In this document: in pieces, positions 1 through 64,000 of the stretch | Layout: each line of letters opens with the position of its first letter | Position numbering within the stretch: the stretch's first letter is position 1 | Notes under the pieces: generated by a model | What the model saw: the letters and a program-made list of their open reading frames with translations, nothing else | What the model was told of the DNA's origin: nothing | Database searches by the model: none | Made by a program: the position numbers and the translations under genes | From: an uncultured Nitrososphaerales archaeon | GTDB taxonomy: Archaea > Thermoproteota > Nitrososphaeria > Nitrososphaerales > Nitrosocaldaceae | Direction of reading: 5' to 3' | Length of the DNA: 64,000 nucleotides | Assembly (NCBI GenBank): GCA_938030895.1 | Contig: CALHIV010000015.1 | Coordinates: 1-64,000, forward strand

Positions 1-205
1 TCATACTTCTCATTAATTCCCCTCTTTTTTCTTTTCTTTTCTATTCTTTTCTTTTTTATTATTTTATTATTATTTCTTCTTTATTTCTTCTTTATTTCTT
101 CTCCTCCTCCTTCTCTTATCCTTATTCTCCTTCTCCTCCTCTAGCCTCTCCTGCCCCTTCTCCTCTCCTCCCTCCCTTCTTTTTCTTATTTTTCTTCTTT
201 CTTTA
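1..205. repeat. Pyrimidine-rich low-complexity tract
   Basis: The plus strand is almost wholly C and T for about 200 bases, in runs of T3-T6 and CTC/CTT units, then changes to ordinary AT-rich DNA with a small palindrome (ATTAATTGATTGATCAATTAAT) near 205-227. No open frame or RNA fold is evident. It could be the 3' region of a gene left of the window. The rest of the stretch to 458 shows only AT-rich sequence and the promoter of the next gene. Confidence 0.75.
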
Positions 206-427
206 ATTAATTGATTGATCAATTAATTACTGTAGTTTAATGTATATAATGGTAGGCAGGCTGGTATTGTATGATGATCCTTCATATCCATACAGTATAT
301 CTCTACTCTAACTCATAATGCTCTCCTACTCCTTCTTTCTTACATGATCTCTTATATTCTAGAATATGAGTTATGTAACCGGTATTATATAACAATAATT
401 ACATAAATTTGCGCCTATATATAGAAA

Positions 428-438
428 AATATAAATAT
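428..438 (+). promoter_or_regulatory. TATA-like box before the RTX-like gene
   Basis: AAATATAAATA lies about 26 bases before the ATG at 459. This is the archaeal TATA distance if transcription begins at or next to the start codon, so the mRNA is probably leaderless. Confidence 0.5.
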
Positions 439-458
439 TAAGTAATAAATGTATTGGT

Positions 459-1937
459 ATGGCTGGTAGATCGCTGAATTCAACCATTATTACTGCTACC
501 CTGCTAATAGTGCTATCTATGACTGTTACAGAGGGTATTAGGATGGTATATGCTCAGCAGATAACAAGTGGTGAATGTGTTGGCTATACAATAGAGAGAG
601 GTGACTTTGATAACGATGGTGTGGATGAGGTTAAGGTTAATGGTATAGTGTATGAGAATGGTGCTATGATAACGCTCACTACTCCTCTTGGTACTAAGGA
701 ATATACTGTAAGGATTGCTACTCCAAGTACATGGGATAATCCATTTCTAGGCACAGACGGTAATGACTTCATAGTTGGTACCAATGGTGGTGATTACATA
801 AGAGGCAAGGAAGGAGATGACTTCATAGTTGGCTTTGGAGGTGATGATAGTCTTTATGGAGATTATATAGTAGGTACAGATGATGCAGATAATATAGAAG
901 GAGGAGATGATATATTATGTGGTAATGATGGTGATGATTGGCTTTTTGGAGATGGTATATCGGGAGGAGATGGTGATGATACAATAACTGGAGGTAATGA
1001 TATACTAGAGGGAGGAGATGGTAATGATCGGCTTTCTGGAGATTGGATATGGGGATGGGATGGTAACGATACAATAACTGGAGGTAATGATATACTAGAG
1101 GGAGGAGCTGGTGATGATTGGCTTTCTGGAGATGATATAGAGGGAGATGGTTGGATAGAGGGAGGAGCTGATACAATAACTGGAGGTAATGATACACTAG
1201 AGGGAGGAGCTGGTGATGATATTCTTTATGGAGATGATATAGTGGGAAGAGATGGTAACGATACAATAACTGGCGGTGATGATACACTAGAGGGAGGAGA
1301 GGGTAATGATATTCTTTATGGAGATTGGATACGGGGAGGATATGGTGACGATACAGCTTATGGTGGCAATGATATAATCAATGCTCAGGATGGTATTGTC
1401 AACAATGACAGTATAGATGGTGATTATATACATACTGATGTTGAGTCACCTACTCTAGGAGCAGAGGATGTATGTGCAAGTGATCCAGATACTGAGGTTA
1501 ACTGTGAGTATGATGATATATCTGCATTAGCAACTCTAACTGCAACTCCAGATACCATACCTGTTGGAGGTTCAGTAACAATAACATTCAACTCAAACGT
1601 TGATAGTCCAGTTAAGATAACTAGTGTAAGTGTAATAACACCACAACAGATTACATGCAACTATACTGCTGGTACACCAGTAATAGTGCCAGCAAATGGC
1701 TCATGGTCTGCTATATACCCCAATGATTTTGCCTCTGCATCAGGTTGTGATACAAATACTATAGGCACATATACAGTAACAGCATATACAGAGGTTGGAG
1801 ATCCAATAGTAACTACATTCAATACATCATTTAACGTTATACCAGAGATCATTACAGGTGTAGCAGGTATAACAGGCATAGTTGGTGCAGGGTTCCTCTC
1901 AATGCTCTTGTATAAGAGAGGTAAGAGGCAGAACTAA
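459..1937 (+). CDS. Secreted RTX-like calcium-binding repeat protein with C-terminal membrane anchor
   Basis: 492 residues. An N-terminal signal peptide (hydrophobic core about residues 9-25, likely cleavage after VYA near 32) leads into a long array of glycine/aspartate nonapeptide-like repeats (GGxGDDxLxGD type, about residues 100-320). In known RTX proteins such repeats bind Ca2+ in a parallel beta-roll. An Ig-like beta domain follows (about 355-460), then FNVIPE, a hydrophobic segment and the basic end YKRGKRQN. Export and anchoring therefore look Sec-type rather than type I. The tail resembles that of the protein at 17739-20075. Role unknown; a cell-surface or adhesion protein is likely. 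The start is supported by the TATA-like box about 26 bases upstream. Confidence 0.8.
   Translation: MAGRSLNSTIITATLLIVLSMTVTEGIRMVYAQQITSGECVGYTIERGDFDNDGVDEVKVNGIVYENGAMITLTTPLGTKEYTVRIATPSTWDNPFLGTDGNDFIVGTNGGDYIRGKEGDDFIVGFGGDDSLYGDYIVGTDDADNIEGGDDILCGNDGDDWLFGDGISGGDGDDTITGGNDILEGGDGNDRLSGDWIWGWDGNDTITGGNDILEGGAGDDWLSGDDIEGDGWIEGGADTITGGNDTLEGGAGDDILYGDDIVGRDGNDTITGGDDTLEGGEGNDILYGDWIRGGYGDDTAYGGNDIINAQDGIVNNDSIDGDYIHTDVESPTLGAEDVCASDPDTEVNCEYDDISALATLTATPDTIPVGGSVTITFNSNVDSPVKITSVSVITPQQITCNYTAGTPVIVPANGSWSAIYPNDFASASGCDTNTIGTYTVTAYTEVGDPIVTTFNTSFNVIPEIITGVAGITGIVGAGFLSMLLYKRGKRQN
960..1350 (+). repeat. Internal DNA repeats coding the RTX-like array
   Basis: A unit of about 90 bases recurs. 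The string ACAATAACTGG begins at 981, 1071, 1173 and 1263, giving spacings of 90, 102 and 90, all multiples of three. Copies are nearly identical over the stretch coding TITGGND, so the array probably grew by recent in-frame duplication. Confidence 0.85.
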
Positions 1938-2101
1938 AAGAGGTAAACTTTGTATAACTAGCTGTCTAGTAGATCTTCGTTTAGTATAACAAGTCGATTA
2001 ACCAGATAAGGTTAGTTGTATAATAACCAATAATAACCAATAAAGCAGTTATATAGCAAGGCATGTACTAAAACTAGCTAAACTAAAAATAAAAATTGTT
2101 A

Positions 2102-2434
2102 TTATTGTTGAGGCTTTGGGCAGCCCTCCATGGGCCATATATAGATATCCTTACCTGGTAACTGCCACAACTCTCCAGTGTAAAAGTCAGTATTATCTAT
2201 ATGGCATCTGTAGCATATGTTAACCTGCACATCAGTATCTGGTTTGCCTATCAACCTAAGGAACTCCTTTGCATACTCTACAGCCTTCTTATCATACTCT
2301 GCTGGTACCTCATCTACATCCTCAGCATCTGTTGGTATGAATACATCGAAGTGTATCCTCCTCCCATCTGCATATGTGTTGTATACAACCACATTCTTTG
2401 CCTTGCCAGTGTATGGCTTTAACTGCGCCTCCAT
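2102..2434 (-). CDS. DUF2024-like small protein
   Basis: 110 residues, soluble, with no signal peptide. The pattern HFDVFIP near residue 28, an A-x-x-YAKEFLRLIG helix, and CYRCH near residue 74 followed by a C-terminal MEGC match my recollection of the DUF2024 family, whose function is not established. The Cys-x-x-Cys-His group could bind a metal. The gene is divergent from coaD, with the two starts 62 bases apart. Family assignment is by motif recall only. Confidence 0.6.
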   Translation of the reverse strand: MEAQLKPYTGKAKNVVVYNTYADGRRIHFDVFIPTDAEDVDEVPAEYDKKAVEYAKEFLRLIGKPDTDVQVNICYRCHIDNTDFYTGELWQLPGKDIYIWPMEGCPKPQQ

Positions 2435-2496
2435 AGGCTAATCCCTATTACAATCTCATTTAAATCTTTTTATTAGAAGGTATATAACCTCTTAAG

Positions 2497-3033
2497 ATGA
2501 GGTACCACAAGGTTGCTGTAGGAGGCACGTTCGATATAGTGCACAAAGGACATATAGCACTCCTTGATAGGGCATTTGAGGTTGGGGATTATGTGATTAT
2601 AGGCATAACAAGTGATGCTCTAGTTGCAAGGATGGGTAAGAGGATAGCCAACGATTACGGTAGGAGAGTGGGGAACCTCTCATCCATCTTGAGAAGTAGA
2701 TACCCGTCTAGGAGATTTGATATAATCATGCTTGATGATGAGTTTGGTCCAACCATTACAGATCCAAGTATAGAGGCTATAGTGGTGAGCAGGGAGACGG
2801 AGCATAAGTGTAAGAGGCTCAATGAGATCAGGGAGGCTAATGGTATGAGACCATTGCATATCATTGCTATAGATCTACTGCTTGCAGATGATGGGGAGAG
2901 GATATCATCTAGCAGGATAAGGGCTGGGGAGATAGATGCTTATGGTAGGGTACTGAGATCAAGAGCAAGATCAAGAACAAGATCAAGAACAAAAGCAGGG
3001 GCAGGAGCAGGAGTAGGGGCAGGAGCAGGATAG
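2497..3033 (+). CDS. coaD: Phosphopantetheine adenylyltransferase, archaeal type
   Basis: Transfers AMP from ATP to 4'-phosphopantetheine, giving dephospho-CoA in coenzyme A synthesis. The N-terminus shows the nucleotidyltransferase motif GGTFDIVHKGH (residues 9-19), and ISSSRIR near 146-152 is the second nucleotide-binding signature. Archaeal homologues end at about 150-160 residues. Here a tail of RSR/RTR repeats and then Gly-Ala repeats is added (from about residue 158), coded by simple repeats. The tail is unlikely to be catalytic. A T-rich TATA-like stretch about 26 bases upstream fits leaderless expression. Confidence 0.9.
   Translation: MRYHKVAVGGTFDIVHKGHIALLDRAFEVGDYVIIGITSDALVARMGKRIANDYGRRVGNLSSILRSRYPSRRFDIIMLDDEFGPTITDPSIEAIVVSRETEHKCKRLNEIREANGMRPLHIIAIDLLLADDGERISSSRIRAGEIDAYGRVLRSRARSRTRSRTKAGAGAGVGAGAG
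2960..3032 (+). repeat. Simple repeat at the 3' end of coaD
   Basis: AGATCAAGA/ACAAGATCAAGA units run into GCAGGAGCAGG units, all in frame. They add about 24 residues of Arg-Ser/Thr and then Gly-Ala to the C-terminus. Confidence 0.85.
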
Positions 3034-3062
3034 AGCAATGAATAACTGCTGGGTTATGTACT

Positions 3063-4175
3063 CTACCAATCAAGCATGAACCTATCTACAATATCCTTTG
3101 CCTTCTCCCTCCTAACCTGGAACTCCTTCAGGTACCTCTTCACAGCATCTGCAAGATCATGCTTGCACTCATAGCATAGTAGCGAGCCACTCCTGCACTT
3201 CACATACCGTTCATCGGAGCTCTTCTCATCCTCGAACATGTACCTTAGGTACCAGAATACAGGGCATCTATCTGGATCTGCACCAAGCCTCCTCTGCAGC
3301 GCTACTGTTGGTTGCCCCCCAGTGAACGCATTCATCACCTTCCTCTCAGCAACCTCTGGCTCATCTGTAGTGAATATTGCTGTCTCTGGCTGCGATGATG
3401 ACATCTTGCCCTGCATCCCCAAGCCTGGGAGGAACTTGGAGTGTATCTGTGCAGGTTTGTAGTACCCTAACTTCTCAGCAACATCCCTTGTTATCCTCCA
3501 GTATGGATCCTGATCTATCGCAGCAGGGATTAGGCATGGTGTAGGCTTGCCTTCTAGCCTAGATGGGAGGAAGCATGGCGCAGCCTGTATTGCAGGGAAG
3601 AGTATCATCCCTATATTGGTTGAGGATGTGAACCCAAAGGTTGCCCTTACAGTTGAGAACGTTAGCCTCTTTGCAATCTCTATAGCGATTGGGTAGAGAT
3701 GGTTGATATGCTTGGTATCAACTATTATCCTACTCATCTCTGGCTTGAAGCCTACAGCGATTATGTCAAGTATGTTCTCATACGCATACCTACTTATCTC
3801 ATCCATGCTCTTCCCATCTGAGTAGAGGAACTTCTCATCATCAGTTACCTGGAATATCAATCTTGCATTGAAACTCTCTTGTAAATATCTTGTAAATACC
3901 CATGGTAGGATATGCCCTAGATGCACACTCCCAGATGGCCCCCTTCCAGTGTAGAGGTAGAACCTCTCACCCTTCTCATACATATCAAGGATCCAATCTA
4001 GATCCCTGTGGCTGAAGAAGTACCCTAACCTTAGTAATGGGTGTAACCTCCCAGCAAGCCTCTTTATCCTTGCAAGTAACGCATCATCTATTGGCTGGGT
4101 ACCAAACTCCCTAACAAGCCTTGCATAGTCTACCTCTCCTTCAACCTTCCATGGCGTTACAGTGAAGCCCTCCAT
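3063..4175 (-). CDS. trpS: Tryptophanyl-tRNA synthetase, archaeal/eukaryal type
   Basis: Class I synthetase charging tRNA-Trp. The ATP-binding HIGH motif appears as HLGH in GPSGSVHLGHILPW (about residues 78-91) and the second signature as KMSSS (about 259). The N-terminal extension MEGFTVTPWKVEGEVDY is typical of archaeal and eukaryal TrpRS. Length (370) is usual. A Cys cluster near the C-terminus (CRSGSLLCYECK) resembles a short metal site. The promoter sits just upstream, so it can be expressed independently of the MazG-like gene 38 bases upstream. Confidence 0.95.
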   Translation of the reverse strand: MEGFTVTPWKVEGEVDYARLVREFGTQPIDDALLARIKRLAGRLHPLLRLGYFFSHRDLDWILDMYEKGERFYLYTGRGPSGSVHLGHILPWVFTRYLQESFNARLIFQVTDDEKFLYSDGKSMDEISRYAYENILDIIAVGFKPEMSRIIVDTKHINHLYPIAIEIAKRLTFSTVRATFGFTSSTNIGMILFPAIQAAPCFLPSRLEGKPTPCLIPAAIDQDPYWRITRDVAEKLGYYKPAQIHSKFLPGLGMQGKMSSSQPETAIFTTDEPEVAERKVMNAFTGGQPTVALQRRLGADPDRCPVFWYLRYMFEDEKSSDERYVKCRSGSLLCYECKHDLADAVKRYLKEFQVRREKAKDIVDRFMLDW

Positions 4176-4195
4176 TGAAGGAGTACCATAACCAA

Positions 4196-4207
4196 CCTTT
4201 AAAAAGT
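4196..4207 (-). promoter_or_regulatory. TATA-like box of trpS
   Basis: On the minus strand CTTTTTAAAGG is centred about 26 bases before the trpS ATG, the spacing of a leaderless archaeal promoter. Confidence 0.55.
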
Positions 4208-4213
4208 GTTATT

Positions 4214-4474
4214 TTAATACTGCTTAAATGACTCTAGCTTCTTACTGTATATCCTCTCTATCGTAGCATAGGTATCCATGTTATAGAGCTTAGCCATGTA
4301 GTGTAGGAGTGCTAGACTCTCTGCTATCTCAACCTTTGCATGCTCCACATTCCCCTTCTCTATAGCAGATGCTATCTCTCCAACCTCTCTAACAAGATGT
4401 ATGAATGCCTTGCTTACATCATCACCAAATCTCTTACTATAGTACTCTACAGCAACATCCACAGCACCGCTCAT
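4214..4474 (-). CDS. MazG-like nucleotide pyrophosphohydrolase-related protein
   Basis: 86 residues, all alpha. REVGEIASAIEKGN followed by VEIAESLALLHYMAKLYN resembles the MazG/dUTPase-like helical core, in which paired acidic residues on two helices hold Mg2+ for NTP hydrolysis. Part of the acidic set is kept (E in REVGE, E in VEIAES), but the usual final ExxD is not clear, so activity is uncertain. It lies 38 bases upstream of trpS on the same strand. Confidence 0.55.
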   Translation of the reverse strand: MSGAVDVAVEYYSKRFGDDVSKAFIHLVREVGEIASAIEKGNVEHAKVEIAESLALLHYMAKLYNMDTYATIERIYSKKLESFKQY

Positions 4475-4511
4475 GCATACCCTACCTATAGCATATTAAT
4501 AAAGATTAAAA

Positions 4512-6011
4512 ATGCGAGCACACATCAAGCATCTGTTGATAGCACTACACGATATAGAGAGGAGGATTATACTCGCTCTTGGAGAGAGGAGAGAATGGGT
4601 AGGGTTGGATGAACTAAGCAAGCATACAGGATTGAATATGGATCAGATAAGGAGAGGGGTTGAGTGGTTAAGGTACAAGGGTATAATCAGCATGAGAGAG
4701 AGTACTGTAAAGCTTATAGGGATAGGTAGAGAAGGGCTTAAGATATTAGAGAGCAACCTGCCAGAGGTGAGGCTTGTAGATGCAGTTATGAGCATGGGAG
4801 GAGAAGGCGTTGGGGTAAGCCTGAGGGATGTAAGGAAGGTTGCAGATCTAACAGATGATGAGTTCAATGCTGCCATTAGGTATGCTAGGGAGAAGGGTCT
4901 GATAACAATAAGTGATGGCAAGGTATACGTAAGGAACAGTATTGATGCACAGAAGATGCCAGAGTACAGACTATTGGCAAGGCTAGGAGAGAAGGGTCTC
5001 ATTAGAGAGGATGAGTTGAGTGGGGAGGAGATCGACGCATGCAAGGTTCTTAAGAGCAGGCCTGAGTACATAGTTGAGAAGGATATGCGAGATGTCAAGG
5101 TTATACTCAGCGAGTATGGCAACTCTATCCTGAAGCAGATACTGGATGAACGGGAGAGGAACAGAAAGGAAGAGGAGGCTGTTATAAAGAGAATAGATGT
5201 GACTGCCCCTGCTCCCATGGTATATGCTGGTAGGAAGCATATACTGCAGGAGGTTATAGATGAGGTTAGGGAGGTACTGATAGGGATGGGTTTTGAGGAG
5301 ATAGATGGCGATATGGTACAGAGTTCGTTCTGGAACTTCGATGCTCTCTTCACACCACAAGACCATCCAGCAAGGGAGATGCAGGACACATTCTACATAG
5401 CAAATATGCATGCCAATAGCATAGATGCAGATCCAGATGTTGTGAAGAGGGTATCATCCATGCATGAAGAAGGGTGGAGGTATCGTTGGAGCAGTGAAGA
5501 GGCTAGGAGGCTGGTTCTTAGGACACATACAACTGCAGTAACTATAAGGTACATTGCAGAGCATAAGCCTGATGAGGCAAATGTATTCTCCATAGGGAGG
5601 GTATTCAGGAATGAGAAGCTCAGTTACAAGCACCTAGCAGAGTTCCATCAGGTTGAGGGTATAGTTGTGAGCAAAGATGCAACGTTGAGGGATCTCATGG
5701 GCATACAGCAGGAGTTCTACAAGAGGCTTGGCTTGAACAGGGTAAAGTTCTGGCCAACATACTTCCCATACACAGAGCCATCACTGCAGTCCATGGTATA
5801 CTATGAGAGGTTAGGCAGATGGGTTGAGCTCTTTGGTATGGGCATATTCAGGCCGGAGGTTACAGAGCCATTGGGTATGGATAAGCCAGTTCTAGCATGG
5901 GGTGGGGGTCTGGAGAGGATAGCAATGCTCAAGTATGGTATAGATGATGTTAGGGAACTCTACAGCAATAGGTTATCGATGCTTAGAGGTGCTGCAAAGT
6001 GCCAGTTGTAA
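4512..6011 (+). CDS. pheS: Phenylalanyl-tRNA synthetase alpha subunit
   Basis: Catalytic subunit of the class II alpha2-beta2 enzyme. Residues 1 to about 170 hold winged-helix-like modules typical of archaeal and eukaryal PheS. The catalytic core follows, with FDALFTPQDHPAREMQDTFY (motif 1-2 region), GRVFRNEKLSYKHLAEFHQVEG, and the C-terminal motif 3 WGGGLERIAML. Length 499 is normal. The 3' end overlaps pheT by 13 bases, so the two are translationally coupled. Confidence 0.95.
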   Translation: MRAHIKHLLIALHDIERRIILALGERREWVGLDELSKHTGLNMDQIRRGVEWLRYKGIISMRESTVKLIGIGREGLKILESNLPEVRLVDAVMSMGGEGVGVSLRDVRKVADLTDDEFNAAIRYAREKGLITISDGKVYVRNSIDAQKMPEYRLLARLGEKGLIREDELSGEEIDACKVLKSRPEYIVEKDMRDVKVILSEYGNSILKQILDERERNRKEEEAVIKRIDVTAPAPMVYAGRKHILQEVIDEVREVLIGMGFEEIDGDMVQSSFWNFDALFTPQDHPAREMQDTFYIANMHANSIDADPDVVKRVSSMHEEGWRYRWSSEEARRLVLRTHTTAVTIRYIAEHKPDEANVFSIGRVFRNEKLSYKHLAEFHQVEGIVVSKDATLRDLMGIQQEFYKRLGLNRVKFWPTYFPYTEPSLQSMVYYERLGRWVELFGMGIFRPEVTEPLGMDKPVLAWGGGLERIAMLKYGIDDVRELYSNRLSMLRGAAKCQL

Positions 6012-7651
6012 CACTACACCATGGAAGGCTTGAGAGGCTAGTAGGTAGAGGTATAGATGAGGTACTTGAGATGCTACCTTACATAGCACTCGATATAGAG
6101 GAGGAGGGTAGCGATTATGTAAAGGTTGAGTATAACCCAAACAGACCAGACTTCTCAACGGACTATGGTATAGCAAGAGCGTTAAAGGGCATCATGGGCA
6201 TAGAGCTAGGGCTACCCAGACTCAATCTTATCGGTAGCGTTACAACTACGTTTACTGTAGATCCGAGTGTGAAGGGTGTAAGGCCATATGTAGTAGCACT
6301 ACTAGCATTGGATGGTAGTATGGATGATGAGGATCTTAGGCAGTTGATAAGCATGCAGGAGGATCTGCACATGGGTATAGGGAGGAAGAGGAGGAAGGTA
6401 TCCATAGGCTTGCATGATTATGATAAGGTTGAGGGACCATTCTACTACACAACTGAGAGCAGAGGCTTCAAGTTCATCCCATTGAACTCTAGTAGGGAGA
6501 TGAGCCTACAGGAGATACTTGGCACTGATATTGGCAGTGCATATGGGCATATAATAAGAGGGCACGATAGATACCCAATAATAAAGGATGCAAATGGTAG
6601 TGTACTCTCATTCCCACCCATAATAAATGCTGAACTGACCAGGGTTACTGAACGTACAAGGAACATGCTTGTAGAGATAACTGCTACAGACCTCAAGGCT
6701 GCAAATGATGCCCTTGCTGTAATAGCTATAACCTTATCAGACATGGGCTTTAGGATAGAAGGTATAACCGTAGATGATGGTAGTTCTACACTAATACCTG
6801 ATATGGGGAATAGGGTGATGAACCTCCCAGTTGATAGATTAAACCTCTTGGGCCTCGATATCAGCAGGGATGAGGCTGTGGAGTGTCTGAGGAGGAGTAG
6901 GTTAGAAGCCAACATCATGGATGATCATATAGAATGTATAGTGCCAAGGTATAGGATGGATATAATGCATTGGATAGACCTTGTGGAGGAGGTTGCTATA
7001 GGCTATAATATATCGAGGCTAAAGCCAAGGTATCCCAGACTCAAGGCTATGGGTTCAAGGCATAAGATGCTAAAGGTGCTAGATCATGCAAGGGATGTCA
7101 TGGTTGGGCTTGGGATGCTTGAGGTTATCAACTTCAACCTTGTAAGCATGGATACTCAGTATACCATGATCGGGAGGAGTAGTGAGACTGCAGTTGTAGT
7201 TGAGGAGAGCAAGAGCAGAGAGCATGAGGTCCTTAGGAATTCTCTCATACCATCACTGCTAGATGTGCTCTCAAGGAATGTACATGAGCCATATCCGCAG
7301 AGACTCTTCGAGATAGGCAAGGTGTTCAGCAGGGATATGGACTCTATCAAAGAGGAGTGGAGTATTGCATCTGTTATAGCACATAGTAATACTAACTATA
7401 CTGAGGCAAAGTCATACCTTCAGGCATTATTGCACTCGCTCTTTGGAATAGGTGTAGATGAGGTGAAGACGGAGCCAATGGATGAGCCTCCATATGAGAG
7501 TGGTAAGGCAGCAGGGATACTCTTCAAGGGTAGGATTATAGGCAGTATTGGAGAGGTTAGCAGTAATGTTCTTAACAACTTCAGGATAAGGGTACCGGTA
7601 TCTGCATTCGAGGTAATAATATCAAGAGTATATACATATACCAAGGGTTAA
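5999..7651 (+). CDS. pheT: Phenylalanyl-tRNA synthetase beta subunit
   Basis: Non-catalytic subunit pairing with PheS. It shows the B3/4-like core and B5-type domain (IVPRYRMDIMHWIDLVEEVAIGY near residue 320), then the catalytic-like module that has lost active-site motifs in this family. 550 residues is the usual archaeal length. The GTG start overlaps the end of pheS by 13 bases in another frame; no better start lies nearby. Confidence 0.93.
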   Translation: MPVVTLHHGRLERLVGRGIDEVLEMLPYIALDIEEEGSDYVKVEYNPNRPDFSTDYGIARALKGIMGIELGLPRLNLIGSVTTTFTVDPSVKGVRPYVVALLALDGSMDDEDLRQLISMQEDLHMGIGRKRRKVSIGLHDYDKVEGPFYYTTESRGFKFIPLNSSREMSLQEILGTDIGSAYGHIIRGHDRYPIIKDANGSVLSFPPIINAELTRVTERTRNMLVEITATDLKAANDALAVIAITLSDMGFRIEGITVDDGSSTLIPDMGNRVMNLPVDRLNLLGLDISRDEAVECLRRSRLEANIMDDHIECIVPRYRMDIMHWIDLVEEVAIGYNISRLKPRYPRLKAMGSRHKMLKVLDHARDVMVGLGMLEVINFNLVSMDTQYTMIGRSSETAVVVEESKSREHEVLRNSLIPSLLDVLSRNVHEPYPQRLFEIGKVFSRDMDSIKEEWSIASVIAHSNTNYTEAKSYLQALLHSLFGIGVDEVKTEPMDEPPYESGKAAGILFKGRIIGSIGEVSSNVLNNFRIRVPVSAFEVIISRVYTYTKG

Positions 7652-7660
7652 TTTAATAAG
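7652..7660 (+). promoter_or_regulatory. TATA-like box of structured RNA 1
   Basis: TTTAATAAG begins one base after the pheT stop codon and is centred about 25 bases before the helix start at 7681, suggesting an independent promoter. Confidence 0.5.
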
Positions 7661-7680
7661 TTTAATCACATATAGTTATC

Positions 7681-7760
7681 ATGCCCGCAGAAGCGCACGT
7701 GGACGGGCTGGGATGAGCATGATGATTCCCAGTTTCACCCAGACGTGCTACAGCGGGCAT
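7681..7760 (+). ncRNA. Structured RNA candidate 1 (H/ACA-like guide RNA?)
   Basis: A GC-rich island in AT-rich intergenic DNA. ATGCCCGC (7681-7688) pairs perfectly with GCGGGCAT (7753-7760). Inside, GCACGT (7695-7700) pairs with ACGTGC (7743-7748), and CTGGGA (7708-7713) with TCCCAG (7727-7732). The apical loop has GA on both sides of GCATGAT, as in an L7Ae-binding K-loop. TACA follows the second stem at 7749-7752, giving a possible ACA box with the loop at 7733-7742 as pocket. The outer stem is extra for an H/ACA RNA. It is flanked by a TATA-like box and contains no reading frame. Confidence 0.55.
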
Positions 7761-7817
7761 ATATACCATCACATCCGTGTATAAGATGATAAAGTAACAG
7801 GTGATAAAATAACAATA

Positions 7818-7825
7818 TTATAAAT
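7818..7825 (+). promoter_or_regulatory. TATA-like box of structured RNA 2
   Basis: TTATAAAT is centred about 25 bases before the helix start at 7846. TAGTTAT follows at 7834-7840; the same heptamer precedes RNA 1 at 7673-7679. Confidence 0.5.
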
Positions 7826-7845
7826 GGATTGTGTAGTTATATTGG

Positions 7846-7918
7846 CCCCCGCAGAGAGTGCAGGGTGAGGTTAGCAACTGGCTTCCTATGAACCCTTGTG
7901 GGTCAGATGCGGGGGACA
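7846..7918 (+). ncRNA. Structured RNA candidate 2 (H/ACA-type guide RNA with K-turn)
   Basis: CCCCCGCA (7846-7853) pairs with TGCGGGGG (7908-7915), and ACA follows at once (7916-7918), as in a 3' H/ACA box. AGGGT (7862-7866) pairs with ACCCT (7892-7896). Above it GA on one strand faces TATGA on the other, giving tandem G-A pairs and a three-base bulge, the K-turn recognised by L7Ae. The strands between the two stems (about 7854-7861 and 7897-7907) would be the guide pocket. The spacing from pocket top to ACA is a few bases longer than usual. Target unknown; no reading frame. Confidence 0.6.
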
Positions 7919-7988
7919 TCAACAATCAACAATCAGCAATCAACAATAATAAAATAAATAATAAAGGTGTAGGTTGTGATGATCCCTT

Positions 7989-8291
7989 ATGGAAGAGGAT
8001 TACATCAGATTGGATGATGAGCAGATAAGTGTGAATCTAGCAAGGCTCAGGGGATGGAGGTTGGAGAATGGTAAGCTTACAAGGACCTTTGTATTCAGAG
8101 ACTTCAATGAAGCGTTTGGGTTCATGACTAGGGTTGCTCTAGAGGCTGAGAGGTTGAACCATCATCCAGAATGGTTCAATGTGTACAACAGGGTAAGGAT
8201 AGACCTTATCACGCATGATGTGAATGGGATAAGCAACTATGACTTTAAACTTGCTGAGAGTATAAACAGGATATATGGGGATGAGGGGTAA
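7989..8291 (+). CDS. Pterin-4a-carbinolamine dehydratase
   Basis: Dehydrates 4a-hydroxytetrahydropterin (PCD/DCoH family). The family signature is clear: [22 protein letters not shown] (about residues 56-77), with the His-His pair and later His of the active site. 100 residues is the normal length. No aromatic amino acid hydroxylase is in the window, so its pterin substrate here is unknown. The 3' end overlaps the following SDR gene, suggesting co-expression. Confidence 0.9.
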
Positions 8292-9081
8292 GAGGGTCTT
8301 AATAACAGGGGCAAGTGGGGGGATAGGTAGGGCTACAGCACTGCTACTTGCAGGCATGGGCTCTAGGCTAGCATTGCAGTACTTCAGTAACGAGAATGGC
8401 ATAGGTTCGCTCACAAAGGAGATTGAAGGTATAGGTAGAGTTGGAGTTGGAGGAAGAGGAAGAGAAGGAGAGTATAGCAGTAATTCAGTAATCACCATCA
8501 AGGCCGATGTTTCAAGGTATGAGGAGGTGAAGGCCATGGTAGATACTGTTATGGAGAGGTTCAATGGCATAGACTCACTCATAGCAGTAGCAGGATATCC
8601 CATGCGTAGAGAGGTATGGTTTGCAGATCCTCTAGGGCTTACAGATGAGATGCTAGATAAGCCATGGAGTGTTGATCTTAAAGGCTCATACAACTGTATC
8701 AAGGCTGTAGTTCCGTACATGAAGAAGCAGGGTAATGGGAGCATAGTGTTAGTATCATCAACGCCTGCAATTATAGGCGATGCATATGGTCTAGCATATA
8801 CACTGGCAAAGTCTGCAGTAATAGCACTTACAAGATCACTTGCACCTGCTCTTGCGCCAGATGTCAGGATAAACTGTGTAGCACTTGGGAGCATAGGCAC
8901 TGAGGCTAACATGAGGGGTTATGATGAGATACACCTTAATACTCTAATCAAGGGGATACCTATGCGTAGACTCGGCATTCCAGAGGAGGCTGCTAGGGCC
9001 ATTGCATTCCTTGCATCGGATGATGCAAGTTACATCACCGGTCAAGTTCTTGTTGTTGATGGTGGTGAGGTGAGGGTATGA
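8281..9081 (+). CDS. Short-chain dehydrogenase/reductase (FabG-like)
   Basis: NAD(P)-dependent oxidoreductase with Rossmann fold. GASGGIGRA near the N-terminus binds the nucleotide; S in VLVSST and YTLAKSA (YxxxK) are the catalytic residues; the C-terminal [13 protein letters not shown] is typical of 3-oxoacyl reductase-like SDRs. A Gly-rich, low-complexity insertion ([18 protein letters not shown]) sits between beta-2 and beta-3. An ATG two codons earlier (8275) is also possible; 8281 puts the first strand at the usual place. It overlaps the pterin dehydratase by 11 bases. Substrate unknown. Confidence 0.88.
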
Positions 9082-9121
9082 TCTTAATGGGAGGTTAGTC
9101 TATTGGATAAACCATCCAAAT

Positions 9122-9131
9122 GTTTAAATAA
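9122..9131 (+). promoter_or_regulatory. TATA-like box of cbtBA
   Basis: GTTTAAATAA is centred about 26 bases before the ATG at 9153, consistent with a leaderless transcript for the two-gene unit. Confidence 0.55.
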
Positions 9132-9152
9132 TAACCCCTTTTAGGTTAATGC

Positions 9153-9383
9153 ATGCATGATGGAAACGGTGGTGAGCATAGGCAGATAACCAAGGTTGAG
9201 TTCAGATACCCCTTGCTCGCTATCCTTCTCCTTGCTGCTATATTTGCATTCACATCGTTTGCTGTTGGCTATGATCAGGGCCAGTTGCTGAGCATGGTGT
9301 TTGGGGATCAAGCGTATAAAGAGAACTTCCTACACGAGCTCTTCCATGATACCAGACATGCTCTAGGCTTCCCTTGCCACTGA
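9153..9383 (+). CDS. cbtB: CbtB-like cobalt transporter subunit
   Basis: 76 residues with one membrane segment (about 19-38) and a C-terminal histidine cluster, HELFHDTRHALGFPCH, which ends the protein exactly as in CbtB proteins. The histidines are thought to bind the metal ion. CbtB pairs with CbtA, whose gene begins immediately after its stop codon. The pair is often linked to cobalamin metabolism; no B12 riboswitch or synthesis gene is seen here. Confidence 0.88.
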   Translation: MHDGNGGEHRQITKVEFRYPLLAILLLAAIFAFTSFAVGYDQGQLLSMVFGDQAYKENFLHELFHDTRHALGFPCH

Positions 9384-10100
9384 GTGTTAAAAGGTATGAT
9401 ATTGAATATAGTCGCTATTGCATTACTTGCTGGTATAACGAGTGGGGCACTCTATGGGCTGATGAATATAGTATTTGTTACCCCTTACATAGATAGAGCA
9501 GTAGAGATAGAAGCATCAAGGATAGGATCGTCAGTAGATCTAGCATATAGGGGATGGCAGAAGCAGGGAGCAATCCTTGCAGGGCTACTAGCAGGGGTAG
9601 CGTACTCTTCCCTATTCTCATTGGTATACTCTTACATAACAAGCAGGAAGGCTCTAACTCTTGGTAGTGGAGTAGCGTTGGCGCTCCTGATCTGGGTTGT
9701 ACTCTACCTTATGCCAGCAATCAAGTATCCTGCGAATCCCCCTGCAGTAGGTGACCCAGACACGATATACTATAGGCAGTATATGTACATCACATACATG
9801 CTTATATCAGGTGTAGCAGCCATCGCATTGGCACTGTTGCGTATTAGGATGGGTGCATGGATGAGGAGAGGGATGAGTAAGAACGTATCTATAGTTGCTA
9901 TGTATGCATCGATAATGGTTATAGCATACATACTTCTGCCTCCAAACCCAGATACCATAGATATGGCTGAGGATATACTTACAGGGTTCAGAGTTGCAAG
10001 CGCTTTCACATCACTCTCACTATGGCTCATGATTGGGTTAACAACATCACTGCTATGGAGCAGAACAGGTTTGATAAAGCGTAGAATGCATATACCCTAA
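9384..10100 (+). CDS. cbtA: CbtA-like cobalt transporter membrane subunit
   Basis: 238 residues with about five membrane segments (near 8-28, 58-80, 92-110, 132-150, 168-186 and a last one at about 205-225). GITSGALYGLMNIVFVTPYIDRAVE near the start is characteristic of the predicted cobalt transporter subunit CbtA. The GTG at 9384 directly abuts the cbtB stop; an ATG at 9396 is an alternative. Cobalt specificity is inferred from the family and partner only. Confidence 0.85.
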   Translation: MLKGMILNIVAIALLAGITSGALYGLMNIVFVTPYIDRAVEIEASRIGSSVDLAYRGWQKQGAILAGLLAGVAYSSLFSLVYSYITSRKALTLGSGVALALLIWVVLYLMPAIKYPANPPAVGDPDTIYYRQYMYITYMLISGVAAIALALLRIRMGAWMRRGMSKNVSIVAMYASIMVIAYILLPPNPDTIDMAEDILTGFRVASAFTSLSLWLMIGLTTSLLWSRTGLIKRRMHIP

Positions 10101-10144
10101 TCCAATAATCTATTTAGTTTAGTTTAGTAATATAATGTAATATA

Positions 10145-11473
10145 ATGTATATAATGAATCGGCTGATCAGATGCAATGGTTTCATATTATCAAACAAGGA
10201 TGTGGATTTAGAGTTGTGTAGAAGGATCATAGGTAATAGATATAGAGGTAGTAGAGAGTTTATATTCAGAGAGGATGGGTTTACTTCTCTCTGCTACTGT
10301 AAGCATCCTCCTGATGGTATCACAGAAGAGCAGAATAGAGTAATTCTGAATGGAGATATCTATGATAGCAGCGGTCTCAGCACATATTCTCTACACCAAT
10401 TGAGTAATCTACATAGTACACTTGCTGTAAGTGATGGGAACTATGCACTAGCATGCATCGATATTAAGGGCGATGTTAACGTTGCATTCACTAGAGACCC
10501 ACTTGGGAGCAAACCACTCTACTATGAGTATGATGGCAGTAGCATAACTGTGGCAAGTGATAGGAGGGTTCTTAGCACTTACCTAGAGGTAGAACCAGGA
10601 GTACTCTATCTCTTTGGAAAGATGGGGATGGATAGAATAAGATTCTCTCCAATAGAGTATAAACCATATGTTAATGCTGATATGGATGATGCAATAGAGT
10701 ATACAAGGCATCTCCTCTTAACATCACTCAAGAGGAGGCTATGTAATAGGAGTAAGGTGGTTGTGGGGGTATCTGGTATAGATAGCATGATATTAGCAAT
10801 ACTCTCGGAGCAGATCTCAGCTCATGTGATACCAGTTACTGTATGCACTAAAGGATCATACGATGAGATTAATTCAAGGTATATGCGGGAGATGACTGGA
10901 CTAGATATCAATACACTCATGCTGGATGAGCAAGATATACAGAACATCCTCAACGATATCTCTACGCTAAGCATAGATCTGAACTTTACAAGCATGATGG
11001 ATGTTAGTATAGCATGCATAGTCTATGCATTGGCAAGATTTGCAAGGGATAATGGTATAGATACTCTTATACTTGGTCAGTTAGCGGATGAGTTGTTTGG
11101 AGGATATGCAAGGTATCTAAGATATGCTCGTAGTATTAATACACTTGATGATCTCAACATGGTACTCTTCAACGATATTAAGAGAGCAAGATATGATCTC
11201 TGCAGGGATGAGAGCATAGCATCATCTATGCTGATCGATCTTGTGCTACCATATGCATCGGTAGAATTAGCAGCATACGTAGTGAACCTACCAGTTGCGT
11301 TCAAGATCGATGTCATGAAAGGGATAAGGAAGTTACTGTTAAGAGAGGTTGCAGAGAGGATAGGTATTGCACATGAGGTAGCATACAGGGAGAAGAAGGC
11401 TATGCAGTTCAGTACAGGCATATTCAAGATAGTGAAGAGAGTTGTTAGAGGATATGGAGGGGAATGGAGGTAG
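10145..11473 (+). CDS. Asparagine synthetase-like protein with altered active sites
   Basis: 442 residues with the layout of glutamine-dependent asparagine synthetase: an N-terminal Ntn-amidotransferase-like half (LNGDIYD; DGNYALACID; FTRDPLGSKPLYYEYDG) and a C-terminal ATP-pyrophosphatase half (LGQLADELFGGYARYLRYA). Two key features differ. The protein begins MYIMNRLIRCNGF, without the catalytic Cys at position 2. The PP-loop, usually SGGxDS, reads SGIDS (GVSGIDSMIL), one glycine short. It may use ammonia, have another substrate, or be inactive. It stands alone; the gap after it holds TAGATAG repeats. Confidence 0.8.
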   Translation: MYIMNRLIRCNGFILSNKDVDLELCRRIIGNRYRGSREFIFREDGFTSLCYCKHPPDGITEEQNRVILNGDIYDSSGLSTYSLHQLSNLHSTLAVSDGNYALACIDIKGDVNVAFTRDPLGSKPLYYEYDGSSITVASDRRVLSTYLEVEPGVLYLFGKMGMDRIRFSPIEYKPYVNADMDDAIEYTRHLLLTSLKRRLCNRSKVVVGVSGIDSMILAILSEQISAHVIPVTVCTKGSYDEINSRYMREMTGLDINTLMLDEQDIQNILNDISTLSIDLNFTSMMDVSIACIVYALARFARDNGIDTLILGQLADELFGGYARYLRYARSINTLDDLNMVLFNDIKRARYDLCRDESIASSMLIDLVLPYASVELAAYVVNLPVAFKIDVMKGIRKLLLREVAERIGIAHEVAYREKKAMQFSTGIFKIVKRVVRGYGGEWR

Positions 11474-11515
<42 letters not shown>

Positions 11516-11547
11516 GGTCGGTAGAGGGTTGAGTGTGGTGTGAGCAT

Positions 11548-12012
11548 ATGACAGAGGGAAGGTATAAACCTAAGCTACCAAAGGGATTCAGATACCTTAC
11601 TAGTAATGATGCTCTATCGTTATCATCATTCTCATCCAACAATACTGCTATAGACAATTACATAATGAGCAATGTAGAGAGATGGGTTAGTGAAAGGGAT
11701 AGATACCTTGTTATAGTCTATGGGGAGAAGGATATACTTGGGCTTATGGTACTCGAGTTGCATGATGATTATCTGGAGGTAGCAGTACTAGCAAAGAACT
11801 ACAATAAGGCGAGGTATAGCAAGATAGGCTCAAGGTTAGCAGTATTGGCAGAGAGTATAGCAAGGGATCTAGGCAAGAAGGAGATAAGGCTGGAGGCTAT
11901 GCAGAGCTCACATAGGTGGTGGAATGAGATTATGCAGTATGAGCAGTATATGTCAAGTTACCATGACCCTGTATTCGGCATCTTAACACCTAAGAGGAAG
12001 ATACTCTATTAG
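11548..12012 (+). CDS. GNAT-like acetyltransferase (tentative)
   Basis: About 154 residues. The middle (DRYLVIVYGEKDILGLMVLELHDDYLEVAVLAKN) reads as consecutive beta strands, and SKIGSRLAVLAESIARDLGKKEIRLEAMQSS matches the acetyl-CoA-binding loop, helix and following strand of GNAT proteins. Substrate unknown. The ATG at 11548 is preferred to the upstream GTG at 11533 because it places the fold normally. The last 23 bases overlap the 3' end of a convergent ribbon-helix-helix gene, which raises the possibility of a toxin-antitoxin-like pair, though such pairs are normally co-directional. Confidence 0.5.
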   Translation: MTEGRYKPKLPKGFRYLTSNDALSLSSFSSNNTAIDNYIMSNVERWVSERDRYLVIVYGEKDILGLMVLELHDDYLEVAVLAKNYNKARYSKIGSRLAVLAESIARDLGKKEIRLEAMQSSHRWWNEIMQYEQYMSSYHDPVFGILTPKRKILY

Positions 12013-12289
12013 ACCTTGACCCTACAGCTATTGCACAATCATCTGGTTCACTCCTCAGCATCTCAACCGCTTGCTTAACCATTGGATGCTCTAGAAGGAG
12101 AATCTCAACACTCTCCGCATTTATAGGCACTGTTAGATCACGATGGTCAACTATCTCTTCAACCACCTTACTTATGCTCTTATTCAACTTGATTGAGAGT
12201 AGGTGGAGCGCTTCATAGAGTTCACCATCTATATAGAGCGGTATAGTTAGAGTGACTCTTCTCCTTGCACCTGATCTCCTCTCCACCAT
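11990..12289 (-). CDS. Ribbon-helix-helix-like DNA-binding protein
   Basis: 99 residues. RRVTLTIPLYIDGELYEALHLLSIKLNKSISKVVEEIVDH has the strand-helix-helix pattern of RHH regulators: alternating residues in the strand, then a helix ending before KSISKVVEEIV. The C-terminal half (about 55-99) is unassigned and could bind a partner. It is convergent with, and overlaps, the GNAT-like gene. It may be an autoregulated repressor or an antitoxin-like factor; neither is proven. Confidence 0.6.
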   Translation of the reverse strand: MVERRSGARRRVTLTIPLYIDGELYEALHLLSIKLNKSISKVVEEIVDHRDLTVPINAESVEILLLEHPMVKQAVEMLRSEPDDCAIAVGSRSNRVSSS

Positions 12290-12384
12290 TCCATTATATT
12301 ATCTACACACTTGCTTTTATTATTTTGTCTGCTTGCTATGATAGCCACGATGATGAATAAATATGGGCTCCACATGCTAACTCT

Positions 12385-13194
12385 ATGCTCGATGGTAAGT
12401 ACATAAGGTATATCGATGGTAAGGGCAATCTCTTGAGGAGTAGGAACGAATTGACTATAGCAGAACTGCTCAAGTTCCTCAACATAGATTATGAGTACGA
12501 TGCAAGGTTAACATTAGATGATGGCTCTAGCATAAGCATAGACTTCAAGACAGAACAGGGCTACATCGAGGTTATAGATGATTCTAGCGATATGGATAAG
12601 TTGAATAGGATCAGAGGTTTAGGGCATAGGGTTATAGGAGTAGGGAAGGCGTTATCAACTGCTAGAGTAGAGGAACTCAATCATCTATCTGCCTATGAAG
12701 ATGGCGAGTATGCATGTTTGGTATTCGATGATCCATCACTCTCTTTCGACTACTCCCATATACTGCCTCTGGTCAACAAGTGCTCTGTGCTGCATGGTCA
12801 TACTGCTAGTGTAGTTGTTGAGCTTATGGGGATAAAGGAGGAGAAGAGTGATATGATAATCGATTTTGGGGAGGCCAAGAGGCTTATAAAACAAGCACTT
12901 AATGCCTTGGATCACAAGTTCCTCATAAGTAGGAGGTACCTTCTTGAAGAGGATGAGATGCACTACAGAGTTGCATTCGATGGTCCAAACGGTAGGTTCG
13001 ATCTGAAGGTTCCAAAGCATACAACCTTCCTATTTGAAGGGGAGGCTACTGCAGAGAACCTTGCAAAGGAGATAATAGCGTTGATAGCAGCAAGGATGCC
13101 AGATAACATAAAGGCTATCGGTGTTTACATATATGAGGGTGTAAGCAAAGGCGCACATATGGTCTCAAGGATTAATAAGCAAGTAAGTAAATAA
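12385..13194 (+). CDS. queD: 6-carboxytetrahydropterin synthase (QueD) with N-terminal extra domain
   Basis: The C-terminal half (about residues 115-265) is QueD/PTPS: SFDYSHILP and CSVLHGHT supply the zinc-binding histidines and the catalytic Cys (CxxxHGH), followed by DFGEAKRLI, ALDHKFL and ATAENLAKEI. It converts dihydroneopterin triphosphate to carboxytetrahydropterin for archaeosine/queuosine synthesis. The first about 115 residues are not part of normal QueD (usually about 120-150 residues in all). They include RSRNELTIAELLKFLNI, an ISIDFKTEQGYIEVID stretch and an alpha/beta pattern resembling PD-(D/E)xK nucleases. queC follows 55 bases downstream. Confidence 0.88.
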   Translation: MLDGKYIRYIDGKGNLLRSRNELTIAELLKFLNIDYEYDARLTLDDGSSISIDFKTEQGYIEVIDDSSDMDKLNRIRGLGHRVIGVGKALSTARVEELNHLSAYEDGEYACLVFDDPSLSFDYSHILPLVNKCSVLHGHTASVVVELMGIKEEKSDMIIDFGEAKRLIKQALNALDHKFLISRRYLLEEDEMHYRVAFDGPNGRFDLKVPKHTTFLFEGEATAENLAKEIIALIAARMPDNIKAIGVYIYEGVSKGAHMVSRINKQVSK

Positions 13195-13249
13195 TAAATA
13201 ATAAATAAATAAGTAGCTAGATAGATAGAGAGTGATATGGTAGGTTATC

Positions 13250-13933
13250 ATGGGCATTTATAGAGCAGAATCAGATACTGATATTGATGGTAGGGAGAGG
13301 GCACTAGTCCTACTCTCTGGAGGGATAGACTCTGCAACATGCTTATATTGGGCAAAGAGCAAGGGTTATGAAGTATATACACTCACGATAAACTACTACA
13401 ACAGATGGGTCAAGGAGGTTGAGGCTGCTAGACTCATTGCTAAAGGTGCAGGTGTTGAGTTGATAGAATTGGATTTACCATTCGTGAAGGAGGCGTTCAA
13501 CTTATATGGTTACTCAAACTACAAGGATGATGATCTTAGATGGCCATTCTACATCCCATCGAAGAACCTACTATTCTACTCAATAGCAGCACACCTAGCA
13601 GAGTATATGCATGTTAGATGGATAGTTGGAGGGCATAATAGAGATGATACGCTCTTCTTCAATGATGCTAGCAAGGAGTATATAGATGGGATAAACAGGC
13701 TATTCAAGCAAGGGTTCATGCTGAATGAGCCAGCAGAGATAGTTACTCCATTGGCAGATCTAAGCAAGGTTGAGGTTGTAAGGTTAGCACTGCAACTTGG
13801 GGTACCATTAGAGCATACATGGAGCTGCCATAGAAGGGTTGAGAAGCACTGTGGAAGATGCCATGGATGTATATCTAGGCTAGAGATATTCAAGAGTCTA
13901 GGCGTAAAGGATGCTGTAGAATATGCTATATGA
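13250..13933 (+). CDS. queC: 7-cyano-7-deazaguanine synthase
   Basis: Converts 7-carboxy-7-deazaguanine to preQ0 using ATP and ammonia. LLSGGIDSATCL (about residues 21-32) is the PP-loop. The C-terminal zinc site CHRR-x4-CGRCHGC is complete. Length 227 is standard. Lying directly after queD, it forms a two-gene 7-deazaguanine module serving archaeosine in tRNA. The first about 15 residues (MGIYRAESDTDIDGRE) are an extension before the usual start; no in-frame ATG is closer. Confidence 0.95.
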   Translation: MGIYRAESDTDIDGRERALVLLSGGIDSATCLYWAKSKGYEVYTLTINYYNRWVKEVEAARLIAKGAGVELIELDLPFVKEAFNLYGYSNYKDDDLRWPFYIPSKNLLFYSIAAHLAEYMHVRWIVGGHNRDDTLFFNDASKEYIDGINRLFKQGFMLNEPAEIVTPLADLSKVEVVRLALQLGVPLEHTWSCHRRVEKHCGRCHGCISRLEIFKSLGVKDAVEYAI

Positions 13934-13986
13934 TATGATATGCTATATGCTATGCTATGATACATGCTATGCTATATGCTATGATG
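13926..13986 (+). repeat. ATGCTAT tandem repeats after queC
   Basis: Degenerate ATGCTATATGCTATG units of 5-10 bases run from the queC stop codon towards valS. They have no coding potential. Confidence 0.75.
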
Positions 13987-14016
13987 ATACAGCGAGATGA
14001 GGAGAGTAGTAGTATT

Positions 14017-14049
14017 CAGGGCATGTAAGTATGAAGATACATATACCTG
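14017..14049 (+). other. Imperfect hairpin upstream of valS
   Basis: CAGG (14017-14020) and ATGTA (14023-14027) can pair with TACAT (14038-14042) and CCTG (14046-14049), with a small internal loop. It lies 20 bases before the valS ATG. Its significance is unknown; it may be chance in AT-rich DNA. Confidence 0.3.
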
Positions 14050-14068
14050 CTTGTAAATTCTGCAATGT

Positions 14069-16546
14069 ATGAGTATAGAACCAAGGATAAAGGAGAGGGT
14101 CTGGGACCCAAGCATAGAGGAGAGGTTGCTAGATATCTGGGAGAGAGAGGAGCTCTATAAATTCACCATCGATGAGGGTAAGAAGCCCTTCGTTATAGAT
14201 ACGCCACCTCCATACCCATCTGGGAGGCCATGGCATATAGGTGCTGCTGCACACTATGCACAGATAGATATGATAGCAAGGACAGCAAGGATGCTCAACT
14301 ACAACGTGTACTTCCCCATAGGTATAGACAGGAACGGTCTCCCAGTTGAGATATACACTGAACGTGTAAAGAAGGTTAGTATGAGGAGTGTAGGAAGGGA
14401 GAGGTTCTTAGAACTATGCAAAAGCGCACTCGATGAGCTTGAGCATGAGATGATCGCAATAATGAGGAGGCTTGGGCTTAGTGCAGATCTTGCAAACTAT
14501 TACAGAACTGACTCTGAAGAGTATAGGGCATTGACACAGGCAACGTTCATAGATCTATGGCATATGGGGCTGGTGTATGAGGCTACTAGACCAAACAACT
14601 ACTGCCCTGATTGTGGCACAACGATAGCAGATGCAGAGGTTGTATACAAGGAGTTGCCATCTAAACTTGCATACATAAGGTTTAGGGTTGAGGATGGGAG
14701 CAAGAGTAGCGATGGTGATGAGAGCAGCAGTATTAGCATTAGCAACAGCAATAGCAGCAGTATTAGTATTAGCAACAGCAGTATTAGCAACAGTAGCAAC
14801 AGTAACAGTAGCAACAGCATTAGCAACAGTATTAGCAACAGCGATGCCAATGAGATAGTTATAGCAACAACAAGACCAGAGCTTCTCTGCGCATGTAGAG
14901 CAGTGATAGTTAATCCAGAGGATGAGAGGTATAAGCACCTCCATGGCAAGATAGCAGTTGTACCATTATACAACACAAGGGTTAAGATAATACCACATCC
15001 ATACGCAAACATGGAGTTTGGTTCTGGAGCAGTTATGATATGTAGTTATGGCGACCATACAGATGTACAACTCTTCAGGGAGCTTGGACTACAAGAGGTT
15101 ATCGCACTAGATACAGATGGGTTAATGACTAGCAATGCAGGAAAGTATGCAGGGATGAAGGTTAAGGATGCTAGAGGTGCAATAATAGATGATCTCACCA
15201 AGATGGGTATTGTCATAAAGGTTGAGAGTATAACGCATAGAACCCCAGTATGTGAGAGGAGCAATACACCGATAGAGATAATACCGATGAAGGAGTTCTA
15301 TGTGAAGCAGATACAGTTCATAGATGAGTTGAAGAAGATAGCAAGTAAGATGATATTCCATCCAGATATGCATAGACAGATACTACTCCAGTGGCTCAAC
15401 TCTATAACGATAGATTGGCCGATATCTAGGAGGAGGTTCTATGCTACTGAGGTGCCTATATGGTACTGCAAGAGATGTGGTAGGGCAAACCTACCAGAGA
15501 AGGGCAAGTATTATAGACCATGGAAGGAGAAGCCTCCATTCAGCAAATGCTCATACTGCAATGGAACAGAGTTTGTAGGGGAGGAGAGGACATTCGATAC
15601 ATGGATGGATTCAAGCATATCCCCACTATTCATATCCAAGTACGGTAACGATGAGAGGTTCTTCAACTACACCTATCCAGCAACGCTTAGGCCCCAAGCG
15701 AAGGATATAGTGAGAACATGGCTACACTACACCATACTTAGATGCTACCAACTCACGCACAAGGCACCATTCGAGAGGGCATGGATAATGGGCTATGGGC
15801 TTGATGAGAAGGGGGAGAGGATGAGTAAGAGTAAGGGCAATGTTATAGACCCATTCCCTGTTATAAGCAAGTATGGTGCAGACACGTTCAGGTTCTGGAG
15901 CGCTAGCGAGGTTAACCTGGGCTACGACTTTCGATGCTCAGAGCAGAGGATAGCAGGGATGCAGAAGTTCTTAACCAAGTTATGGAACATGGCAAGGTTC
16001 ATATCATCGTTCCCTAGGACAAGTGCTCAATCACTTCAGGCAAGTGATAGATGGATACTAGCAGAGTTATCACTGCTCATTGAGAGGTGTATGCAGGGTT
16101 ATAGAGAGTTCAACTTCTTCATACCCTCAAATGCTGTTAGGGAGTTCATATGGAATATCTTTGCTCCCCATTACATTGAGATGGTGAAGGCTAGAGCGTA
16201 TGGGCAAGGGTTCAGCAAGGATGAGCAGGATGCAGCATGCTATACGCTGCATGAGTGTCTATCAACTATACTATTGCTACTTGCACCTATAACACCATTC
16301 ATAACTGATCACCTATGGAGGTTACTCTACTCTGATAAGAGCATCCATCTAGAGAGGTTCCCAGAGGCTAGATGGGATAAGGGGATGAGCAGATACACAG
16401 ATGCTATAGTGGAGTTCAACTCCAAGGTATGGAATACAAAGAAGAGCTCTAACAGATCCCTTAAAGACCCTATATCCATACATATACCGGATGAACTCAA
16501 GGACTTCAGCAAGGACCTCAAGGCCATGCATAACATAGTTGAGTGA
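14069..16546 (+). CDS. valS: Valyl-tRNA synthetase with Ser/Asn repeat insertion
   Basis: Class I synthetase charging tRNA-Val. DTPPPYPSGRPWHIGAAAHY holds the HIGH site (here HIGA), and RMSKSKGNVIDP holds KMSKS. FDTWMDSSISP is the ValRS-type pocket motif. Zinc-ribbon cysteines are visible (CPDCG; CKRCG/CSYCNG). 825 residues fits archaeal ValRS. A run of Ser, Ile and Asn (about residues 217-265), coded by AGC/AAC/ATT repeats, interrupts the CP1 editing region just before EIVIATTRPELL. ATG at 14069 gives MSIEPRIKERVWDP, a typical start. Its stop lies 7 bases before the next gene's preferred ATG. Confidence 0.93.
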   Translation: MSIEPRIKERVWDPSIEERLLDIWEREELYKFTIDEGKKPFVIDTPPPYPSGRPWHIGAAAHYAQIDMIARTARMLNYNVYFPIGIDRNGLPVEIYTERVKKVSMRSVGRERFLELCKSALDELEHEMIAIMRRLGLSADLANYYRTDSEEYRALTQATFIDLWHMGLVYEATRPNNYCPDCGTTIADAEVVYKELPSKLAYIRFRVEDGSKSSDGDESSSISISNSNSSSISISNSSISNSSNSNSSNSISNSISNSDANEIVIATTRPELLCACRAVIVNPEDERYKHLHGKIAVVPLYNTRVKIIPHPYANMEFGSGAVMICSYGDHTDVQLFRELGLQEVIALDTDGLMTSNAGKYAGMKVKDARGAIIDDLTKMGIVIKVESITHRTPVCERSNTPIEIIPMKEFYVKQIQFIDELKKIASKMIFHPDMHRQILLQWLNSITIDWPISRRRFYATEVPIWYCKRCGRANLPEKGKYYRPWKEKPPFSKCSYCNGTEFVGEERTFDTWMDSSISPLFISKYGNDERFFNYTYPATLRPQAKDIVRTWLHYTILRCYQLTHKAPFERAWIMGYGLDEKGERMSKSKGNVIDPFPVISKYGADTFRFWSASEVNLGYDFRCSEQRIAGMQKFLTKLWNMARFISSFPRTSAQSLQASDRWILAELSLLIERCMQGYREFNFFIPSNAVREFIWNIFAPHYIEMVKARAYGQGFSKDEQDAACYTLHECLSTILLLLAPITPFITDHLWRLLYSDKSIHLERFPEARWDKGMSRYTDAIVEFNSKVWNTKKSSNRSLKDPISIHIPDELKDFSKDLKAMHNIVE
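14720..14850 (+). repeat. In-frame AGC/AAC/ATT repeat inside valS
   Basis: About 130 bases of mixed trinucleotides (AGCAACAGC, AGTATTAGC) code a Ser-Ile-Asn stretch. The frame is kept on both sides, so the insert is translated. Confidence 0.9.
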
Positions 16547-16553
16547 GCAAGTG

Positions 16554-17624
16554 ATGAAGGCTGTAGTACTTCATAGGCATGGGGGTGTGGATGCTCTAAG
16601 GTATCAGGACTTCCCAGACCCTGTATGTGAGGGCTATGGCGAGGTTCTAGTCAAGGTAGATTCATGCTCTCTTAACAGGCTAGATATCTGGGTAAGGAGA
16701 GGTCTAGCAGGAAGAGAGGTTAGATTCCCACACATACTCGGCTGTGATATCTCTGGCTATATAGCAAGTGATCTAGAGTATCAGAAGATGAGGAAGGGTA
16801 GCAAGGTTGTACTCTACCCAATGATACACTGTGGAGTATGCAGATTCTGTAGGATAGGCAAGGAGAATAGATGTATGAGCAATAACGCATCTATAATAGG
16901 TGGGTTCAGCAGTTGGCATGGAGGTTATGCTGAGTACCTTAAGGTGCCAGCAAGTAACATCATACCGCTAGAGTCTGATCTTAGCATGGAGGAGGCATCA
17001 TCAATCAACGTTGCATACCTTACAGCCTATAGTATAATCAAGCATGCTACAAGGCTTATGAGAGATATCAATGGCTATGATCCTGAGAATCCATCACTGC
17101 TAGTGTATGGTGCTGGGAGCGGTATAGGGGTAGCAAGTATACAGTTCGCAAAGAGCATGGGTTACAGGGTTATAGCAACAGTCGGTAATCATGGCAAGGT
17201 TGAGAAGGCCTACTCTCTAGGCTGTGATCTAGTCATAGATAGGAGTAAGCAGGATATAGTAGGAGAGGTTATGAGGTTCACAGATGGTGAGGGTGTAGAT
17301 CTAGTGATAGATCATGTTGGTATATGGGATACAAGTATAAGGTCTCTGAAGAGGGGGAGCGGTATAATGGCTGTATGTGGAGCAACTGCATCTGAGCATA
17401 CAGATGTTGAGGTTAGACCATTCTACAACAGACTAGCAACTATGTTTGGCGCGTATCTAGGGAGTAAGCAGGAACTTGTTGAGATGCTAGAGTTCATACA
17501 AAGGAGTAGGATAAGGCCGGTGATAGATTCTGTCTTTGCGTTAGAGGATGCAATGTTAGCACATGCAAAGATGGAGATGGACCAGCACTTTGGCAAGATA
17601 GTGCTCAAGGTAGCATCAATTTAA
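16554..17624 (+). CDS. Zinc-type alcohol dehydrogenase-like (MDR) oxidoreductase
   Basis: About 356 residues. GroES-like N-terminal half with the structural zinc motif HCGVCRFCRIGKENRC, and a Rossmann half with VYGAGSGIGVASIQFAKSMGYRV. The medium-chain dehydrogenase family reduces or oxidises alcohols, quinones or enoyl-thioesters with NAD(P)H; substrate unknown. ATG 16554 (MKAVVLHRHGG) is the normal MDR start, although an in-frame TTG at 16539 overlaps valS. Probably co-transcribed with valS. Confidence 0.9.
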   Translation: MKAVVLHRHGGVDALRYQDFPDPVCEGYGEVLVKVDSCSLNRLDIWVRRGLAGREVRFPHILGCDISGYIASDLEYQKMRKGSKVVLYPMIHCGVCRFCRIGKENRCMSNNASIIGGFSSWHGGYAEYLKVPASNIIPLESDLSMEEASSINVAYLTAYSIIKHATRLMRDINGYDPENPSLLVYGAGSGIGVASIQFAKSMGYRVIATVGNHGKVEKAYSLGCDLVIDRSKQDIVGEVMRFTDGEGVDLVIDHVGIWDTSIRSLKRGSGIMAVCGATASEHTDVEVRPFYNRLATMFGAYLGSKQELVEMLEFIQRSRIRPVIDSVFALEDAMLAHAKMEMDQHFGKIVLKVASI

Positions 17625-17693
17625 CTATCTTACAGGAATTTTTATAGTACAGTATCCTAAATTGTAATAATTCAATTTTAGATCGGTGTACCA

Positions 17694-17712
17694 TAAAATA
17701 TTTTTAATATTA
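17694..17712 (+). promoter_or_regulatory. AT-rich promoter region of the NHL-repeat gene
   Basis: AAAATATTTTTAATATT is centred about 35 bases before the ATG at 17739, plausible as a TATA element with a short leader. Confidence 0.4.
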
Positions 17713-17738
17713 TCTGGTATAGGTTGTAGTGCTGGGAT

Positions 17739-20075
17739 ATGAGGAGACAGGTAAGCATGAGTATAGTTGCGATGGTTATGGTAGTAGTACTTGCATCTAC
17801 ATACACACAACAGGCATATGCACTTAACTATAGACCAGTCGAGTTCATAAGGGAGGTTGATGGTACCACTCTAGTATTCCCATTTGCTCTAGCTATGGAT
17901 GATGAGGGCAGGTTAATAGTTACAGATGCAGACAGGAATGTAGGAAAGGTCTATGTGATGAAGAAGGGAGAGGATGGCAACTGGCATATGCTAGGCTCCT
18001 TCTCGAGGAGGAGTGCAGTGGATCTCTCATTCGATAGTCAGGGTAGGCTTGCAGTACTTACACATGTACACCCTGAAGGGGCGATATACCTCTACCAACT
18101 AAATTATGGTGAGGATGGAAGCCTTGAAAGCGCTGAGATAGTCCATAGCGTACAGGGTAGCACGTCTGAGAGGACCCTGTTTATGTTCCCTCATGGACTA
18201 ACGACACTTACACAGGATGGGCATGATCTTATAGCAATAGGCGATAATCTAGGGAGGAGGGTTCAGGTATATGAGGTTACAGAGGAAGGGATGAGTCTAG
18301 CATTTCAGTTCAATAATGCAAAGGTATACGATGCTAGTGGTAGTGAGATAGGAGATGTTGTTGACGGTTCTCAAATTGATCCATGGCCTAGCATACTCGA
18401 TGTTAAGACTGATGGCTCTGGTAACATAATTGTAGCATATAAGATCGGTCTTATAGGCATCTATAGCATAGACTTTGAGGATAGCAGCGTTAGTGTTAGA
18501 CTCATCAAGCTATTTGGTCATCACGGTGCAGATCTTGGAGAGTTCAATGAGCCTAGAGGAGTTGCATATGATCAGGCTAACAACTACCTCATAGTAAGCG
18601 ATAACCTGAACCATAGGATACAGGTATTCAACTACGATGATGTACTCAACTCTCCTAATCCCATGCCTGTATTCTACTTCGGTTCTGGGATAGCAGGTGA
18701 TGGGGAGAGGCAGCTCAACGCACCAAGGAAGGTCATGGTAAAGGATGATGCTGTATATGTTGTTGATGGTGGCAATGGAAGGATAGCAGTACTTGTACTG
18801 GATGAAAGCATTCCAAATGATGTTGATGAGCCAAGGATAGAGCCGTTAAGAGGGAGCGAGTGGTACAAGTTCACAAACCACAGAGAGATGTTCAACATGA
18901 TGGGCAGGTTACTCTACACAGCACTGATAGATAATGGTGTGCAAGAGAGTATAGCGACTAGAACTGCACTCAACACAACTGCTGAAGAGCTTGGGCAAGT
19001 ACTCGTACAGATAAGGACTCTTCCAAATGATGCTAGACTCAACATACCATGGAGTAGTCATCTCAAGGGCAATACAATACTACAAGGCGATGTGTTCTTC
19101 AAGGTAGGATGCACAATAGGCAAACAAGGGTCAACAGGGATAGGAGATCCTAGAGAGTACCATCCTCCACCAGTGCAGGTCAGTGACACACTCTACTGCT
19201 CTACTACAGCAGCATCACTCTACGGCTCTGGCGCAAAGATAAATGTCAATAGCGTTAGTGCATACTTTGTAGACCCGGATGGTGTTGAGAGGGATGTCTA
19301 CTACTACACATCTGATGGAAGGCATGTAGGGATAAGAGGTATGAGCATAAACCCTGATACAGAGTTCTACTGGGAGCCATTTGCTGTAGATATTGATAAG
19401 CCTGGAAGATGGAGGCTAGTGAATGAGTATAGCAATAGCAATGGTGCAAGGGTTGAGGTAGAATTAGAATTCTATGTTGGCAACTCCTACTCATTCTCTA
19501 GCAGCAATGAGTTGTTAGATGCTATAGGAGCAGCATTATCCAACTCTGGATTCACAGAGGAGGAGGTTCAAGAGGCTCTACAGGCTATAACGAGCAGTGA
19601 ATACTACAATGCTTTACCAGAGCAAGGTACTCTTATCATGGAGGTAAGGAGAGGGAGTCTATACGCATTTGGATGCATACTACCACACGATCCCCCACTC
19701 AACATAGGCGAGAGTATACAATGCCTTGTACTCTACATGAGCCTAGGTTCTCCAGTGACTGTAGACGATCTTCATGTGATTGCAAATGCACCAAGCGGTC
19801 CAATACCAATACAGGTGTGGAACTGGGCTCCAGGCACGATACCAGATCCATTCATATGGCAAAGTCCACCTATACCCATGACAGAGGCAGGAGATTGGAG
19901 TATAGTTGCTGACTTTACAAGAGGTGGTACTGTAGTGTTAAGCATACCAGTAACATTCAATGTCGTTCCAGAGAGCCTAATAGGCGCAATAGGTGTAGTT
20001 GGAGGTTCATTTGCAGTAATTGCACATAGGATGATGAGAAGGAGAGGCAAGGGCAGTGGTAACCAAACTAACTAA
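17739..20075 (+). CDS. Secreted NHL-repeat beta-propeller protein with C-terminal anchor
   Basis: 778 residues. A signal peptide (core about residues 6-22, cleavage after YA near 28) precedes NHL-type repeats; the clearest are FGHHGADLGEFNEPRGVAYD...LIVSDNLNHRIQVFNYD and LNAPRKVMVKDDAVYVVDGGNGRIAVL (about 265-350). Two Ig-like beta regions follow, with four widely spaced cysteines. The C-terminus is VTFNVVPES, a hydrophobic segment and HRMMRRRGK. This tail resembles that of the RTX-like protein at 459-1937 and recalls the PEFG-CTERM layout. Probably a cell-surface protein; its ligand is unknown. Confidence 0.8.
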   Translation: MRRQVSMSIVAMVMVVVLASTYTQQAYALNYRPVEFIREVDGTTLVFPFALAMDDEGRLIVTDADRNVGKVYVMKKGEDGNWHMLGSFSRRSAVDLSFDSQGRLAVLTHVHPEGAIYLYQLNYGEDGSLESAEIVHSVQGSTSERTLFMFPHGLTTLTQDGHDLIAIGDNLGRRVQVYEVTEEGMSLAFQFNNAKVYDASGSEIGDVVDGSQIDPWPSILDVKTDGSGNIIVAYKIGLIGIYSIDFEDSSVSVRLIKLFGHHGADLGEFNEPRGVAYDQANNYLIVSDNLNHRIQVFNYDDVLNSPNPMPVFYFGSGIAGDGERQLNAPRKVMVKDDAVYVVDGGNGRIAVLVLDESIPNDVDEPRIEPLRGSEWYKFTNHREMFNMMGRLLYTALIDNGVQESIATRTALNTTAEELGQVLVQIRTLPNDARLNIPWSSHLKGNTILQGDVFFKVGCTIGKQGSTGIGDPREYHPPPVQVSDTLYCSTTAASLYGSGAKINVNSVSAYFVDPDGVERDVYYYTSDGRHVGIRGMSINPDTEFYWEPFAVDIDKPGRWRLVNEYSNSNGARVEVELEFYVGNSYSFSSSNELLDAIGAALSNSGFTEEEVQEALQAITSSEYYNALPEQGTLIMEVRRGSLYAFGCILPHDPPLNIGESIQCLVLYMSLGSPVTVDDLHVIANAPSGPIPIQVWNWAPGTIPDPFIWQSPPIPMTEAGDWSIVADFTRGGTVVLSIPVTFNVVPESLIGAIGVVGGSFAVIAHRMMRRRGKGSGNQTN

Positions 20076-20083
20076 ATCAACCA

Positions 20084-20165
20084 CCTTTTATTTATTCCTT
20101 TTATTCATTTATTCCTTTCATTCATTCATTCATTCATTCATTTATTCATTCATTTATTTAATGAA
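20084..20165 (+). repeat. T-rich stretch and CATT repeats after the NHL gene
   Basis: TTTTATTTATTCC runs are followed by tandem TTCA units. The T runs just after the stop codon could terminate transcription of the plus-strand gene. Confidence 0.55.
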
Positions 20166-20202
20166 TTGAAGAGACGAGATACGATAGATAATAATATTAT
20201 TA

Positions 20203-20856
20203 TCATCTAGACTTGTACTCTTTAACAAGCCTAATAAAGTACTCATGTAGCCTTGTATCACCAGAGAGTTCAGGATGGAATGATGTACCTATAATATTGC
20301 CTTGTTGTACAGCAACTATCTTACTCTTATTCTTACTCTTGCTGCTATCGTTGCTATCATCAAGCCTTGCTAATACATCTACACCGTTCCCAGTCTCTCT
20401 TATAACAGGGGCCCTTATGAAGACACCCTTGAATGGTTGTTCACCAATAACCTTTATCTTCAGATCTGCCTCGAATGAGTCTATCTGTCTACCAAATGCG
20501 TTCCTCTCAACAGTAACATCCAAGATGTCGAGTAATTGCTGCCTAGTCTCACCAACGACCCTATCATATACCCTCTTTGCCAACAGTATCATACCAGCAC
20601 ATGTACCCATAACGGGCATGCCAGATGATATCCTCTCCCTTACAACCTTGAGCGAACCATTGAGCATTGCAAGTGTACCTATAACAGTACTCTCCCCTCC
20701 AGGTATTATAAGCCCATCCACCCCTGCAATATGCTCTGGATACTTAACCTGTATAGCATTACCATCTATGTTTAGTGATCTTAATGCTTCTCTAGTTGCA
20801 TTGAGATTCTCCTCCACATCCCCTTGGAGTGCCATTATACCTATTGTTATGCCCAT
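20203..20856 (-). CDS. pdxT: Pyridoxal 5'-phosphate synthase glutaminase subunit
   Basis: Releases ammonia from glutamine for PdxS. Class I glutaminase signatures are complete: IMALQGDVEENL, IIPGGESTVIG, GTCAGM (nucleophile Cys) and FHPELSGD (His/Glu of the triad). A Ser/Lys/Asn low-complexity patch (DDSNDSSKSKNKSKIV) interrupts the C-terminal third. ATG 20856 gives MGITIGIMALQGD, the usual PdxT start; the frame is open to an ATG at 20877. It follows pdxS by about 60 bases on the same strand. Confidence 0.94.
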   Translation of the reverse strand: MGITIGIMALQGDVEENLNATREALRSLNIDGNAIQVKYPEHIAGVDGLIIPGGESTVIGTLAMLNGSLKVVRERISSGMPVMGTCAGMILLAKRVYDRVVGETRQQLLDILDVTVERNAFGRQIDSFEADLKIKVIGEQPFKGVFIRAPVIRETGNGVDVLARLDDSNDSSKSKNKSKIVAVQQGNIIGTSFHPELSGDTRLHEYFIRLVKEYKSR

Positions 20857-20918
20857 CTTGAACACCTGCTCATACAACCGACGCTATCATTATCTTATAT
20901 CTACACATATGCCATGCC

Positions 20919-21908
20919 TCACGCTTCACTCCCCCTCTCCTGCATCCTCAACTCTAGAGTCTTGATATCCATACCAAGCATAGACTTACCCTCATCTATC
21001 ATCTTCTGAGCCTCCATGACCATCTTAGGATCATCCCAGTATGTTGTTGCTATGACTATTGCCCTAGCCCTCTCCATAGGATCCTGGCTCTTGAATATAC
21101 CTGAGCCTACAAATACTCCATCACACCCTAGACTCATGAGCATTGCAGCATCGGCAGGTGTTGTTATCCCTCCAGCAGCAAAGTTAACCACAGGTAATCT
21201 CCCAAGCCTTGCAGTCTCTAGCACATAAACGTATGATACCTTGAGTTCCCTTGCTATCTTTATGAGTTCCTGCATATCCCCATCCTGGTATACAGCCTTC
21301 ACCCTCCTTACCTCATTGTTGAGAATCCTTATATGCTTGATAGCCTCTGCAACATTCCCTGTACCAGGTTCACCTTTGGTCCTTATCATTGCTGCACCCT
21401 CCTCTACCCTTCTTAGCGCTTCACCAAGGTTCTTTGCACCGTTAACGAATGGTACTGTAAAGTCCCACTTCCATATATGCCTCTCCTCATCTGCTGGTGT
21501 TAATACTTCAGACTCATCTATCATATCGACACCAACAGCCTCTAGCACTCTAGCCTCTTCAGTATGCCCTATCCTGCACTTTGCCATTATTGGTATGGTT
21601 ATATGGTCCCTTATCTCCTCTATCACCTTTATGCTTGCTGTCCTAGCAACACCCCCAGCCTTCCTCACATCGTAGGGGAGTTTATCAAGCACCATTACTG
21701 CAACGGCACCAGCATCCTCTGCTATCTGTGCTTGTTCTACACTTGTAACATCCATTATAACCCCATGCTTCTGCATATGCGCAAAGCCACGCTTAAGGAG
21801 TGTTGTACCCTTGCTTACTGGCAGAGTATCCATCCTCTCTATCCTTATGCCTTTGGGATTCGGCTCGGTTGAGATCAGTGATATAGTGCTTCTGTTCTTG
21901 CTCATCAT
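20919..21908 (-). CDS. pdxS: Pyridoxal 5'-phosphate synthase lyase subunit
   Basis: Joins ribose 5-phosphate, glyceraldehyde 3-phosphate and ammonia into PLP, working as a dodecamer with Pdx[33 protein letters not shown] and [29 protein letters not shown] are strongly conserved PdxS segments. The protein has a TIM-barrel fold. About 35 residues precede the usual N-terminus, beginning [13 protein letters not shown], so the true start may be later. pdxS lies upstream of pdxT, an operon order seen in many archaea and bacteria. Confidence 0.95.
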
Positions 21909-21999
21909 CCTATACTATCATCTTGCATACGATCCAGATATATTTAGTTAACCTCATCAAGCAACCATAGTGCATCTAGCGTAAGATACCCCATGATAA

Positions 22000-22150
22000 A
22001 GGCATGGATGTATGGATGGATTGATGAATTGATGGATGAATGGATGATTGATTTATGGGCGAATTGATGAATGAATGGATGGATTGATGAAGATCGGTCT
22101 AGTTTTTGTTTGTTGATTGATTGTTTGTTGATTGATTGGTTGGTTGACCA
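22000..22150. repeat. GATGGATTGATGAATT simple repeats
   Basis: About 150 bases of degenerate TGGATGGATTGATGAATG and TTGTTTGTTGATTGATTGG units fill the gap between pdxS and the next minus-strand gene. No fold or reading frame was noticed. Confidence 0.8.
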
Positions 22151-22167
22151 TTAGTAGAGCGGTCATT

Positions 22168-22755
22168 TTAGGATAAGCCTTGAAGGCATCTACCCATATC
22201 GAACTCATACCCAGCAGGCTCGCTCATTATCTGCATAAGCATACACCTAAGCCTTGTGAGCAATGGAGGCACATCTGATGGCGCAAACTCATCAGCTCTC
22301 ATACCTTCACTCCACCTTATGCTCCTGCTCTTACCATCAAGTATTGTTGTAACAGTGTACCTAGTGAAGGTATCACTACCCTCAACCTCATCCCTAAGGT
22401 TTAACGTTAAATCTAATAGTCCAGTATCTCTTATGAATGATTCTATAGCCCTTAACCTATCTCTAGGAATATTGAACTCCTTCTGTACACTATTGATACC
22501 TTGCTGCATAATGTATAATGCTCTACCATCTGGCTGTATACTTATACTCTCGACCTTCTCTGCGGCAAACCTCTCCACTACACCAAAGCTCACACGCCTC
22601 ATCTCCTCCCTTGTGAATTGAATGCTAATGCTTCTCTCCAGTTGTGGTGCACCGCTACCATCAGTGTATGATGAGATTATCTGTATGGCAAAGATGGTTA
22701 CAACTGCTATAGTAGCGATGAGTAGTGCGAATATAGCCTTCTTGGAGAGTATCAT
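22168..22755 (-). CDS. Membrane-anchored protein of unknown function
   Basis: 195 residues. One N-terminal membrane helix (KAIFALLIATIAVVTIFAIQII, about residues 6-27) with the remainder likely outside the membrane. The soluble part is mixed alpha/beta with two cysteines (CML and GRCL) near the end that could form a disulfide. I recognise no family. It is divergent from the small zinc-finger gene, with 38 bases between the starts. Confidence 0.7.
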   Translation of the reverse strand: MILSKKAIFALLIATIAVVTIFAIQIISSYTDGSGAPQLERSISIQFTREEMRRVSFGVVERFAAEKVESISIQPDGRALYIMQQGINSVQKEFNIPRDRLRAIESFIRDTGLLDLTLNLRDEVEGSDTFTRYTVTTILDGKSRSIRWSEGMRADEFAPSDVPPLLTRLRCMLMQIMSEPAGYEFDMGRCLQGLS

Positions 22756-22793
22756 ACAGTATTGGTAGATGGGCTAGTAGATAAAAACGTAAC

Positions 22794-22976
22794 ATGATGG
22801 CTAGTATACAAGACAAACATTTATTATATGCTGGTAGGGAGTATAATCACTTGAACCTATTCAGGCGCAAGACAGATAATGGTAGTAGCAATGTATGCGA
22901 GTATTGTAGCGTTGAGTTTCAGGATAGAGAGCATCTGGAGAGGCATAAGAAGGTAGCACATAGGAAAGGTCGTTGA
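22794..22976 (+). CDS. Small C2H2 zinc-finger protein
   Basis: 60 residues. CEYCSVEFQDREHLERHKKVAH is a classical C-x2-C-x12-H-x4-H finger (about residues 35-56), preceded by a charged N-terminus and ending in basic HRKGR. Single C2H2 fingers occur in archaea and may bind nucleic acid or protein. Start ATG-ATG at 22794/22797. Target unknown. Confidence 0.8.
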   Translation: MMASIQDKHLLYAGREYNHLNLFRRKTDNGSSNVCEYCSVEFQDREHLERHKKVAHRKGR

Positions 22977-23040
22977 TGGTTGCTGTTATTCTGTCTCCCA
23001 TTGTTAAGATTAATATCAAGGCCAGCATGATCATTACAAG

Positions 23041-23186
23041 GGGGTCGTAGCCTAGTAAGGTAGGGCGACAGTTATAGCAGGAACCGCAAAGGGCTCCAGA
23101 GGTATACGGGTCATCTGACGAAAGGATGATGTGGCTCTGGAGCTGCAGTGACCCGTAGGTCAGGGGTTCAAGTCCCCTCGACCCCA
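23041..23186 (+). tRNA. Intron-containing tRNA, probably Met or Ile with CAT anticodon
   Basis: Acceptor strands GGGGTCG (23041-23047) and CGACCCC (23179-23185) pair. The D-arm GCCT/GGGC spans 23050-23066, and the T-arm AGGGG-TTCAAGT-CCCCT spans 23162-23178. Discriminator A is followed by an encoded CCA (23187-23189). The gene is about 73 bases too long. CCGTA (23153-23157) needs TACGG, found only at 23105-23109, so one insert of about 37 bases lies between the D-arm and anticodon stem, and a second of about 36 in the anticodon loop. The loop would then read GTCATAC (anticodon CAT). Exact splice sites, and so the isotype, are inferred. Confidence 0.75.
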
Positions 23187-23382
23187 CCAGTCATGTGGTC
23201 CATAGTCTACCAACGTAAATACCAACATCTTAAATGATAAACCGTTAATTCGCTATATTATATCATATTATATTATATCATATCTCTAGCGTATAATTTG
23301 CATACTCTTGATTATGCAACAGAGTAGCAGAATAGACAAGATAAATAGAGAATGTTATCTTAATATCACCAATATCCTCGAT

Positions 23383-23394
23383 AAGTTTAAATTA
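23383..23394 (+). promoter_or_regulatory. TATA-like box of the subtilase gene
   Basis: AAGTTTAAATTA is centred about 26 bases before the ATG at 23415, consistent with a leaderless mRNA. Confidence 0.55.
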
Positions 23395-23414
23395 CTCAAT
23401 TCGTACCTTTTACT

Positions 23415-24665
23415 ATGCAAAAAAGGCTCCTTTCACTCTTTGCTTGTACCCTAATCCTAAGTCTGGCAGTTGCTCCAAATCTAACAATACCTGTATCTGG
23501 ACAGGGAAGATCTGGTGAAAAGGTGCCAGATCGTTACATAGTAGTGCTTAAGGATGATACAAGTGATGCTAGAGGTGTAGCAAATGATATTGCCCAAAGG
23601 CATAGAATTGCAGTAGAGCATGTATATGAGCACGCATTGAAGGGATTTAGTGCTATAATACCAGCAGCAAAGTTGGATAAGGTTAAGGCTGATTCTAGGG
23701 TCAGATTCGTAGAGCAGGATATGACCGTTGAAGCCTTTCAATCCTCACAGGTAATACCAACTGGGATAAATAGGATAGATGCTGATCTGAGCACTACCGC
23801 AAAGATCGATGGAAATGATGAGAGAGTTGGCGTGGATATAGCCATAATCGATACTGGGATTGATCTAAAGCATCCTGACTTGAATGTTAATACAGCTCTA
23901 CAAAAGACATGTGTTCCAGGAACTAAAAATGCTAATGATGATAATGGGCATGGTACTCATGTTGCAGGTATTGCAGCAGCCATCGATAATGGTAGAGGAG
24001 TGGTTGGCGTTGCTCCAGGCGCTAGTTTGGTTCCAGTCAAAGTACTCGCTAGAAATGGTTCTGGACTTATATCTTGGGTTATATGTGGTGTGGACCATGT
24101 TACCAGGCATGCTAATACTATAGAGGTTGCCAATATGAGTTTGGGTTGCGCATGCCACTCAAATGCATTACATCTAGCAGTGAAGAGGTCTGTTGAAGCA
24201 GGTGTAACCTATGTTGTTGCTGCTGGGAACAGTGCTAGCGATGTTTCTAACTTTGACCCTGCTAGCTATCCTGAGGTGATCACAGTATCAGCCATAGTAG
24301 ATACTGATGGTAAGTGTGGAGGTCAAGGCCCTAGCACAAATTATGGAGATGATGATACCTTTGCAACATTCAGCAACTTTGGTGCAGGTGTAGATTTAGC
24401 GGCACCTGGAGTTGACATCCTTTCTACATACAAGGGGCAGAGTTATGCTATTATGAGTGGTACTAGCATGGCAAGCCCACATGTTGCTGGTGCTGCAGCA
24501 CTCTACAAGGCCAACAATCCATCTTCTACACCAGATCAAGTGCGTAATACACTAGTCACCTCTGGCATACCTCAAACTCAAGGTTGCGTCAGCGATGGTA
24601 ATGGGGGCTTCACTGGAGACCCTGATACATACAATGAACCTCTAGTCTATGCAAGGACTCTGTAA
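23415..24665 (+). CDS. Secreted subtilisin-like serine protease
   Basis: 416 residues, peptidase S8 family. Order: signal peptide (about 1-30), an I9-type propeptide (about 37-105; DRYIVVLKDD ... FSAIIPAAKLDKV ... VRFVEQD), then the catalytic domain. Catalytic Asp146 is in AIIDTGID, His179 in NGHGTHVAG, the oxyanion Asn in VVAAGNSA, and Ser in SGTSMASPHVAG (about 355). The propeptide should inhibit and fold the enzyme until autocleavage outside the cell. Six or more cysteines in the mature part (for example CVPG, CGVD, CACH, CGGQ, GCVSD) suggest disulfides. No C-terminal anchor, so probably released. Confidence 0.95.
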   Translation: MQKRLLSLFACTLILSLAVAPNLTIPVSGQGRSGEKVPDRYIVVLKDDTSDARGVANDIAQRHRIAVEHVYEHALKGFSAIIPAAKLDKVKADSRVRFVEQDMTVEAFQSSQVIPTGINRIDADLSTTAKIDGNDERVGVDIAIIDTGIDLKHPDLNVNTALQKTCVPGTKNANDDNGHGTHVAGIAAAIDNGRGVVGVAPGASLVPVKVLARNGSGLISWVICGVDHVTRHANTIEVANMSLGCACHSNALHLAVKRSVEAGVTYVVAAGNSASDVSNFDPASYPEVITVSAIVDTDGKCGGQGPSTNYGDDDTFATFSNFGAGVDLAAPGVDILSTYKGQSYAIMSGTSMASPHVAGAAALYKANNPSSTPDQVRNTLVTSGIPQTQGCVSDGNGGFTGDPDTYNEPLVYARTL

Positions 24666-24778
24666 AACGAGGCTATGAATAGTAGCAGAGATCCTCACGC
24701 TTTGTTGCATGACTTATAAGCATGGTCCCTCAGGTAACAGTGAGGCAATGCCTTTCCATAACCATCTAAATCGATAAC

Positions 24779-24830
24779 AGTTAAAAAAAATAATTTTAAT
24801 TTTAATTTAATTTTAATTTAATTTAGTTGT
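24779..24830. terminator. AT-rich stretch between convergent genes
   Basis: Repeated AATTTTAATTT units follow a run of A between the plus-strand subtilase and the minus-strand membrane gene. T runs occur on both strands, so it may terminate both transcripts. Confidence 0.35.
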
Positions 24831-24857
24831 TGGACCATTCTTCAGTACTTCTTCAGT

Positions 24858-25427
24858 TCAGTACTCCTCTCTCTGACTGTAATACCTTATTATTCTACCC
24901 GTGAATGCCATAATTATCATAGAATATACTATACCATACTGGATGTGTAGACCTATAGCATAGTAGATAACTCTAGAAAATGGCAGGTTAAGATCTGTTA
25001 GGAGACGACCAGATCTATCAGATATTGTATCATTATAACTCTCTAGTGTAGGCTTAACCAGCATATAGGAGACTGGTAGGAAGAAGAGTAACCATACTAG
25101 CACACCAACCACAATACCATAGATTAACGATGTATTGAAGTTGGATACTACCCTAAATAACCTTCTAACCAATACTATAGGGGTAGATGCGATTAGGCCT
25201 ATCAACGCCCCTGCAGTCATATGCATAACTATGCCCATCCCTAGAGCATCTAATCCATCAAATCCAAGCGAGTAACCTATTATGAGATAGAACAAGCCAT
25301 GGGGGTAGTTCATTAGCGCTTCACCAGCAAATATCAATCCTGCTACTACAATGGTGGCAACGAACCCTGCTAGGAGTCCAACTGCTAGTATCTTCACCCC
25401 CTCCCTAGCCTGAATATAGAGAGGCAT
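24858..25427 (-). CDS. Four-helix membrane protein of unknown function
   Basis: 189 residues with membrane segments near residues 13-35, 60-83, 100-120 and 150-172, rich in glycine. A short soluble loop (KPTLESYNDTISDRSGRLLTDLN) lies between helices 3 and 4. I cannot assign a family, and neighbours give no clear clue. Confidence 0.7.
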   Translation of the reverse strand: MPLYIQAREGVKILAVGLLAGFVATIVVAGLIFAGEALMNYPHGLFYLIIGYSLGFDGLDALGMGIVMHMTAGALIGLIASTPIVLVRRLFRVVSNFNTSLIYGIVVGVLVWLLFFLPVSYMLVKPTLESYNDTISDRSGRLLTDLNLPFSRVIYYAIGLHIQYGIVYSMIIMAFTGRIIRYYSQREEY

Positions 25428-25605
25428 AACTAACTATATGCTAATCATATATTTTACCTTTATGCTCTTCCATATTAAAATATAACTGTTTATAGGACAT
25501 AATCATCTGTTCTTATAATTATCTTTCTATCATTCTATAGATTATCTTATATAAAAATCAACTAGTAGAATAGCATATAAGTTAGGAGAGGGAAAGAACT
25601 GATAT

Positions 25606-25827
25606 ATGGTAGATGATGGTGAAAGGAGTGTAATATACAAGATAAGATGGGAGATACTTGTAATGGCCATATCACTTATACTCATTGCTGTTGTAGTATA
25701 TGCTATACCTAACGACTTTAGTTTGAAGATGTTAGAGGAGAGGGAGAAGCAGAGGGCACTAGAGCAGACAGGGATACAAGGGCAAGGAGAGGGCAGCGCT
25801 GCTATGAATAAAGGCACTATACCATAA
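25606..25827 (+). CDS. Small single-pass membrane protein, unknown
   Basis: 73 residues: a charged N-terminus, one membrane helix (ILVMAISLILIAVVVYAI, about residues 17-34), then a charged, Gln- and Gly-rich tail (EEREKQRALEQTG). The translation is well composed for a real small membrane protein and the opposite strand shows nothing better, but no family is recognised. Confidence 0.55.
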   Translation: MVDDGERSVIYKIRWEILVMAISLILIAVVVYAIPNDFSLKMLEEREKQRALEQTGIQGQGEGSAAMNKGTIP

Positions 25828-25876
25828 TTTGCATTACCACAATTTATATTACTACACCAGCAATATATTGAGTAAT

Positions 25877-25930
25877 AATGAGATAAATTAATGAGATAAA
25901 TTAATGAGATAATATAATATATAATATAAT
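25877..25930. repeat. AATGAGATAAATT tandem repeat
   Basis: Three near-perfect copies of a 13-base unit are followed by ATAATATAATAT. They lie in the gap between convergent genes. Confidence 0.8.
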
Positions 25931-25944
25931 AGAAATAAATAGAT

Positions 25945-27336
25945 CTAATTAGAGAAGGTATACTCTCTGAAACCTTCGCCTCTCTTCCCTATACTGATTA
26001 ATACAAACTCTCCCCTCTTACTTACTATCCTCTCCTCAACGCTCCTCATTCCTCTATGTAACTGCTCATACTCTTCCATGTTTATCTTCTTCCTCTCTCC
26101 TATCTCTCTCTCAAGATCCATCCTGCTGACTACCTCCTTGTACCTATCCTGTATAACCCCAGAGAATGCCATTGCGCTACACCCAGAGCCGTATGATGCA
26201 AACCCGACCCTTAGCCCTGCAAGATCTCTACCTTTCCTGTACTCATACTCTACCTCACTCCTAAAGCCCATGTAGAGCGATCCCGTGTATAGATTCCCAA
26301 CCACCTCTGATGCCTTGAGCGAACTCGCTAACTTGCTCTCAAACACTTGCTTATACTCCTCAGTCTCCATGAACCTCCTCCTGAACTCCTCATCCTTCTT
26401 CATGAACTCCTTATCTGATAGTATAGCCTCTATAGTGCCCATACCCTCTGGTGGCTTCGGCTCCTCCATACCAATCTTTGCTATTATCTGCTTCCACTTT
26501 GGTAGGTTCCTCCATTCATGCCTTAGCAGGAATGCTAGAGCATTCTTACCCATCTTCGAGTATGGTAGATGCAGGGCTAGGAGATCTATATGGTCTATTA
26601 TCGTCTCATCCTCTCTCAACTTTATAAGCCCTGTCTCTATAGCCTTCTGCTTGTACATGAGCATGGCCTTCTTCACATATATAAGGTAGGCTAGGTTTGA
26701 GTACTGTCCATTGACTATTGGTGTAGATCTAGCAAACGGTCTATAAAAGTCATGCTCATTGCTTATAACAGTAGATGTTACCTTCTGATCGAATGCTAGG
26801 AGACGGGGCTCCTCCTTTATGAGCATTGCAACTGCTCCAGCACCTTGCGTATACTCGCCAGAGGAGCCTATATCGTATTTGGCTATATCACTTACTATAA
26901 CTATTGCGTACTTGCCATTATGCTCATCGCACCTTATCCAATTGGTGTTATCGTAGAGCGCATATGAGCCAGAGACACATGCGAACTTGCACTCTATACC
27001 TCCACAGTGCTCAAACGAGCCCCGCCCATATATCTGCTCAAGCATCCCTATAACATAGGAGTTCATTGCCTTGGACTCATCGAGCCCAGACTCTGTTGCA
27101 ACGTATAGCCTCCCTATATCACTAGGCTTAAGATCGTTCTTCTGCATAAGCCTTAAGCAGGCATTGGCTGCCATACATGCTGGGTCTTGATCGGCATCTA
27201 TTATAGCCATCTTCTTTATGCCTATACCGAACTCCAACTTGCTAGGATCGATCCTCCTCGCCTCAGCGAAGTCCTTAAAGTCTATATAGAGTGGAGGGAC
27301 GTATATCGCTATATCATCTATGCCTACAGTCTTCAT
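25945..27336 (-). CDS. Hydroxymethylglutaryl-CoA synthase
   Basis: Condenses acetyl-CoA with acetoacetyl-CoA to HMG-CoA, the entry to the mevalonate pathway for archaeal isoprenoid lipids. Thiolase-superfamily fold. The nucleophilic Cys lies in ECKFACVSGSYALYD (about residue 120), the general-base Glu region in YVATESGLDESKAMNSYV (about 80), and GSGCSAMAFSG near the C-terminus is typical. 463 residues is nearer to eukaryal and bacterial HMGS length than to the shorter euryarchaeal type. No thiolase or HMG-CoA reductase gene is adjacent. Confidence 0.92.
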   Translation of the reverse strand: MKTVGIDDIAIYVPPLYIDFKDFAEARRIDPSKLEFGIGIKKMAIIDADQDPACMAANACLRLMQKNDLKPSDIGRLYVATESGLDESKAMNSYVIGMLEQIYGRGSFEHCGGIECKFACVSGSYALYDNTNWIRCDEHNGKYAIVIVSDIAKYDIGSSGEYTQGAGAVAMLIKEEPRLLAFDQKVTSTVISNEHDFYRPFARSTPIVNGQYSNLAYLIYVKKAMLMYKQKAIETGLIKLREDETIIDHIDLLALHLPYSKMGKNALAFLLRHEWRNLPKWKQIIAKIGMEEPKPPEGMGTIEAILSDKEFMKKDEEFRRRFMETEEYKQVFESKLASSLKASEVVGNLYTGSLYMGFRSEVEYEYRKGRDLAGLRVGFASYGSGCSAMAFSGVIQDRYKEVVSRMDLEREIGERKKINMEEYEQLHRGMRSVEERIVSKRGEFVLISIGKRGEGFREYTFSN

Positions 27337-27440
27337 TGCTATTAGCAGGGATATCCTTCCTTATATATTCTATGGGTAATGACGTTATATTATGTTATGC
27401 AAAGAGATAAAGTTATGCCCTTCCTCCTCCTAATAGAGTT

Positions 27441-27890
27441 ATGGTAAGGATAGTTAGGGCAGATCCGTGGTGGAGGAGCATGAGCATGGATGAGGTTGAG
27501 GAGTTCCTTAGCAGACCATTACTCATGCGCCTTGCAATAGTGGATAGAGATCTATACCCTATAGTCCATCCCCTCTGGTTCATATATAAGGATGGTGTAT
27601 TCTACCTTGAGGTTCATAAGGAAGGTAAGAAGGCTAGGTTGCTAAGGAGCAGTAGCAGGGTCTACTTCCTCGTCGATGATTATACTGATGGCAGACCTAT
27701 GGGGGTTAGAGGCAAGGGCAATGCCTTCCTGCTTGATGATGCTGAACTTGCAAGGAGTATCATGAGAGAGTGTGTGATAAGGTATCTGGGCTCTGCAGAG
27801 AAGCAGTTGAGTAAGAGGCTCATAGAATCTAGCAAGGATAACGTCGTGGTCAAGGTTGAACCGTTGGTATTTGCCACATGGATAGCATGA
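27441..27890 (+). CDS. Pyridoxamine-5'-phosphate oxidase-like flavin-binding protein
   Basis: 149 residues with the split beta-barrel pattern of the PNPOx/F420-binding superfamily: EVEEFLSRPLLMRLAIVDRDLYPIVHPLWFIYKDGVFYLEVHKEGKKARLLRSS. Members bind FMN or F420 and act as oxidoreductases. Cofactor and substrate cannot be told from sequence alone. It starts 104 bases from the divergent HMG-CoA synthase. Confidence 0.8.
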   Translation: MVRIVRADPWWRSMSMDEVEEFLSRPLLMRLAIVDRDLYPIVHPLWFIYKDGVFYLEVHKEGKKARLLRSSSRVYFLVDDYTDGRPMGVRGKGNAFLLDDAELARSIMRECVIRYLGSAEKQLSKRLIESSKDNVVVKVEPLVFATWIA

Positions 27891-27936
27891 TGATAGCCTA
27901 GTTATAGTGTGCAAGATGACGATCGAGTAATGAGTA

Positions 27937-28069
27937 CGGGCCCGGCGGGCTTCGATCCCGCGACCCTCGGATACCTTCCCTTCCTCCTTTCCCATCATTC
28001 TTCACCTTCTCAGCAGGCTAAAAGTCTCACCATGCATCCGATGCTCTACCTAGCTGAGCTACGGGCCCT
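27937..28069 (-). tRNA. tRNA-Lys (TTT) with two introns
   Basis: Read on minus: acceptor GGGCCCG/CGGGCCC, D-arm GCTC-AGCTAGGTA-GAGC, and T-stem GCGGG/CCCGC. The anticodon stem TCGGA pairs with TCCGA. Between them a 74-base tRNA results only if 59 bases are removed: about 13 (GCATGGTGAGACT) after position 32, and 46 purine-rich bases after position 37. The loop then becomes TTTTTAA with anticodon TTT. Discriminator G fits lysine. The T-loop reads ATCGAAG, with A instead of the usual T at position 54. The 37/38 site is canonical; 32/33 is not. Splice sites are inferred. Confidence 0.78.
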
Positions 28070-28238
28070 CGCCTATAACAATCAACCTACTCTAGGCTAG
28101 ATTTTAATCTTATCTACTAAGATTAAAAATTTTAAAGGGGTATGAGTAAGAGTTATGATAGGGTATAGTGTATGATAGAGTAAGACCCATGTACTGTGAG
28201 GTTGGTAGGCAAGCATGGGCATGCATCTCCCTATCTGC

Positions 28239-28331
28239 GCCCTGGTAGTATAGAGGCGTCAAGCCGTAAAGCCTGGTCTAGTATGCGGGTCTGTCACACC
28301 CGCGGCCCGGGTTCAAATCCCGGCCAGGGCG
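28239..28331 (+). tRNA. tRNA-Asp (GTC) with D-loop intron
   Basis: Acceptor GCCCTGG/CCAGGGC, anticodon arm CGGGT-CTGTCAC-ACCCG (anticodon GTC), T-arm CCGGG-TTCAAAT-CCCGG and discriminator G, all as expected for aspartate. The D-stem GTAT (28248-28251) pairs with GTAT (28281-28284), but the D-loop holds about 18 extra bases (approximately 28254-28271, AGGCGTCAAGCCGTAAAG). Removing them leaves a normal loop, AGCCTGGTCTA. The cheA stop codon lies 6 bases beyond, on the opposite strand. Confidence 0.88.
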
Positions 28332-28337
28332 CTACTA

Positions 28338-30044
28338 TCATATAAGCTGCCCTATATCTAATATGAGCACAGCTGAGCCATCTGGGGCTATAGTTGCATC
28401 AACGAACCTCCCATTCAATCCTGCTATACGTTTAACTACTATCTCCTTCATATACTCAAAGGAGTCAACTATGAATCCTATGCTCTTACCCTTGCTGTTA
28501 ACTATAACTATGTTATTACTATTATTATGATCATTGTTGCTACTACTACCGCTACCGCTACTACTACCGCTACTACTACCATCATTTCTATCGCTATAAC
28601 CATTTATGGCTAGCAGGTAAGCCATCTCCATAACCGGTATTATCTTATCGCTACTATTGTCACCATCCCTCACCCTTATCGCCTTCCTACCATGTATATG
28701 CATGATCTCATCATCCTTAACCTTCATTGTCGTCACAACGTTTGATGATGGTATCACGTACCTCTCGCCATACACATATACCATGAGACCAGATATTATG
28801 GATACGTTCATGGGTATGTTCAATGTCATCCTTGTACCCACATCCTTCTTGCTCTCTATATTCACATAACCCCCGAACCTACTAACCTGCTTGAACACAA
28901 CATCCATACCAACACCTCGCCCAGAGATATCGGTGACTTCTCTAGCAGTCGATAGCCCTGGTGTCCCTATAAGCCTCAACGCCTCCTCATCACTCATCTT
29001 CTCTGCCTCTTCCCTCTTTATCAGACCCTTTTCTACAGCCTTCATCTTGAGCGTATCTACATCTATACCTTTACCATCATCCTCAACCGTTATGCTTATC
29101 CTATCCTCTACCTTGCTTGCTGTGATGCGTAAGAGCCCTACAGGCTCCTTACCCTTGCTTATCCTCTCTTCCCTACTCTCTATTCCATGATCCAAAGCAT
29201 TTCTTATCATGTGAACCAATGGATCTGTTATAGCCTGGAGTATACTCCTATCAACCTCTATCTCAGATCCCCTTATCTCAAGTCTAACCTCCTTACCGAG
29301 CCTAGATGCCGTGTCTCTAACAAGCCTTGGGAACCTGTTGAATATGGTATTCAATGGTACTAACCTCAACTTCATGACATGGTATTGTAGATCCGATACC
29401 AGTCTATCTAGATGTGTAAGTTGGTTCTCAACCATAGAGTTGCTATTGTTAATAGCAGTGGTGCTAGCAGTAGTGATCATGCTCTTAAATCTAGCCTTTG
29501 TTATAACTAACTCTCCTACAAGATCAACAAGTCTATCAAGGTCATCAAGCTTGACTGTTATGGTAGGCAGCTTATCATTTGGCTCATCGATAATCTCATT
29601 CTTCTTATTACCGTTATTCTTATTAATATCATCGCCCTTACCCTTATCTACAACTTCCTCCTTCTTCCCATCAACTAGAAGAGATGATAGACTGCTTATA
29701 TATGGCGAGATGTCTATAAGCGCATGTTCGTCATTAACAAGTCTGCTCAAGATATCAAAGCATGTGAATAGCGTATCTGCTACACCCTTTTCAAATACTA
29801 ACCTTTCACTCCTGAGTGCATCTAGTACATTCTCTATTGTTTTGCATAGAACCCTTATGTTATCATAGCCCATAGTTCCTGCCATTCCTTTTAGCGTGTG
29901 TACAGATCTGAATATGCTGTCTATATGCTCCCTAGAATTATCTTGCTCATACGCTAAGAGTTCGTTGTTCATGTTCTGGATATGCTCATTAGCCTCTATG
30001 ACGAAGAGTTCTCTATACTCTCTATTGCTGCTTATATCACTCAT
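28338..30044 (-). CDS. cheA: Chemotaxis histidine kinase CheA
   Basis: 568 residues. P1 phosphotransfer domain (about 1-110) with His49 in HTLKGMAG; P3 dimerisation (about 170-235; LDDLDRLVDLVGELVITKARF); P4 ATPase (about 245-415; NALDHGIE, VEDDGKGID, GTPGLST, GRGVGMDVV); P5 CheW-like (about 420-568). The expected P2 CheY-docking domain is replaced by a short Lys/Asn/Asp-rich linker (about 128-160). P5 holds a Ser/Gly repeat insert (SSGSSSGSGSSSNN, about 495-510). It phosphorylates CheY and CheB. First gene, 3'-most, of the cluster mcp-cheW-cheY-cheB-cheA; cheB ends 3 bases before its start. Confidence 0.96.
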   Translation of the reverse strand: MSDISSNREYRELFVIEANEHIQNMNNELLAYEQDNSREHIDSIFRSVHTLKGMAGTMGYDNIRVLCKTIENVLDALRSERLVFEKGVADTLFTCFDILSRLVNDEHALIDISPYISSLSSLLVDGKKEEVVDKGKGDDINKNNGNKKNEIIDEPNDKLPTITVKLDDLDRLVDLVGELVITKARFKSMITTASTTAINNSNSMVENQLTHLDRLVSDLQYHVMKLRLVPLNTIFNRFPRLVRDTASRLGKEVRLEIRGSEIEVDRSILQAITDPLVHMIRNALDHGIESREERISKGKEPVGLLRITASKVEDRISITVEDDGKGIDVDTLKMKAVEKGLIKREEAEKMSDEEALRLIGTPGLSTAREVTDISGRGVGMDVVFKQVSRFGGYVNIESKKDVGTRMTLNIPMNVSIISGLMVYVYGERYVIPSSNVVTTMKVKDDEIMHIHGRKAIRVRDGDNSSDKIIPVMEMAYLLAINGYSDRNDGSSSGSSSGSGSSSNNDHNNSNNIVIVNSKGKSIGFIVDSFEYMKEIVVKRIAGLNGRFVDATIAPDGSAVLILDIGQLI

Positions 30045-30047
30045 CTA

Positions 30048-31154
30048 TCAACACCTCCCAACTGCTCTTATTATCCCCTCAGCAATCTTATCTGCTGGTA
30101 ATACTAGATCTACAGCTTTAACCATACATGCTGCCTTCGCCATACCAAACACAACCGATGTCCTCTCATCTTGTGCTATTGTGAACCCTCCATTGATCTT
30201 TATAACCTTCATACCAAATGCGCCATCAAACCCCATTCCAGATAGCAGTACACCTATCACATTTGGGCCATATAGATTCGATGCAGTCACCATAGTTACA
30301 TTTGCTGATGGTCTAACATGTGCATACTTTGGTCCTTGCTCTAGCCTAATATAGTTATGATCAACTATTAGATGGTAATCTGCTGGTGTAACTAATGCAG
30401 TACCATTGATTATCTTATCGTTATTTGATGCCTTCTTAACATTTATACTTGCATTACTCTTTAGCATAGATACATATGTATCTGTGAATCCCTTTGGCAT
30501 ATGTTGTACTATAATTATACAAGCCTGTATATCTGATGGTATCGATGCAAGTATATCTCTAACTATACTTGGTGCGCCAGTAGATGCGCCTATAACCACT
30601 ATCTTCCCCTTGTAAGGAATATATCTATTATTGGTTGGAATAGCAGTAGAAAGAGGAGTAGTTGTAGCAGTAGTTGTAGCAGAATCCCTGTACTTTGGTT
30701 TTGCCATCATCTTCATAGTATATGCTAACCTTATCTTCTCTGCTATTATGTTATTGAGTTCATTGACTTGCTTGTTATTTATACTAACAAAGTCAATAGC
30801 TCCTATTCCAATTATCTTTGATATCCATGATTCATCATAGCTAGTTGTTACTATTATGGGTATGAATATCTTGCTTAACACATCTTCAATGAATGATATG
30901 CCATCCATATCAGGCATCTCAAGATCAAGTAGTATAGCATCAATGTTATTGCCATTCTTAATAACAAAGTCCAATCCACTCTTTGCATGTGTGAACCTAC
31001 CTATAACATTAAAGTTGTTACTTCTAACTATATCTTCTAGTATGGTTAGAAAATATGGAGAGTCATTGATTATTGCTACGTTAATCGTCTCACCATTATT
31101 ACCATTACTATTACCATTATTACCATAGTTAATCTTCATCGGTCTATCTGCCAT
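30048..31154 (-). CDS. cheB: Chemotaxis methylesterase CheB
   Basis: 368 residues. Receiver domain (about 22-140; phospho-acceptor Asp in LLDLEMPDMDG) and C-terminal methylesterase (about 175-365; IGASTGAPS with catalytic Ser, HMPKGFT with catalytic His, SGMGFDGAFG with catalytic Asp). It demethylates receptor glutamates and often deamidates receptors. The catalytic loop reads GASTGAP rather than the usual GASTGG, a conservative change. An Asn/Gly repeat opens the protein (NNGNSNGNNG). Confidence 0.95.
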   Translation of the reverse strand: MADRPMKINYGNNGNSNGNNGETINVAIINDSPYFLTILEDIVRSNNFNVIGRFTHAKSGLDFVIKNGNNIDAILLDLEMPDMDGISFIEDVLSKIFIPIIVTTSYDESWISKIIGIGAIDFVSINNKQVNELNNIIAEKIRLAYTMKMMAKPKYRDSATTTATTTPLSTAIPTNNRYIPYKGKIVVIGASTGAPSIVRDILASIPSDIQACIIIVQHMPKGFTDTYVSMLKSNASINVKKASNNDKIINGTALVTPADYHLIVDHNYIRLEQGPKYAHVRPSANVTMVTASNLYGPNVIGVLLSGMGFDGAFGMKVIKINGGFTIAQDERTSVVFGMAKAACMVKAVDLVLPADKIAEGIIRAVGRC

Positions 31155-31179
31155 TCCTGGTACACTCCCTGCTCATCCA

Positions 31180-31560
31180 TTATCTTGTATTAAGAACTCT
31201 CTCTATTACAGTGCCAACCATTGCTCTATCGAATGGCTTAACTATGTAATCCTTTGCCCCATTCCTTATAGCCTCTTGTACTATGTAGCGTTGCTCAACC
31301 GCTGTAACCATTATTATCTTAGCCATAGGATTGATCTTTATTATCTGCTTCAATGCTTGTATGCCATCCATCTTTGGCATATTAACATCCATCGTCACTA
31401 GATCTGGTCTGAACTTCTTGTACTGTTCAACTGCCATCAGCCCATCTGATGCCTCTAGTATGTTTGAATATCCAAGGTTCTTCAGTATATCCTTGAGTAC
31501 TAGCCTCATGAATGCAGCATCATCAACTACAAGTATCTTAAGCAGGTTCTTTGGTATCAT
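31180..31560 (-). CDS. cheY: Chemotaxis response regulator CheY
   Basis: 126 residues, a single receiver domain. Acidic pocket Asp13/Asp14 (VVDDAAF), phospho-acceptor Asp58 (TMDVNMPKMDG), switch Thr (MVTAVEQ) and Lys (IVKPFDRA) are all present. When phosphorylated by CheA, archaeal CheY acts on the archaellum switch through CheF. No CheF is recognisable in this window. It lies between cheW and cheB. Confidence 0.96.
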   Translation of the reverse strand: MIPKNLLKILVVDDAAFMRLVLKDILKNLGYSNILEASDGLMAVEQYKKFRPDLVTMDVNMPKMDGIQALKQIIKINPMAKIIMVTAVEQRYIVQEAIRNGAKDYIVKPFDRAMVGTVIERVLNTR

Positions 31561-31563
31561 GAT

Positions 31564-32022
31564 CTAGCATACACCTCCTCTCATATCCAAGAGCTTATCA
31601 ATATCTATGTAAACTACTAGTTTATCCTCCATCTTTATTATACCCTTTATGTATGGCATGTTATCCAGTATTGCTGTATTGAACTCTATCTTATCACTTG
31701 CTACCTTTGCTACCTGTTCAACGTCATCAACCATCAAGCCTAGCATTGTACCATTAACATCTGCAATGAGTATCCTCTTAGGTTCTATGCTACTATCATA
31801 ACCTAGAATATTCTTTATGTTAACAACTGGTATTATCTTGCCCCTGAGGTTCATTATGCCAGATATCACCTTCGCCTCTGGTATCCTTGTGATCTTCTCC
31901 ATGGCCCTTATCTCATATATCTTATCCACATCAACAGCATAGTATTCCATACTACCATCATCTATGTGCAATTTGAACAAGAGTACATTGAGTATATCAC
32001 TAGCATTGTTACTCATCATCAC
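31564..32022 (-). CDS. cheW: Chemotaxis adaptor CheW
   Basis: 152 residues, all-beta CheW domain: [43 protein letters not shown] is the characteristic core. It links receptors to CheA P5. The start overlaps the mcp stop codon by four bases, indicating translational coupling. cheY follows 3 bases after its stop. Confidence 0.95.
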
Positions 32023-34328
32023 TTCGCATCACCTCTCCCATACCCAATACTATCATCATTGTTATTGCTATGGAGACCAGTACCAGTACCAGTAGCACTA
32101 GCAGTACCACTAGCAGCAGTAGTACCATTAGTAGTAGCGTTGCCATTGCCATTACCTATACCGTTACCCCTACTGCTGATTCTAGAAGATGATTTTATCT
32201 CTATTATCTTGCCTTTCTTACCGTTCTTACTTACATCATTACCATCTACTCCTACAGTCATCTTCTCACCCTCACCCTCTCTCTTATCACTATGCCTACC
32301 TTTATCATATCCCTTAGATTCGTGTTTATCACCTGCCATACTTAACTTGAACCCTGATACAGATCTCTTCAGTTCATTATTCATCCTGATGAGTTCCTGA
32401 ACCTTCTCTGTTATCACATGTAATGCTGCACTCTGCTCCTCAATAGCAGCAGTTATCTCTTCGGTTGCTGATGCATTCTCCTCAGATACCGCAGCTATCT
32501 CAGATATACTCTTATTTATCTCATCGATAGAGGCTATCTGTTCTTGAAGTTGAGCACTAACACCGTTTATGAGCCTTATCATCTCATTGATCTTTGCTGC
32601 TATACCCTCTAAACCTTTTATCCCCTGCTCTATAATGGTTTTACCTTCAATAACCTCTCTTGCATTCATATTTATTATATCAGCAGTACTCTTTGCATCA
32701 CTCTGTATCTCTTCTATTATCTTTCCAATCTCCTCACTAGCCTTTGCAGAGTTCATTGCTAATGCTCTAACCTCCTCAGCAACAACAGCAAACCCTCTCC
32801 CTGCCTCTCCTGCTCTAGCAGCCTCTATAGCAGCATTTAATGCAAGCATGTTGGTTTGCTCTGCAATCTTTTGTATAACCTCTAGCACTGTTGTTATCTT
32901 TGCAGTCTTCTCAAGCAGTTCATTCATCTTGTTTGATGAGTCATTGCTAGCATTGATCATACTCTCTAGACTCTTGCTTGCTTGTTCAGAAGAACTCCTA
33001 CTCTTCATTACAGTATCTGCAACCTCCTTAGAGAACTCTACAAGGGTATTCATCTTCCTATTCGTATCATTTATGTTTATAGTTATTGTCTCAACATTCT
33101 TGCTTATCTCATTTATCCTAGATGCCTGATCTTGAGAGCCCCTTGAGACCTGTTGTATGCCTGATGAGATCTGCATCATCGATGAGCTTATCTGCTCAAC
33201 AGAGGTTCCTAACTCATTAACATTCTTATCTACACCATCAGCATTGAGCTTAACCTTGCTTATGAGTTCTCTGAACGAGGCTATAGCACTATTCAGTGAT
33301 GATGCAAGTCTACCAATCTCATCCTTGCTCTTAACCTCTTCTACACTTATATCCAGGTTGCCAGAGCCAAGCACACCTACCTTATTGCTTATCGCTACCA
33401 ACGGCCTTGCTATAGATCTACTCATGAATAGTGAGAATACTCCTACACCTCCTCCTATACCACCAATAACTGACCATGTAACCTGCTCCATGGTATGAAC
33501 TGGGGCAAGAGCCTCAGCCTCATCTATCTCAGCAAGCAGCACCAACCCAAGGTCGCTCATACAGTAAGAACTTCCAAATATTGGTATACCTCTATAATCT
33601 GGATATATCTTACCCTTTATGCTATTACCATTTGTAAAGCACTCTACAACAGGCATTGTATCAACCACCTGCTTGAACTCAGTCCCTTGGATGAACCTTG
33701 AAGGCGTTACCATCAACCTATCCTTATTAACCAGATAGGTCTCTCCAGTCTCTCCAAGGTTATCCCTGCTGAGCAATGCCTTCATGAATACCCCTCCTCT
33801 AGTCTCGAATATAACAGCGCCTATAACCTTGCCATCATCTATGATTGGTGCACCTATGAGTAGTACAAGCCCTTGCTCATCCTTGCTTATCTTCCCTATG
33901 CTCTTACCACTATTAACATCATTGAAGATCTCATGCTCCCTTATACTGTCCCCCTCCTTACTCTTATCACTACTTGCTATAACCTTACCAGTGTTATCTG
34001 TAATGTATATTACCTTGGGGTTTGCCCCTATGCTATTCAACTCCTTCCATAGGAATTCCATATTACTCTTGATCAGTTGGTAATCGTCTATCCTTGAACC
34101 TATGTTCGATGCAAGTATCGATGCTTGCTTCATCCTAGTCTCTATAACATTCCTCACTATACCAGCCCTATCCTCTGCTATGTTAGCGTACTTTGTGCTT
34201 AACTCATTCGACAAGCTGATCTTTGCATTCTCTAACAAGAGCATCGATACTGCAACAAGCGGTATCAGTGCTATTGCAATGAATGTTACAGCGAACTTCT
34301 TCTGTATACTCCACTTCCCCATATACAT
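32019..34328 (-). CDS. Methyl-accepting chemotaxis protein (membrane receptor)
   Basis: 769 residues. First membrane helix about 11-32 ([20 protein letters not shown]); extracellular Cache-type sensor (about 35-275; [39 protein letters not shown]); second membrane helix about 283-303; HAMP (about 305-355); signalling coiled coil with tip [32 protein letters not shown]. The C-terminus is a low-complexity Asn/Gly/Thr/Ala tail. The ligand is unknown. The only full receptor in the window and the 5' gene of the che cluster. Confidence 0.95.
32040..32180 (-). repeat. Simple-repeat coding tail of the chemoreceptor gene
   Basis: AGTACCAGTACCAGTAGCACTAGCAG-type trinucleotide mixtures code an Asn/Gly, then Thr/Ala/Ser/Gly-rich C-terminal tail of about 45 residues. 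Confidence 0.8.
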
Positions 34329-34386
34329 ACATCTACTAACTTGAGGGTTAAGATAAGGAATTGTTTGTATTGTGTTTTACTACATC

Positions 34387-34400
34387 CTTTTAATAAATTA
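34387..34400 (+). promoter_or_regulatory. TATA-like box of the soluble receptor gene
   Basis: CTTTTAATAAATTA is centred about 26 bases before the ATG at 34419. It lies in the 90-base gap shared with the divergent mcp gene. Confidence 0.5.
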
Positions 34401-34418
34401 CTGTTATAAATTATAGAC

Positions 34419-35519
34419 ATGCAAGTAGGCAACGCTGCTAGCGCTACATTAAGCAGAGATGATAGCAATAGTAGAGGTAATGGTAATAGTAATGGTAATA
34501 GTAATGGTAAAGAGGTTACACTTGAGGAGATAGCAGATCTAGCACATAGGCTAACAGATAACACCCTTAAGGCTATAGAGGAGATAGAGAAGATAAATGA
34601 TGAGATACACCTTCTAGCAGTTAATGCACTGATCGAGGCAGCAAGGGCTGGGGAAGCAGGGAAGACATTCAGCGTTGTTGCAAGTTACATGGGCGAGCTT
34701 AACAAGAAGGTTGAGAGCATAACTAGGAGAATTAAGGGAGAGATGAATATGCAGGAGTTGAGCAATGCGATAAGGGAGCAGTCAATAATAGTTAAAGGTA
34801 ACAGATTAGCAGATATTGCATTAACTAACATAGATATAGTTGATAGAAGCCTCTATGAGAGGGCAAGTGATGTTACGTGGTGGGCACACGATGCATATGT
34901 TATTGAGGCATTAAAGAGTAAGAGTAAAGAGAGTATAAAGAACCTTGAGAAGAGGCTAGCAATAATACTAGATGCTTACACCGTCTATCATGATATAGCT
35001 GTATGTGATGTTGAAGGTAACGTGATTGCGAGTGGTAAGGATGCTATGCTGAAAGGCAAGAACTGTAAGGATAGCGAGTGGTTCAAGGCATCGTTCAGGA
35101 ACAGGTTCGGGTTTGAGTATTCACATAATTCTCCCTTGGCAGATGACAGGTTCGTGTTGATATTCTCATGTGTTGTAAGGGATGATGCTGGTAGCGCTAT
35201 AGGAGTGTTAGCAAATATATTCAAGTGGAATGAGTTTGCCCAGAGGATAGTTGAAAGCATACCATTGCCAGAGAAGGAGAAGAGGTATACTAGGGCATGT
35301 ATAACAGATAGCGAAGGGCTTGTGCTTGCTGACTCTGCTGGAAGGATATTAGATACTATAGAGTTCGATAGGAGAGGCGAGTTATTTGATACTGTTAGAG
35401 CATTCATTATAGGAGAGGTTAAGGGGAAGGGGAAGAGATGCATAATCGCACATGCACTATCCCAAGGTTATGAGAACTACTCCTCTGGCTTACATTCATT
35501 GCTAATACAAGAACTATGA
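34419..35519 (+). CDS. Soluble receptor: MCP signalling tip followed by Cache-like sensor
   Basis: 366 residues with no membrane helix. After an Asn/Gly/Ser repeat (about 13-28), residues about 30-105 contain only the tip region of an MCP hairpin: [31 protein letters not shown] helix follows, and then a Cache/PAS-like sensor from about 145 (YTVYHDIAVCDVEGNVIASGKD ... DSEWFKASFRNRFGFEYS ... LIFSCVVRDDAGSAIGVLANIF). Most receptors have the sensor N-terminal and a far longer signalling coiled coil. It may sense a cytoplasmic signal within the receptor array. Divergent from mcp. Confidence 0.75.
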   Translation: MQVGNAASATLSRDDSNSRGNGNSNGNSNGKEVTLEEIADLAHRLTDNTLKAIEEIEKINDEIHLLAVNALIEAARAGEAGKTFSVVASYMGELNKKVESITRRIKGEMNMQELSNAIREQSIIVKGNRLADIALTNIDIVDRSLYERASDVTWWAHDAYVIEALKSKSKESIKNLEKRLAIILDAYTVYHDIAVCDVEGNVIASGKDAMLKGKNCKDSEWFKASFRNRFGFEYSHNSPLADDRFVLIFSCVVRDDAGSAIGVLANIFKWNEFAQRIVESIPLPEKEKRYTRACITDSEGLVLADSAGRILDTIEFDRRGELFDTVRAFIIGEVKGKGKRCIIAHALSQGYENYSSGLHSLLIQEL

Positions 35520-35526
35520 TATTATC

Positions 35527-35585
35527 ATTATTATAATAGTAATAAAATCTTAATAATTTAATTATTATAATAGTAATAATGAAAT
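35527..35585. repeat. Duplicated ATTATTATAATAGTAAT motif
   Basis: Two direct copies of about 18 bases, separated by TCTTAATAATTTAAT, fill the gap between two convergent genes. They may help termination. Confidence 0.6.
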
Positions 35586-35604
35586 TTTAATAGCATGGTG
35601 ATCT

Positions 35605-38217
35605 TTATGCCCTCTTTCTATATTTCTTATGGATATACCATGTTGCTATCCCTCCTACTGCTGGCAACATTAGAATATACTCCACATCTATAGGGAGTTC
35701 ATTGAGTATATCAGTAACCTCACTAGTAACATCTGTATCACTAGTATTGCCATAGGCAGGGTCACTCTTACTCTTACTATCATCTATATTCGATCTTATG
35801 CTATTATCACTATCTGCACCATTACTATTGATCTTTACACTCGTACTCTCCTCAATACCATAGCCAGAGATCTTTGCGGTTACAGTTATAACCCCTTCCC
35901 TATACGCTATGAACCTTGCCATCGCCTTACCCTGTTCATCAGTACTACCATCATACATGTTCGTTAGTACAGCAAGATCGCTACCCCAACTGACCTGCAT
36001 ATTGCTCAATGGTACTCCTGCATAAGATGCATCAAGCGTGACATCGAACTGCTCCATAGGCTTAGCACTCTCTGGGGCAGAGAGTCTCAGAGTTGGAGGA
36101 TCACTACCTATAATCCTCACATCCCTCTTTATTATACCTAATCCATCAACCATTGCTGTTATATCTGTACTCCCATGATTACCAGTGTTACTTGCTTCAA
36201 CTGTGAATAATGTGTAGTATTTGCCTTTTGGGATTATAAGCATATCTGGGGTCTGTAATCCTGATGAGAATAGCAATGCCCTAATATCGCTTCTTGCATG
36301 AACAGGGTAACCATCGGCATCAACAATCTCAAGCGATGCAAGTGCCTTCGAGTCTGATATCGGTTCAAGGGTATTGATGCTAACGTTAAGGTTACCTGCA
36401 CCCCTTATGCTCACACTCCCAGTACTTGTATACCTCAGAAGAGAGCCTACAGCCTCTACCTGTAGTGCAGCATCCCCTTCCTTAACAGCCCTCAACTGCA
36501 CTATAGTATTTGCATGACCCTTAGCGACACTGTTACCTTTGATCACCTCGATCTTACCATCACCCCCTATCCTTAAACTCATATCCTCTGGGGCATATGA
36601 TAGGTAGCCATTGGAGCCCTTGAAGTACACCATGTATGGTATATCCATCCCTTTAGATACCTTGCTCAGCAATGGCTCGCCTACAATGGTTATATCCTTA
36701 GGACCTTGTAGGTTCAACCTGAAGGATGCATCATCAACATAATCAGAGATAGTATATATCTTTGTCTCTGATGCATCATAGCCTACCTTAGCATTTATGA
36801 GTGCTGCTGACTTGCCCTTTGCTATTATAACCCTTGTATCCTCTACAGCAAGTCTGTTGCTTGATAATATATCTATGGGTGTATCCAAAGGTACTATTAC
36901 TGGTCTTATGCTCTTCCCTCCCCCACCCTTATCACTGCTACCATCTTTTCCTCCAGCAATAGTCACCACTTGCACAGCTCCTATCATCTTGCCCTTCCCA
37001 TCAGTGATTATAGGCAATGCATCTGGGAATAACCTTAGCGTTATACTCATCTCCTTACTCTCACCTATGTACTTGCTAGCATCAACATACACTGGTTCTA
37101 CCAACTCCACAAATGCTTGATTGCTGGTAAGGTTATTGCTGCTAGTGGCTATGATGCTGACACATGCTCTATTACTCTTACTCTTATCCTTATCCTTATC
37201 ATTAGCCTGTAGAATCTCATCACACCTCTTATCCGTATTCACGTAAAGAGAGATCACTGCGGTACTCTCACCCTTCTTTATAGTGCCAGTACCCCCAGTG
37301 ATCAACATGCTATCTGGCTTCACCTCAACCCTTATATCCTGTTCAGCATAGATGGCATTTCCATTCTGGTCCTGAAGTTGTACAAAGGCATACACCTCAT
37401 GCCCCCTTACTGCTGGAACCATATCCATAACATACAGCCTTAGCGCTTGCTTATCTGGACTATTAACCCTTATCACACCTTCAGCATACATGTCACCATG
37501 TCTGGCAGTGATTTTTATATCTGGGGTTGGGATCAACATTGTATCCTTTATACTGAACGGGATGTAGGCATAGTTCGTGCCCTCCCTTATCACAATACTA
37601 CTAACTTGTAACAGATCCGTCTTTGACGAATCCAACTCTATCAGGTAGTCTTTATCTGCATACACCGGCTCATCCTTTGCATTCAGTAACTGTACAGCGA
37701 TGTAACCTTCCCTAGGGCCTGTATAGGATAGGTCTGAAGGTTTTATGCTCAATGCTAACCTACTTGGTCTATTCAATGGCTCATACACCCTGACATCTAT
37801 AGTCTCTAGCATCGTTCCTAGCCCTTTGGCAATTACCGTTATTTTCGTCTCTATACTCTTCAACGGTCTGATCTTTACAGCATAAGCATTGCCTATCCTC
37901 TCTATGCTATCACTTATACTTATAGCATCATCCAATACACTTATGCTAGTTATCTCTGGCATGAATGCTACAGGATTGCCTCTATTATCTTGCATCTGAA
38001 TTATGAGATAGGCATCCTCACCCCTAACCAGCTTATCTGGTATTGTTGATAACTTTAATCTGAATGTTGTTGCTCTATTCTTACCACCATCTATATTATC
38101 ACCATTCTTACTACTGCTAGTCTGAGCATTTACAAGCGATGTCTGGGATACCATTACCATTATCACTACCATTACTGCTAAGAGTATTGATACCACTACT
38201 AACCTCATACTATGCAT
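35605..38217 (-). CDS. Large secreted surface protein with Ig-like repeats
   Basis: 870 residues. Signal peptide about 1-31 (VVSILLAVMVVIMVMVSQTSLVNA). The body is a string of beta-sandwich repeats with recurring DLSYTGPREGYIAVQLLNAKDEPVYA-like and LQDQNGNAIYAEQDIRVEV-like units, about six copies of 90-110 residues, resembling invasin/Big-type folds. A low-complexity linker (about 815-845) precedes the C-terminal helix YILMLPAVGGIATWYI and basic KKYRKRA. Probably an anchored surface or S-layer-associated protein. Its place inside the chemotaxis locus is unexplained. Confidence 0.8.
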   Translation of the reverse strand: MHSMRLVVVSILLAVMVVIMVMVSQTSLVNAQTSSSKNGDNIDGGKNRATTFRLKLSTIPDKLVRGEDAYLIIQMQDNRGNPVAFMPEITSISVLDDAISISDSIERIGNAYAVKIRPLKSIETKITVIAKGLGTMLETIDVRVYEPLNRPSRLALSIKPSDLSYTGPREGYIAVQLLNAKDEPVYADKDYLIELDSSKTDLLQVSSIVIREGTNYAYIPFSIKDTMLIPTPDIKITARHGDMYAEGVIRVNSPDKQALRLYVMDMVPAVRGHEVYAFVQLQDQNGNAIYAEQDIRVEVKPDSMLITGGTGTIKKGESTAVISLYVNTDKRCDEILQANDKDKDKSKSNRACVSIIATSSNNLTSNQAFVELVEPVYVDASKYIGESKEMSITLRLFPDALPIITDGKGKMIGAVQVVTIAGGKDGSSDKGGGGKSIRPVIVPLDTPIDILSSNRLAVEDTRVIIAKGKSAALINAKVGYDASETKIYTISDYVDDASFRLNLQGPKDITIVGEPLLSKVSKGMDIPYMVYFKGSNGYLSYAPEDMSLRIGGDGKIEVIKGNSVAKGHANTIVQLRAVKEGDAALQVEAVGSLLRYTSTGSVSIRGAGNLNVSINTLEPISDSKALASLEIVDADGYPVHARSDIRALLFSSGLQTPDMLIIPKGKYYTLFTVEASNTGNHGSTDITAMVDGLGIIKRDVRIIGSDPPTLRLSAPESAKPMEQFDVTLDASYAGVPLSNMQVSWGSDLAVLTNMYDGSTDEQGKAMARFIAYREGVITVTAKISGYGIEESTSVKINSNGADSDNSIRSNIDDSKSKSDPAYGNTSDTDVTSEVTDILNELPIDVEYILMLPAVGGIATWYIHKKYRKRA

Positions 38218-38331
38218 GGATCTAGATCATCTTATCTATAATTAAGCATCTGTATGTAAGCCATCTATATTATATGTATGTATTAAATTGATATGACAGA
38301 CTAAACGATAATTCCTTGCTTAAATCAATCT

Positions 38332-38967
38332 ATGGGCATGAGTAGCATAGTAGGAGGAAGTGGGGTTGATGAGGTTGATGACTCTAACAGGTTAAATGCT
38401 ATATCAAATGTTATAAAGTTCACCATAATGAACAGGTGCATTAATGCAATAGATACAATGCTGAACGATAAGAGCACTATAGATTCTTTAAGTATAGAGT
38501 ATATAACACTTGATAATATCTATGAGAAGTTCGATCCAGAGCATGTTGTATTCGCCGTTTACATAAAGGGTATAGGGGAGATAACACTAACGCTCTTACT
38601 TGTTATAGAGGTTGAGGATGGGGAGAGACTAGCATCGATACTTATAGGTAATACTATAGGCAATGCTATAACTGATGAACTAGTAACATCAGCTATAGCA
38701 GAGTTTGGTAATATACTGCTTGCTGGTGCATTCACGAACGCTCTTACACATTTTACTGGATTCCGTATAGACTGTACAGCACCAGGATATGCAAAGGATA
38801 GCCTAGCAAGCATACTCGAGTACATAATTGTTGATAGTGACTCTACTGAGTTCATATATGCAGATGGTAAGTTATCATTCATGACAAATAAAGATCTTGC
38901 ATTACATATATCTGTGCTAATACCAAGCGAGGATGCAAAGAAATTGGTTGATGTAATGTTCAGATAA
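38332..38967 (+). CDS. cheC: Chemotaxis phosphatase CheC
   Basis: 211 residues. DELVTSAIAEFGNILLAGAFTNALTHFTG matches the CheC phosphatase helix (the E-x2-N pair). A second, weaker copy expected near the C-terminus is not clear. CheC removes phosphate from CheY and binds CheD. cheD begins directly at its stop codon. An acidic/Asp-rich N-terminus precedes the domain. Confidence 0.9.
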   Translation: MGMSSIVGGSGVDEVDDSNRLNAISNVIKFTIMNRCINAIDTMLNDKSTIDSLSIEYITLDNIYEKFDPEHVVFAVYIKGIGEITLTLLLVIEVEDGERLASILIGNTIGNAITDELVTSAIAEFGNILLAGAFTNALTHFTGFRIDCTAPGYAKDSLASILEYIIVDSDSTEFIYADGKLSFMTNKDLALHISVLIPSEDAKKLVDVMFR

Positions 38968-39510
38968 GTGGTAGAAATGAGTTCTCTTAGCTGTAATAGT
39001 AGGAATAATACAACCGCAACCACAACTGCAACTACAACTATTCATGTGAAGATAGGCGAGTTAGCAGTGAGCAGGGATCGTCCATTAACCACTATAGTTG
39101 GATCATGCATAGCATGTTGCATATATGATGATCAGAGTAAGATAGCAGGAATGGCACATATAATGCTACCAACGAAGAAGACCAATAATAATACTAATAT
39201 TGATACAAAAGCAAAGTATGCAGATACTGCTATAAAGAACCTTGTGGACTTGCTCGTAAAGAATGGTGCAAATATCAACAATCTCAAGGCAAAGATAGTT
39301 GGAGGGGCTAGGATATTTGCGCATGAGAGTGATATGGATATGTTCAACATTGGAGAGAGGAACGCAGAGAAGGTAAGAGAGATATTGAAGGAATATAGGA
39401 TAATGATAGTTGCTGAGGATATAGGAGGGAGGACGGGAAGGAATGTAGTGTTAGATCCTTCTACATTAACAATAAAGGTGAAGGGTAATGGTTATGAGAA
39501 GATTCTCTAG
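38968..39510 (+). CDS. cheD: Chemoreceptor glutamine deamidase CheD
   Basis: 180 residues. Catalytic Cys in TTIVGSCIACCIYDD and His in AGMAHIMLP are present, followed by KIVGGARIF and FNIGERNAEKVREIL, standard CheD segments. It deamidates receptor glutamines and is controlled by CheC. A Thr/Asn-rich N-terminus (NNTTATTTATTT-like) is a small repeat expansion. GTG at 38968 abuts cheC; ATG at 38977 is also possible. Confidence 0.93.
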   Translation: MVEMSSLSCNSRNNTTATTTATTTIHVKIGELAVSRDRPLTTIVGSCIACCIYDDQSKIAGMAHIMLPTKKTNNNTNIDTKAKYADTAIKNLVDLLVKNGANINNLKAKIVGGARIFAHESDMDMFNIGERNAEKVREILKEYRIMIVAEDIGGRTGRNVVLDPSTLTIKVKGNGYEKIL

Positions 39511-39528
39511 AGTATAGAGGTGCTTATT

Positions 39529-40293
39529 ATGATAGATGAATACACCTATGGGAGATTAAGAGATATAATCAAGGCTAGAACTGGTATAGATATCTCATGC
39601 TATAGCACTAGCTTCATATCAAGGAGGCTCGAATACAGGATGAATTCATATAACATCAAGGATCATAAGGAGTATATTAGATTACTTGAAGATGGTGATG
39701 AGCTCAATATATTCATAGCAAATCTAAGCATAAATGTGACTGAGTTCTTTAGAGACCCAGATGTCTTTGATAGGTTTAGAGATATACTCAAAGGGCATAA
39801 TAATGTAAGGATATGGAGTGTAGGTTGTGCAAGTGGAGAAGAGCCATACACAATAGCAATTATAGCAAAGAATGATGGGGTTAGGTGTAGTATACTTGCT
39901 AGTGATATAAGTAAGAAGGCTATAGCATATGCGAGAGACGGAGTCTACTCTTCTAAATCATTAAGGAATATCCCTAGAGATATTCTTGAGAGGTATTTCA
40001 TGGCAACAACCAATGGTTATATTGTAAAGAAGGAGATAAGGGATATGGTTACATTTGAGGTTAGAGATGTCACAAGGAGTGTTCCTGAGGGGGACTTTGA
40101 TTTCATCTTCTGTAGGAACATGCTAATATATATGGATCATGTAAATAGGAATAGGGTACTAAGCAATATATGTAATGTGCTGAAGCAGAACGGTTATCTT
40201 ATACTTGGCAAGTCAGAATATATAAGTAATCACAACGCCTTATCACTATCGTGTATAGATACCAGAACAAAGATATATAGAAAGAATCTTTAA
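39529..40293 (+). CDS. cheR: Chemoreceptor methyltransferase CheR
   Basis: About 254 residues. N-terminal helical domain (SRRLEYRMNSYNIKDHKEYIRLL; NLSINVTEFFRDPDVF) and SAM-binding domain (WSVGCASGEEPYTIAI; DFIFCRNMLIYMD). It methylates receptor glutamates using S-adenosylmethionine. ATG 39529 follows GAGG at 39517-39520, better placed than the GTG at 39520. Last gene of cheC-cheD-cheR. Confidence 0.95.
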   Translation: MIDEYTYGRLRDIIKARTGIDISCYSTSFISRRLEYRMNSYNIKDHKEYIRLLEDGDELNIFIANLSINVTEFFRDPDVFDRFRDILKGHNNVRIWSVGCASGEEPYTIAIIAKNDGVRCSILASDISKKAIAYARDGVYSSKSLRNIPRDILERYFMATTNGYIVKKEIRDMVTFEVRDVTRSVPEGDFDFIFCRNMLIYMDHVNRNRVLSNICNVLKQNGYLILGKSEYISNHNALSLSCIDTRTKIYRKNL

Positions 40294-40317
40294 TCAAGAT
40301 TGGTTGGCATAGGCAGA

Positions 40318-40411
40318 TAACTACCTACATACCTACTTAACTACAACTACAACTACCTATCTACAACTACAATTACCTACAACTACATACAACATACCTA
40401 CAACTACCTAA
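40318..40411. repeat. ACTACCTAC/ACTACAACT simple repeats
   Basis: Degenerate CTACAACTAC and CTACATAC units fill the gap between the convergent cheR and arlJ genes. No other signal was seen. Confidence 0.8.
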
Positions 40412-41881
40412 CTAACTGAATATGCTTGTTGGATCCATGATCATAACCAACTCCATCAGCTTTGACATGAATATATCTGTTGTATACATAGTTGCTGAAC
40501 CTAACATGATATATAGGCCGAGATTGAACCATACAGTCTTGAAGTAACCTCCTCTAGCAATCTTACCTGCTAGAGCATTTATTATAGAGATGATAACAAC
40601 TATAACAGGCAACAATGTCTGTAGCAGTGCTGGATCCACAACGCTTAATGGCATTATCATCTGTACCTCCTTGCTACTGAACAGTCTTGAGAATATCTGG
40701 GTTAGCGTAGCCATAAGGCTTAATGTTGCTAGAGATAGTACGTGTAGTATGAGCAGCGTCATATCAAATACTTTTGCTATCTGAAGCCTCTTATTGTAGA
40801 GTTCGTTCAGTGCAGTAACAAGATTAGCTAAGGTTGATCCTACAATACCCATGTTTGCACCCTTCTGCAGTGCTTTCACTACTATTATATTGGTATCTGT
40901 GATAATCTTGTTTGCTGTCTCAGTAGATAACTGCTCAAATGCATCCTCAACATTAACCTTGTTCTCAACCCTGTTAAGCAATGCTTTAAGATATGGATTT
41001 AATGGACCAAAATCACTCTTCAACGCTGTTCTGAGCGTGTTTCGCAACGAACCTATAGTAGAGTAGATCTCACCAAAGTACCTTACAAATGCTGGATACC
41101 AATAGTTGAGAGTGTAAACCTTGTTCTCTATCTTCCTTGTATAGTAACCTAAAGCTATAAGTGGTAATGATGCAATTGCCATAGCAAGTAACTTGCTAGC
41201 AAGGATATCTGTTATGAATAAGAGCAATGCTATCCCTATGCTACTTGCTATACATGGATAAGCAAATAGCCTATATCTACTTGCCAAACTTCTACTCTCA
41301 CTAACTATCTCATCTCTAGGGAAGCCTTTATACATAAGGTATACAAATGCACCAAGCCCAGCGGGAGATGCGAATATGCTCACAATTATCATATTGCTAT
41401 CTGCAGAGCCTGAGAATATGCCCATGATTATTGAGGCTGCTATCATGAATATTGCTGTAGACATCATCGTTGAGTATAATCCAGTGAGCAACTTTATGCT
41501 CTCCAACTGTTTCTCATAATGTGTCTTGTATGCCTGTACTGTAACATCCAACTCCTGCTTCAAGAACTGTGCTAGATTCTCTCCTAACCTTATTATCTGC
41601 GCCAACTTCATAAGCATCTGGTTGAATGCAAGATCACTGCTAAGGAACCTTGATGCTACTAACTCAGATGCATGTGCAAGGTTGTACCTCCATGTTATGC
41701 CTAAAGCATATATATCTTGCATGGCCTTTGAGTAGTGCGCATAACTAGATGTTCTAGCAACATTTATCAGTTCAGTTGCTGATACTTGCCCAGTTGAGAT
41801 GGAGTAGAGGAATGTTACAAAGTATAGCATCGCTCTACTAACACTACTCTGCTTCGTCACTAACTTATTTAGCAGTCTCAT
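40412..41881 (-). CDS. arlJ: Archaellum platform protein ArlJ (FlaJ)
   Basis: 489 residues. Polytopic membrane protein of the T2SS F/TadC class: membrane segments near 140-180, 205-250 and 385-480, with cytoplasmic domains carrying KALQKGANMGIVGSTLANLVTAL. It is the membrane platform on which the ArlI ATPase works. Its 5' end overlaps arlI by 17 bases. Last gene of the operon. Confidence 0.92.
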   Translation of the reverse strand: MRLLNKLVTKQSSVSRAMLYFVTFLYSISTGQVSATELINVARTSSYAHYSKAMQDIYALGITWRYNLAHASELVASRFLSSDLAFNQMLMKLAQIIRLGENLAQFLKQELDVTVQAYKTHYEKQLESIKLLTGLYSTMMSTAIFMIAASIIMGIFSGSADSNMIIVSIFASPAGLGAFVYLMYKGFPRDEIVSESRSLASRYRLFAYPCIASSIGIALLLFITDILASKLLAMAIASLPLIALGYYTRKIENKVYTLNYWYPAFVRYFGEIYSTIGSLRNTLRTALKSDFGPLNPYLKALLNRVENKVNVEDAFEQLSTETANKIITDTNIIVVKALQKGANMGIVGSTLANLVTALNELYNKRLQIAKVFDMTLLILHVLSLATLSLMATLTQIFSRLFSSKEVQMIMPLSVVDPALLQTLLPVIVVIISIINALAGKIARGGYFKTVWFNLGLYIMLGSATMYTTDIFMSKLMELVMIMDPTSIFS

Positions 41882-43544
41882 ACTTTACACCCATCCTCTC
41901 CATATATGCTTGTAGACCAATCTCCTTAACCTTCACTATATGGTTGTATACATCGTGGTAGTTGAAGATCTTGCTGTTTATCCAATGCCTTATTATAGAG
42001 GCTCTAATCTCCAACTCATCATAGAGTAGCGATTCATCCTTCTTTGATAATCCCCTTCTTACCAGCAGTTTGGTAGCGAATAGTGCGCTACTCCCCTTCC
42101 CCCTATACAATGCTATATCCTCTCCAGGGTCCCAGTTGAATACTGGGATGAACATTATGCTATCAGTTGCAGGGTTATAGCCTATTATCTCGTTTATGCT
42201 CAGCACTCTCCTAACCAGTTTGCCCTGTTTGCCTTGTACTGCACTCTGGAAGAGCGCTATGTTAAGATTATCTATATGGGTTTTAGGGACATTTATTGGC
42301 TCATTTGTAAGCCTCTGTATTAGACTTGCTACTGTTGCAGCATGGAAGGTGCTAATCACAGGATGCCCAGTCTGCATAGCCTGGAATGCTATATTCCCTT
42401 CAGCCCCCCTTATCTCACCAACCAGTATGTAGTTTGGTCTCTGCCTCAATGCTGCCTTTAGAAGGTCGAACATAGTAACACTTGACTGGGGATTACCTGT
42501 ATCCCTTGTAACCTCACTGGTCCAGTTAGCATGTGGGAGCGTTATCTCTGGTGTATCCTCTATGCTAACAACCTTCCATGTAGGGCTTATGAATGCACAT
42601 GAAGCCATCAGTGTAGTTGTCTTGCCAGATGCGGTCTCTCCACATATGAATATGCTCATACCCTCATTTATCATCATCCAGAGGTATGCTGCCTCTCTAG
42701 CATCTAATGTGTTCGATGCAACTATCTGTGTTATAGATAATGGTACGCTAGCAAACCTTCTAACTGTAGCATTTGTACCCCTCCTACTTATATCCTTGCC
42801 AAATACTATGTTTATCCTAGAACCCTCAGGGAGTGTAGCATCGATCACAGGTCTAGCATGTGATATCGTCTTGCCTACCTGCTCAGCCATGTTTATCATA
42901 AGCTCTTCAACATCATCATTGCTGAGCCATACACTAGACTTTAATGGACCGAAGAGCTTGTGAACCACATATACATTCCCATTACCCATTATAGTTATAT
43001 CCTCCAGGTAAGGATCTGTAAGGAAGGGCTCGAGTAGACTAAGACCTATCCTCCTCCTTATGAAGTGATACTTGAGGTACTCAAACTCCTCAGCATTCAC
43101 TAGCACCTTGTTATTCTTGAGTGAAGCCTTTGAGTAATCTACATCCCCATTCACCTTAACACATGTATTAGATAGGAACTCATCGAGGATGAGGAACTTC
43201 TCCTGATACTCATTTGGAGGACTTATAGATCCAGCATGTATAGCAAATATCTTGTTTATCGCTTGCATAAGAAGTGGATGGGGCTCTGGAGGTTCTATAA
43301 CACCATACAATGTGTATCCATCAGCGCTCTCCTGCATAGCATATACATGTATGAATACCTGCTCACTTATTGGGTAGAGCAGGTTGGGCTTCTTGATGAA
43401 CTTCAGGCTATCCTCCAACTTCTCATAGAATGCTGGCACACTATATCCAGTGCTTACAAACCTCTCAACATACTCTCTAAGATACCTGTACTTGCTTATG
43501 AGTTCTTGGAATCTCTTGTTCTTTATCTGCATCTGAATAGACAT
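41865..43544 (-). CDS. arlI: Archaellum motor ATPase ArlI (FlaI)
   Basis: 559 residues, type II/IV secretion ATPase. Walker A GETASGKTTTLMA, Asp box VSIEDTPEI, Walker B ILVGEIRGAE and the His box TGHPVISTFHAA are complete. It drives assembly and rotation of the archaellum. It overlaps arlJ at its 3' end; arlH is 34 bases upstream. Confidence 0.96.
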   Translation of the reverse strand: MSIQMQIKNKRFQELISKYRYLREYVERFVSTGYSVPAFYEKLEDSLKFIKKPNLLYPISEQVFIHVYAMQESADGYTLYGVIEPPEPHPLLMQAINKIFAIHAGSISPPNEYQEKFLILDEFLSNTCVKVNGDVDYSKASLKNNKVLVNAEEFEYLKYHFIRRRIGLSLLEPFLTDPYLEDITIMGNGNVYVVHKLFGPLKSSVWLSNDDVEELMINMAEQVGKTISHARPVIDATLPEGSRINIVFGKDISRRGTNATVRRFASVPLSITQIVASNTLDAREAAYLWMMINEGMSIFICGETASGKTTTLMASCAFISPTWKVVSIEDTPEITLPHANWTSEVTRDTGNPQSSVTMFDLLKAALRQRPNYILVGEIRGAEGNIAFQAMQTGHPVISTFHAATVASLIQRLTNEPINVPKTHIDNLNIALFQSAVQGKQGKLVRRVLSINEIIGYNPATDSIMFIPVFNWDPGEDIALYRGKGSSALFATKLLVRRGLSKKDESLLYDELEIRASIIRHWINSKIFNYHDVYNHIVKVKEIGLQAYMERMGVKYETAK

Positions 43545-43578
43545 CGTTGATCACTCAACCGTTCAATCTGCTACATGA

Positions 43579-44280
43579 TTACGCATTTGCCATGGCTATA
43601 GGCACTATCTTTAAGCCAAATATACTACTAACCTCAGCACTGAACTGTGAGTTCACCTGCCCCATAGAGCCTAGTATCTTGACTATCTCGACGGATTTAA
43701 CATCTCTCCCAGCTATATTCACAGATCTGAGCCTTATATAACAGTCAGATGCAGACCTCAGTTTAGAGCCTATACTCTCATTTATCGATGATGGATGTGC
43801 TGTAAGCACTATGCTTATACCATTTGTAACCAGATTCTTGCATCTGGTTATGAAATCCAATATCGCCTCTTCTTCAGCATACATGGTTAGCAATGAGATT
43901 GAATCTATAACTACGGCATCGAACCTATCAGCATTTGCATTAATATATCTGCTTATTATTGGGAGTAGATACTTTGCATGCTCTTTAGACCACTTTGCAC
44001 CATACACATGTAATGGAAGCATTATCAACCTCCTCTTAAGGAATGGTATAGAGAAGTTATAGGTTATAGCCTTCATCTTATCTATGTATTCCCTTATGTT
44101 ATTCTCGCTTATCATAAGAACCCTCATACCTGCTGCAAGCATACCATAGGTGAATAGTGCTGCAATGACACTCTTTCCAGATCCATGCTCTCCCTCTATA
44201 AGTATGAGGGAGGGTAATGGTAGCCCTCCTCCCAACTGTCTATCTATCTCCTCATTGGTTGTTGAGATTATCTTTACCAT
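43579..44280 (-). CDS. arlH: Archaellum ATP-binding protein ArlH (FlaH)
   Basis: 233 residues, RecA-like fold. Walker A EGEHGSGKSVIAAL (about 29-42) and Walker B AVVIDSISLL are present. ArlH forms a ring with ArlI beneath the platform, and ATP binding regulates the motor. Family length is about 230. Confidence 0.93.
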   Translation of the reverse strand: MVKIISTTNEEIDRQLGGGLPLPSLILIEGEHGSGKSVIAALFTYGMLAAGMRVLMISENNIREYIDKMKAITYNFSIPFLKRRLIMLPLHVYGAKWSKEHAKYLLPIISRYINANADRFDAVVIDSISLLTMYAEEEAILDFITRCKNLVTNGISIVLTAHPSSINESIGSKLRSASDCYIRLRSVNIAGRDVKSVEIVKILGSMGQVNSQFSAEVSSIFGLKIVPIAMANA

Positions 44281-44305
44281 AGAGCAGACTCACCACCTAT
44301 AATCA

Positions 44306-44839
44306 TCATGATGTTGTGCTTGCTAGCGTTGCTACAACACCATTATCTGTAGAGATTGTTATGACTATACTCTTTGATGGTGTAGAGGTTATAGGATGGC
44401 TCAGCATAGCATCTATCCTAGCACTCTCCTTTGGGTTCAATATATTAGGATCTATAACATCGTTCTGTATGTTCAGTATCCATTGCCCCTCTGCCAGTGT
44501 ATTACTGTATGATAACCTCTCTATATGCATGGTATCATTGTTATTGTTCATAGAATCTGTATAGTAGTAAGTCACAATTAAGTCAAAGTATGTATAGTTA
44601 AATAACTTACTCTTACCATCATTCTTCAATGTAAAGGTTATATGCCTTCTATCATTGCCATCTATCACTAGATCGCTTATATCTATGCTAGTCTCATTAA
44701 TGCTCTTCCTCATCATAGCACTCTTAACCATAGCATCATCTGTCTTATGCATATTAGTTGCAACTGTTAACATAACTGCTAGAGAGGTTAGTATGGCTAT
44801 GAACATTATTGCAGATGCTATTATTATGCTGAAACCCAT
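44306..44839 (-). CDS. arlF: Archaellum stator-type protein ArlF (FlaF)
   Basis: 177 residues. The N-terminal helix MGFSIIIASAIMFIAILTSLAVML is characteristic of ArlF. The rest is an external beta-sandwich that in characterised archaella binds the S-layer to hold the motor still. Its position between arlG and arlH supports the call. Confidence 0.82.
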   Translation of the reverse strand: MGFSIIIASAIMFIAILTSLAVMLTVATNMHKTDDAMVKSAMMRKSINETSIDISDLVIDGNDRRHITFTLKNDGKSKLFNYTYFDLIVTYYYTDSMNNNNDTMHIERLSYSNTLAEGQWILNIQNDVIDPNILNPKESARIDAMLSHPITSTPSKSIVITISTDNGVVATLASTTS

Positions 44840-44849
44840 GGAGGATCAA

Positions 44850-45323
44850 TCAGGTTGAGAATATGTACTCATCAGTTATCCCATTTGGCAATGCTACCTT
44901 CAGCATATATGTCTTACCTGCTTCTATCGCATTACTTAGTGTTATTGTAATCTCCTTTGTCTGCTTAGGATTCCATATGCCAGTATCAGCATTATCGTAA
45001 ACCCATTTTGGGACAGTTGCTGAATTGTATGGTATCCTTTGTAGTGCATTAACCTCTCCAAAGTATATGTCAACTGCATCAAGGTTGGATATGCTATACA
45101 TGCCAGTATTCTTAATCCATGCCTTTACAGTAGTACTATTGGCACTAGCATTAACATATATCACCTTGATGTTAGTTAGAGCAACCTCTCTTTGCATCTG
45201 TGTCTGTGTAGCAAAGAATGATTGGATGATAGTGCTCTTGCTTATAACAGTACTTGCAAATATCGCTGCTATGGTTATTGATGCTATGAGCAGTATGCTC
45301 TCTGTGAATACAGCAGAGACCAT
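44850..45323 (-). CDS. arlG: Archaellum stator-type protein ArlG (FlaG)
   Basis: 157 residues. N-terminal helix VFTESILLIASITIAAIFASTVI and an external beta domain (AWIKNTGMYSISNLDAVDIYFGE). ArlG and ArlF are similar in layout; the order G-F-H-I-J and the N-terminal sequence favour ArlG here. It ends 10 bases before the arlF start. Confidence 0.82.
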   Translation of the reverse strand: MVSAVFTESILLIASITIAAIFASTVISKSTIIQSFFATQTQMQREVALTNIKVIYVNASANSTTVKAWIKNTGMYSISNLDAVDIYFGEVNALQRIPYNSATVPKWVYDNADTGIWNPKQTKEITITLSNAIEAGKTYMLKVALPNGITDEYIFST

Positions 45324-45329
45324 AGCATA

Positions 45330-46616
45330 TCACCTATGCTCATGCCCATGCCCATCCACACCCATGCCTTTAGAGTCGATCTGACTACTCTTTATGCTCA
45401 TCCTTAGCCTTGCATAGATCGTATCTGCATCTTTATCCTTTATGTCAAGTACATCAGCAAGCATATAGAGTGAGATTGCACACTCCTCTGGTGTTAGGGT
45501 TGACTTGCCAAGCATATCGACTATGCTATACACGATCTTCTCTGCTTCATTGCTAAGGTTGAGTAACTTGCACTGCATATACAGTATATTGGCATACTCA
45601 TTGCCAAACCTCTTCATAAACTCCCCTATAGTTAGTATAAGTTCCATAAGCATCGCTAGAGTTATCCCATTAGAATATGCAAGTGAGAGTATACTTTTAC
45701 TAGACACTGCCTCATCATCTCTGTCAATCTCTTTTATGCTAGTATCTGTCATGTTCTCCTTGCTTTTACCAACAGTTGATATACCTTCTCCTTGCTTCCT
45801 TACATGTATCTGCCCATCACTATCATGACCACTGTTACTATTACTGTTACCAGCACTTTTATCTGCAACCTCATCCTTATCATGTTTACCATTGTCATTG
45901 CCAAGGTTAATATCTGACCTCTGTAATGGTAGTGTTGGGTCTGATAGCGAATCTATGTTGAGCTGATCGAAGTATTTGCGCATAAAGTTCAATGGATTTG
46001 CTATCTCTGCTTGGAATGCCTTAAAATCGACCAGCGTTGTCTCGAATGCTTCTGTTAGATCCTTCATGCTCTTCTTCAGGTTCTCTATATCTGCCTTTAC
46101 ACTATTGACTACATTTATTGCATCACCAGCCTTCTGCACTGCCTCTCCAACACTGCTTGCTATAGAGGCTATCCTCTCATCAACAATCTGCTGTATCATG
46201 GACTCATCTATTGTGACTGATTTGGTAGATGCTTCCATTACACCTTCATTGCTAGTAAGTGAATTACCCTCTGCAGTGGAACCAGAACCCTGTTGTGATA
46301 ACTTGAGTTCTTCAACCTGCATGTTACTTGTATCTATACCTTCTAGCATATTACTGCTGTTACTATTACTATCGCTATAGTTGTCCATCTTATAGTTTGT
46401 AAATCTCCTTGCAAATAATGGTGGTAATGCTACAAGTATAAGCACTATAAGAAGTGAAGGTAAGATGAAGTATAATGGGTGAAAGAAGTATTCTCTAGCA
46501 TTGTAATAGATGAAGAACCATAGTAGTGATAAAAGCATACCTGTTAACAATATTCTTGAGGAGAAGTTTATTCTCAACAAAAAAAGTAGGGGGGTTGTTA
46601 TTCCTTTTATCTGCAT
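45330..46616 (-). CDS. Membrane-anchored archaellum protein, ArlD/E-like C-terminus
   Basis: 428 residues. Two membrane helices near 22-40 and 48-68, then an Asn/Ser linker, a coiled coil (about 135-195; VQKAGDAINVVNSVKADIENLKKSM), a second charged linker (about 235-300) and a helical domain (about 305-415; GITLAMLMELILTIGEFMKRFGNEY) resembling the ArlD/E domain. Crenarchaeal ArlX is membrane-anchored, while euryarchaeal ArlC/D/E are soluble; this protein has features of both. It sits in the same operon slot, directly after the archaellin. Confidence 0.65.
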   Translation of the reverse strand: MQIKGITTPLLFLLRINFSSRILLTGMLLSLLWFFIYYNAREYFFHPLYFILPSLLIVLILVALPPLFARRFTNYKMDNYSDSNSNSSNMLEGIDTSNMQVEELKLSQQGSGSTAEGNSLTSNEGVMEASTKSVTIDESMIQQIVDERIASIASSVGEAVQKAGDAINVVNSVKADIENLKKSMKDLTEAFETTLVDFKAFQAEIANPLNFMRKYFDQLNIDSLSDPTLPLQRSDINLGNDNGKHDKDEVADKSAGNSNSNSGHDSDGQIHVRKQGEGISTVGKSKENMTDTSIKEIDRDDEAVSSKSILSLAYSNGITLAMLMELILTIGEFMKRFGNEYANILYMQCKLLNLSNEAEKIVYSIVDMLGKSTLTPEECAISLYMLADVLDIKDKDADTIYARLRMSIKSSQIDSKGMGVDGHGHEHR

Positions 46617-46640
46617 CTTACTTCACCTTCCTTTATTTAT

Positions 46641-47378
46641 TTATCCTAGGTTCACTACACTAGTTGTGATGACTGGTACTGTTCTCTCTACTGTCAAGAC
46701 TGAGCCACCAGATATTATCAGTTCTGAATGGAGAACATCTAACTGCTGTGGTTGATCACTAGCCTCAAATACTATGGTCAGCACTGCTACCTCTCCACCA
46801 TCCAGTATGTCGTTATTCTTATCCTGTAAACTGTTGCTCCACCATATTATTGCACATGTTTTATCTGGTGCATTGAAGTTACCTCCCTGGTTTATTTTGT
46901 CATTAGTACTGCCAGGAGCGTACTTACAGTCGGCCTTCTCTACATGTGCAAACATACTCATGACGTCATTATATGATTCATTAGTATCATCTCTTGCAGT
47001 GCCAACATATATGTTATCATAGTTCACTGACTTACTGAAGTACTTAACTGCTGTTAATGCCTTTTGAAGGTTGACTTCACCTGCTCCACTAGCCAGCTTT
47101 ATTGGTATACTATAGTACAGTAGTTTGCCTGTGGTAGGATTACCACCACCAGTAACTAGCCCTGCTACCTCAACCGCACCAGTTGCAGACTTTAGACCCT
47201 CGCTTATCGTAGTCTTGCTCTTCTGCGTTGTACCAAATCCTGCATTGAGTACCACAAATGCAAGTGCTGCTGCAACAACAACGAATGCTATCATCACTAT
47301 TGCAGACTCTATACCTAGGATACCTCTCCTGCTATTCCTGCTCCTTCTTGTACCCCTCTCTATATCTATCACGGCCAT
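46641..47378 (-). CDS. arlB: Archaellin (filament subunit)
   Basis: 245 residues. A class III signal peptide rich in Arg (RGTRRSRNSRRG) precedes the conserved hydrophobic filament helix ILGIESAIVMIAFVVVAAALAFVVLNAGF; cleavage by the prepilin-type peptidase is expected after the Gly before ILGIE. The rest is the outer beta domain with a few Cys. It is the only archaellin here and the first gene of the operon. About 137 bases separate it from the divergent radical SAM gene. Confidence 0.93.
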   Translation of the reverse strand: MAVIDIERGTRRSRNSRRGILGIESAIVMIAFVVVAAALAFVVLNAGFGTTQKSKTTISEGLKSATGAVEVAGLVTGGGNPTTGKLLYYSIPIKLASGAGEVNLQKALTAVKYFSKSVNYDNIYVGTARDDTNESYNDVMSMFAHVEKADCKYAPGSTNDKINQGGNFNAPDKTCAIIWWSNSLQDKNNDILDGGEVAVLTIVFEASDQPQQLDVLHSELIISGGSVLTVERTVPVITTSVVNLG

Positions 47379-47485
47379 GGCATTACTATAACTGCTTGGA
47401 TGATATCCTTTAGTTTGTAAGTAGAGTTACAAACACCCTAACTAGTATAGGCAAACCTCCCTTCCCCTACAAGCATAGAAATAAT

Positions 47486-47499
47486 CTTTAAATATTTAT
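47486..47499 (+). promoter_or_regulatory. TATA-like box of the radical SAM gene
   Basis: CTTTAAATATTTAT is centred about 24 bases before the ATG at 47516, suggesting a leaderless mRNA. Confidence 0.55.
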
Positions 47500-47515
47500 C
47501 TCATAATTCATATAC

Positions 47516-48523
47516 ATGCTCCATCCCCATGATGCAAAGAATATAATAAATATGCTGAAAGATCCCCAATACTGGAAGATATCCTACAAAGCGATAAGGT
47601 CTATGATGGGCAAGAGGAGCCCATTCTATGGCTCTGTAGATGTAACCAATTACTGTAACCTACACTGTTCACACTGCTACTGGTGGGCTAGCAGGAACTC
47701 ATCACTACAGGAGTTGAGTGTAGAAGGATGGAAGCATGTTATAGATGAGGTATTCAAGAAGAGGTACAATGTTGTACATGTGTATCTTCTTGGAGGGGAG
47801 CCATATCTTAGGCCGGATGTTGTAGAACTCTTCAGTAACGAGATGTATGGCAAGTGCACCATAGTTACAAACGCTACACTTCCTATTAGGTTCTTCAAGG
47901 GTATAGTGCTCTACATCTTCTCTATCGATGGACCAAGGGAGGTTCATAACATGATAAGGGGCGATACATACGATAGGGCAAGGCATAACATAATAGAGTT
48001 CACAAACACTTATGGGAGGAAGGGAAAGGGCTTCTATACAACAGTCAACGTTACAATAAACTCTTTGAACTACAAGCATGTAGCAGAGATGGTGAAGGAG
48101 TGGGAGGGTATTGTAGAAGGCATAGTCTTCCAGTTCTATACACCGTTCAGTGAGAACGATCCACTATGGCTCCCATTTGGGAGTGAGAGGGATGCGCTTA
48201 TAGATCAGCTTATAAGGTTGAAGAAGGAGCACTATGAGTTCATACTAAACACAGAGGCACAGTTGAATGTGAGCAGGAGGCCATGGGGCACTAGATGCCC
48301 TAACTGGATGTGCATTGCATTAGATGCATTTGGTAGGGTAAAGAGCCCATGCAGCATGGGTAGCGCAGATCCAGATATGCCAAGCCCTATATGCGAGAGG
48401 TGTGGCTGCCTTGGTAACTGCCTAGCATACACCTATGGGCTGAGAGGGGATCCTATCAAGGAGTATGATGTATATGCTAGAGAGGTTATGCCCGATGGTA
48501 AATTGAGGCTGCTAAGTAGATGA
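47516..48523 (+). CDS. Radical SAM protein with C-terminal Cys cluster
   Basis: 335 residues. VTNYCNLHCSHCYWW holds the CxxxCxxC motif for the [4Fe-4S] cluster that cleaves S-adenosylmethionine (about residues 44-51). LLGGEPYLRPDVVEL and SIDGPREVHNMIRGD are typical barrel segments. The C-terminus has CPNWMC, SPCSMG and CERCGCLGNC, seven or more cysteines like a SPASM/Twitch extension binding further clusters. Related enzymes modify peptides or cofactors. No obvious substrate peptide is adjacent; two coiled-coil or helical unknowns follow. Confidence 0.88.
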   Translation: MLHPHDAKNIINMLKDPQYWKISYKAIRSMMGKRSPFYGSVDVTNYCNLHCSHCYWWASRNSSLQELSVEGWKHVIDEVFKKRYNVVHVYLLGGEPYLRPDVVELFSNEMYGKCTIVTNATLPIRFFKGIVLYIFSIDGPREVHNMIRGDTYDRARHNIIEFTNTYGRKGKGFYTTVNVTINSLNYKHVAEMVKEWEGIVEGIVFQFYTPFSENDPLWLPFGSERDALIDQLIRLKKEHYEFILNTEAQLNVSRRPWGTRCPNWMCIALDAFGRVKSPCSMGSADPDMPSPICERCGCLGNCLAYTYGLRGDPIKEYDVYAREVMPDGKLRLLSR

Positions 48524-48571
48524 GCGATAAGATGCAACTACGAGTCTACTCTTCTACACACCCTTGCTAAT

Positions 48572-49162
48572 ATGCCTATAAGGTTAGCAAGAGATAGATC
48601 AGATTTGGACCTCTACTACCTTGATGAACTAGCAGCAAGGATAAAGGCAAACAGGGATAAGATAGCAAGGCTAAGGCAGGAGCTTACAGATCTAGATGCA
48701 AGGATGAGGGATAAGGCTATAGATCTAGAGTTTGCTAGGATTATAGGCTATGATTATGAGGATGAGGATATCGAGAGTATTAGAGCAAGGATGAGTAATG
48801 AGATAGATGCGCTAGAGGAGGCTGTTAAGAACGATATGGAGGCGTTCATGAACGGGCTTATATCCCAAGATCTTATAATACCAATAGAGCCCAAGCCAAT
48901 AGCGGATGCAGATGGTGATGGCAAGGGGAGGAGTAGGATAGTATACAGGTATAGGGATGATGCTCTATTCACAAACTTCGTCGCTCTACTCTCTACACTG
49001 CTAGGCAAGACTACAGTAAAGGATGTAACGTTCATGCAGGATGGTATAGCAGTAGATGCTGTGAGTGAGAGGGATGCAAAGTACAAGTTCGTCAATAGCA
49101 TAAGGGAGTTGCAGAGGATGCTCGCTAAGAGGGTTAGAGCAGTGGTGATAGATGCAGGTTGA
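48572..49162 (+). CDS. Coiled-coil protein of unknown function
   Basis: 196 residues, very charged. Residues 14-60 and 75-105 read as coiled coil (LDELAARIKANRDKIARLRQEL). An Asp-rich loop (ADADGDGKGRS) precedes a C-terminal alpha/beta domain ending KRVRAVVIDAG. No family recognised. Codon and residue use match neighbours. It lies 48 bases after the radical SAM gene on the same strand. Confidence 0.65.
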   Translation: MPIRLARDRSDLDLYYLDELAARIKANRDKIARLRQELTDLDARMRDKAIDLEFARIIGYDYEDEDIESIRARMSNEIDALEEAVKNDMEAFMNGLISQDLIIPIEPKPIADADGDGKGRSRIVYRYRDDALFTNFVALLSTLLGKTTVKDVTFMQDGIAVDAVSERDAKYKFVNSIRELQRMLAKRVRAVVIDAG

Positions 49163-49207
49163 GAACTAAACGGTATCTTAAAAAGCCATCAGTGATAAGA
49201 TCATTAC

Positions 49208-49540
49208 ATGGATGATAGGCTGAGGGCTGTGTTAGCTGCAAAGGTAGAGGAGTGCATGAACGATATGGAGAGGGTAATTATGCTTGTAGATGCTCTAAGC
49301 CCATTGCATAGGATGGATGGGAGAGGTGCTCTAGCCCTAGGAATAATCATTGGTAGGGTGTATAACTCATTCTACTACCAGAGTAGGCGTATACTCATGC
49401 GTGACCCAAGTGATGATGAGTTTCAGGAGTTCATAGCCATGATACTGGCAAGGATGGATGAACTAGCAGTAGCGGTTGGGGAGTCTACTGGTTCTACTGG
49501 ATCTACTGGATCTACTGGGTCTACGGGGAGAGAGGAATAG
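49208..49540 (+). CDS. Small helical protein with Gly-Ser-Thr repeat tail
   Basis: 110 residues, mainly helical (LRAVLAAKVEECMNDMERVIMLVDAL; GRGALALGIIIGRVYNSFYYQSRRI). The C-terminus is a perfect GSTGSTGSTGSTG run coded by GGATCTACT repeats (49486-49526), likely a flexible or non-functional expansion. Function unknown; 45 bases after the coiled-coil gene. Confidence 0.65.
   Translation: MDDRLRAVLAAKVEECMNDMERVIMLVDALSPLHRMDGRGALALGIIIGRVYNSFYYQSRRILMRDPSDDEFQEFIAMILARMDELAVAVGESTGSTGSTGSTGSTGREE
49486..49526 (+). repeat. GGTTCTACT tandem repeat (coding)
   Basis: Four copies of a nine-base unit at the end of the preceding gene. Confidence 0.9.
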
Positions 49541-49574
49541 ACCGTTCATTACTATACCAACACTGATACTCATC

Positions 49575-49661
49575 CATACATCCATACATGCATACATGCA
49601 TACATGCATAATGAAGATAGATATAGAGATAGATATAGAATTAGATATAGAGATAGATAAG
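49575..49661. repeat. CATACATG and AGATATAG tandem repeats
   Basis: CCATACAT/GCATACAT units, then ATAGATATAGAG units, lie before the acyl-CoA synthetase gene. No reading frame of note. Confidence 0.8.
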
Positions 49662-49698
49662 GTTTATTAATACAGCAGTTGCTCCTTTTAGCAGTGAG

Positions 49699-51339
49699 AT
49701 GGGCTTCTCCAACTTCGATATAAGGAGGTTCGACTGCTCAAGTTACGATGCCCTATGCAGGAGTTTTGTATGGGAGCTGCCAGAGTACTTCAACATGGGA
49801 GTTGAGATGCTCGATAAGCATGCAGAGACTAGTAGGGTGGCAATATACTATGAGGGGAGCGATGGTAGTACAAGGCTCTACAGGTTCAGGGATCTGTTGA
49901 ACATGTCCAATAGACTTGCCAATTCATTAACAGATCTCAAGATAGGGAGGGGGGATAGGATAGCCATACTTGTGCCTCAAGGTCCAGAGGCTCTCGTTGC
50001 AATGCTCACAGCATACAGGATAGGTGCAATAGCACTATCGATGAGTACGCTATTTGGTACAGATGCAATAAAGTATAGGTTGACAGATAGCAGTGCCAAA
50101 GTGCTCATATTCGATGACTCGCTGAAGGATAAGGTAAGGCCAGCGCTCGATGGTCTAAGCATAGAGGCATTCTCAGTGCACAGTAGCGGTAACGAGTTCA
50201 ATGATCTCGATAGCATACTAAGGAGTGGCTCTACCAACTTCAAGCCTGTGCATACAAGGATAGGAGACCCTGCTCATATGCTCTACACATCTGGCACAAC
50301 AGGTCTCCCAAAGGGGGTACTGCTACCTCACAGCTTTCTGCTAGGATGCATACCATGCTACCAACTCTACCTTGAGATGGCACCAAGGGAAGGTGATATA
50401 TTCTGGACGCCATCCGAATGGGCTTGGGTCGCTGCCATAGGGGATGTGCTCTTCCCATCGCTCTACTTTGGCTATCCTGTGGTTGTAACCCCTAGGAGTG
50501 GGAAGTTCGATCCAGCATGGGCATACAGCATAATGGAAAGATACAGGGTAACATGCGCTTATATAGTACCTACAGCATTGAGGATGATGCGCAAGTTCAA
50601 GGATGAGCCTAGGAAGGAGTACGATCTTGCATTAAGGGCCTTGGGGAGTGCTGGAGAGCCTGTTGGTGCAGAACTGGTCAGATGGTGCATTGATAGGCTC
50701 AACGTTCCATTGAACGAGATATATGGGCAGACTGAAGCAAACATAATAGTTACCAACTGCTACTCCCTCATGGGACCAAAACCAGGCTCTATAGGCAAGG
50801 CAACACCAGGGTTCATCGTTGAGGTTCTAGATGAGAATGGCAATATAGCAAAGCCTAATGAGATAGGGGAGATAGCGGTTAAGATGCCTAACCCTGTTGC
50901 GTTCATAGGCTACTGGAATAGACCGGAGGATACTGCAAGGAAGGTAAGGAATGGATGGTTATACACTGGGGATAACGGTTACAAGGACGCTGAAGGCTTC
51001 ATATGGTTCGTAGCAAGGACCGATGATCTGATCAAGGCTGCAGGGTACAGGATAGGCCCCGCAGAGGTAGAGGAGGCTATAAATCAGCATCCAGCAGTGC
51101 TTGAGAGTGCAGTTGTACCATGGCACGATGAGATAAGGGGGCATGTAATCAAGGCCTATGTTGTACTAAAGCCAGGGTATGAGCAGTCAGAGGCTTTAAA
51201 GGAGGAGATACAGCAGTCTGTGAGGAAGAGGCTTGCAGAGTATGCATACCCAAGGATAATAGAGTTCATAAACGAGTTACCAAAGACTGATACAGGGAAG
51301 ATAAAGAGGAAGGAGTTAAGGACCATACACCATCCATAA
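49699..51339 (+). CDS. AMP-forming acyl-CoA synthetase
   Basis: 546 residues, ANL superfamily. P-loop-like MLYTSGTTGLPKGVLLPH (about 194-211), EIYGQTEANII, GWLYTGDNGYKD, and the C-terminal hinge and Lys RTDDLIKAAGYRIGPAEVEEAI with KTDTGKIKRKEL (adenylating Lys). It activates a carboxylate with ATP and joins it to CoA. The layout is closest to acetyl-CoA or medium-chain acyl-CoA synthetases; the acid is not determined. Confidence 0.92.
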   Translation: MGFSNFDIRRFDCSSYDALCRSFVWELPEYFNMGVEMLDKHAETSRVAIYYEGSDGSTRLYRFRDLLNMSNRLANSLTDLKIGRGDRIAILVPQGPEALVAMLTAYRIGAIALSMSTLFGTDAIKYRLTDSSAKVLIFDDSLKDKVRPALDGLSIEAFSVHSSGNEFNDLDSILRSGSTNFKPVHTRIGDPAHMLYTSGTTGLPKGVLLPHSFLLGCIPCYQLYLEMAPREGDIFWTPSEWAWVAAIGDVLFPSLYFGYPVVVTPRSGKFDPAWAYSIMERYRVTCAYIVPTALRMMRKFKDEPRKEYDLALRALGSAGEPVGAELVRWCIDRLNVPLNEIYGQTEANIIVTNCYSLMGPKPGSIGKATPGFIVEVLDENGNIAKPNEIGEIAVKMPNPVAFIGYWNRPEDTARKVRNGWLYTGDNGYKDAEGFIWFVARTDDLIKAAGYRIGPAEVEEAINQHPAVLESAVVPWHDEIRGHVIKAYVVLKPGYEQSEALKEEIQQSVRKRLAEYAYPRIIEFINELPKTDTGKIKRKELRTIHHP

Positions 51340-51353
51340 ATAAAAACCTTTAT

Positions 51354-52049
51354 TCATTCTTGTAGTCTATTGCCACACTCGGCACAGTAAACATCCATGA
51401 TAGAGTTCTCATACATGCAGTTAGTGCATATCCTACCTCTCACATCTATACCATCATATCCTACACCATCAACCATCTCCCATGGAAGTAGTTGCTCACC
51501 AACCGCATCTACACCATCAACCTCAATCGCTAATAGGATCTCATTCCCATCGGTTATAACTATATCCTTGATCGATCCTATCCTCTTACCCCTGTAGAAT
51601 ACACCAACCCTCTCCTCTATAACCCTCTTCAGGCTTATACCCTTCCTCTCATCTCTGCTCACCATCCTTGCTTCATAACCGTGATTGGTACTCCTACCGC
51701 TTCTAAGCCCAGTAGAACCAGTTGTACCCTTTGGCTTCATGAACACCTTGTACCTTGCTATCATGCCGTTGCACTCCCTGCATAGATACTCCCCCTCTTC
51801 TAGCAGGATATGCCCTTCAGCAACCTCCTCATTAGCATCACTGCTCCTTATTATAGGAGAGCCCTTCAGTTCCTTGCTGCACGAGTTACAGTAGTAAGAG
51901 ATTATCCTATCCTCATCAACCTTACCCAATGCGCCTATGAATAGTTCGCCAGCAAGCCTTGCTCTGCCTATCTCATCCTCATCTAGATCTGCGAGTATGT
52001 AGCCCCCAGAACCCTTTACCCTTGCTATCAACATCATCATATCCCTCAA
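51354..52049 (-). CDS. PRC-barrel-like protein with multiple zinc ribbons
   Basis: 231 residues. Two CxxC pairs (CNSC near residue 49, CREC near 94) form a first zinc site. The middle (RVGVFYRGKRIGSIKDIVITDGNEILLAIEV...LLPWEMV) has the beta pattern of a PRC barrel. A C-terminal ribbon follows (CTNC ... YCAECGNRL). A GTTGSTGLRSGRST linker separates them. PRC barrels bind RNA or proteins; role here unknown. A later ATG (MLIARVKG) is an alternative start. Confidence 0.65.
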   Translation of the reverse strand: MRDMMMLIARVKGSGGYILADLDEDEIGRARLAGELFIGALGKVDEDRIISYYCNSCSKELKGSPIIRSSDANEEVAEGHILLEEGEYLCRECNGMIARYKVFMKPKGTTGSTGLRSGRSTNHGYEARMVSRDERKGISLKRVIEERVGVFYRGKRIGSIKDIVITDGNEILLAIEVDGVDAVGEQLLPWEMVDGVGYDGIDVRGRICTNCMYENSIMDVYCAECGNRLQE

Positions 52050-52133
52050 CCTTAAATATAACCTCTACCTCTACCATGGAAAATATTACCCATTCCTAAA
52101 AAATTATTAGTAGGATGCCCCTTCTACCCATCC

Positions 52134-52463
52134 ATGGCAAAGGTACAGAAGACCAGTCTAGAGTCATGGGAGAGGGATGTGTTGAACTCCAACATACCAG
52201 TTCTTGTTGACTTTTGGGCGGAGTGGTGTGGACCATGCAGGATGGTTGCCCCAGTACTTGAAGATCTTGCAGATGAGTACGATGGAAAGGTTAGGTTCCT
52301 CAAGCTGAATGTTGATGAGAATCAAGATGTTGCTAGGGAGTATGAGATATATAGTATACCAACACTTCTACTCTTCAAGAATGGGCAAGTGGTAGGCCAG
52401 CATATCGGTGCTGCTCCCAAGGATGTGATAAGGAGGTTCATAGAGGAGTCGTTGAGGGGTTGA
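52134..52463 (+). CDS. Thioredoxin
   Basis: 109 residues, complete thioredoxin. VLVDFWAEWCGPCRMVAPVLEDLA has the WCGPC redox centre (about residues 31-35), with the conserved cis-Pro in YSIPTLLLFKNGQ. It reduces disulfides in cytoplasmic proteins. Standalone promoter region in an AT-rich gap; start 85 bases from the divergent zinc-ribbon gene. Confidence 0.96.
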   Translation: MAKVQKTSLESWERDVLNSNIPVLVDFWAEWCGPCRMVAPVLEDLADEYDGKVRFLKLNVDENQDVAREYEIYSIPTLLLFKNGQVVGQHIGAAPKDVIRRFIEESLRG

Positions 52464-52627
52464 GCCATTTATAATATAGGCTATAGGCGATGATGCAATA
52501 CGATGCACCCTTATATATAGCATCAATATGTTGGTAAATAAATAAAAAGGCTCATCCTCCATATCCTTATACCAATACTACAAATAAAAACACTTGATTT
52601 ATTTACTACCCTGCTCTAATTCTATCC

Positions 52628-53266
52628 ATGGGTCAACTTGGTTACAATACACGTGGGCCGTTGGTGGATAAGTTAAAGAACCTACTCAACGATGTTCAGG
52701 GTAGTTATGAGGCCTTCCTAGATGCTCATACACTCTACCAAGAGGGTAGGATAGATGAGAGGGCGTACTTTGTAAAGATGGGAGATTTTCTTAGACAGTT
52801 CTCATCCCTTGGCTTCTTAATGGTTAAGGTCATACTTGAACTAGATGCAAGTATAGAGAGAGGGGATAAGAGGCAGCAACAGCAGCAACAACAGCAACAA
52901 CAGCAACAGCAAGAGGATGTTAGAGAAGCGATAGCAACAAAAGCAACTGTGGCTGCTACAGTTGTAAGACCATCTCCATCTATAGAACAGTTCACACAAG
53001 AGCGAGGTAGAATACCTCAACCCCTTGCTAGGGAGGCAGAGCAGAAGGATACAAAGAGATGTGTATACTGCAATGCTATAATTCCAGCAAGGGCAAAGTT
53101 CTGTCCAAAGTGTGGTAAGAGACAGAGTGAAGAGGTGAAGAATGAGGAGGGGGGATCTGCTAAAGATGTATCAAGAAAGGAAGAGGTAGTGAAGGATAAA
53201 GGGGAGGATAAGAAGGATAAGGAGAAGAGGAGAGGGAGTAGTGCTAGGAGAAGGCCTGCCAGTTAG
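52628..53266 (+). CDS. Zinc-ribbon protein with polyglutamine run
   Basis: 212 residues. Helical N-terminus (about 10-80; LNDVQGSYEAFLDAHTLYQEGRIDERAYFVKMGDFLRQF), then a Gln run of about 13 (about 83-95), a linker, a zinc ribbon CVYCNAIIPARAKFCPKCGKRQ (about 148-170), and a Lys/Glu-rich tail. Function unknown. Similar zinc-ribbon ends occur in the two neighbours at 51354 and 53448, suggesting related partners. Confidence 0.7.
   Translation: MGQLGYNTRGPLVDKLKNLLNDVQGSYEAFLDAHTLYQEGRIDERAYFVKMGDFLRQFSSLGFLMVKVILELDASIERGDKRQQQQQQQQQQQQQEDVREAIATKATVAATVVRPSPSIEQFTQERGRIPQPLAREAEQKDTKRCVYCNAIIPARAKFCPKCGKRQSEEVKNEEGGSAKDVSRKEEVVKDKGEDKKDKEKRRGSSARRRPAS
52873..52911 (+). repeat. CAG/CAA repeat coding polyglutamine
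   Basis: Thirteen consecutive CAG or CAA codons, in frame, within the preceding zinc-ribbon gene. Confidence 0.95.
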
Positions 53267-53447
53267 CAGAGAGAGTAGGTTAGGTATAGGTGTACTGCAG
53301 ATATGTGAATCAACTGACGGATACTGATAAAGTTGTTACGCTCAATGCATATCCTGCTATCCATCTGCATGGTTCATTGCATGTATAGTATTGCATAGCG
53401 TAAAATAAATAGTATAAAATAAATAGTATAAGTAGATAGATCCTCTT

Positions 53448-53885
53448 ATGAAGGTATTCAATGCAAAGAGTGCTGCAGAGGATTATATGTCATTACATAC
53501 ATTAACCTACTCTACACCAGAGATGACGCTCCTCAAGTTTGCAAAGTGGCTTGGTGAGATTGTAGAGGTTGAGTGCAAGATCGATGCTGAGAAGTGTAAT
53601 AACGAGGATGGTCTTCATCCAAAACACAGGATGCCTAGGCTGATGCTTTACATGGAAGAGAGAGAAGAGGAGTATAGGTTTGATGTGAGCGAAGAGTTTC
53701 TGCCTACTGGGGCAGTCACAACGTTATTTGCAAAGGTGAAGGAGCATATTAGGAGTGGAGAGAAAGGGGAGGGCACAAAGAGATCTGGCGATGAGAGCAA
53801 GGACTTTAAATTCTGTATAGCATGTGGAGCAAGATTGGATATGGATGCAAGTTTCTGTATAGAGTGTGGTGCAGAGCAAGCATAG
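53448..53885 (+). CDS. Small protein with C-terminal zinc ribbon
   Basis: 145 residues. N-terminal alpha/beta part (FNAKSAAEDYMSLHTLTYSTPEMTLLKFAKWLG; PRLMLYMEEREEEYRFDVSEEFLPTG) and a C-terminal ribbon CIACGARLDMDASFCIECGAEQA. No family recognised for the N-terminus. The ribbon layout matches the neighbour at 52628. Confidence 0.7.
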   Translation: MKVFNAKSAAEDYMSLHTLTYSTPEMTLLKFAKWLGEIVEVECKIDAEKCNNEDGLHPKHRMPRLMLYMEEREEEYRFDVSEEFLPTGAVTTLFAKVKEHIRSGEKGEGTKRSGDESKDFKFCIACGARLDMDASFCIECGAEQA

Positions 53886-54020
53886 TAAGACGTTGCTATA
53901 GCATATACTAAAGAATAGTCGCTACAGTATATACTAAAGAACTGATCATATGATATAGAGATATTAGTGAGCTGAGATGCCATTACACATATTAAACAAG
54001 CTTATCACTATAATGCCTCT

Positions 54021-54128
54021 GGGCCGGTAGTTCAGCGGTAGAATGTCCGCCTCGCACGCGGATGGTCCCATACCTGTCCTTTGGTAGGGATCAGCGAGAG
54101 GTCGCGGGTTCGAATCCCGCCCGGTCCA
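54021..54128 (+). tRNA. tRNA-Ala (CGC) with intron in the variable region
   Basis: Acceptor GGGCCGG/CCGGTCC, D-arm GTTC-AGCGGTA-GAAT, anticodon arm TCCGC-CTCGCAC-GCGGA (anticodon CGC) and T-arm GCGGG-TTCGAAT-CCCGC are intact. Between the anticodon stem (ends 54062) and T-stem (begins 54099) lie 41 bases where 5 are expected, implying a 36-base intron. GGTC occurs at both ends (54064-54067 and 54095-54098), so the splice point could lie anywhere from position 44 to 48. The insert folds: GGTCCC with GGGATC, and TACC with GGTA. A TATA-like TTAAAC lies about 27 bases upstream. Confidence 0.9.
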
Positions 54129-54233
54129 TTAAGTTAAGATGTAAAGCATAATTGTGAAAAATTTCACAACGCCATATTAAGTACAAAACCTCTCTTGTTA
54201 TCTCCTCTCCCTACCCTACCCTATCCTCTCTCC

Positions 54234-55079
54234 TCACCTGTTGGCTCTGGCTATTGTTGCACCAGCATACAAAGTCTCAAATAAGCCTATCATCTGCTTT
54301 GCAAGTATCTCATCACTAACATATACACCAGCATAGAACCTCTCTGGGCTATTAGCATTGACAAGTTCAACACATGCCTCCTTGCCATCCACTACTACAA
54401 AGCTGAATGGTACATCTGCAACCTTCTTATCCACCCCCTCTGGATAGTATGACACAGTTGTTACCAACGCCTTCTCCATCTTCTCCTTATGCTCATGCCT
54501 TACTGTCTTATCCAGCGCATGTCCCTGTATCAACATCCTATCCACTATCATCCTTACATTAACACCACGCTTCTGTAACTCAACGATAGCATTTGTAACA
54601 TTCTCGTTGAAGAATCTGCTCACGTATAACACTTCACTAGATGCATTGCTCATCCTCTCTACCAGCATGTTTATACAGTCATCGTAGTTCACTACTACCT
54701 TTGCCTTATCCTCCTCAACCTTTATGGAGAGCAACCTGTAGATCTCATCTATACTGAACTTACCACTGCTCTTGAGCACATCCAGCATCTGCAACTTCTT
54801 TGCGTTCCTCACATGCTCAAAGAGTACCTCTAGAGCCTTTTCATAGATTATCCTCCCTAGAGTTGTCTGTACATACTTGCCCTTGCTCTTCTCTACAAGC
54901 CCAATATCTACTAACTGCTTGAGCCTTGTATAGTACTGCTTCTTGGTCAAGCCCATCTTCTCTGGGGCAGCGGTCTCGGCCTCTATCCCCTCTCTGCTCT
55001 GCAGAAATATCTTCAAGGCATCATATTTTGAGAGTATTGTCAATACCTTGGAAGCTTCCTTGACCACTTCATCTTCCAT
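54234..55079 (-). CDS. Winged-helix regulator with PLD-like C-terminal domain
   Basis: About 281 residues. Residues 1-80 form a winged helix (VLTILSKYDALKIFLQSREG ... MGLTKKQYYTRLKQLVDIGLVEKSKGKYVQTTLGRII). After a second helical stretch, about 140-280 (SEVLYVSRFFNENVTNAIVELQKRGVNVRMIVDRML ... SFVVVDGKEACVELVN) resembles the sensor-like, PLD-fold domain of archaeal transcription factors, without clear HKD motifs. Start at ATG 55079 (MEDEVVKEAS) rather than 55130, since a TATA box lies between. Confidence 0.75.
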   Translation of the reverse strand: MEDEVVKEASKVLTILSKYDALKIFLQSREGIEAETAAPEKMGLTKKQYYTRLKQLVDIGLVEKSKGKYVQTTLGRIIYEKALEVLFEHVRNAKKLQMLDVLKSSGKFSIDEIYRLLSIKVEEDKAKVVVNYDDCINMLVERMSNASSEVLYVSRFFNENVTNAIVELQKRGVNVRMIVDRMLIQGHALDKTVRHEHKEKMEKALVTTVSYYPEGVDKKVADVPFSFVVVDGKEACVELVNANSPERFYAGVYVSDEILAKQMIGLFETLYAGATIARANR

Positions 55080-55096
55080 GTAAAAATTAACGATTA

Positions 55097-55110
55097 TATA
55101 CTTTTTAAAG
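55097..55110 (-). promoter_or_regulatory. TATA-like box of the winged-helix regulator
   Basis: On minus, CTTTAAAAAGTATA is centred about 24 bases before the ATG at 55079; it supports that start and a leaderless mRNA. Confidence 0.5.
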
Positions 55111-55115
55111 TTAGT

Positions 55116-55137
55116 GTGTAACAACCACATTTTACAC
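55116..55137. promoter_or_regulatory. Candidate operator: GTGTAA inverted repeat
   Basis: GTGTAA (55116-55121) and TTACAC (55132-55137) form an inverted repeat with 10 bases between, just upstream of the regulator's TATA box. A palindrome ATTGTACAAT also occurs at 55162-55171. Either could bind the regulator itself; untested. Confidence 0.35.
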
Positions 55138-55321
55138 TCATAAATTATAAATATTGTAATTATTGTACAATTGTATAAATATAACCATAAATATCATTTG
55201 ATTCAATATGAATGTATGAATTATATATACAGAAGATGGTCGTTCGATGAATATACTATATTATGATCATTATTTTATGTATGGATAGATAGATATTTGA
55301 TTGTAATATACAACTATAGCT

Positions 55322-56857
55322 ATGTATGTAGTAAGCATAGGAGGCTCAGATAGCAGTTCTGGTGCTGGTGTACAGGCAGATGTGAGGGTATGCTCTGCTC
55401 TAGGCGTGTATTGCATGACAGTTATAACAGCGGTTACAGCACAGAACACATCCACTATAAGCAAGATAAAGCCTATCGATGCAGATACAGTGAGGGCAGA
55501 GATATCAACACTGCTTGAAGGTCTACAAGGGCGTATAGTGCTAAAGATAAGCATGCTCTACAGCAAGAGCATAATAGATGCTCTTCTCAATACAATAAAG
55601 AAGCATAAAGAGCATGATATGATGGATGTGGTTATCGACCCAGTGCTTAGAGCAGGTAGTGGTAGATACCTCCTCAAGAGGGATGCAAGATCATACTATA
55701 TAGAAAGGGTGCTACCTTTGGCAACCATCATAACACCAAACATCATGGAGGCGGAGTGGTTATCCTCCATGAAGATAAGAGGACATGATGATTTACGTAA
55801 AGCATCTGAGAGGATAGTATCTTTAGGGGCAAAGAGCGTTGTTATAAAAGGCGGGCATATGCACAGAGAGGGTTATGAAGGCAAAGGGGCTGATAATGAT
55901 AATAATGATAATGATGATGAGAATGATGAGAATGATGGTGGTTATGAGGATGAATGGAATGAGGATAAATGGAATGAGGATGAGTATGTTACCGATCTGC
56001 TCTACCATGAGGGTAGATTCTATACATTCACAAATAGAAGGATCGAGGGCTCAAGGTTACATGGCGCTGGCAGTATATTCTCAGCAGCAATAGCAGCAGA
56101 GTTGGCAAAGGGTAACGATCTGGTATCAGCAGTAAGGATAGCAAATAAATTTACACATACTGCAATAGTTAACGCTTCAAGTATAGATGGTTTTACAAGG
56201 ATACCACTGATAGGCAGTGAATATGTTGATACTAACGATGAGGTTATAACATCACTTAGAAGAGCGATAGATATACTTCAGTTCACAGATGGTATCGCTC
56301 TGCTCATACCTGAGTCACAGAGCAATCTAGTCTTTGCTAGAGATGGAGCAGAATCACATGATGGTGTTGCTGGCATCGTTGGAAGGATGGTAAGGTATGA
56401 GCATGGCTATGCTAGAGCAGCAGGGCCTATACGCTACGGTGCATCCAAGCATGTTGCAGATGCAGTGCTAACGGCAATGAAGCATGATCCTAGCATAAGA
56501 TCTGCGATGAACATAAGGTATGATGATACGATAATTGATATATGTAAGAGACTAGGTTTGAGTATAGCAGAGTATGACAGGAGTAAGGAGCCAGAGCATA
56601 TAAAGCAGAGGGAAGGGATGAGTGTGAGATGGGGTATAGAGCAAGCCATAATATCATCAGCATCGGCGCAACCATCAGCATCTATACCCACAGCTAGGGT
56701 ACCAGATGTGGTATACCATAGAGGAGATTGGGGCAAGGAGCCCATGATAATAGTGTTTGGCCAGAATCCTATGGATCTTCTGAATAAAGTGCATAGCATA
56801 CTTGCGATGTATAAGGATTGTACATACAAGTGTGGAAGAGGTTGGAGGGACAGGTAA
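55322..56857 (+). CDS. Bifunctional HMP kinase / thiamine phosphate synthase (ThiD-ThiN)
   Basis: 511 residues. The N-terminal ThiD (about 1-275; GGSDSSSGAGVQADVRVCSALG; DPVLRAGSG; RLHGAGSIFSAAIAAELAKG) phosphorylates hydroxymethylpyrimidine. The C-terminal ThiN (about 315-511; RRAIDILQFTDGIALLIPESQSNLVFA; GASKHVADAVL; GQNPMDLLNKV) joins HMP-PP to thiazole phosphate, replacing ThiE in many archaea. An Asn/Asp/Glu repeat (about 190-222) interrupts ThiD. No TPP riboswitch seen upstream. The ATG at 55322 begins MYVVSIGGSD, normal for ThiD. Confidence 0.92.
   Translation: MYVVSIGGSDSSSGAGVQADVRVCSALGVYCMTVITAVTAQNTSTISKIKPIDADTVRAEISTLLEGLQGRIVLKISMLYSKSIIDALLNTIKKHKEHDMMDVVIDPVLRAGSGRYLLKRDARSYYIERVLPLATIITPNIMEAEWLSSMKIRGHDDLRKASERIVSLGAKSVVIKGGHMHREGYEGKGADNDNNDNDDENDENDGGYEDEWNEDKWNEDEYVTDLLYHEGRFYTFTNRRIEGSRLHGAGSIFSAAIAAELAKGNDLVSAVRIANKFTHTAIVNASSIDGFTRIPLIGSEYVDTNDEVITSLRRAIDILQFTDGIALLIPESQSNLVFARDGAESHDGVAGIVGRMVRYEHGYARAAGPIRYGASKHVADAVLTAMKHDPSIRSAMNIRYDDTIIDICKRLGLSIAEYDRSKEPEHIKQREGMSVRWGIEQAIISSASAQPSASIPTARVPDVVYHRGDWGKEPMIIVFGQNPMDLLNKVHSILAMYKDCTYKCGRGWRDR
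55890..55985 (+). repeat. GATAAT/GATGAG repeat inside thiD
   Basis: AT- and G-rich trinucleotides in frame code Asp/Asn/Glu residues, then WNED-like units. Confidence 0.85.
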
Positions 56858-56873
56858 GGAAGGATGATTGATT

Positions 56874-57620
56874 ATGATGGGCAAGGGCGATGCTGTTTGT
56901 GTTGCAGTGATACTTGCTGGGGGGCTTGGTAGAAGACTCCATCCATTGACGCTTGTTATGCCCAAACCCATGCTCCCAGTTGCAGATAAACCATTGCTTG
57001 AGCATGTAATAGAATGGTTACACTCCAATGGGATAAGGCATATCATAATATGCGTAAGTTACCTAGGGAGGATTATAGAGAACTACTTTGGTGATGGCAG
57101 CATGCTTAATGTGAAGATAGAGTATGCTAGAGCAGATAGACCATTAGGTACTGCTGGCCAGTTGAAGAGCGCTTCTCACCTACTCTCTAACCATGATAGG
57201 TTCATATGCCTGTATGGTGACTCCCTCTACGAGTTTGATCTTCGTGCTATGGTTGATGCTCACCTTGCAAGGTACAGAGAGGATGATAGCACGATAGCAA
57301 CCATGGCTGTGATGCATCATAGAGCAAGGTTGGATTACGGGTTCATAGATGTTGATAGCATAGGTAAGGTGATAGGGTGGAGGGAGAAGCCAGAGTTCAA
57401 GGGATTGATAAATATAGGATGCTATGTTATGGAGAGTGATATACTCGAGTTGATACCTAGTGATAGGGTTAGTCAGATGAACGAGATACTCATTGATGCT
57501 ATATCAAGGGGTAGGAGCATCTATACGTATAAGATAGAGAAGGGATTTAGGGATATAGGTAATGAGAGGGCATATATGGATGTGTATAGAGAGTATGCTG
57601 AGAGGCTTGGCGATATTTGA
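56874..57620 (+). CDS. Sugar-phosphate nucleotidyltransferase
   Basis: About 248 residues. VILAGGLGRRLHPLTLVMPKPMLPVADKPLLEH is the nucleotide-binding and phosphate loop of RmlA/GlmU/GDP-mannose pyrophosphorylase-like enzymes; LYGDSLYEFDL supplies the metal Asp. There is no C-terminal left-handed helix, so it is the short form. It makes an NDP-sugar for glycans or lipids; the sugar is not determined. ATG at 56874 is preferred to an in-frame TTG at 56868. It follows thiDN by 16 bases. Confidence 0.88.
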   Translation: MMGKGDAVCVAVILAGGLGRRLHPLTLVMPKPMLPVADKPLLEHVIEWLHSNGIRHIIICVSYLGRIIENYFGDGSMLNVKIEYARADRPLGTAGQLKSASHLLSNHDRFICLYGDSLYEFDLRAMVDAHLARYREDDSTIATMAVMHHRARLDYGFIDVDSIGKVIGWREKPEFKGLINIGCYVMESDILELIPSDRVSQMNEILIDAISRGRSIYTYKIEKGFRDIGNERAYMDVYREYAERLGDI

Positions 57621-57649
57621 CTAATATTTATGCTAGACTTAGAGCTGTA

Positions 57650-57700
57650 GTTGATAACTGATAACTGATAGTTGATTAGTTGATTAGTAGTAGTTGGTTA
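57650..57700. repeat. GTTGATAACTGATAACTGATAG simple repeat
   Basis: Short tandem TGATAAC and GATTAGTTG units in the gap between convergent genes. Confidence 0.7.
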
Positions 57701-57780
57701 TTGTATATATCAGCGTATATGTATGTATATCATCTTGTATCTTCACTAACTCTATCTATTACTCACAGTTGTTCATAGTC

Positions 57781-60700
57781 TCACCTTGCTATAGGTATCC
57801 TATACCTTATAACCTGGGATACACCATCCCTTGCATATACACCATATATCATATCTGCACTGGCAACTAGGGCATCCTTCAGGGTAACCATTATTATCTG
57901 GCTTATATTAGCCCTCTCCTTTATTATCCTCTTCAACCTCTCAGTATTAACACTATCAAGATGTGCATCTATCTCATCCAAGAGGTAGAATGGTGCTGGC
58001 TTGAGTGATTGTAATGCTAGAAGGAATGTTATCGCTGCTATAGTCTTCTCCCCTCCACTCAACGAGTTAGATTCTCTGGCGGGCTTCTTTGGGAACTGCA
58101 CAATGAACGTTATGCCAGAGGAGAATATATCCTCCTTAGCGCTATCTATCTCAAGCCATGCTGAACCCTCACCATCGCTCATTATAGAGAATATGCTCCT
58201 AACCTCTCTATCAACCCTACTGAATGCATCTAGGAAGAGTTGCCTCTTCTCCCCCTCTATCTGTTCTATGAACCTTACTATAGCATTCCTCTCCTCTTCG
58301 AGTTGGTTCTTCTTCTCTGAGATGCCCCTATATCCCTCTATGAGTTGCATGTAACTCCTATTTGCAAGTTGGTTTACATTACCCTTGAGCATATCATGCT
58401 CTTCCTCCAATCCTTTCAGTAGTTCACTGATATCGAACCCATCGTACTCATCCTCACTCTCATAGTAATGGTCACTACCATTGAGCTCTCTCATCAGAGA
58501 ATCCTCTTTTGCCTTGAGATCGTTATACTCATTGATATATAATGCCAACTCCTTCTCAAGTATAGATAGTTGTCTACTCATCCTCTTCTCCTCATTAATC
58601 AACGACCTCAACTCCTCATCGTACCTCTGTAACCTTGAGAGCGATGATGATGAGGCATCTATAACCTCCTGCTCCCTATCCCTTAATACCCTCAACTCTT
58701 CTATGCATCTACTCAACTCATCCCTGTATCTTCTTACTAATATAGCACTCTCCCTTGCATCGGCCTTTGCCTGCTCCAACCCTTTAGATACCTCATCTAT
58801 ACGCCTTAACGTACCATCTCTCTCTGAGTTCTTTGCTGCTATACTGGTCATCAGACTCCTCCTCTCTCTATCAAGTTGCTCAAGCCTAGAGATGAGTGAA
58901 GTCTTTGCTCTACCCATCTCCTCCATAGCCTTCTCCAAACCCTCTCTATCCTTAGCAAAGGTACTCATCATCTCTTTAAGTGCAGATACCTTCTCCTCAA
59001 TGTTAGAACGCTCCTCAATTAGCCTCTTCATCTCCTCCTTCATAGCAATGATCTCACTACTTATCTTCTCAATCCTAGCGCTGTTCTCCTTGATAACCTG
59101 CTCACCTCTAACTAGTGTGATCCTAGCCTGTTCCATCTCCATATCTACCCTTGCTATATGAGAGATGATCTCACCCCTCTTCCTCTCCATATCCTGTATG
59201 GTAGCCTCAAGGGCCTTGACCTCCTCCCTCTTCCTCTCTATAACCTGCTTGAGGGATGAGAGCGCAGCGCTCAACTCCTTAACAGACCTGCTCCTTACTA
59301 CAAGTCTGATTATATCACTTATCCTAGAGTTGGTATCTATTGTAGTTGCCCTTACTCTAGGCTCAAATAACTCTCCATCGATTGTAACTGCCCTATATCC
59401 CCTTCTCGCTAGAGTTAGTGCATCACGCTTAGAGTATGCTAGGAGCGTATCGCCGAATATAAAGTTCACTAAGCCCTTATACTCTGATCTGATGAAGTGC
59501 GAGAGTGGGTAGAGCGTATCAGTATCATATACAGCATCCTTGAGTTTGGTGTTAGTGTTATCACCATCATCATTACCCTTATCCTTATTCTCATCGAGGG
59601 GAGAAGGGGCAGAGGAAGAGTAAGAGGAAGAGGAGGGAGAGGAAGAGGAGGAAGAAGAAGTCTCGCTAGTATTAGGACTATCTCTACCGCTAGAACCTAG
59701 ACGAGACCTCCTAAGCCTTACACCCTTGACCTCTTCACACCCCTCAATCATATCTAGAGGTATCATAGTAGTCCTTGATAGTCCTAGACCCTTCACATGC
59801 TCAAGTATTAGAAGCATGGACTTGACATCCCTTACCACTAGTGCCTTCAACCAGTTGGATCCTACGGCCATAACAGCCCTAGTATACCTTGCATCCCATT
59901 CCAGCATATTCTGGAGTATACCAACTATCCCAAGCTTAGATGCATCCTCCATAAGCCTCACTATAGTGCCATCCTCTCCCCTCATCGCTAGATCTATCTC
60001 TGTCTGATACCTTGTAGTTATATACTCAGCCCTCTCTAGTATTGCTACTACACCATCTATCTGCCTACTCAGCCTATCCCTCTTTGCAGATGTCTGTGTT
60101 ACAGCATCATCAAGCGCATCCAACTCCTTTGCATATCTAGATCTCTTCTCTGATAATGTTGAGATTAGAGCACTCATATTGCTCATCTCTTCCCTTACCT
60201 CTGAGCCCCTTCTCTCTAATGCTACCATACCCTCATTGGATATCTTGATCCTCTCATCCAATGATGCAATCTTCAACTCTATCTGTGATGCATCATCAAC
60301 CAACTTCTTAACCTCCCTCTCTAACCTCTTCTCCTCCTCCCTCTTGCTTGAGTACTCCTTGAGTAGCATATCCATCCTCATACTAAGATGGTTCACCTCC
60401 TCCTCTACCCTCCTCCTCTCCTCCATAACCCCATCAAGGGTAGTTGTAAGCCTATCTATATCCTGCTCTAGAGCCTTGACCCTCTCCACTAGCCCATCCC
60501 TCTCCTTGATTAGCCTAGGTATATCCTTGCCTATCGTAACTATCCTACTCTGATTGGTATTGAGCATAGCCTTCAACTGTTCAACCCTTACTATCATGCT
60601 GGATAACTGTCTACTTATCTCTGCCTTCGATCTGGATGACTCCTCAACCTGCTTCATGAACCTAGCCTTCTCACCCTCAACCACTGCTATCCTACTCCTC

Positions 60701-61608
60701 AACCCATCTATACCCTTGCTTATACTCTCAACCTCCTCCCTCCTCTTCCCTATCATATCCTCAAGCATGGCAAGCCTCTCCCTAGCATGTTTGAGCATAC
60801 CCTTAACCTGTATGTGTTTAAGCCTCTCTATCTCTCTTGTAAGGAACTCTAACCTGAGTTGATCGTTACGTTCCTGCTCAAGTTCATCTATCCTACTCCT
60901 CACCTCATTCATCCTTGCCAATGCAACCTCCAACCTTCTATCTGCCTCAACCAGCTGCTTCATAGCCTCCTCCTTCTTCTCATCGAAGTATGATAAGCCT
61001 ATTATCTCCTCTATTATCCTGCGCCTCTCCTCTGGGTTCAACTCTGCTATACGCATAACCATGCCCTGTTGCACATTATTCAACTTGTTTGGTGTAGCAA
61101 GTACAACATCGAGCAGGTTTGTTATGGTGGATTTGTTAACATGCTTACCGTTCAGATAGTACTGGTTCTCTCCATTATCATACATCTCTCTGGTTATGGT
61201 CACTGTATTGGCATCTATTGGTATACCTCTATCACTGTTATCGAATGTTACACTGACCCTTACAGCCCTCCTCTTCCTATCCCTATACTTTGCATCACTG
61301 GTTATATCATTAACTCCAACTCCAACTCCATCCCCATCCCCATTCATCTCCCCATCCCCTTCATCCAAAGCATCCCCAACCCTCTCCTTACTTCTACCAT
61401 TGCTATCATGGATGAGTGACTGTAACCTATCTACCCTGAGTACTCTCACACTATTCTCGCCTAGGGCGAATGCTATAGCATCGAGTATGTTACTCTTGCC
61501 AGAGCCATTAGGGCCTGTTATGCATACAAGCCCTTTATCCAGATTCAGTACGGTGTTCTTTGCAAAGGATTTGAAGCCAGATATCTCAACCTTCTTTATA
61601 TATACCAT
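57781..61608 (-). CDS. smc: Chromosome segregation ATPase SMC
   Basis: 1275 residues. N-terminal Walker A TGPNGSGKSNILDAIAFALGE; long coiled coil (about 170-530); hinge (about 545-780); returning coil (about 800-1120); C-terminal signature NSLSGGEKTIAAITFLLALQSL and Walker B FYLLDEIDAHLD. SMC dimers compact and separate chromosomes. A Ser-rich, then Asp/Asn/Lys-rich stretch (about 635-690) breaks the hinge between IEGCEEVKGVRLRRSRL and DAVYDTDTLYP, where normal hinges have none. A second small Gly/Asp insert (GDGEMNGDGDGVGVGVND) lies in the N-terminal head near residue 85. Confidence 0.96.
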   Translation of the reverse strand: MVYIKKVEISGFKSFAKNTVLNLDKGLVCITGPNGSGKSNILDAIAFALGENSVRVLRVDRLQSLIHDSNGRSKERVGDALDEGDGEMNGDGDGVGVGVNDITSDAKYRDRKRRAVRVSVTFDNSDRGIPIDANTVTITREMYDNGENQYYLNGKHVNKSTITNLLDVVLATPNKLNNVQQGMVMRIAELNPEERRRIIEEIIGLSYFDEKKEEAMKQLVEADRRLEVALARMNEVRSRIDELEQERNDQLRLEFLTREIERLKHIQVKGMLKHARERLAMLEDMIGKRREEVESISKGIDGLRSRIAVVEGEKARFMKQVEESSRSKAEISRQLSSMIVRVEQLKAMLNTNQSRIVTIGKDIPRLIKERDGLVERVKALEQDIDRLTTTLDGVMEERRRVEEEVNHLSMRMDMLLKEYSSKREEEKRLEREVKKLVDDASQIELKIASLDERIKISNEGMVALERRGSEVREEMSNMSALISTLSEKRSRYAKELDALDDAVTQTSAKRDRLSRQIDGVVAILERAEYITTRYQTEIDLAMRGEDGTIVRLMEDASKLGIVGILQNMLEWDARYTRAVMAVGSNWLKALVVRDVKSMLLILEHVKGLGLSRTTMIPLDMIEGCEEVKGVRLRRSRLGSSGRDSPNTSETSSSSSSSPSSSSYSSSAPSPLDENKDKGNDDGDNTNTKLKDAVYDTDTLYPLSHFIRSEYKGLVNFIFGDTLLAYSKRDALTLARRGYRAVTIDGELFEPRVRATTIDTNSRISDIIRLVVRSRSVKELSAALSSLKQVIERKREEVKALEATIQDMERKRGEIISHIARVDMEMEQARITLVRGEQVIKENSARIEKISSEIIAMKEEMKRLIEERSNIEEKVSALKEMMSTFAKDREGLEKAMEEMGRAKTSLISRLEQLDRERRSLMTSIAAKNSERDGTLRRIDEVSKGLEQAKADARESAILVRRYRDELSRCIEELRVLRDREQEVIDASSSSLSRLQRYDEELRSLINEEKRMSRQLSILEKELALYINEYNDLKAKEDSLMRELNGSDHYYESEDEYDGFDISELLKGLEEEHDMLKGNVNQLANRSYMQLIEGYRGISEKKNQLEEERNAIVRFIEQIEGEKRQLFLDAFSRVDREVRSIFSIMSDGEGSAWLEIDSAKEDIFSSGITFIVQFPKKPARESNSLSGGEKTIAAITFLLALQSLKPAPFYLLDEIDAHLDSVNTERLKRIIKERANISQIIMVTLKDALVASADMIYGVYARDGVSQVIRYRIPIAR
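59540..59692 (-). repeat. Low-complexity insertion in the SMC hinge
   Basis: On plus, GAAGAGGAGGAAGAAGAAG-like purine runs correspond on minus to TCT/TCC Ser codons, followed by AAT/GAT-rich codons. In frame and translated. Confidence 0.88.
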
Positions 61609-61628
61609 GAACCTTCACCTCACCTACT

Positions 61629-61641
61629 TGAATAAATATGC
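61629..61641 (-). promoter_or_regulatory. TATA-like box of smc
   Basis: On minus, CATATTTATTCAA is centred about 26 bases before the ATG at 61608. Confidence 0.5.
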
Positions 61642-61713
61642 AGTTGTGAACTATTTTTATGCTCCTTGCAAAGGAAGGAGATAGTAATAAATTAATTATC
61701 ATTGGATTATATA

Positions 61714-62511
61714 ATGGAAGTGACAAGGGTAGCACTACTCCAACTGGAGTTGAAGGATAGTCCAGATGATGCTATGGCTCATGCTCTAAGACTACTCCAG
61801 CAGGTTGGGGCAGCAAACTCTGAGATAGTATGCCTGCCAGAGCAGTGGTATCCAAAGCCCCTTGAGAGTATAGATGAACTCAAGCCCATACAGGATATGG
61901 CAAAGCAGTATAAGATGGTTGTGATAGCAGGAGCATTCTTTGAGCATCTCTATGAGACCAATGATGAGAGTAGTAATAGCAGTAGCGACGCTGAGAGTAG
62001 CGTATACATCTCAGCCCCAGTCATAGGTCCTGATGGTAATATCATCGATAGGCAACTCAAACTACACCCATTCGGTAGGGAGTTAGGCCTTGTGAGAGCA
62101 GGGAGAAGGATAAGGATATTTGAGTATAACGGCGTAAGGTTTGGGATAGGCATATGCCATGACGTTGTATTCCCTGAGGTAGCAAGGTTGGCAGTAAAGA
62201 ATGGTGCAGATATGCTATTCTTCCCCTCAAAGATAGTGAATGAGGGTCTAGAGCCTTGGCATATATATGTGAAGGCTAGAGCACTGGAGAATAGGGTTCC
62301 AGTCGTTGCACCGAACCTCTGTAGCAAAGAGTATGGAGGGATGAGCATGATAGTGGATCTAGCATATAACGAATCACTTGATATAGTGCTCCCCTATGTT
62401 GTTACTGCATCTGCTGGGGAGCATGTGCTTATAAGCGATATAGATTTGGAGTTGAGTAGAAGGGTTAGAAGGCTAAGAATGATGGAGTTGAGGGATGATT
62501 ACATGGTGTGA
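61714..62511 (+). CDS. Carbon-nitrogen hydrolase (nitrilase superfamily)
   Basis: About 265 residues. Catalytic Glu in LPEQWYP, Lys in RQLKLHPFG and Cys in IGICHDVVFPEVARL form the Glu-Lys-Cys triad. Such enzymes cleave amides (omega-amidase, N-carbamoyl or deaminated-glutathione types); the substrate is not told by sequence. A Ser/Asn insert (NDESSNSSSDAESS) lies before SAPVIGPDG. ATG 61714 (MEVTRVALLQLE) is preferred to an in-frame TTG at 61702. Confidence 0.9.
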   Translation: MEVTRVALLQLELKDSPDDAMAHALRLLQQVGAANSEIVCLPEQWYPKPLESIDELKPIQDMAKQYKMVVIAGAFFEHLYETNDESSNSSSDAESSVYISAPVIGPDGNIIDRQLKLHPFGRELGLVRAGRRIRIFEYNGVRFGIGICHDVVFPEVARLAVKNGADMLFFPSKIVNEGLEPWHIYVKARALENRVPVVAPNLCSKEYGGMSMIVDLAYNESLDIVLPYVVTASAGEHVLISDIDLELSRRVRRLRMMELRDDYMV

Positions 62512-62579
62512 GATTATTAGATAGCAGCATAGCATATGATGATATGGCATGTATAAGATTCTCTAGAATATGAATGAGT

Positions 62580-62672
62580 GAGTGAGAGAGGTATAGGCAT
62601 GGTTATGGGCATGGTTATGGCTATCGGTATCGGTATGGCTATCGATATAGCCAATAATATATCTAGCCAATA
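62580..62672. repeat. GGCATGGTTATG / ATCGGTATCGGTAT repeats
   Basis: Duplicated GGGCATGGTTAT, TATCGG and AGCCAATAATAT units lie between the convergent nitrilase and ino1 genes. No further signal seen. Confidence 0.75.
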
Positions 62673-62682
62673 ATATGAGTTA

Positions 62683-63753
62683 TCAACGCTCCCTCTTGCC
62701 TTGGACGAACTCCATGAACGCCTCCTTAGCATCGTTGTATGGCATCTGTAATGGAGGGTGCTTGAAGCAGTAAGCAGATACGCTAATCAATGGGCCAGAG
62801 ACACCTCTATCCAATGCTATCCTTGCTGCCCTAACAGCATCTATCATCACTCCAGCACTATTGAATGCATCTATAACGTTAAGCTTAACGTTGATCTCCA
62901 ATGGTACATTGCAGAAGTATCTACCCTTTATGTGTATGTAGCAGACCTTCTCATTTGCAAGGAACGGTATATAATCGCTAGGTCCTATACGCATTGGCAC
63001 CTCATATGGTAGCATTGCCCTCACAGCACTTGCCTTGCTCTCCCTCTTCTGCTCTAACCTCTCCTCATCTAGCATATTGTAAAAGTCTGCATCCCCTCCT
63101 ATATTCAACTGGTATGTGTGCTCAACCTTAACACCTCTATCAACGAGGAGTTTGATGAGTGTCTTATGCAGCACGGTTGCACCCAACTGGCTCATCACAT
63201 CATCCCCTGCTACAGGCAGATTGCGTTCTGCAAACCTAGCCTGCCATCTCTCATCTGATGCTATGAATACTGGCATGGCATTTATGAAGCATGTACCAGC
63301 CTTGAGTGCCTGCTCAGCATAGTACATAGTACCCTTTACACTCCCAACTGGTAGGTAGTTTATCAGTACATCTGCCTTTACCTCCTTGAGCCTCTCCGCT
63401 ACATCGACTGGAGCCTCGCTGGATAAGTTTATCATATGGCTTAGATGCCTCCCTATACCATCATGCACCTCGCCCTTCTCTATCCTTACACCTAGCCTCT
63501 CAACCTCGCACACCTTCAGTGTATTGTTTGGTTCCTCGAATATCCCCTCAGCAAGGTCCTTGCCTACCTTGTTCTCAGCAACATCGAATGCAGCAACGAA
63601 CTCTATATCCCTTGGCTCTATGCCACCAAGGCTATAGGCTATCAGTCCTGTAGCATCACCCTCATCTGCCTGAGCATAGTATCTAGTGCCTTGAACCAGT
63701 GCTGAAGCACAGTTACCAACACCTGCTATTGCAACCCTTACCTTCTTACGCAT
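62683..63753 (-). CDS. ino1: Inositol-1-phosphate synthase
   Basis: 356 residues. Rossmann start VRVAIAGVGNCASALVQG with NAD+ binding; YLPVGSVKGTMYYAEQAL and GDDVMSQLGATVLHKTLIKLLVDRG are typical of MIPS. It converts glucose 6-phosphate to inositol 1-phosphate, the source of inositol-phospholipid head groups in archaea. 356 residues fits the short archaeal/bacterial form. The start at MRKKVRV is the normal one. Confidence 0.93.
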   Translation of the reverse strand: MRKKVRVAIAGVGNCASALVQGTRYYAQADEGDATGLIAYSLGGIEPRDIEFVAAFDVAENKVGKDLAEGIFEEPNNTLKVCEVERLGVRIEKGEVHDGIGRHLSHMINLSSEAPVDVAERLKEVKADVLINYLPVGSVKGTMYYAEQALKAGTCFINAMPVFIASDERWQARFAERNLPVAGDDVMSQLGATVLHKTLIKLLVDRGVKVEHTYQLNIGGDADFYNMLDEERLEQKRESKASAVRAMLPYEVPMRIGPSDYIPFLANEKVCYIHIKGRYFCNVPLEINVKLNVIDAFNSAGVMIDAVRAARIALDRGVSGPLISVSAYCFKHPPLQMPYNDAKEAFMEFVQGKRER

Positions 63754-63838
63754 GCCAAGGGTATTATTGAATCAAAAATAAACTTTCCTCTAAAGCATTT
63801 TATTATTCATATCTCTACCGATACTCTGGTAAGCAGGT

Positions 63839-64000
63839 ATGCTCACACTCATAGGCATGGGTATTCATGGTTACAAGGGGCTTAGTATAGAGGCTATAGA
63901 AGCAATAAAGCGCTCAGACAAGGTCTACCTTGAGGTCTATACCAGCCCTGTTAATGCTAAAGATGTGGATGCTATAAGGGCTTTAAGGAGCGATATGGTA
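63839..64000 (+). CDS. dphB: Diphthine synthase, 5' part (runs off the window)
   Basis: 54 residues are visible: MLTLIGMGIHGYKGLSIEA ... SDKVYLEVYTSPV. The start LIGMGIHG and VYLEVYTS match DphB/Dph5, the SAM-dependent methyltransferase that methylates the EF2 histidine derivative on the way to diphthamide, a modification restricted to archaea and eukaryotes. A weak AGCAGGT Shine-Dalgarno-like run lies just upstream. The gene continues beyond position 64000. Confidence 0.85.
   Translation, partial: MLTLIGMGIHGYKGLSIEAIEAIKRSDKVYLEVYTSPVNAKDVDAIRALRSDMV

Follow-up and report, generated by a model that had tools for sequence, protein, structure and literature searches.

The element at positions 23041-23189 (+) of the window, the 64,000-nt stretch of an archaeal contig analyzed here, is very likely the one tRNA-Trp(CCA) gene of a thermophilic, ammonia-oxidizing archaeon, a species of Candidatus Nitrosocaldus, with the terminal CCA encoded and two introns, the second of which would serve as a guide for C39 (Table 1). 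This second intron, judged by its boxes and complementarity, probably marks its own tRNA by 2'-O-methylation of C39 before it is excised. The covariation described below indicates that a self-methylating tRNA-Trp intron occurs beyond the Euryarchaeota, in a smaller, single-unit form found through the Thermoproteota; the assignment also fills the Trp slot of the genome and gives the right identity to a tRNA gene overlooked by ARAGORN and Rfam.

Table 1. Features of the twice-interrupted tRNA-Trp gene (coordinates in the window; assigned roles of intron 2 elements are predictions).
Feature	Coordinates	Strand	Description
Exon 1	23041..23069	+	tRNA-Trp positions 1-28, GGGGTCGTAGCCTAGTAAGGTAGGGCGAC
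Intron 1	23070..23090	+	21 nt, non-canonical site 28/29, AGTTATAGCAGGAACCGCAAA; BHB-like motif
Exon 2	23091..23099	+	positions 29-37, GGGCTCCAG; anticodon CCA at 23096-23098
Intron 2	23100..23150	+	51 nt, canonical site 37/38; BHB-like motif
Guide	23105..23113	+	TACGGGTCA; complement of 23149-23157, spanning the 3' splice junction
Box D'	23115..23118	+	CTGA
Box C'	23125..23131	+	GATGATG
Anticodon-loop arm	23135..23142	+	CTCTGGAG, conserved in orthologues; complement of CTCCAGAG (23094-23101) in the anticodon loop and at the 5' end of the intron
Guide target	23149..23157	+	TGACCCGTA; last two intron bases and positions 38-44
Exon 3	23151..23189	+	position 38 to encoded CCA; discriminator A73

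The acceptor stem (GGGGTCG/CGACCCC), the D arm and the T arm of the gene are exact, CCA follows at 23187-23189, and the excess over the 77-nt mature form amounts to 72 nt. In silico removal of 21 nt after position 28 and 51 nt after position 37 yields a perfect 77-nt cloverleaf with the anticodon CCA. Archaeal tRNA-Trp is expected to carry the identity elements A73 and G1-C72, and both are present. On its sequence the gene is a tRNA-Trp(CCA) and not a tRNA-Met or tRNA-Ile; this identity and the exon borders are established by sequence together with covariation. The exon register is not a free choice, because relatives without intron 1 show the same stem, directly readable as GCAGG or ACAGG-CTCCAGA...CCTGT, and because the stem covaries in spliced orthologues: in the 18 examined it is 100% paired, with both-side changes at three of the five pairs, a signal abolished by sliding or shuffling controls. 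Removal of intron 1 restores all five anticodon-stem pairs in the parsed carriers, whereas reading through fails at position 28, and in sequence L106 the pair 29-41, whose two bases lie on either side of intron 1, is C-G instead of G-C, which provides a further control on the register.

The earlier note was right in recognizing a tRNA gene whose acceptor, D and T arms are exact and which has two inserts; the gene is real, and the inserts are introns, one canonical and one non-canonical. Its first intron, placed near positions 25-27, has to be moved to 28/29, inside the anticodon stem, and its insert sizes of about 37 and 36 nt give way to 21 and 51 nt, the proposed boundaries having been wrong. 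TACGG had been taken as the sole partner of the 3' anticodon-stem strand CCGTA, but a second partner, AC...GGG, exists and is split by intron 1. TACGG is complementary to that strand because it belongs to an intronic guide copy of the stem strand, inside intron 2.

Automated tRNA finders were of little help in choosing among identities. Neither ARAGORN nor the Rfam tRNA model at its gathering cut-off detected the gene; the one Rfam hit there was a sub-threshold tmRNA match reflecting the shared acceptor stem and T arm, and ARAGORN run on the unspliced gene reported a false Ala. When given the three in silico splicings (Trp, Met/Ile with CAT, Cys with GCA), ARAGORN accepted all of them and therefore could not discriminate between them. 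The tRNA-Met or tRNA-Ile favored in the earlier note, with the stem TACGG/CCGTA, the loop GTCATAC, the anticodon CAT and introns near position 26 and in the loop, is a form that also scores as tRNA-Met in ARAGORN and with which A73 is compatible. We nevertheless regard it as very improbable: orthologues without intron 1 set the exon register as Trp, the GTCATAC loop consists of guide bases that are variable among relatives, CTCCARA being almost invariant, and searches of the genome with a mature-Trp model and with patterns found no other Trp gene, the best model match being Pro(CGG). It also counts against this reading that two further tRNAs are encoded elsewhere in the genome: one of elongator type with the anticodon CAT, inserts of its own and the loop CTCATAA (C5:49844-49922), and an initiator tRNA-Met (C19:16194-16304); a tertiary Ile(CAT) tRNA was not located there. 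The Cys(GCA) reading, already held to be weaker in the earlier note, was rejected on the orthologue register and the presence of a normal tRNA-Cys(GCA) with U73 (C14:32360-32431). That the locus is a pseudogene or decayed tRNA might be suspected from its having been overlooked by ARAGORN and Rfam, but we give this next to no weight, as all arms are exact, the gene is conserved in every congener searched, and it is the only Trp gene found in a genome (1.37 Mb) estimated to be 98.7% complete.

Several other tRNA genes of the genome carry inserts. In the window, ARAGORN reads 28239-28332 (+) as tRNA-Pro(TGG), while by eye it is a tRNA-Asp(GTC) with an insert of about 17 nt in the D arm, and 54021-54128 (+) is a tRNA-Ala(CGC) in which about 33 nt are inserted near the variable loop; Ala(TGC) (C23:22663-22771) shares this insert, and Ile(GAT) (C23:22867-22961) has one that resembles it. 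Both tRNA-Glu genes (C6:26157 and C7:35630; L058 and L059) have T-loop inserts. The tRNA-Trp gene is flanked upstream by a gene for a 60-aa C2H2-like zinc-finger protein (22794-22976) and downstream by one that appears by eye to encode a subtilisin-like secreted protease (23415-24665, +).

The tRNA-Trp gene occurs in six of six Nitrosocaldus genomes examined with 93-100% identity (93-98% in the five congeners), and an exact pattern taken from it matches solely Nitrosocaldus records (N. schleperae, N. tengchongensis and SKYG19) and archaeon HR04. A model of the tRNA-Trp core has matches in most families of the class and in 95 of 200 genomes sampled across the phylum (E < 1e-9). This presence in all six Nitrosocaldus genomes and in orthologues through class and phylum shows that the gene is not a chance assembly. 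Genomes of family f7 (probably Nitrososphaeraceae) gave only weak matches to the intron-bearing model. Some genera of family f9 (probably Nitrosopumilaceae) have a different, intronless tRNA-Trp with the acceptor GGGTTCG (L167-L170), perhaps by gene replacement. A third insert was seen in the orthologues L008, L007 and L015; two of these inserts, of about 47 and 13 nt, separate positions 9 and 10, and the other is in the T loop.

BHB-like motifs are present at both intron sites, each in a relaxed form with three of four central pairs in this genus. At intron 1 the motif is formed by GGCG (positions 23-26) and CGCA with the bulges AC^A and AA^G; measured against the BHB definition of a 4-bp helix and two 3-nt bulges and scored on the central helix, it is relaxed. 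All four central pairs are formed in 36 of 41 parsed orthologues and three in the remaining five, which include this genus; relatives have GGCG/CGCT or GACG/CGTT. A splice with the bulge AAA (GGCG/CCGC) was rejected: with it the stem would keep a surplus A, and GGCG/CGCA with AAG fits the relatives. The genome encodes two tRNA splicing endonuclease family proteins, as expected for the heterotetrameric enzyme that has been linked with non-canonical introns (PMC4090602). At intron 2 the exon bases CTCC (32-35) face GCAG, followed by the 3-nt bulge TG^A ending in A38; three to four of the four pairs are formed in 67 of 68 orthologues, with a perfect GGAG in families f13 and f3.

Within intron 2, CTGA and GATGATG, assigned as boxes D' and C', are invariant or nearly so in the orthologue alignment. 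Methylation by box C/D RNAs follows the N+5 rule, whereby the methylated base is paired to the guide base five positions before the D box. For the CUGA here this is G at 23110, which pairs with C39 (23152), so that an N+5 guide for position 39, a feature of the dual-guide type of tRNA-Trp intron, is present. Full pairing (7/7) in the register of position 39 is found in 31 of 68 distinct orthologous sequences and in none at 13 other registers, and reshuffling the guides among the 68 sequences gave full pairing in a mean of 8 and a maximum of 16. In 32 sequences outside family f9, chosen regardless of pairing, the guide covariation score was 0.375, against 0.166 when shuffled and at most 0.113 when slid. 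Two of five measures were unexceptional: pairs with a change on both sides were matched by 430 of 500 shuffles and further pair types by 150 of 500. The box motifs and the guide pairing with its register are thereby established by sequence and covariation. The final two bases of intron 2 (i-1 and i-2) show covariation with the guide across the 31 guide-positive sequences, in four and three Watson-Crick pair types, respectively. The mature tRNA lacks these two bases, and yet they covary; pairing is therefore selected on the unspliced precursor. That two guide pairs lie inside the intron and covary fully suggests that methylation would precede splicing; fibrillarin is encoded in the genome.

The terminal boxes of the euryarchaeal dual-guide type were not found: no exact CUGA occurs in the 3' part of any of the 68 introns, and matches to box C in their 5' part are no better than in shuffled sequences. 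A one-mismatch box (CTGC or CTGT) right after the anticodon-loop arm would point at A36, not C34, and a terminal C/D pair across the junction of a circularized intron, sought by eye, was discarded, the candidate GTGAGGT not being conserved. The arm CTCTGGAG, conserved with variants, may be a second guide arm, for C34, or a structural helix, and is treated here as structural or a relic. As terminal C/D boxes were not found and the near-match points at A36, intron 2 looks like a half-guide variant with one D'/C' unit directed at position 39 only, a form that appears widespread in Thermoproteota.

It could also be argued that the gene is the tRNA-Trp described above but that the box-like motif and the complementarity are purely structural, as an L7Ae-bound hairpin or an aid to splicing, and guide no methylation. 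The missing terminal boxes fit such a role, and so does family f9, in which CTGA/GATGATG and the anticodon-loop helix are kept while complementarity to position 39 is lost; boxes can therefore persist without this target. In f9 loci (L009-L013, L021, L072 and others) the sequence 5' of CTGA is now often paired with that next to GATGATG. Against a purely structural role, the pairing outside f9 mostly keeps to the N+5 register for position 39 and shows covariation at several of its positions, and position 39 is also the one whose methylation the Haloferax intron guides (PMC7714728). We therefore consider it unlikely and prefer intron 2 as a guide for C39.

It is proposed that in the precursor with both introns TACGGGTCA pairs at the junction of intron 2 and exon 3, that the CUGA/GAUGAUG unit binds L7Ae, Nop5 and fibrillarin, and that C39 would be 2'-O-methylated by these C/D proteins before splicing. 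Intron 1, as long as it is present, splits the 5' strand of the anticodon stem (AC...GGG), and the 3' strand would therefore be free for the guide. The splicing endonuclease would remove both introns, the 21-nt intron at 28/29 leaving next, after which the anticodon stem and the second splice motif can form, and the 51-nt intron at 37/38 last, probably as a circle; circular tRNA-Trp introns have been seen in two Sulfolobales (PMC12558985). In the predicted fold of the naked precursor an extended intron hairpin replaces the cloverleaf anticodon arm, which is compatible with two exclusive states but is no proof of them. Several guide-bearing families are without intron 1, so that an ordering role of this intron would not be general. 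A half-guide with one D'/C' unit and C39 as target may be ancestral in Thermoproteota, read across the junction so that methylation comes first, with the Nitrosocaldus 28/29 intron as a timer holding the stem open; we offer this tentatively and think it rather less probable than not. As the last intron bases take part in the pairing, the order "methylate, then splice" becomes a prediction open to test, and an anticodon-stem intron is a possible means of enforcing it.

Intron 1 resembles the non-canonical introns of other archaea in being short, lying outside 37/38, having a BHB-like motif and co-occurring with two endonuclease proteins (PMC8450103, PMC4090602), and introns of this kind, with relaxed BHB motifs, are known to abound in its thaumarchaeotal lineage (PMC8450103, PMC4090602). 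The site 28/29 is absent from the short list in PMC4090602, which names the neighboring 29/30 and 30/31 and ends in "etc." Both tRNA genes with two introns and introns in the anticodon stem, including one in tRNA-Trp, have been described before (PMC8450103, PMC4307357). The tRNA-Trp(CCA) of Aeropyrum pernix likewise has an experimentally confirmed anticodon-stem intron, but it is reported 31 bases from the 5' end and not at 28/29, and the passage on it in PMC4307357 describes no second intron.

A box C/D guide intron in euryarchaeal tRNA-Trp was reportedly described by Clouet d'Orval et al. in 2001 and Singh et al. in 2004. Box C/D RNAs nested within tRNA-Trp introns are known (PMC4090602), and guidance of C34 and U39 by the Haloferax intron is established (PMC7714728, PMC4090602). 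The system is represented in Haloferax volcanii and by sR50 of Pyrococcus (PMC7714728, PMC4090602, PMC7994747), and a recent review places it in Haloferax and other Euryarchaeota (PMC11408192). In our searches of the open literature, the 2000-2003 primary papers aside, no description of a single-unit, junction-reading form through the Thermoproteota was found; priority is uncertain, as our comparison with that primary work rests on reviews. As far as these accounts go, intron 2 shares with the euryarchaeal guide intron the tRNA, the canonical site, the CUGA and GAUGAUG boxes, the position-39 guide across the 3' exon-intron junction and the conserved stretch pairing with the anticodon loop. It differs from it, as there portrayed, in its length (51 nt versus 103 nt in Haloferax), in its target (C39 versus U39), in its lack of recognizable terminal C/D boxes, here and in the orthologues, which the euryarchaeal C34 guide needs, and in being accompanied in Nitrosocaldus by a second intron at 28/29.
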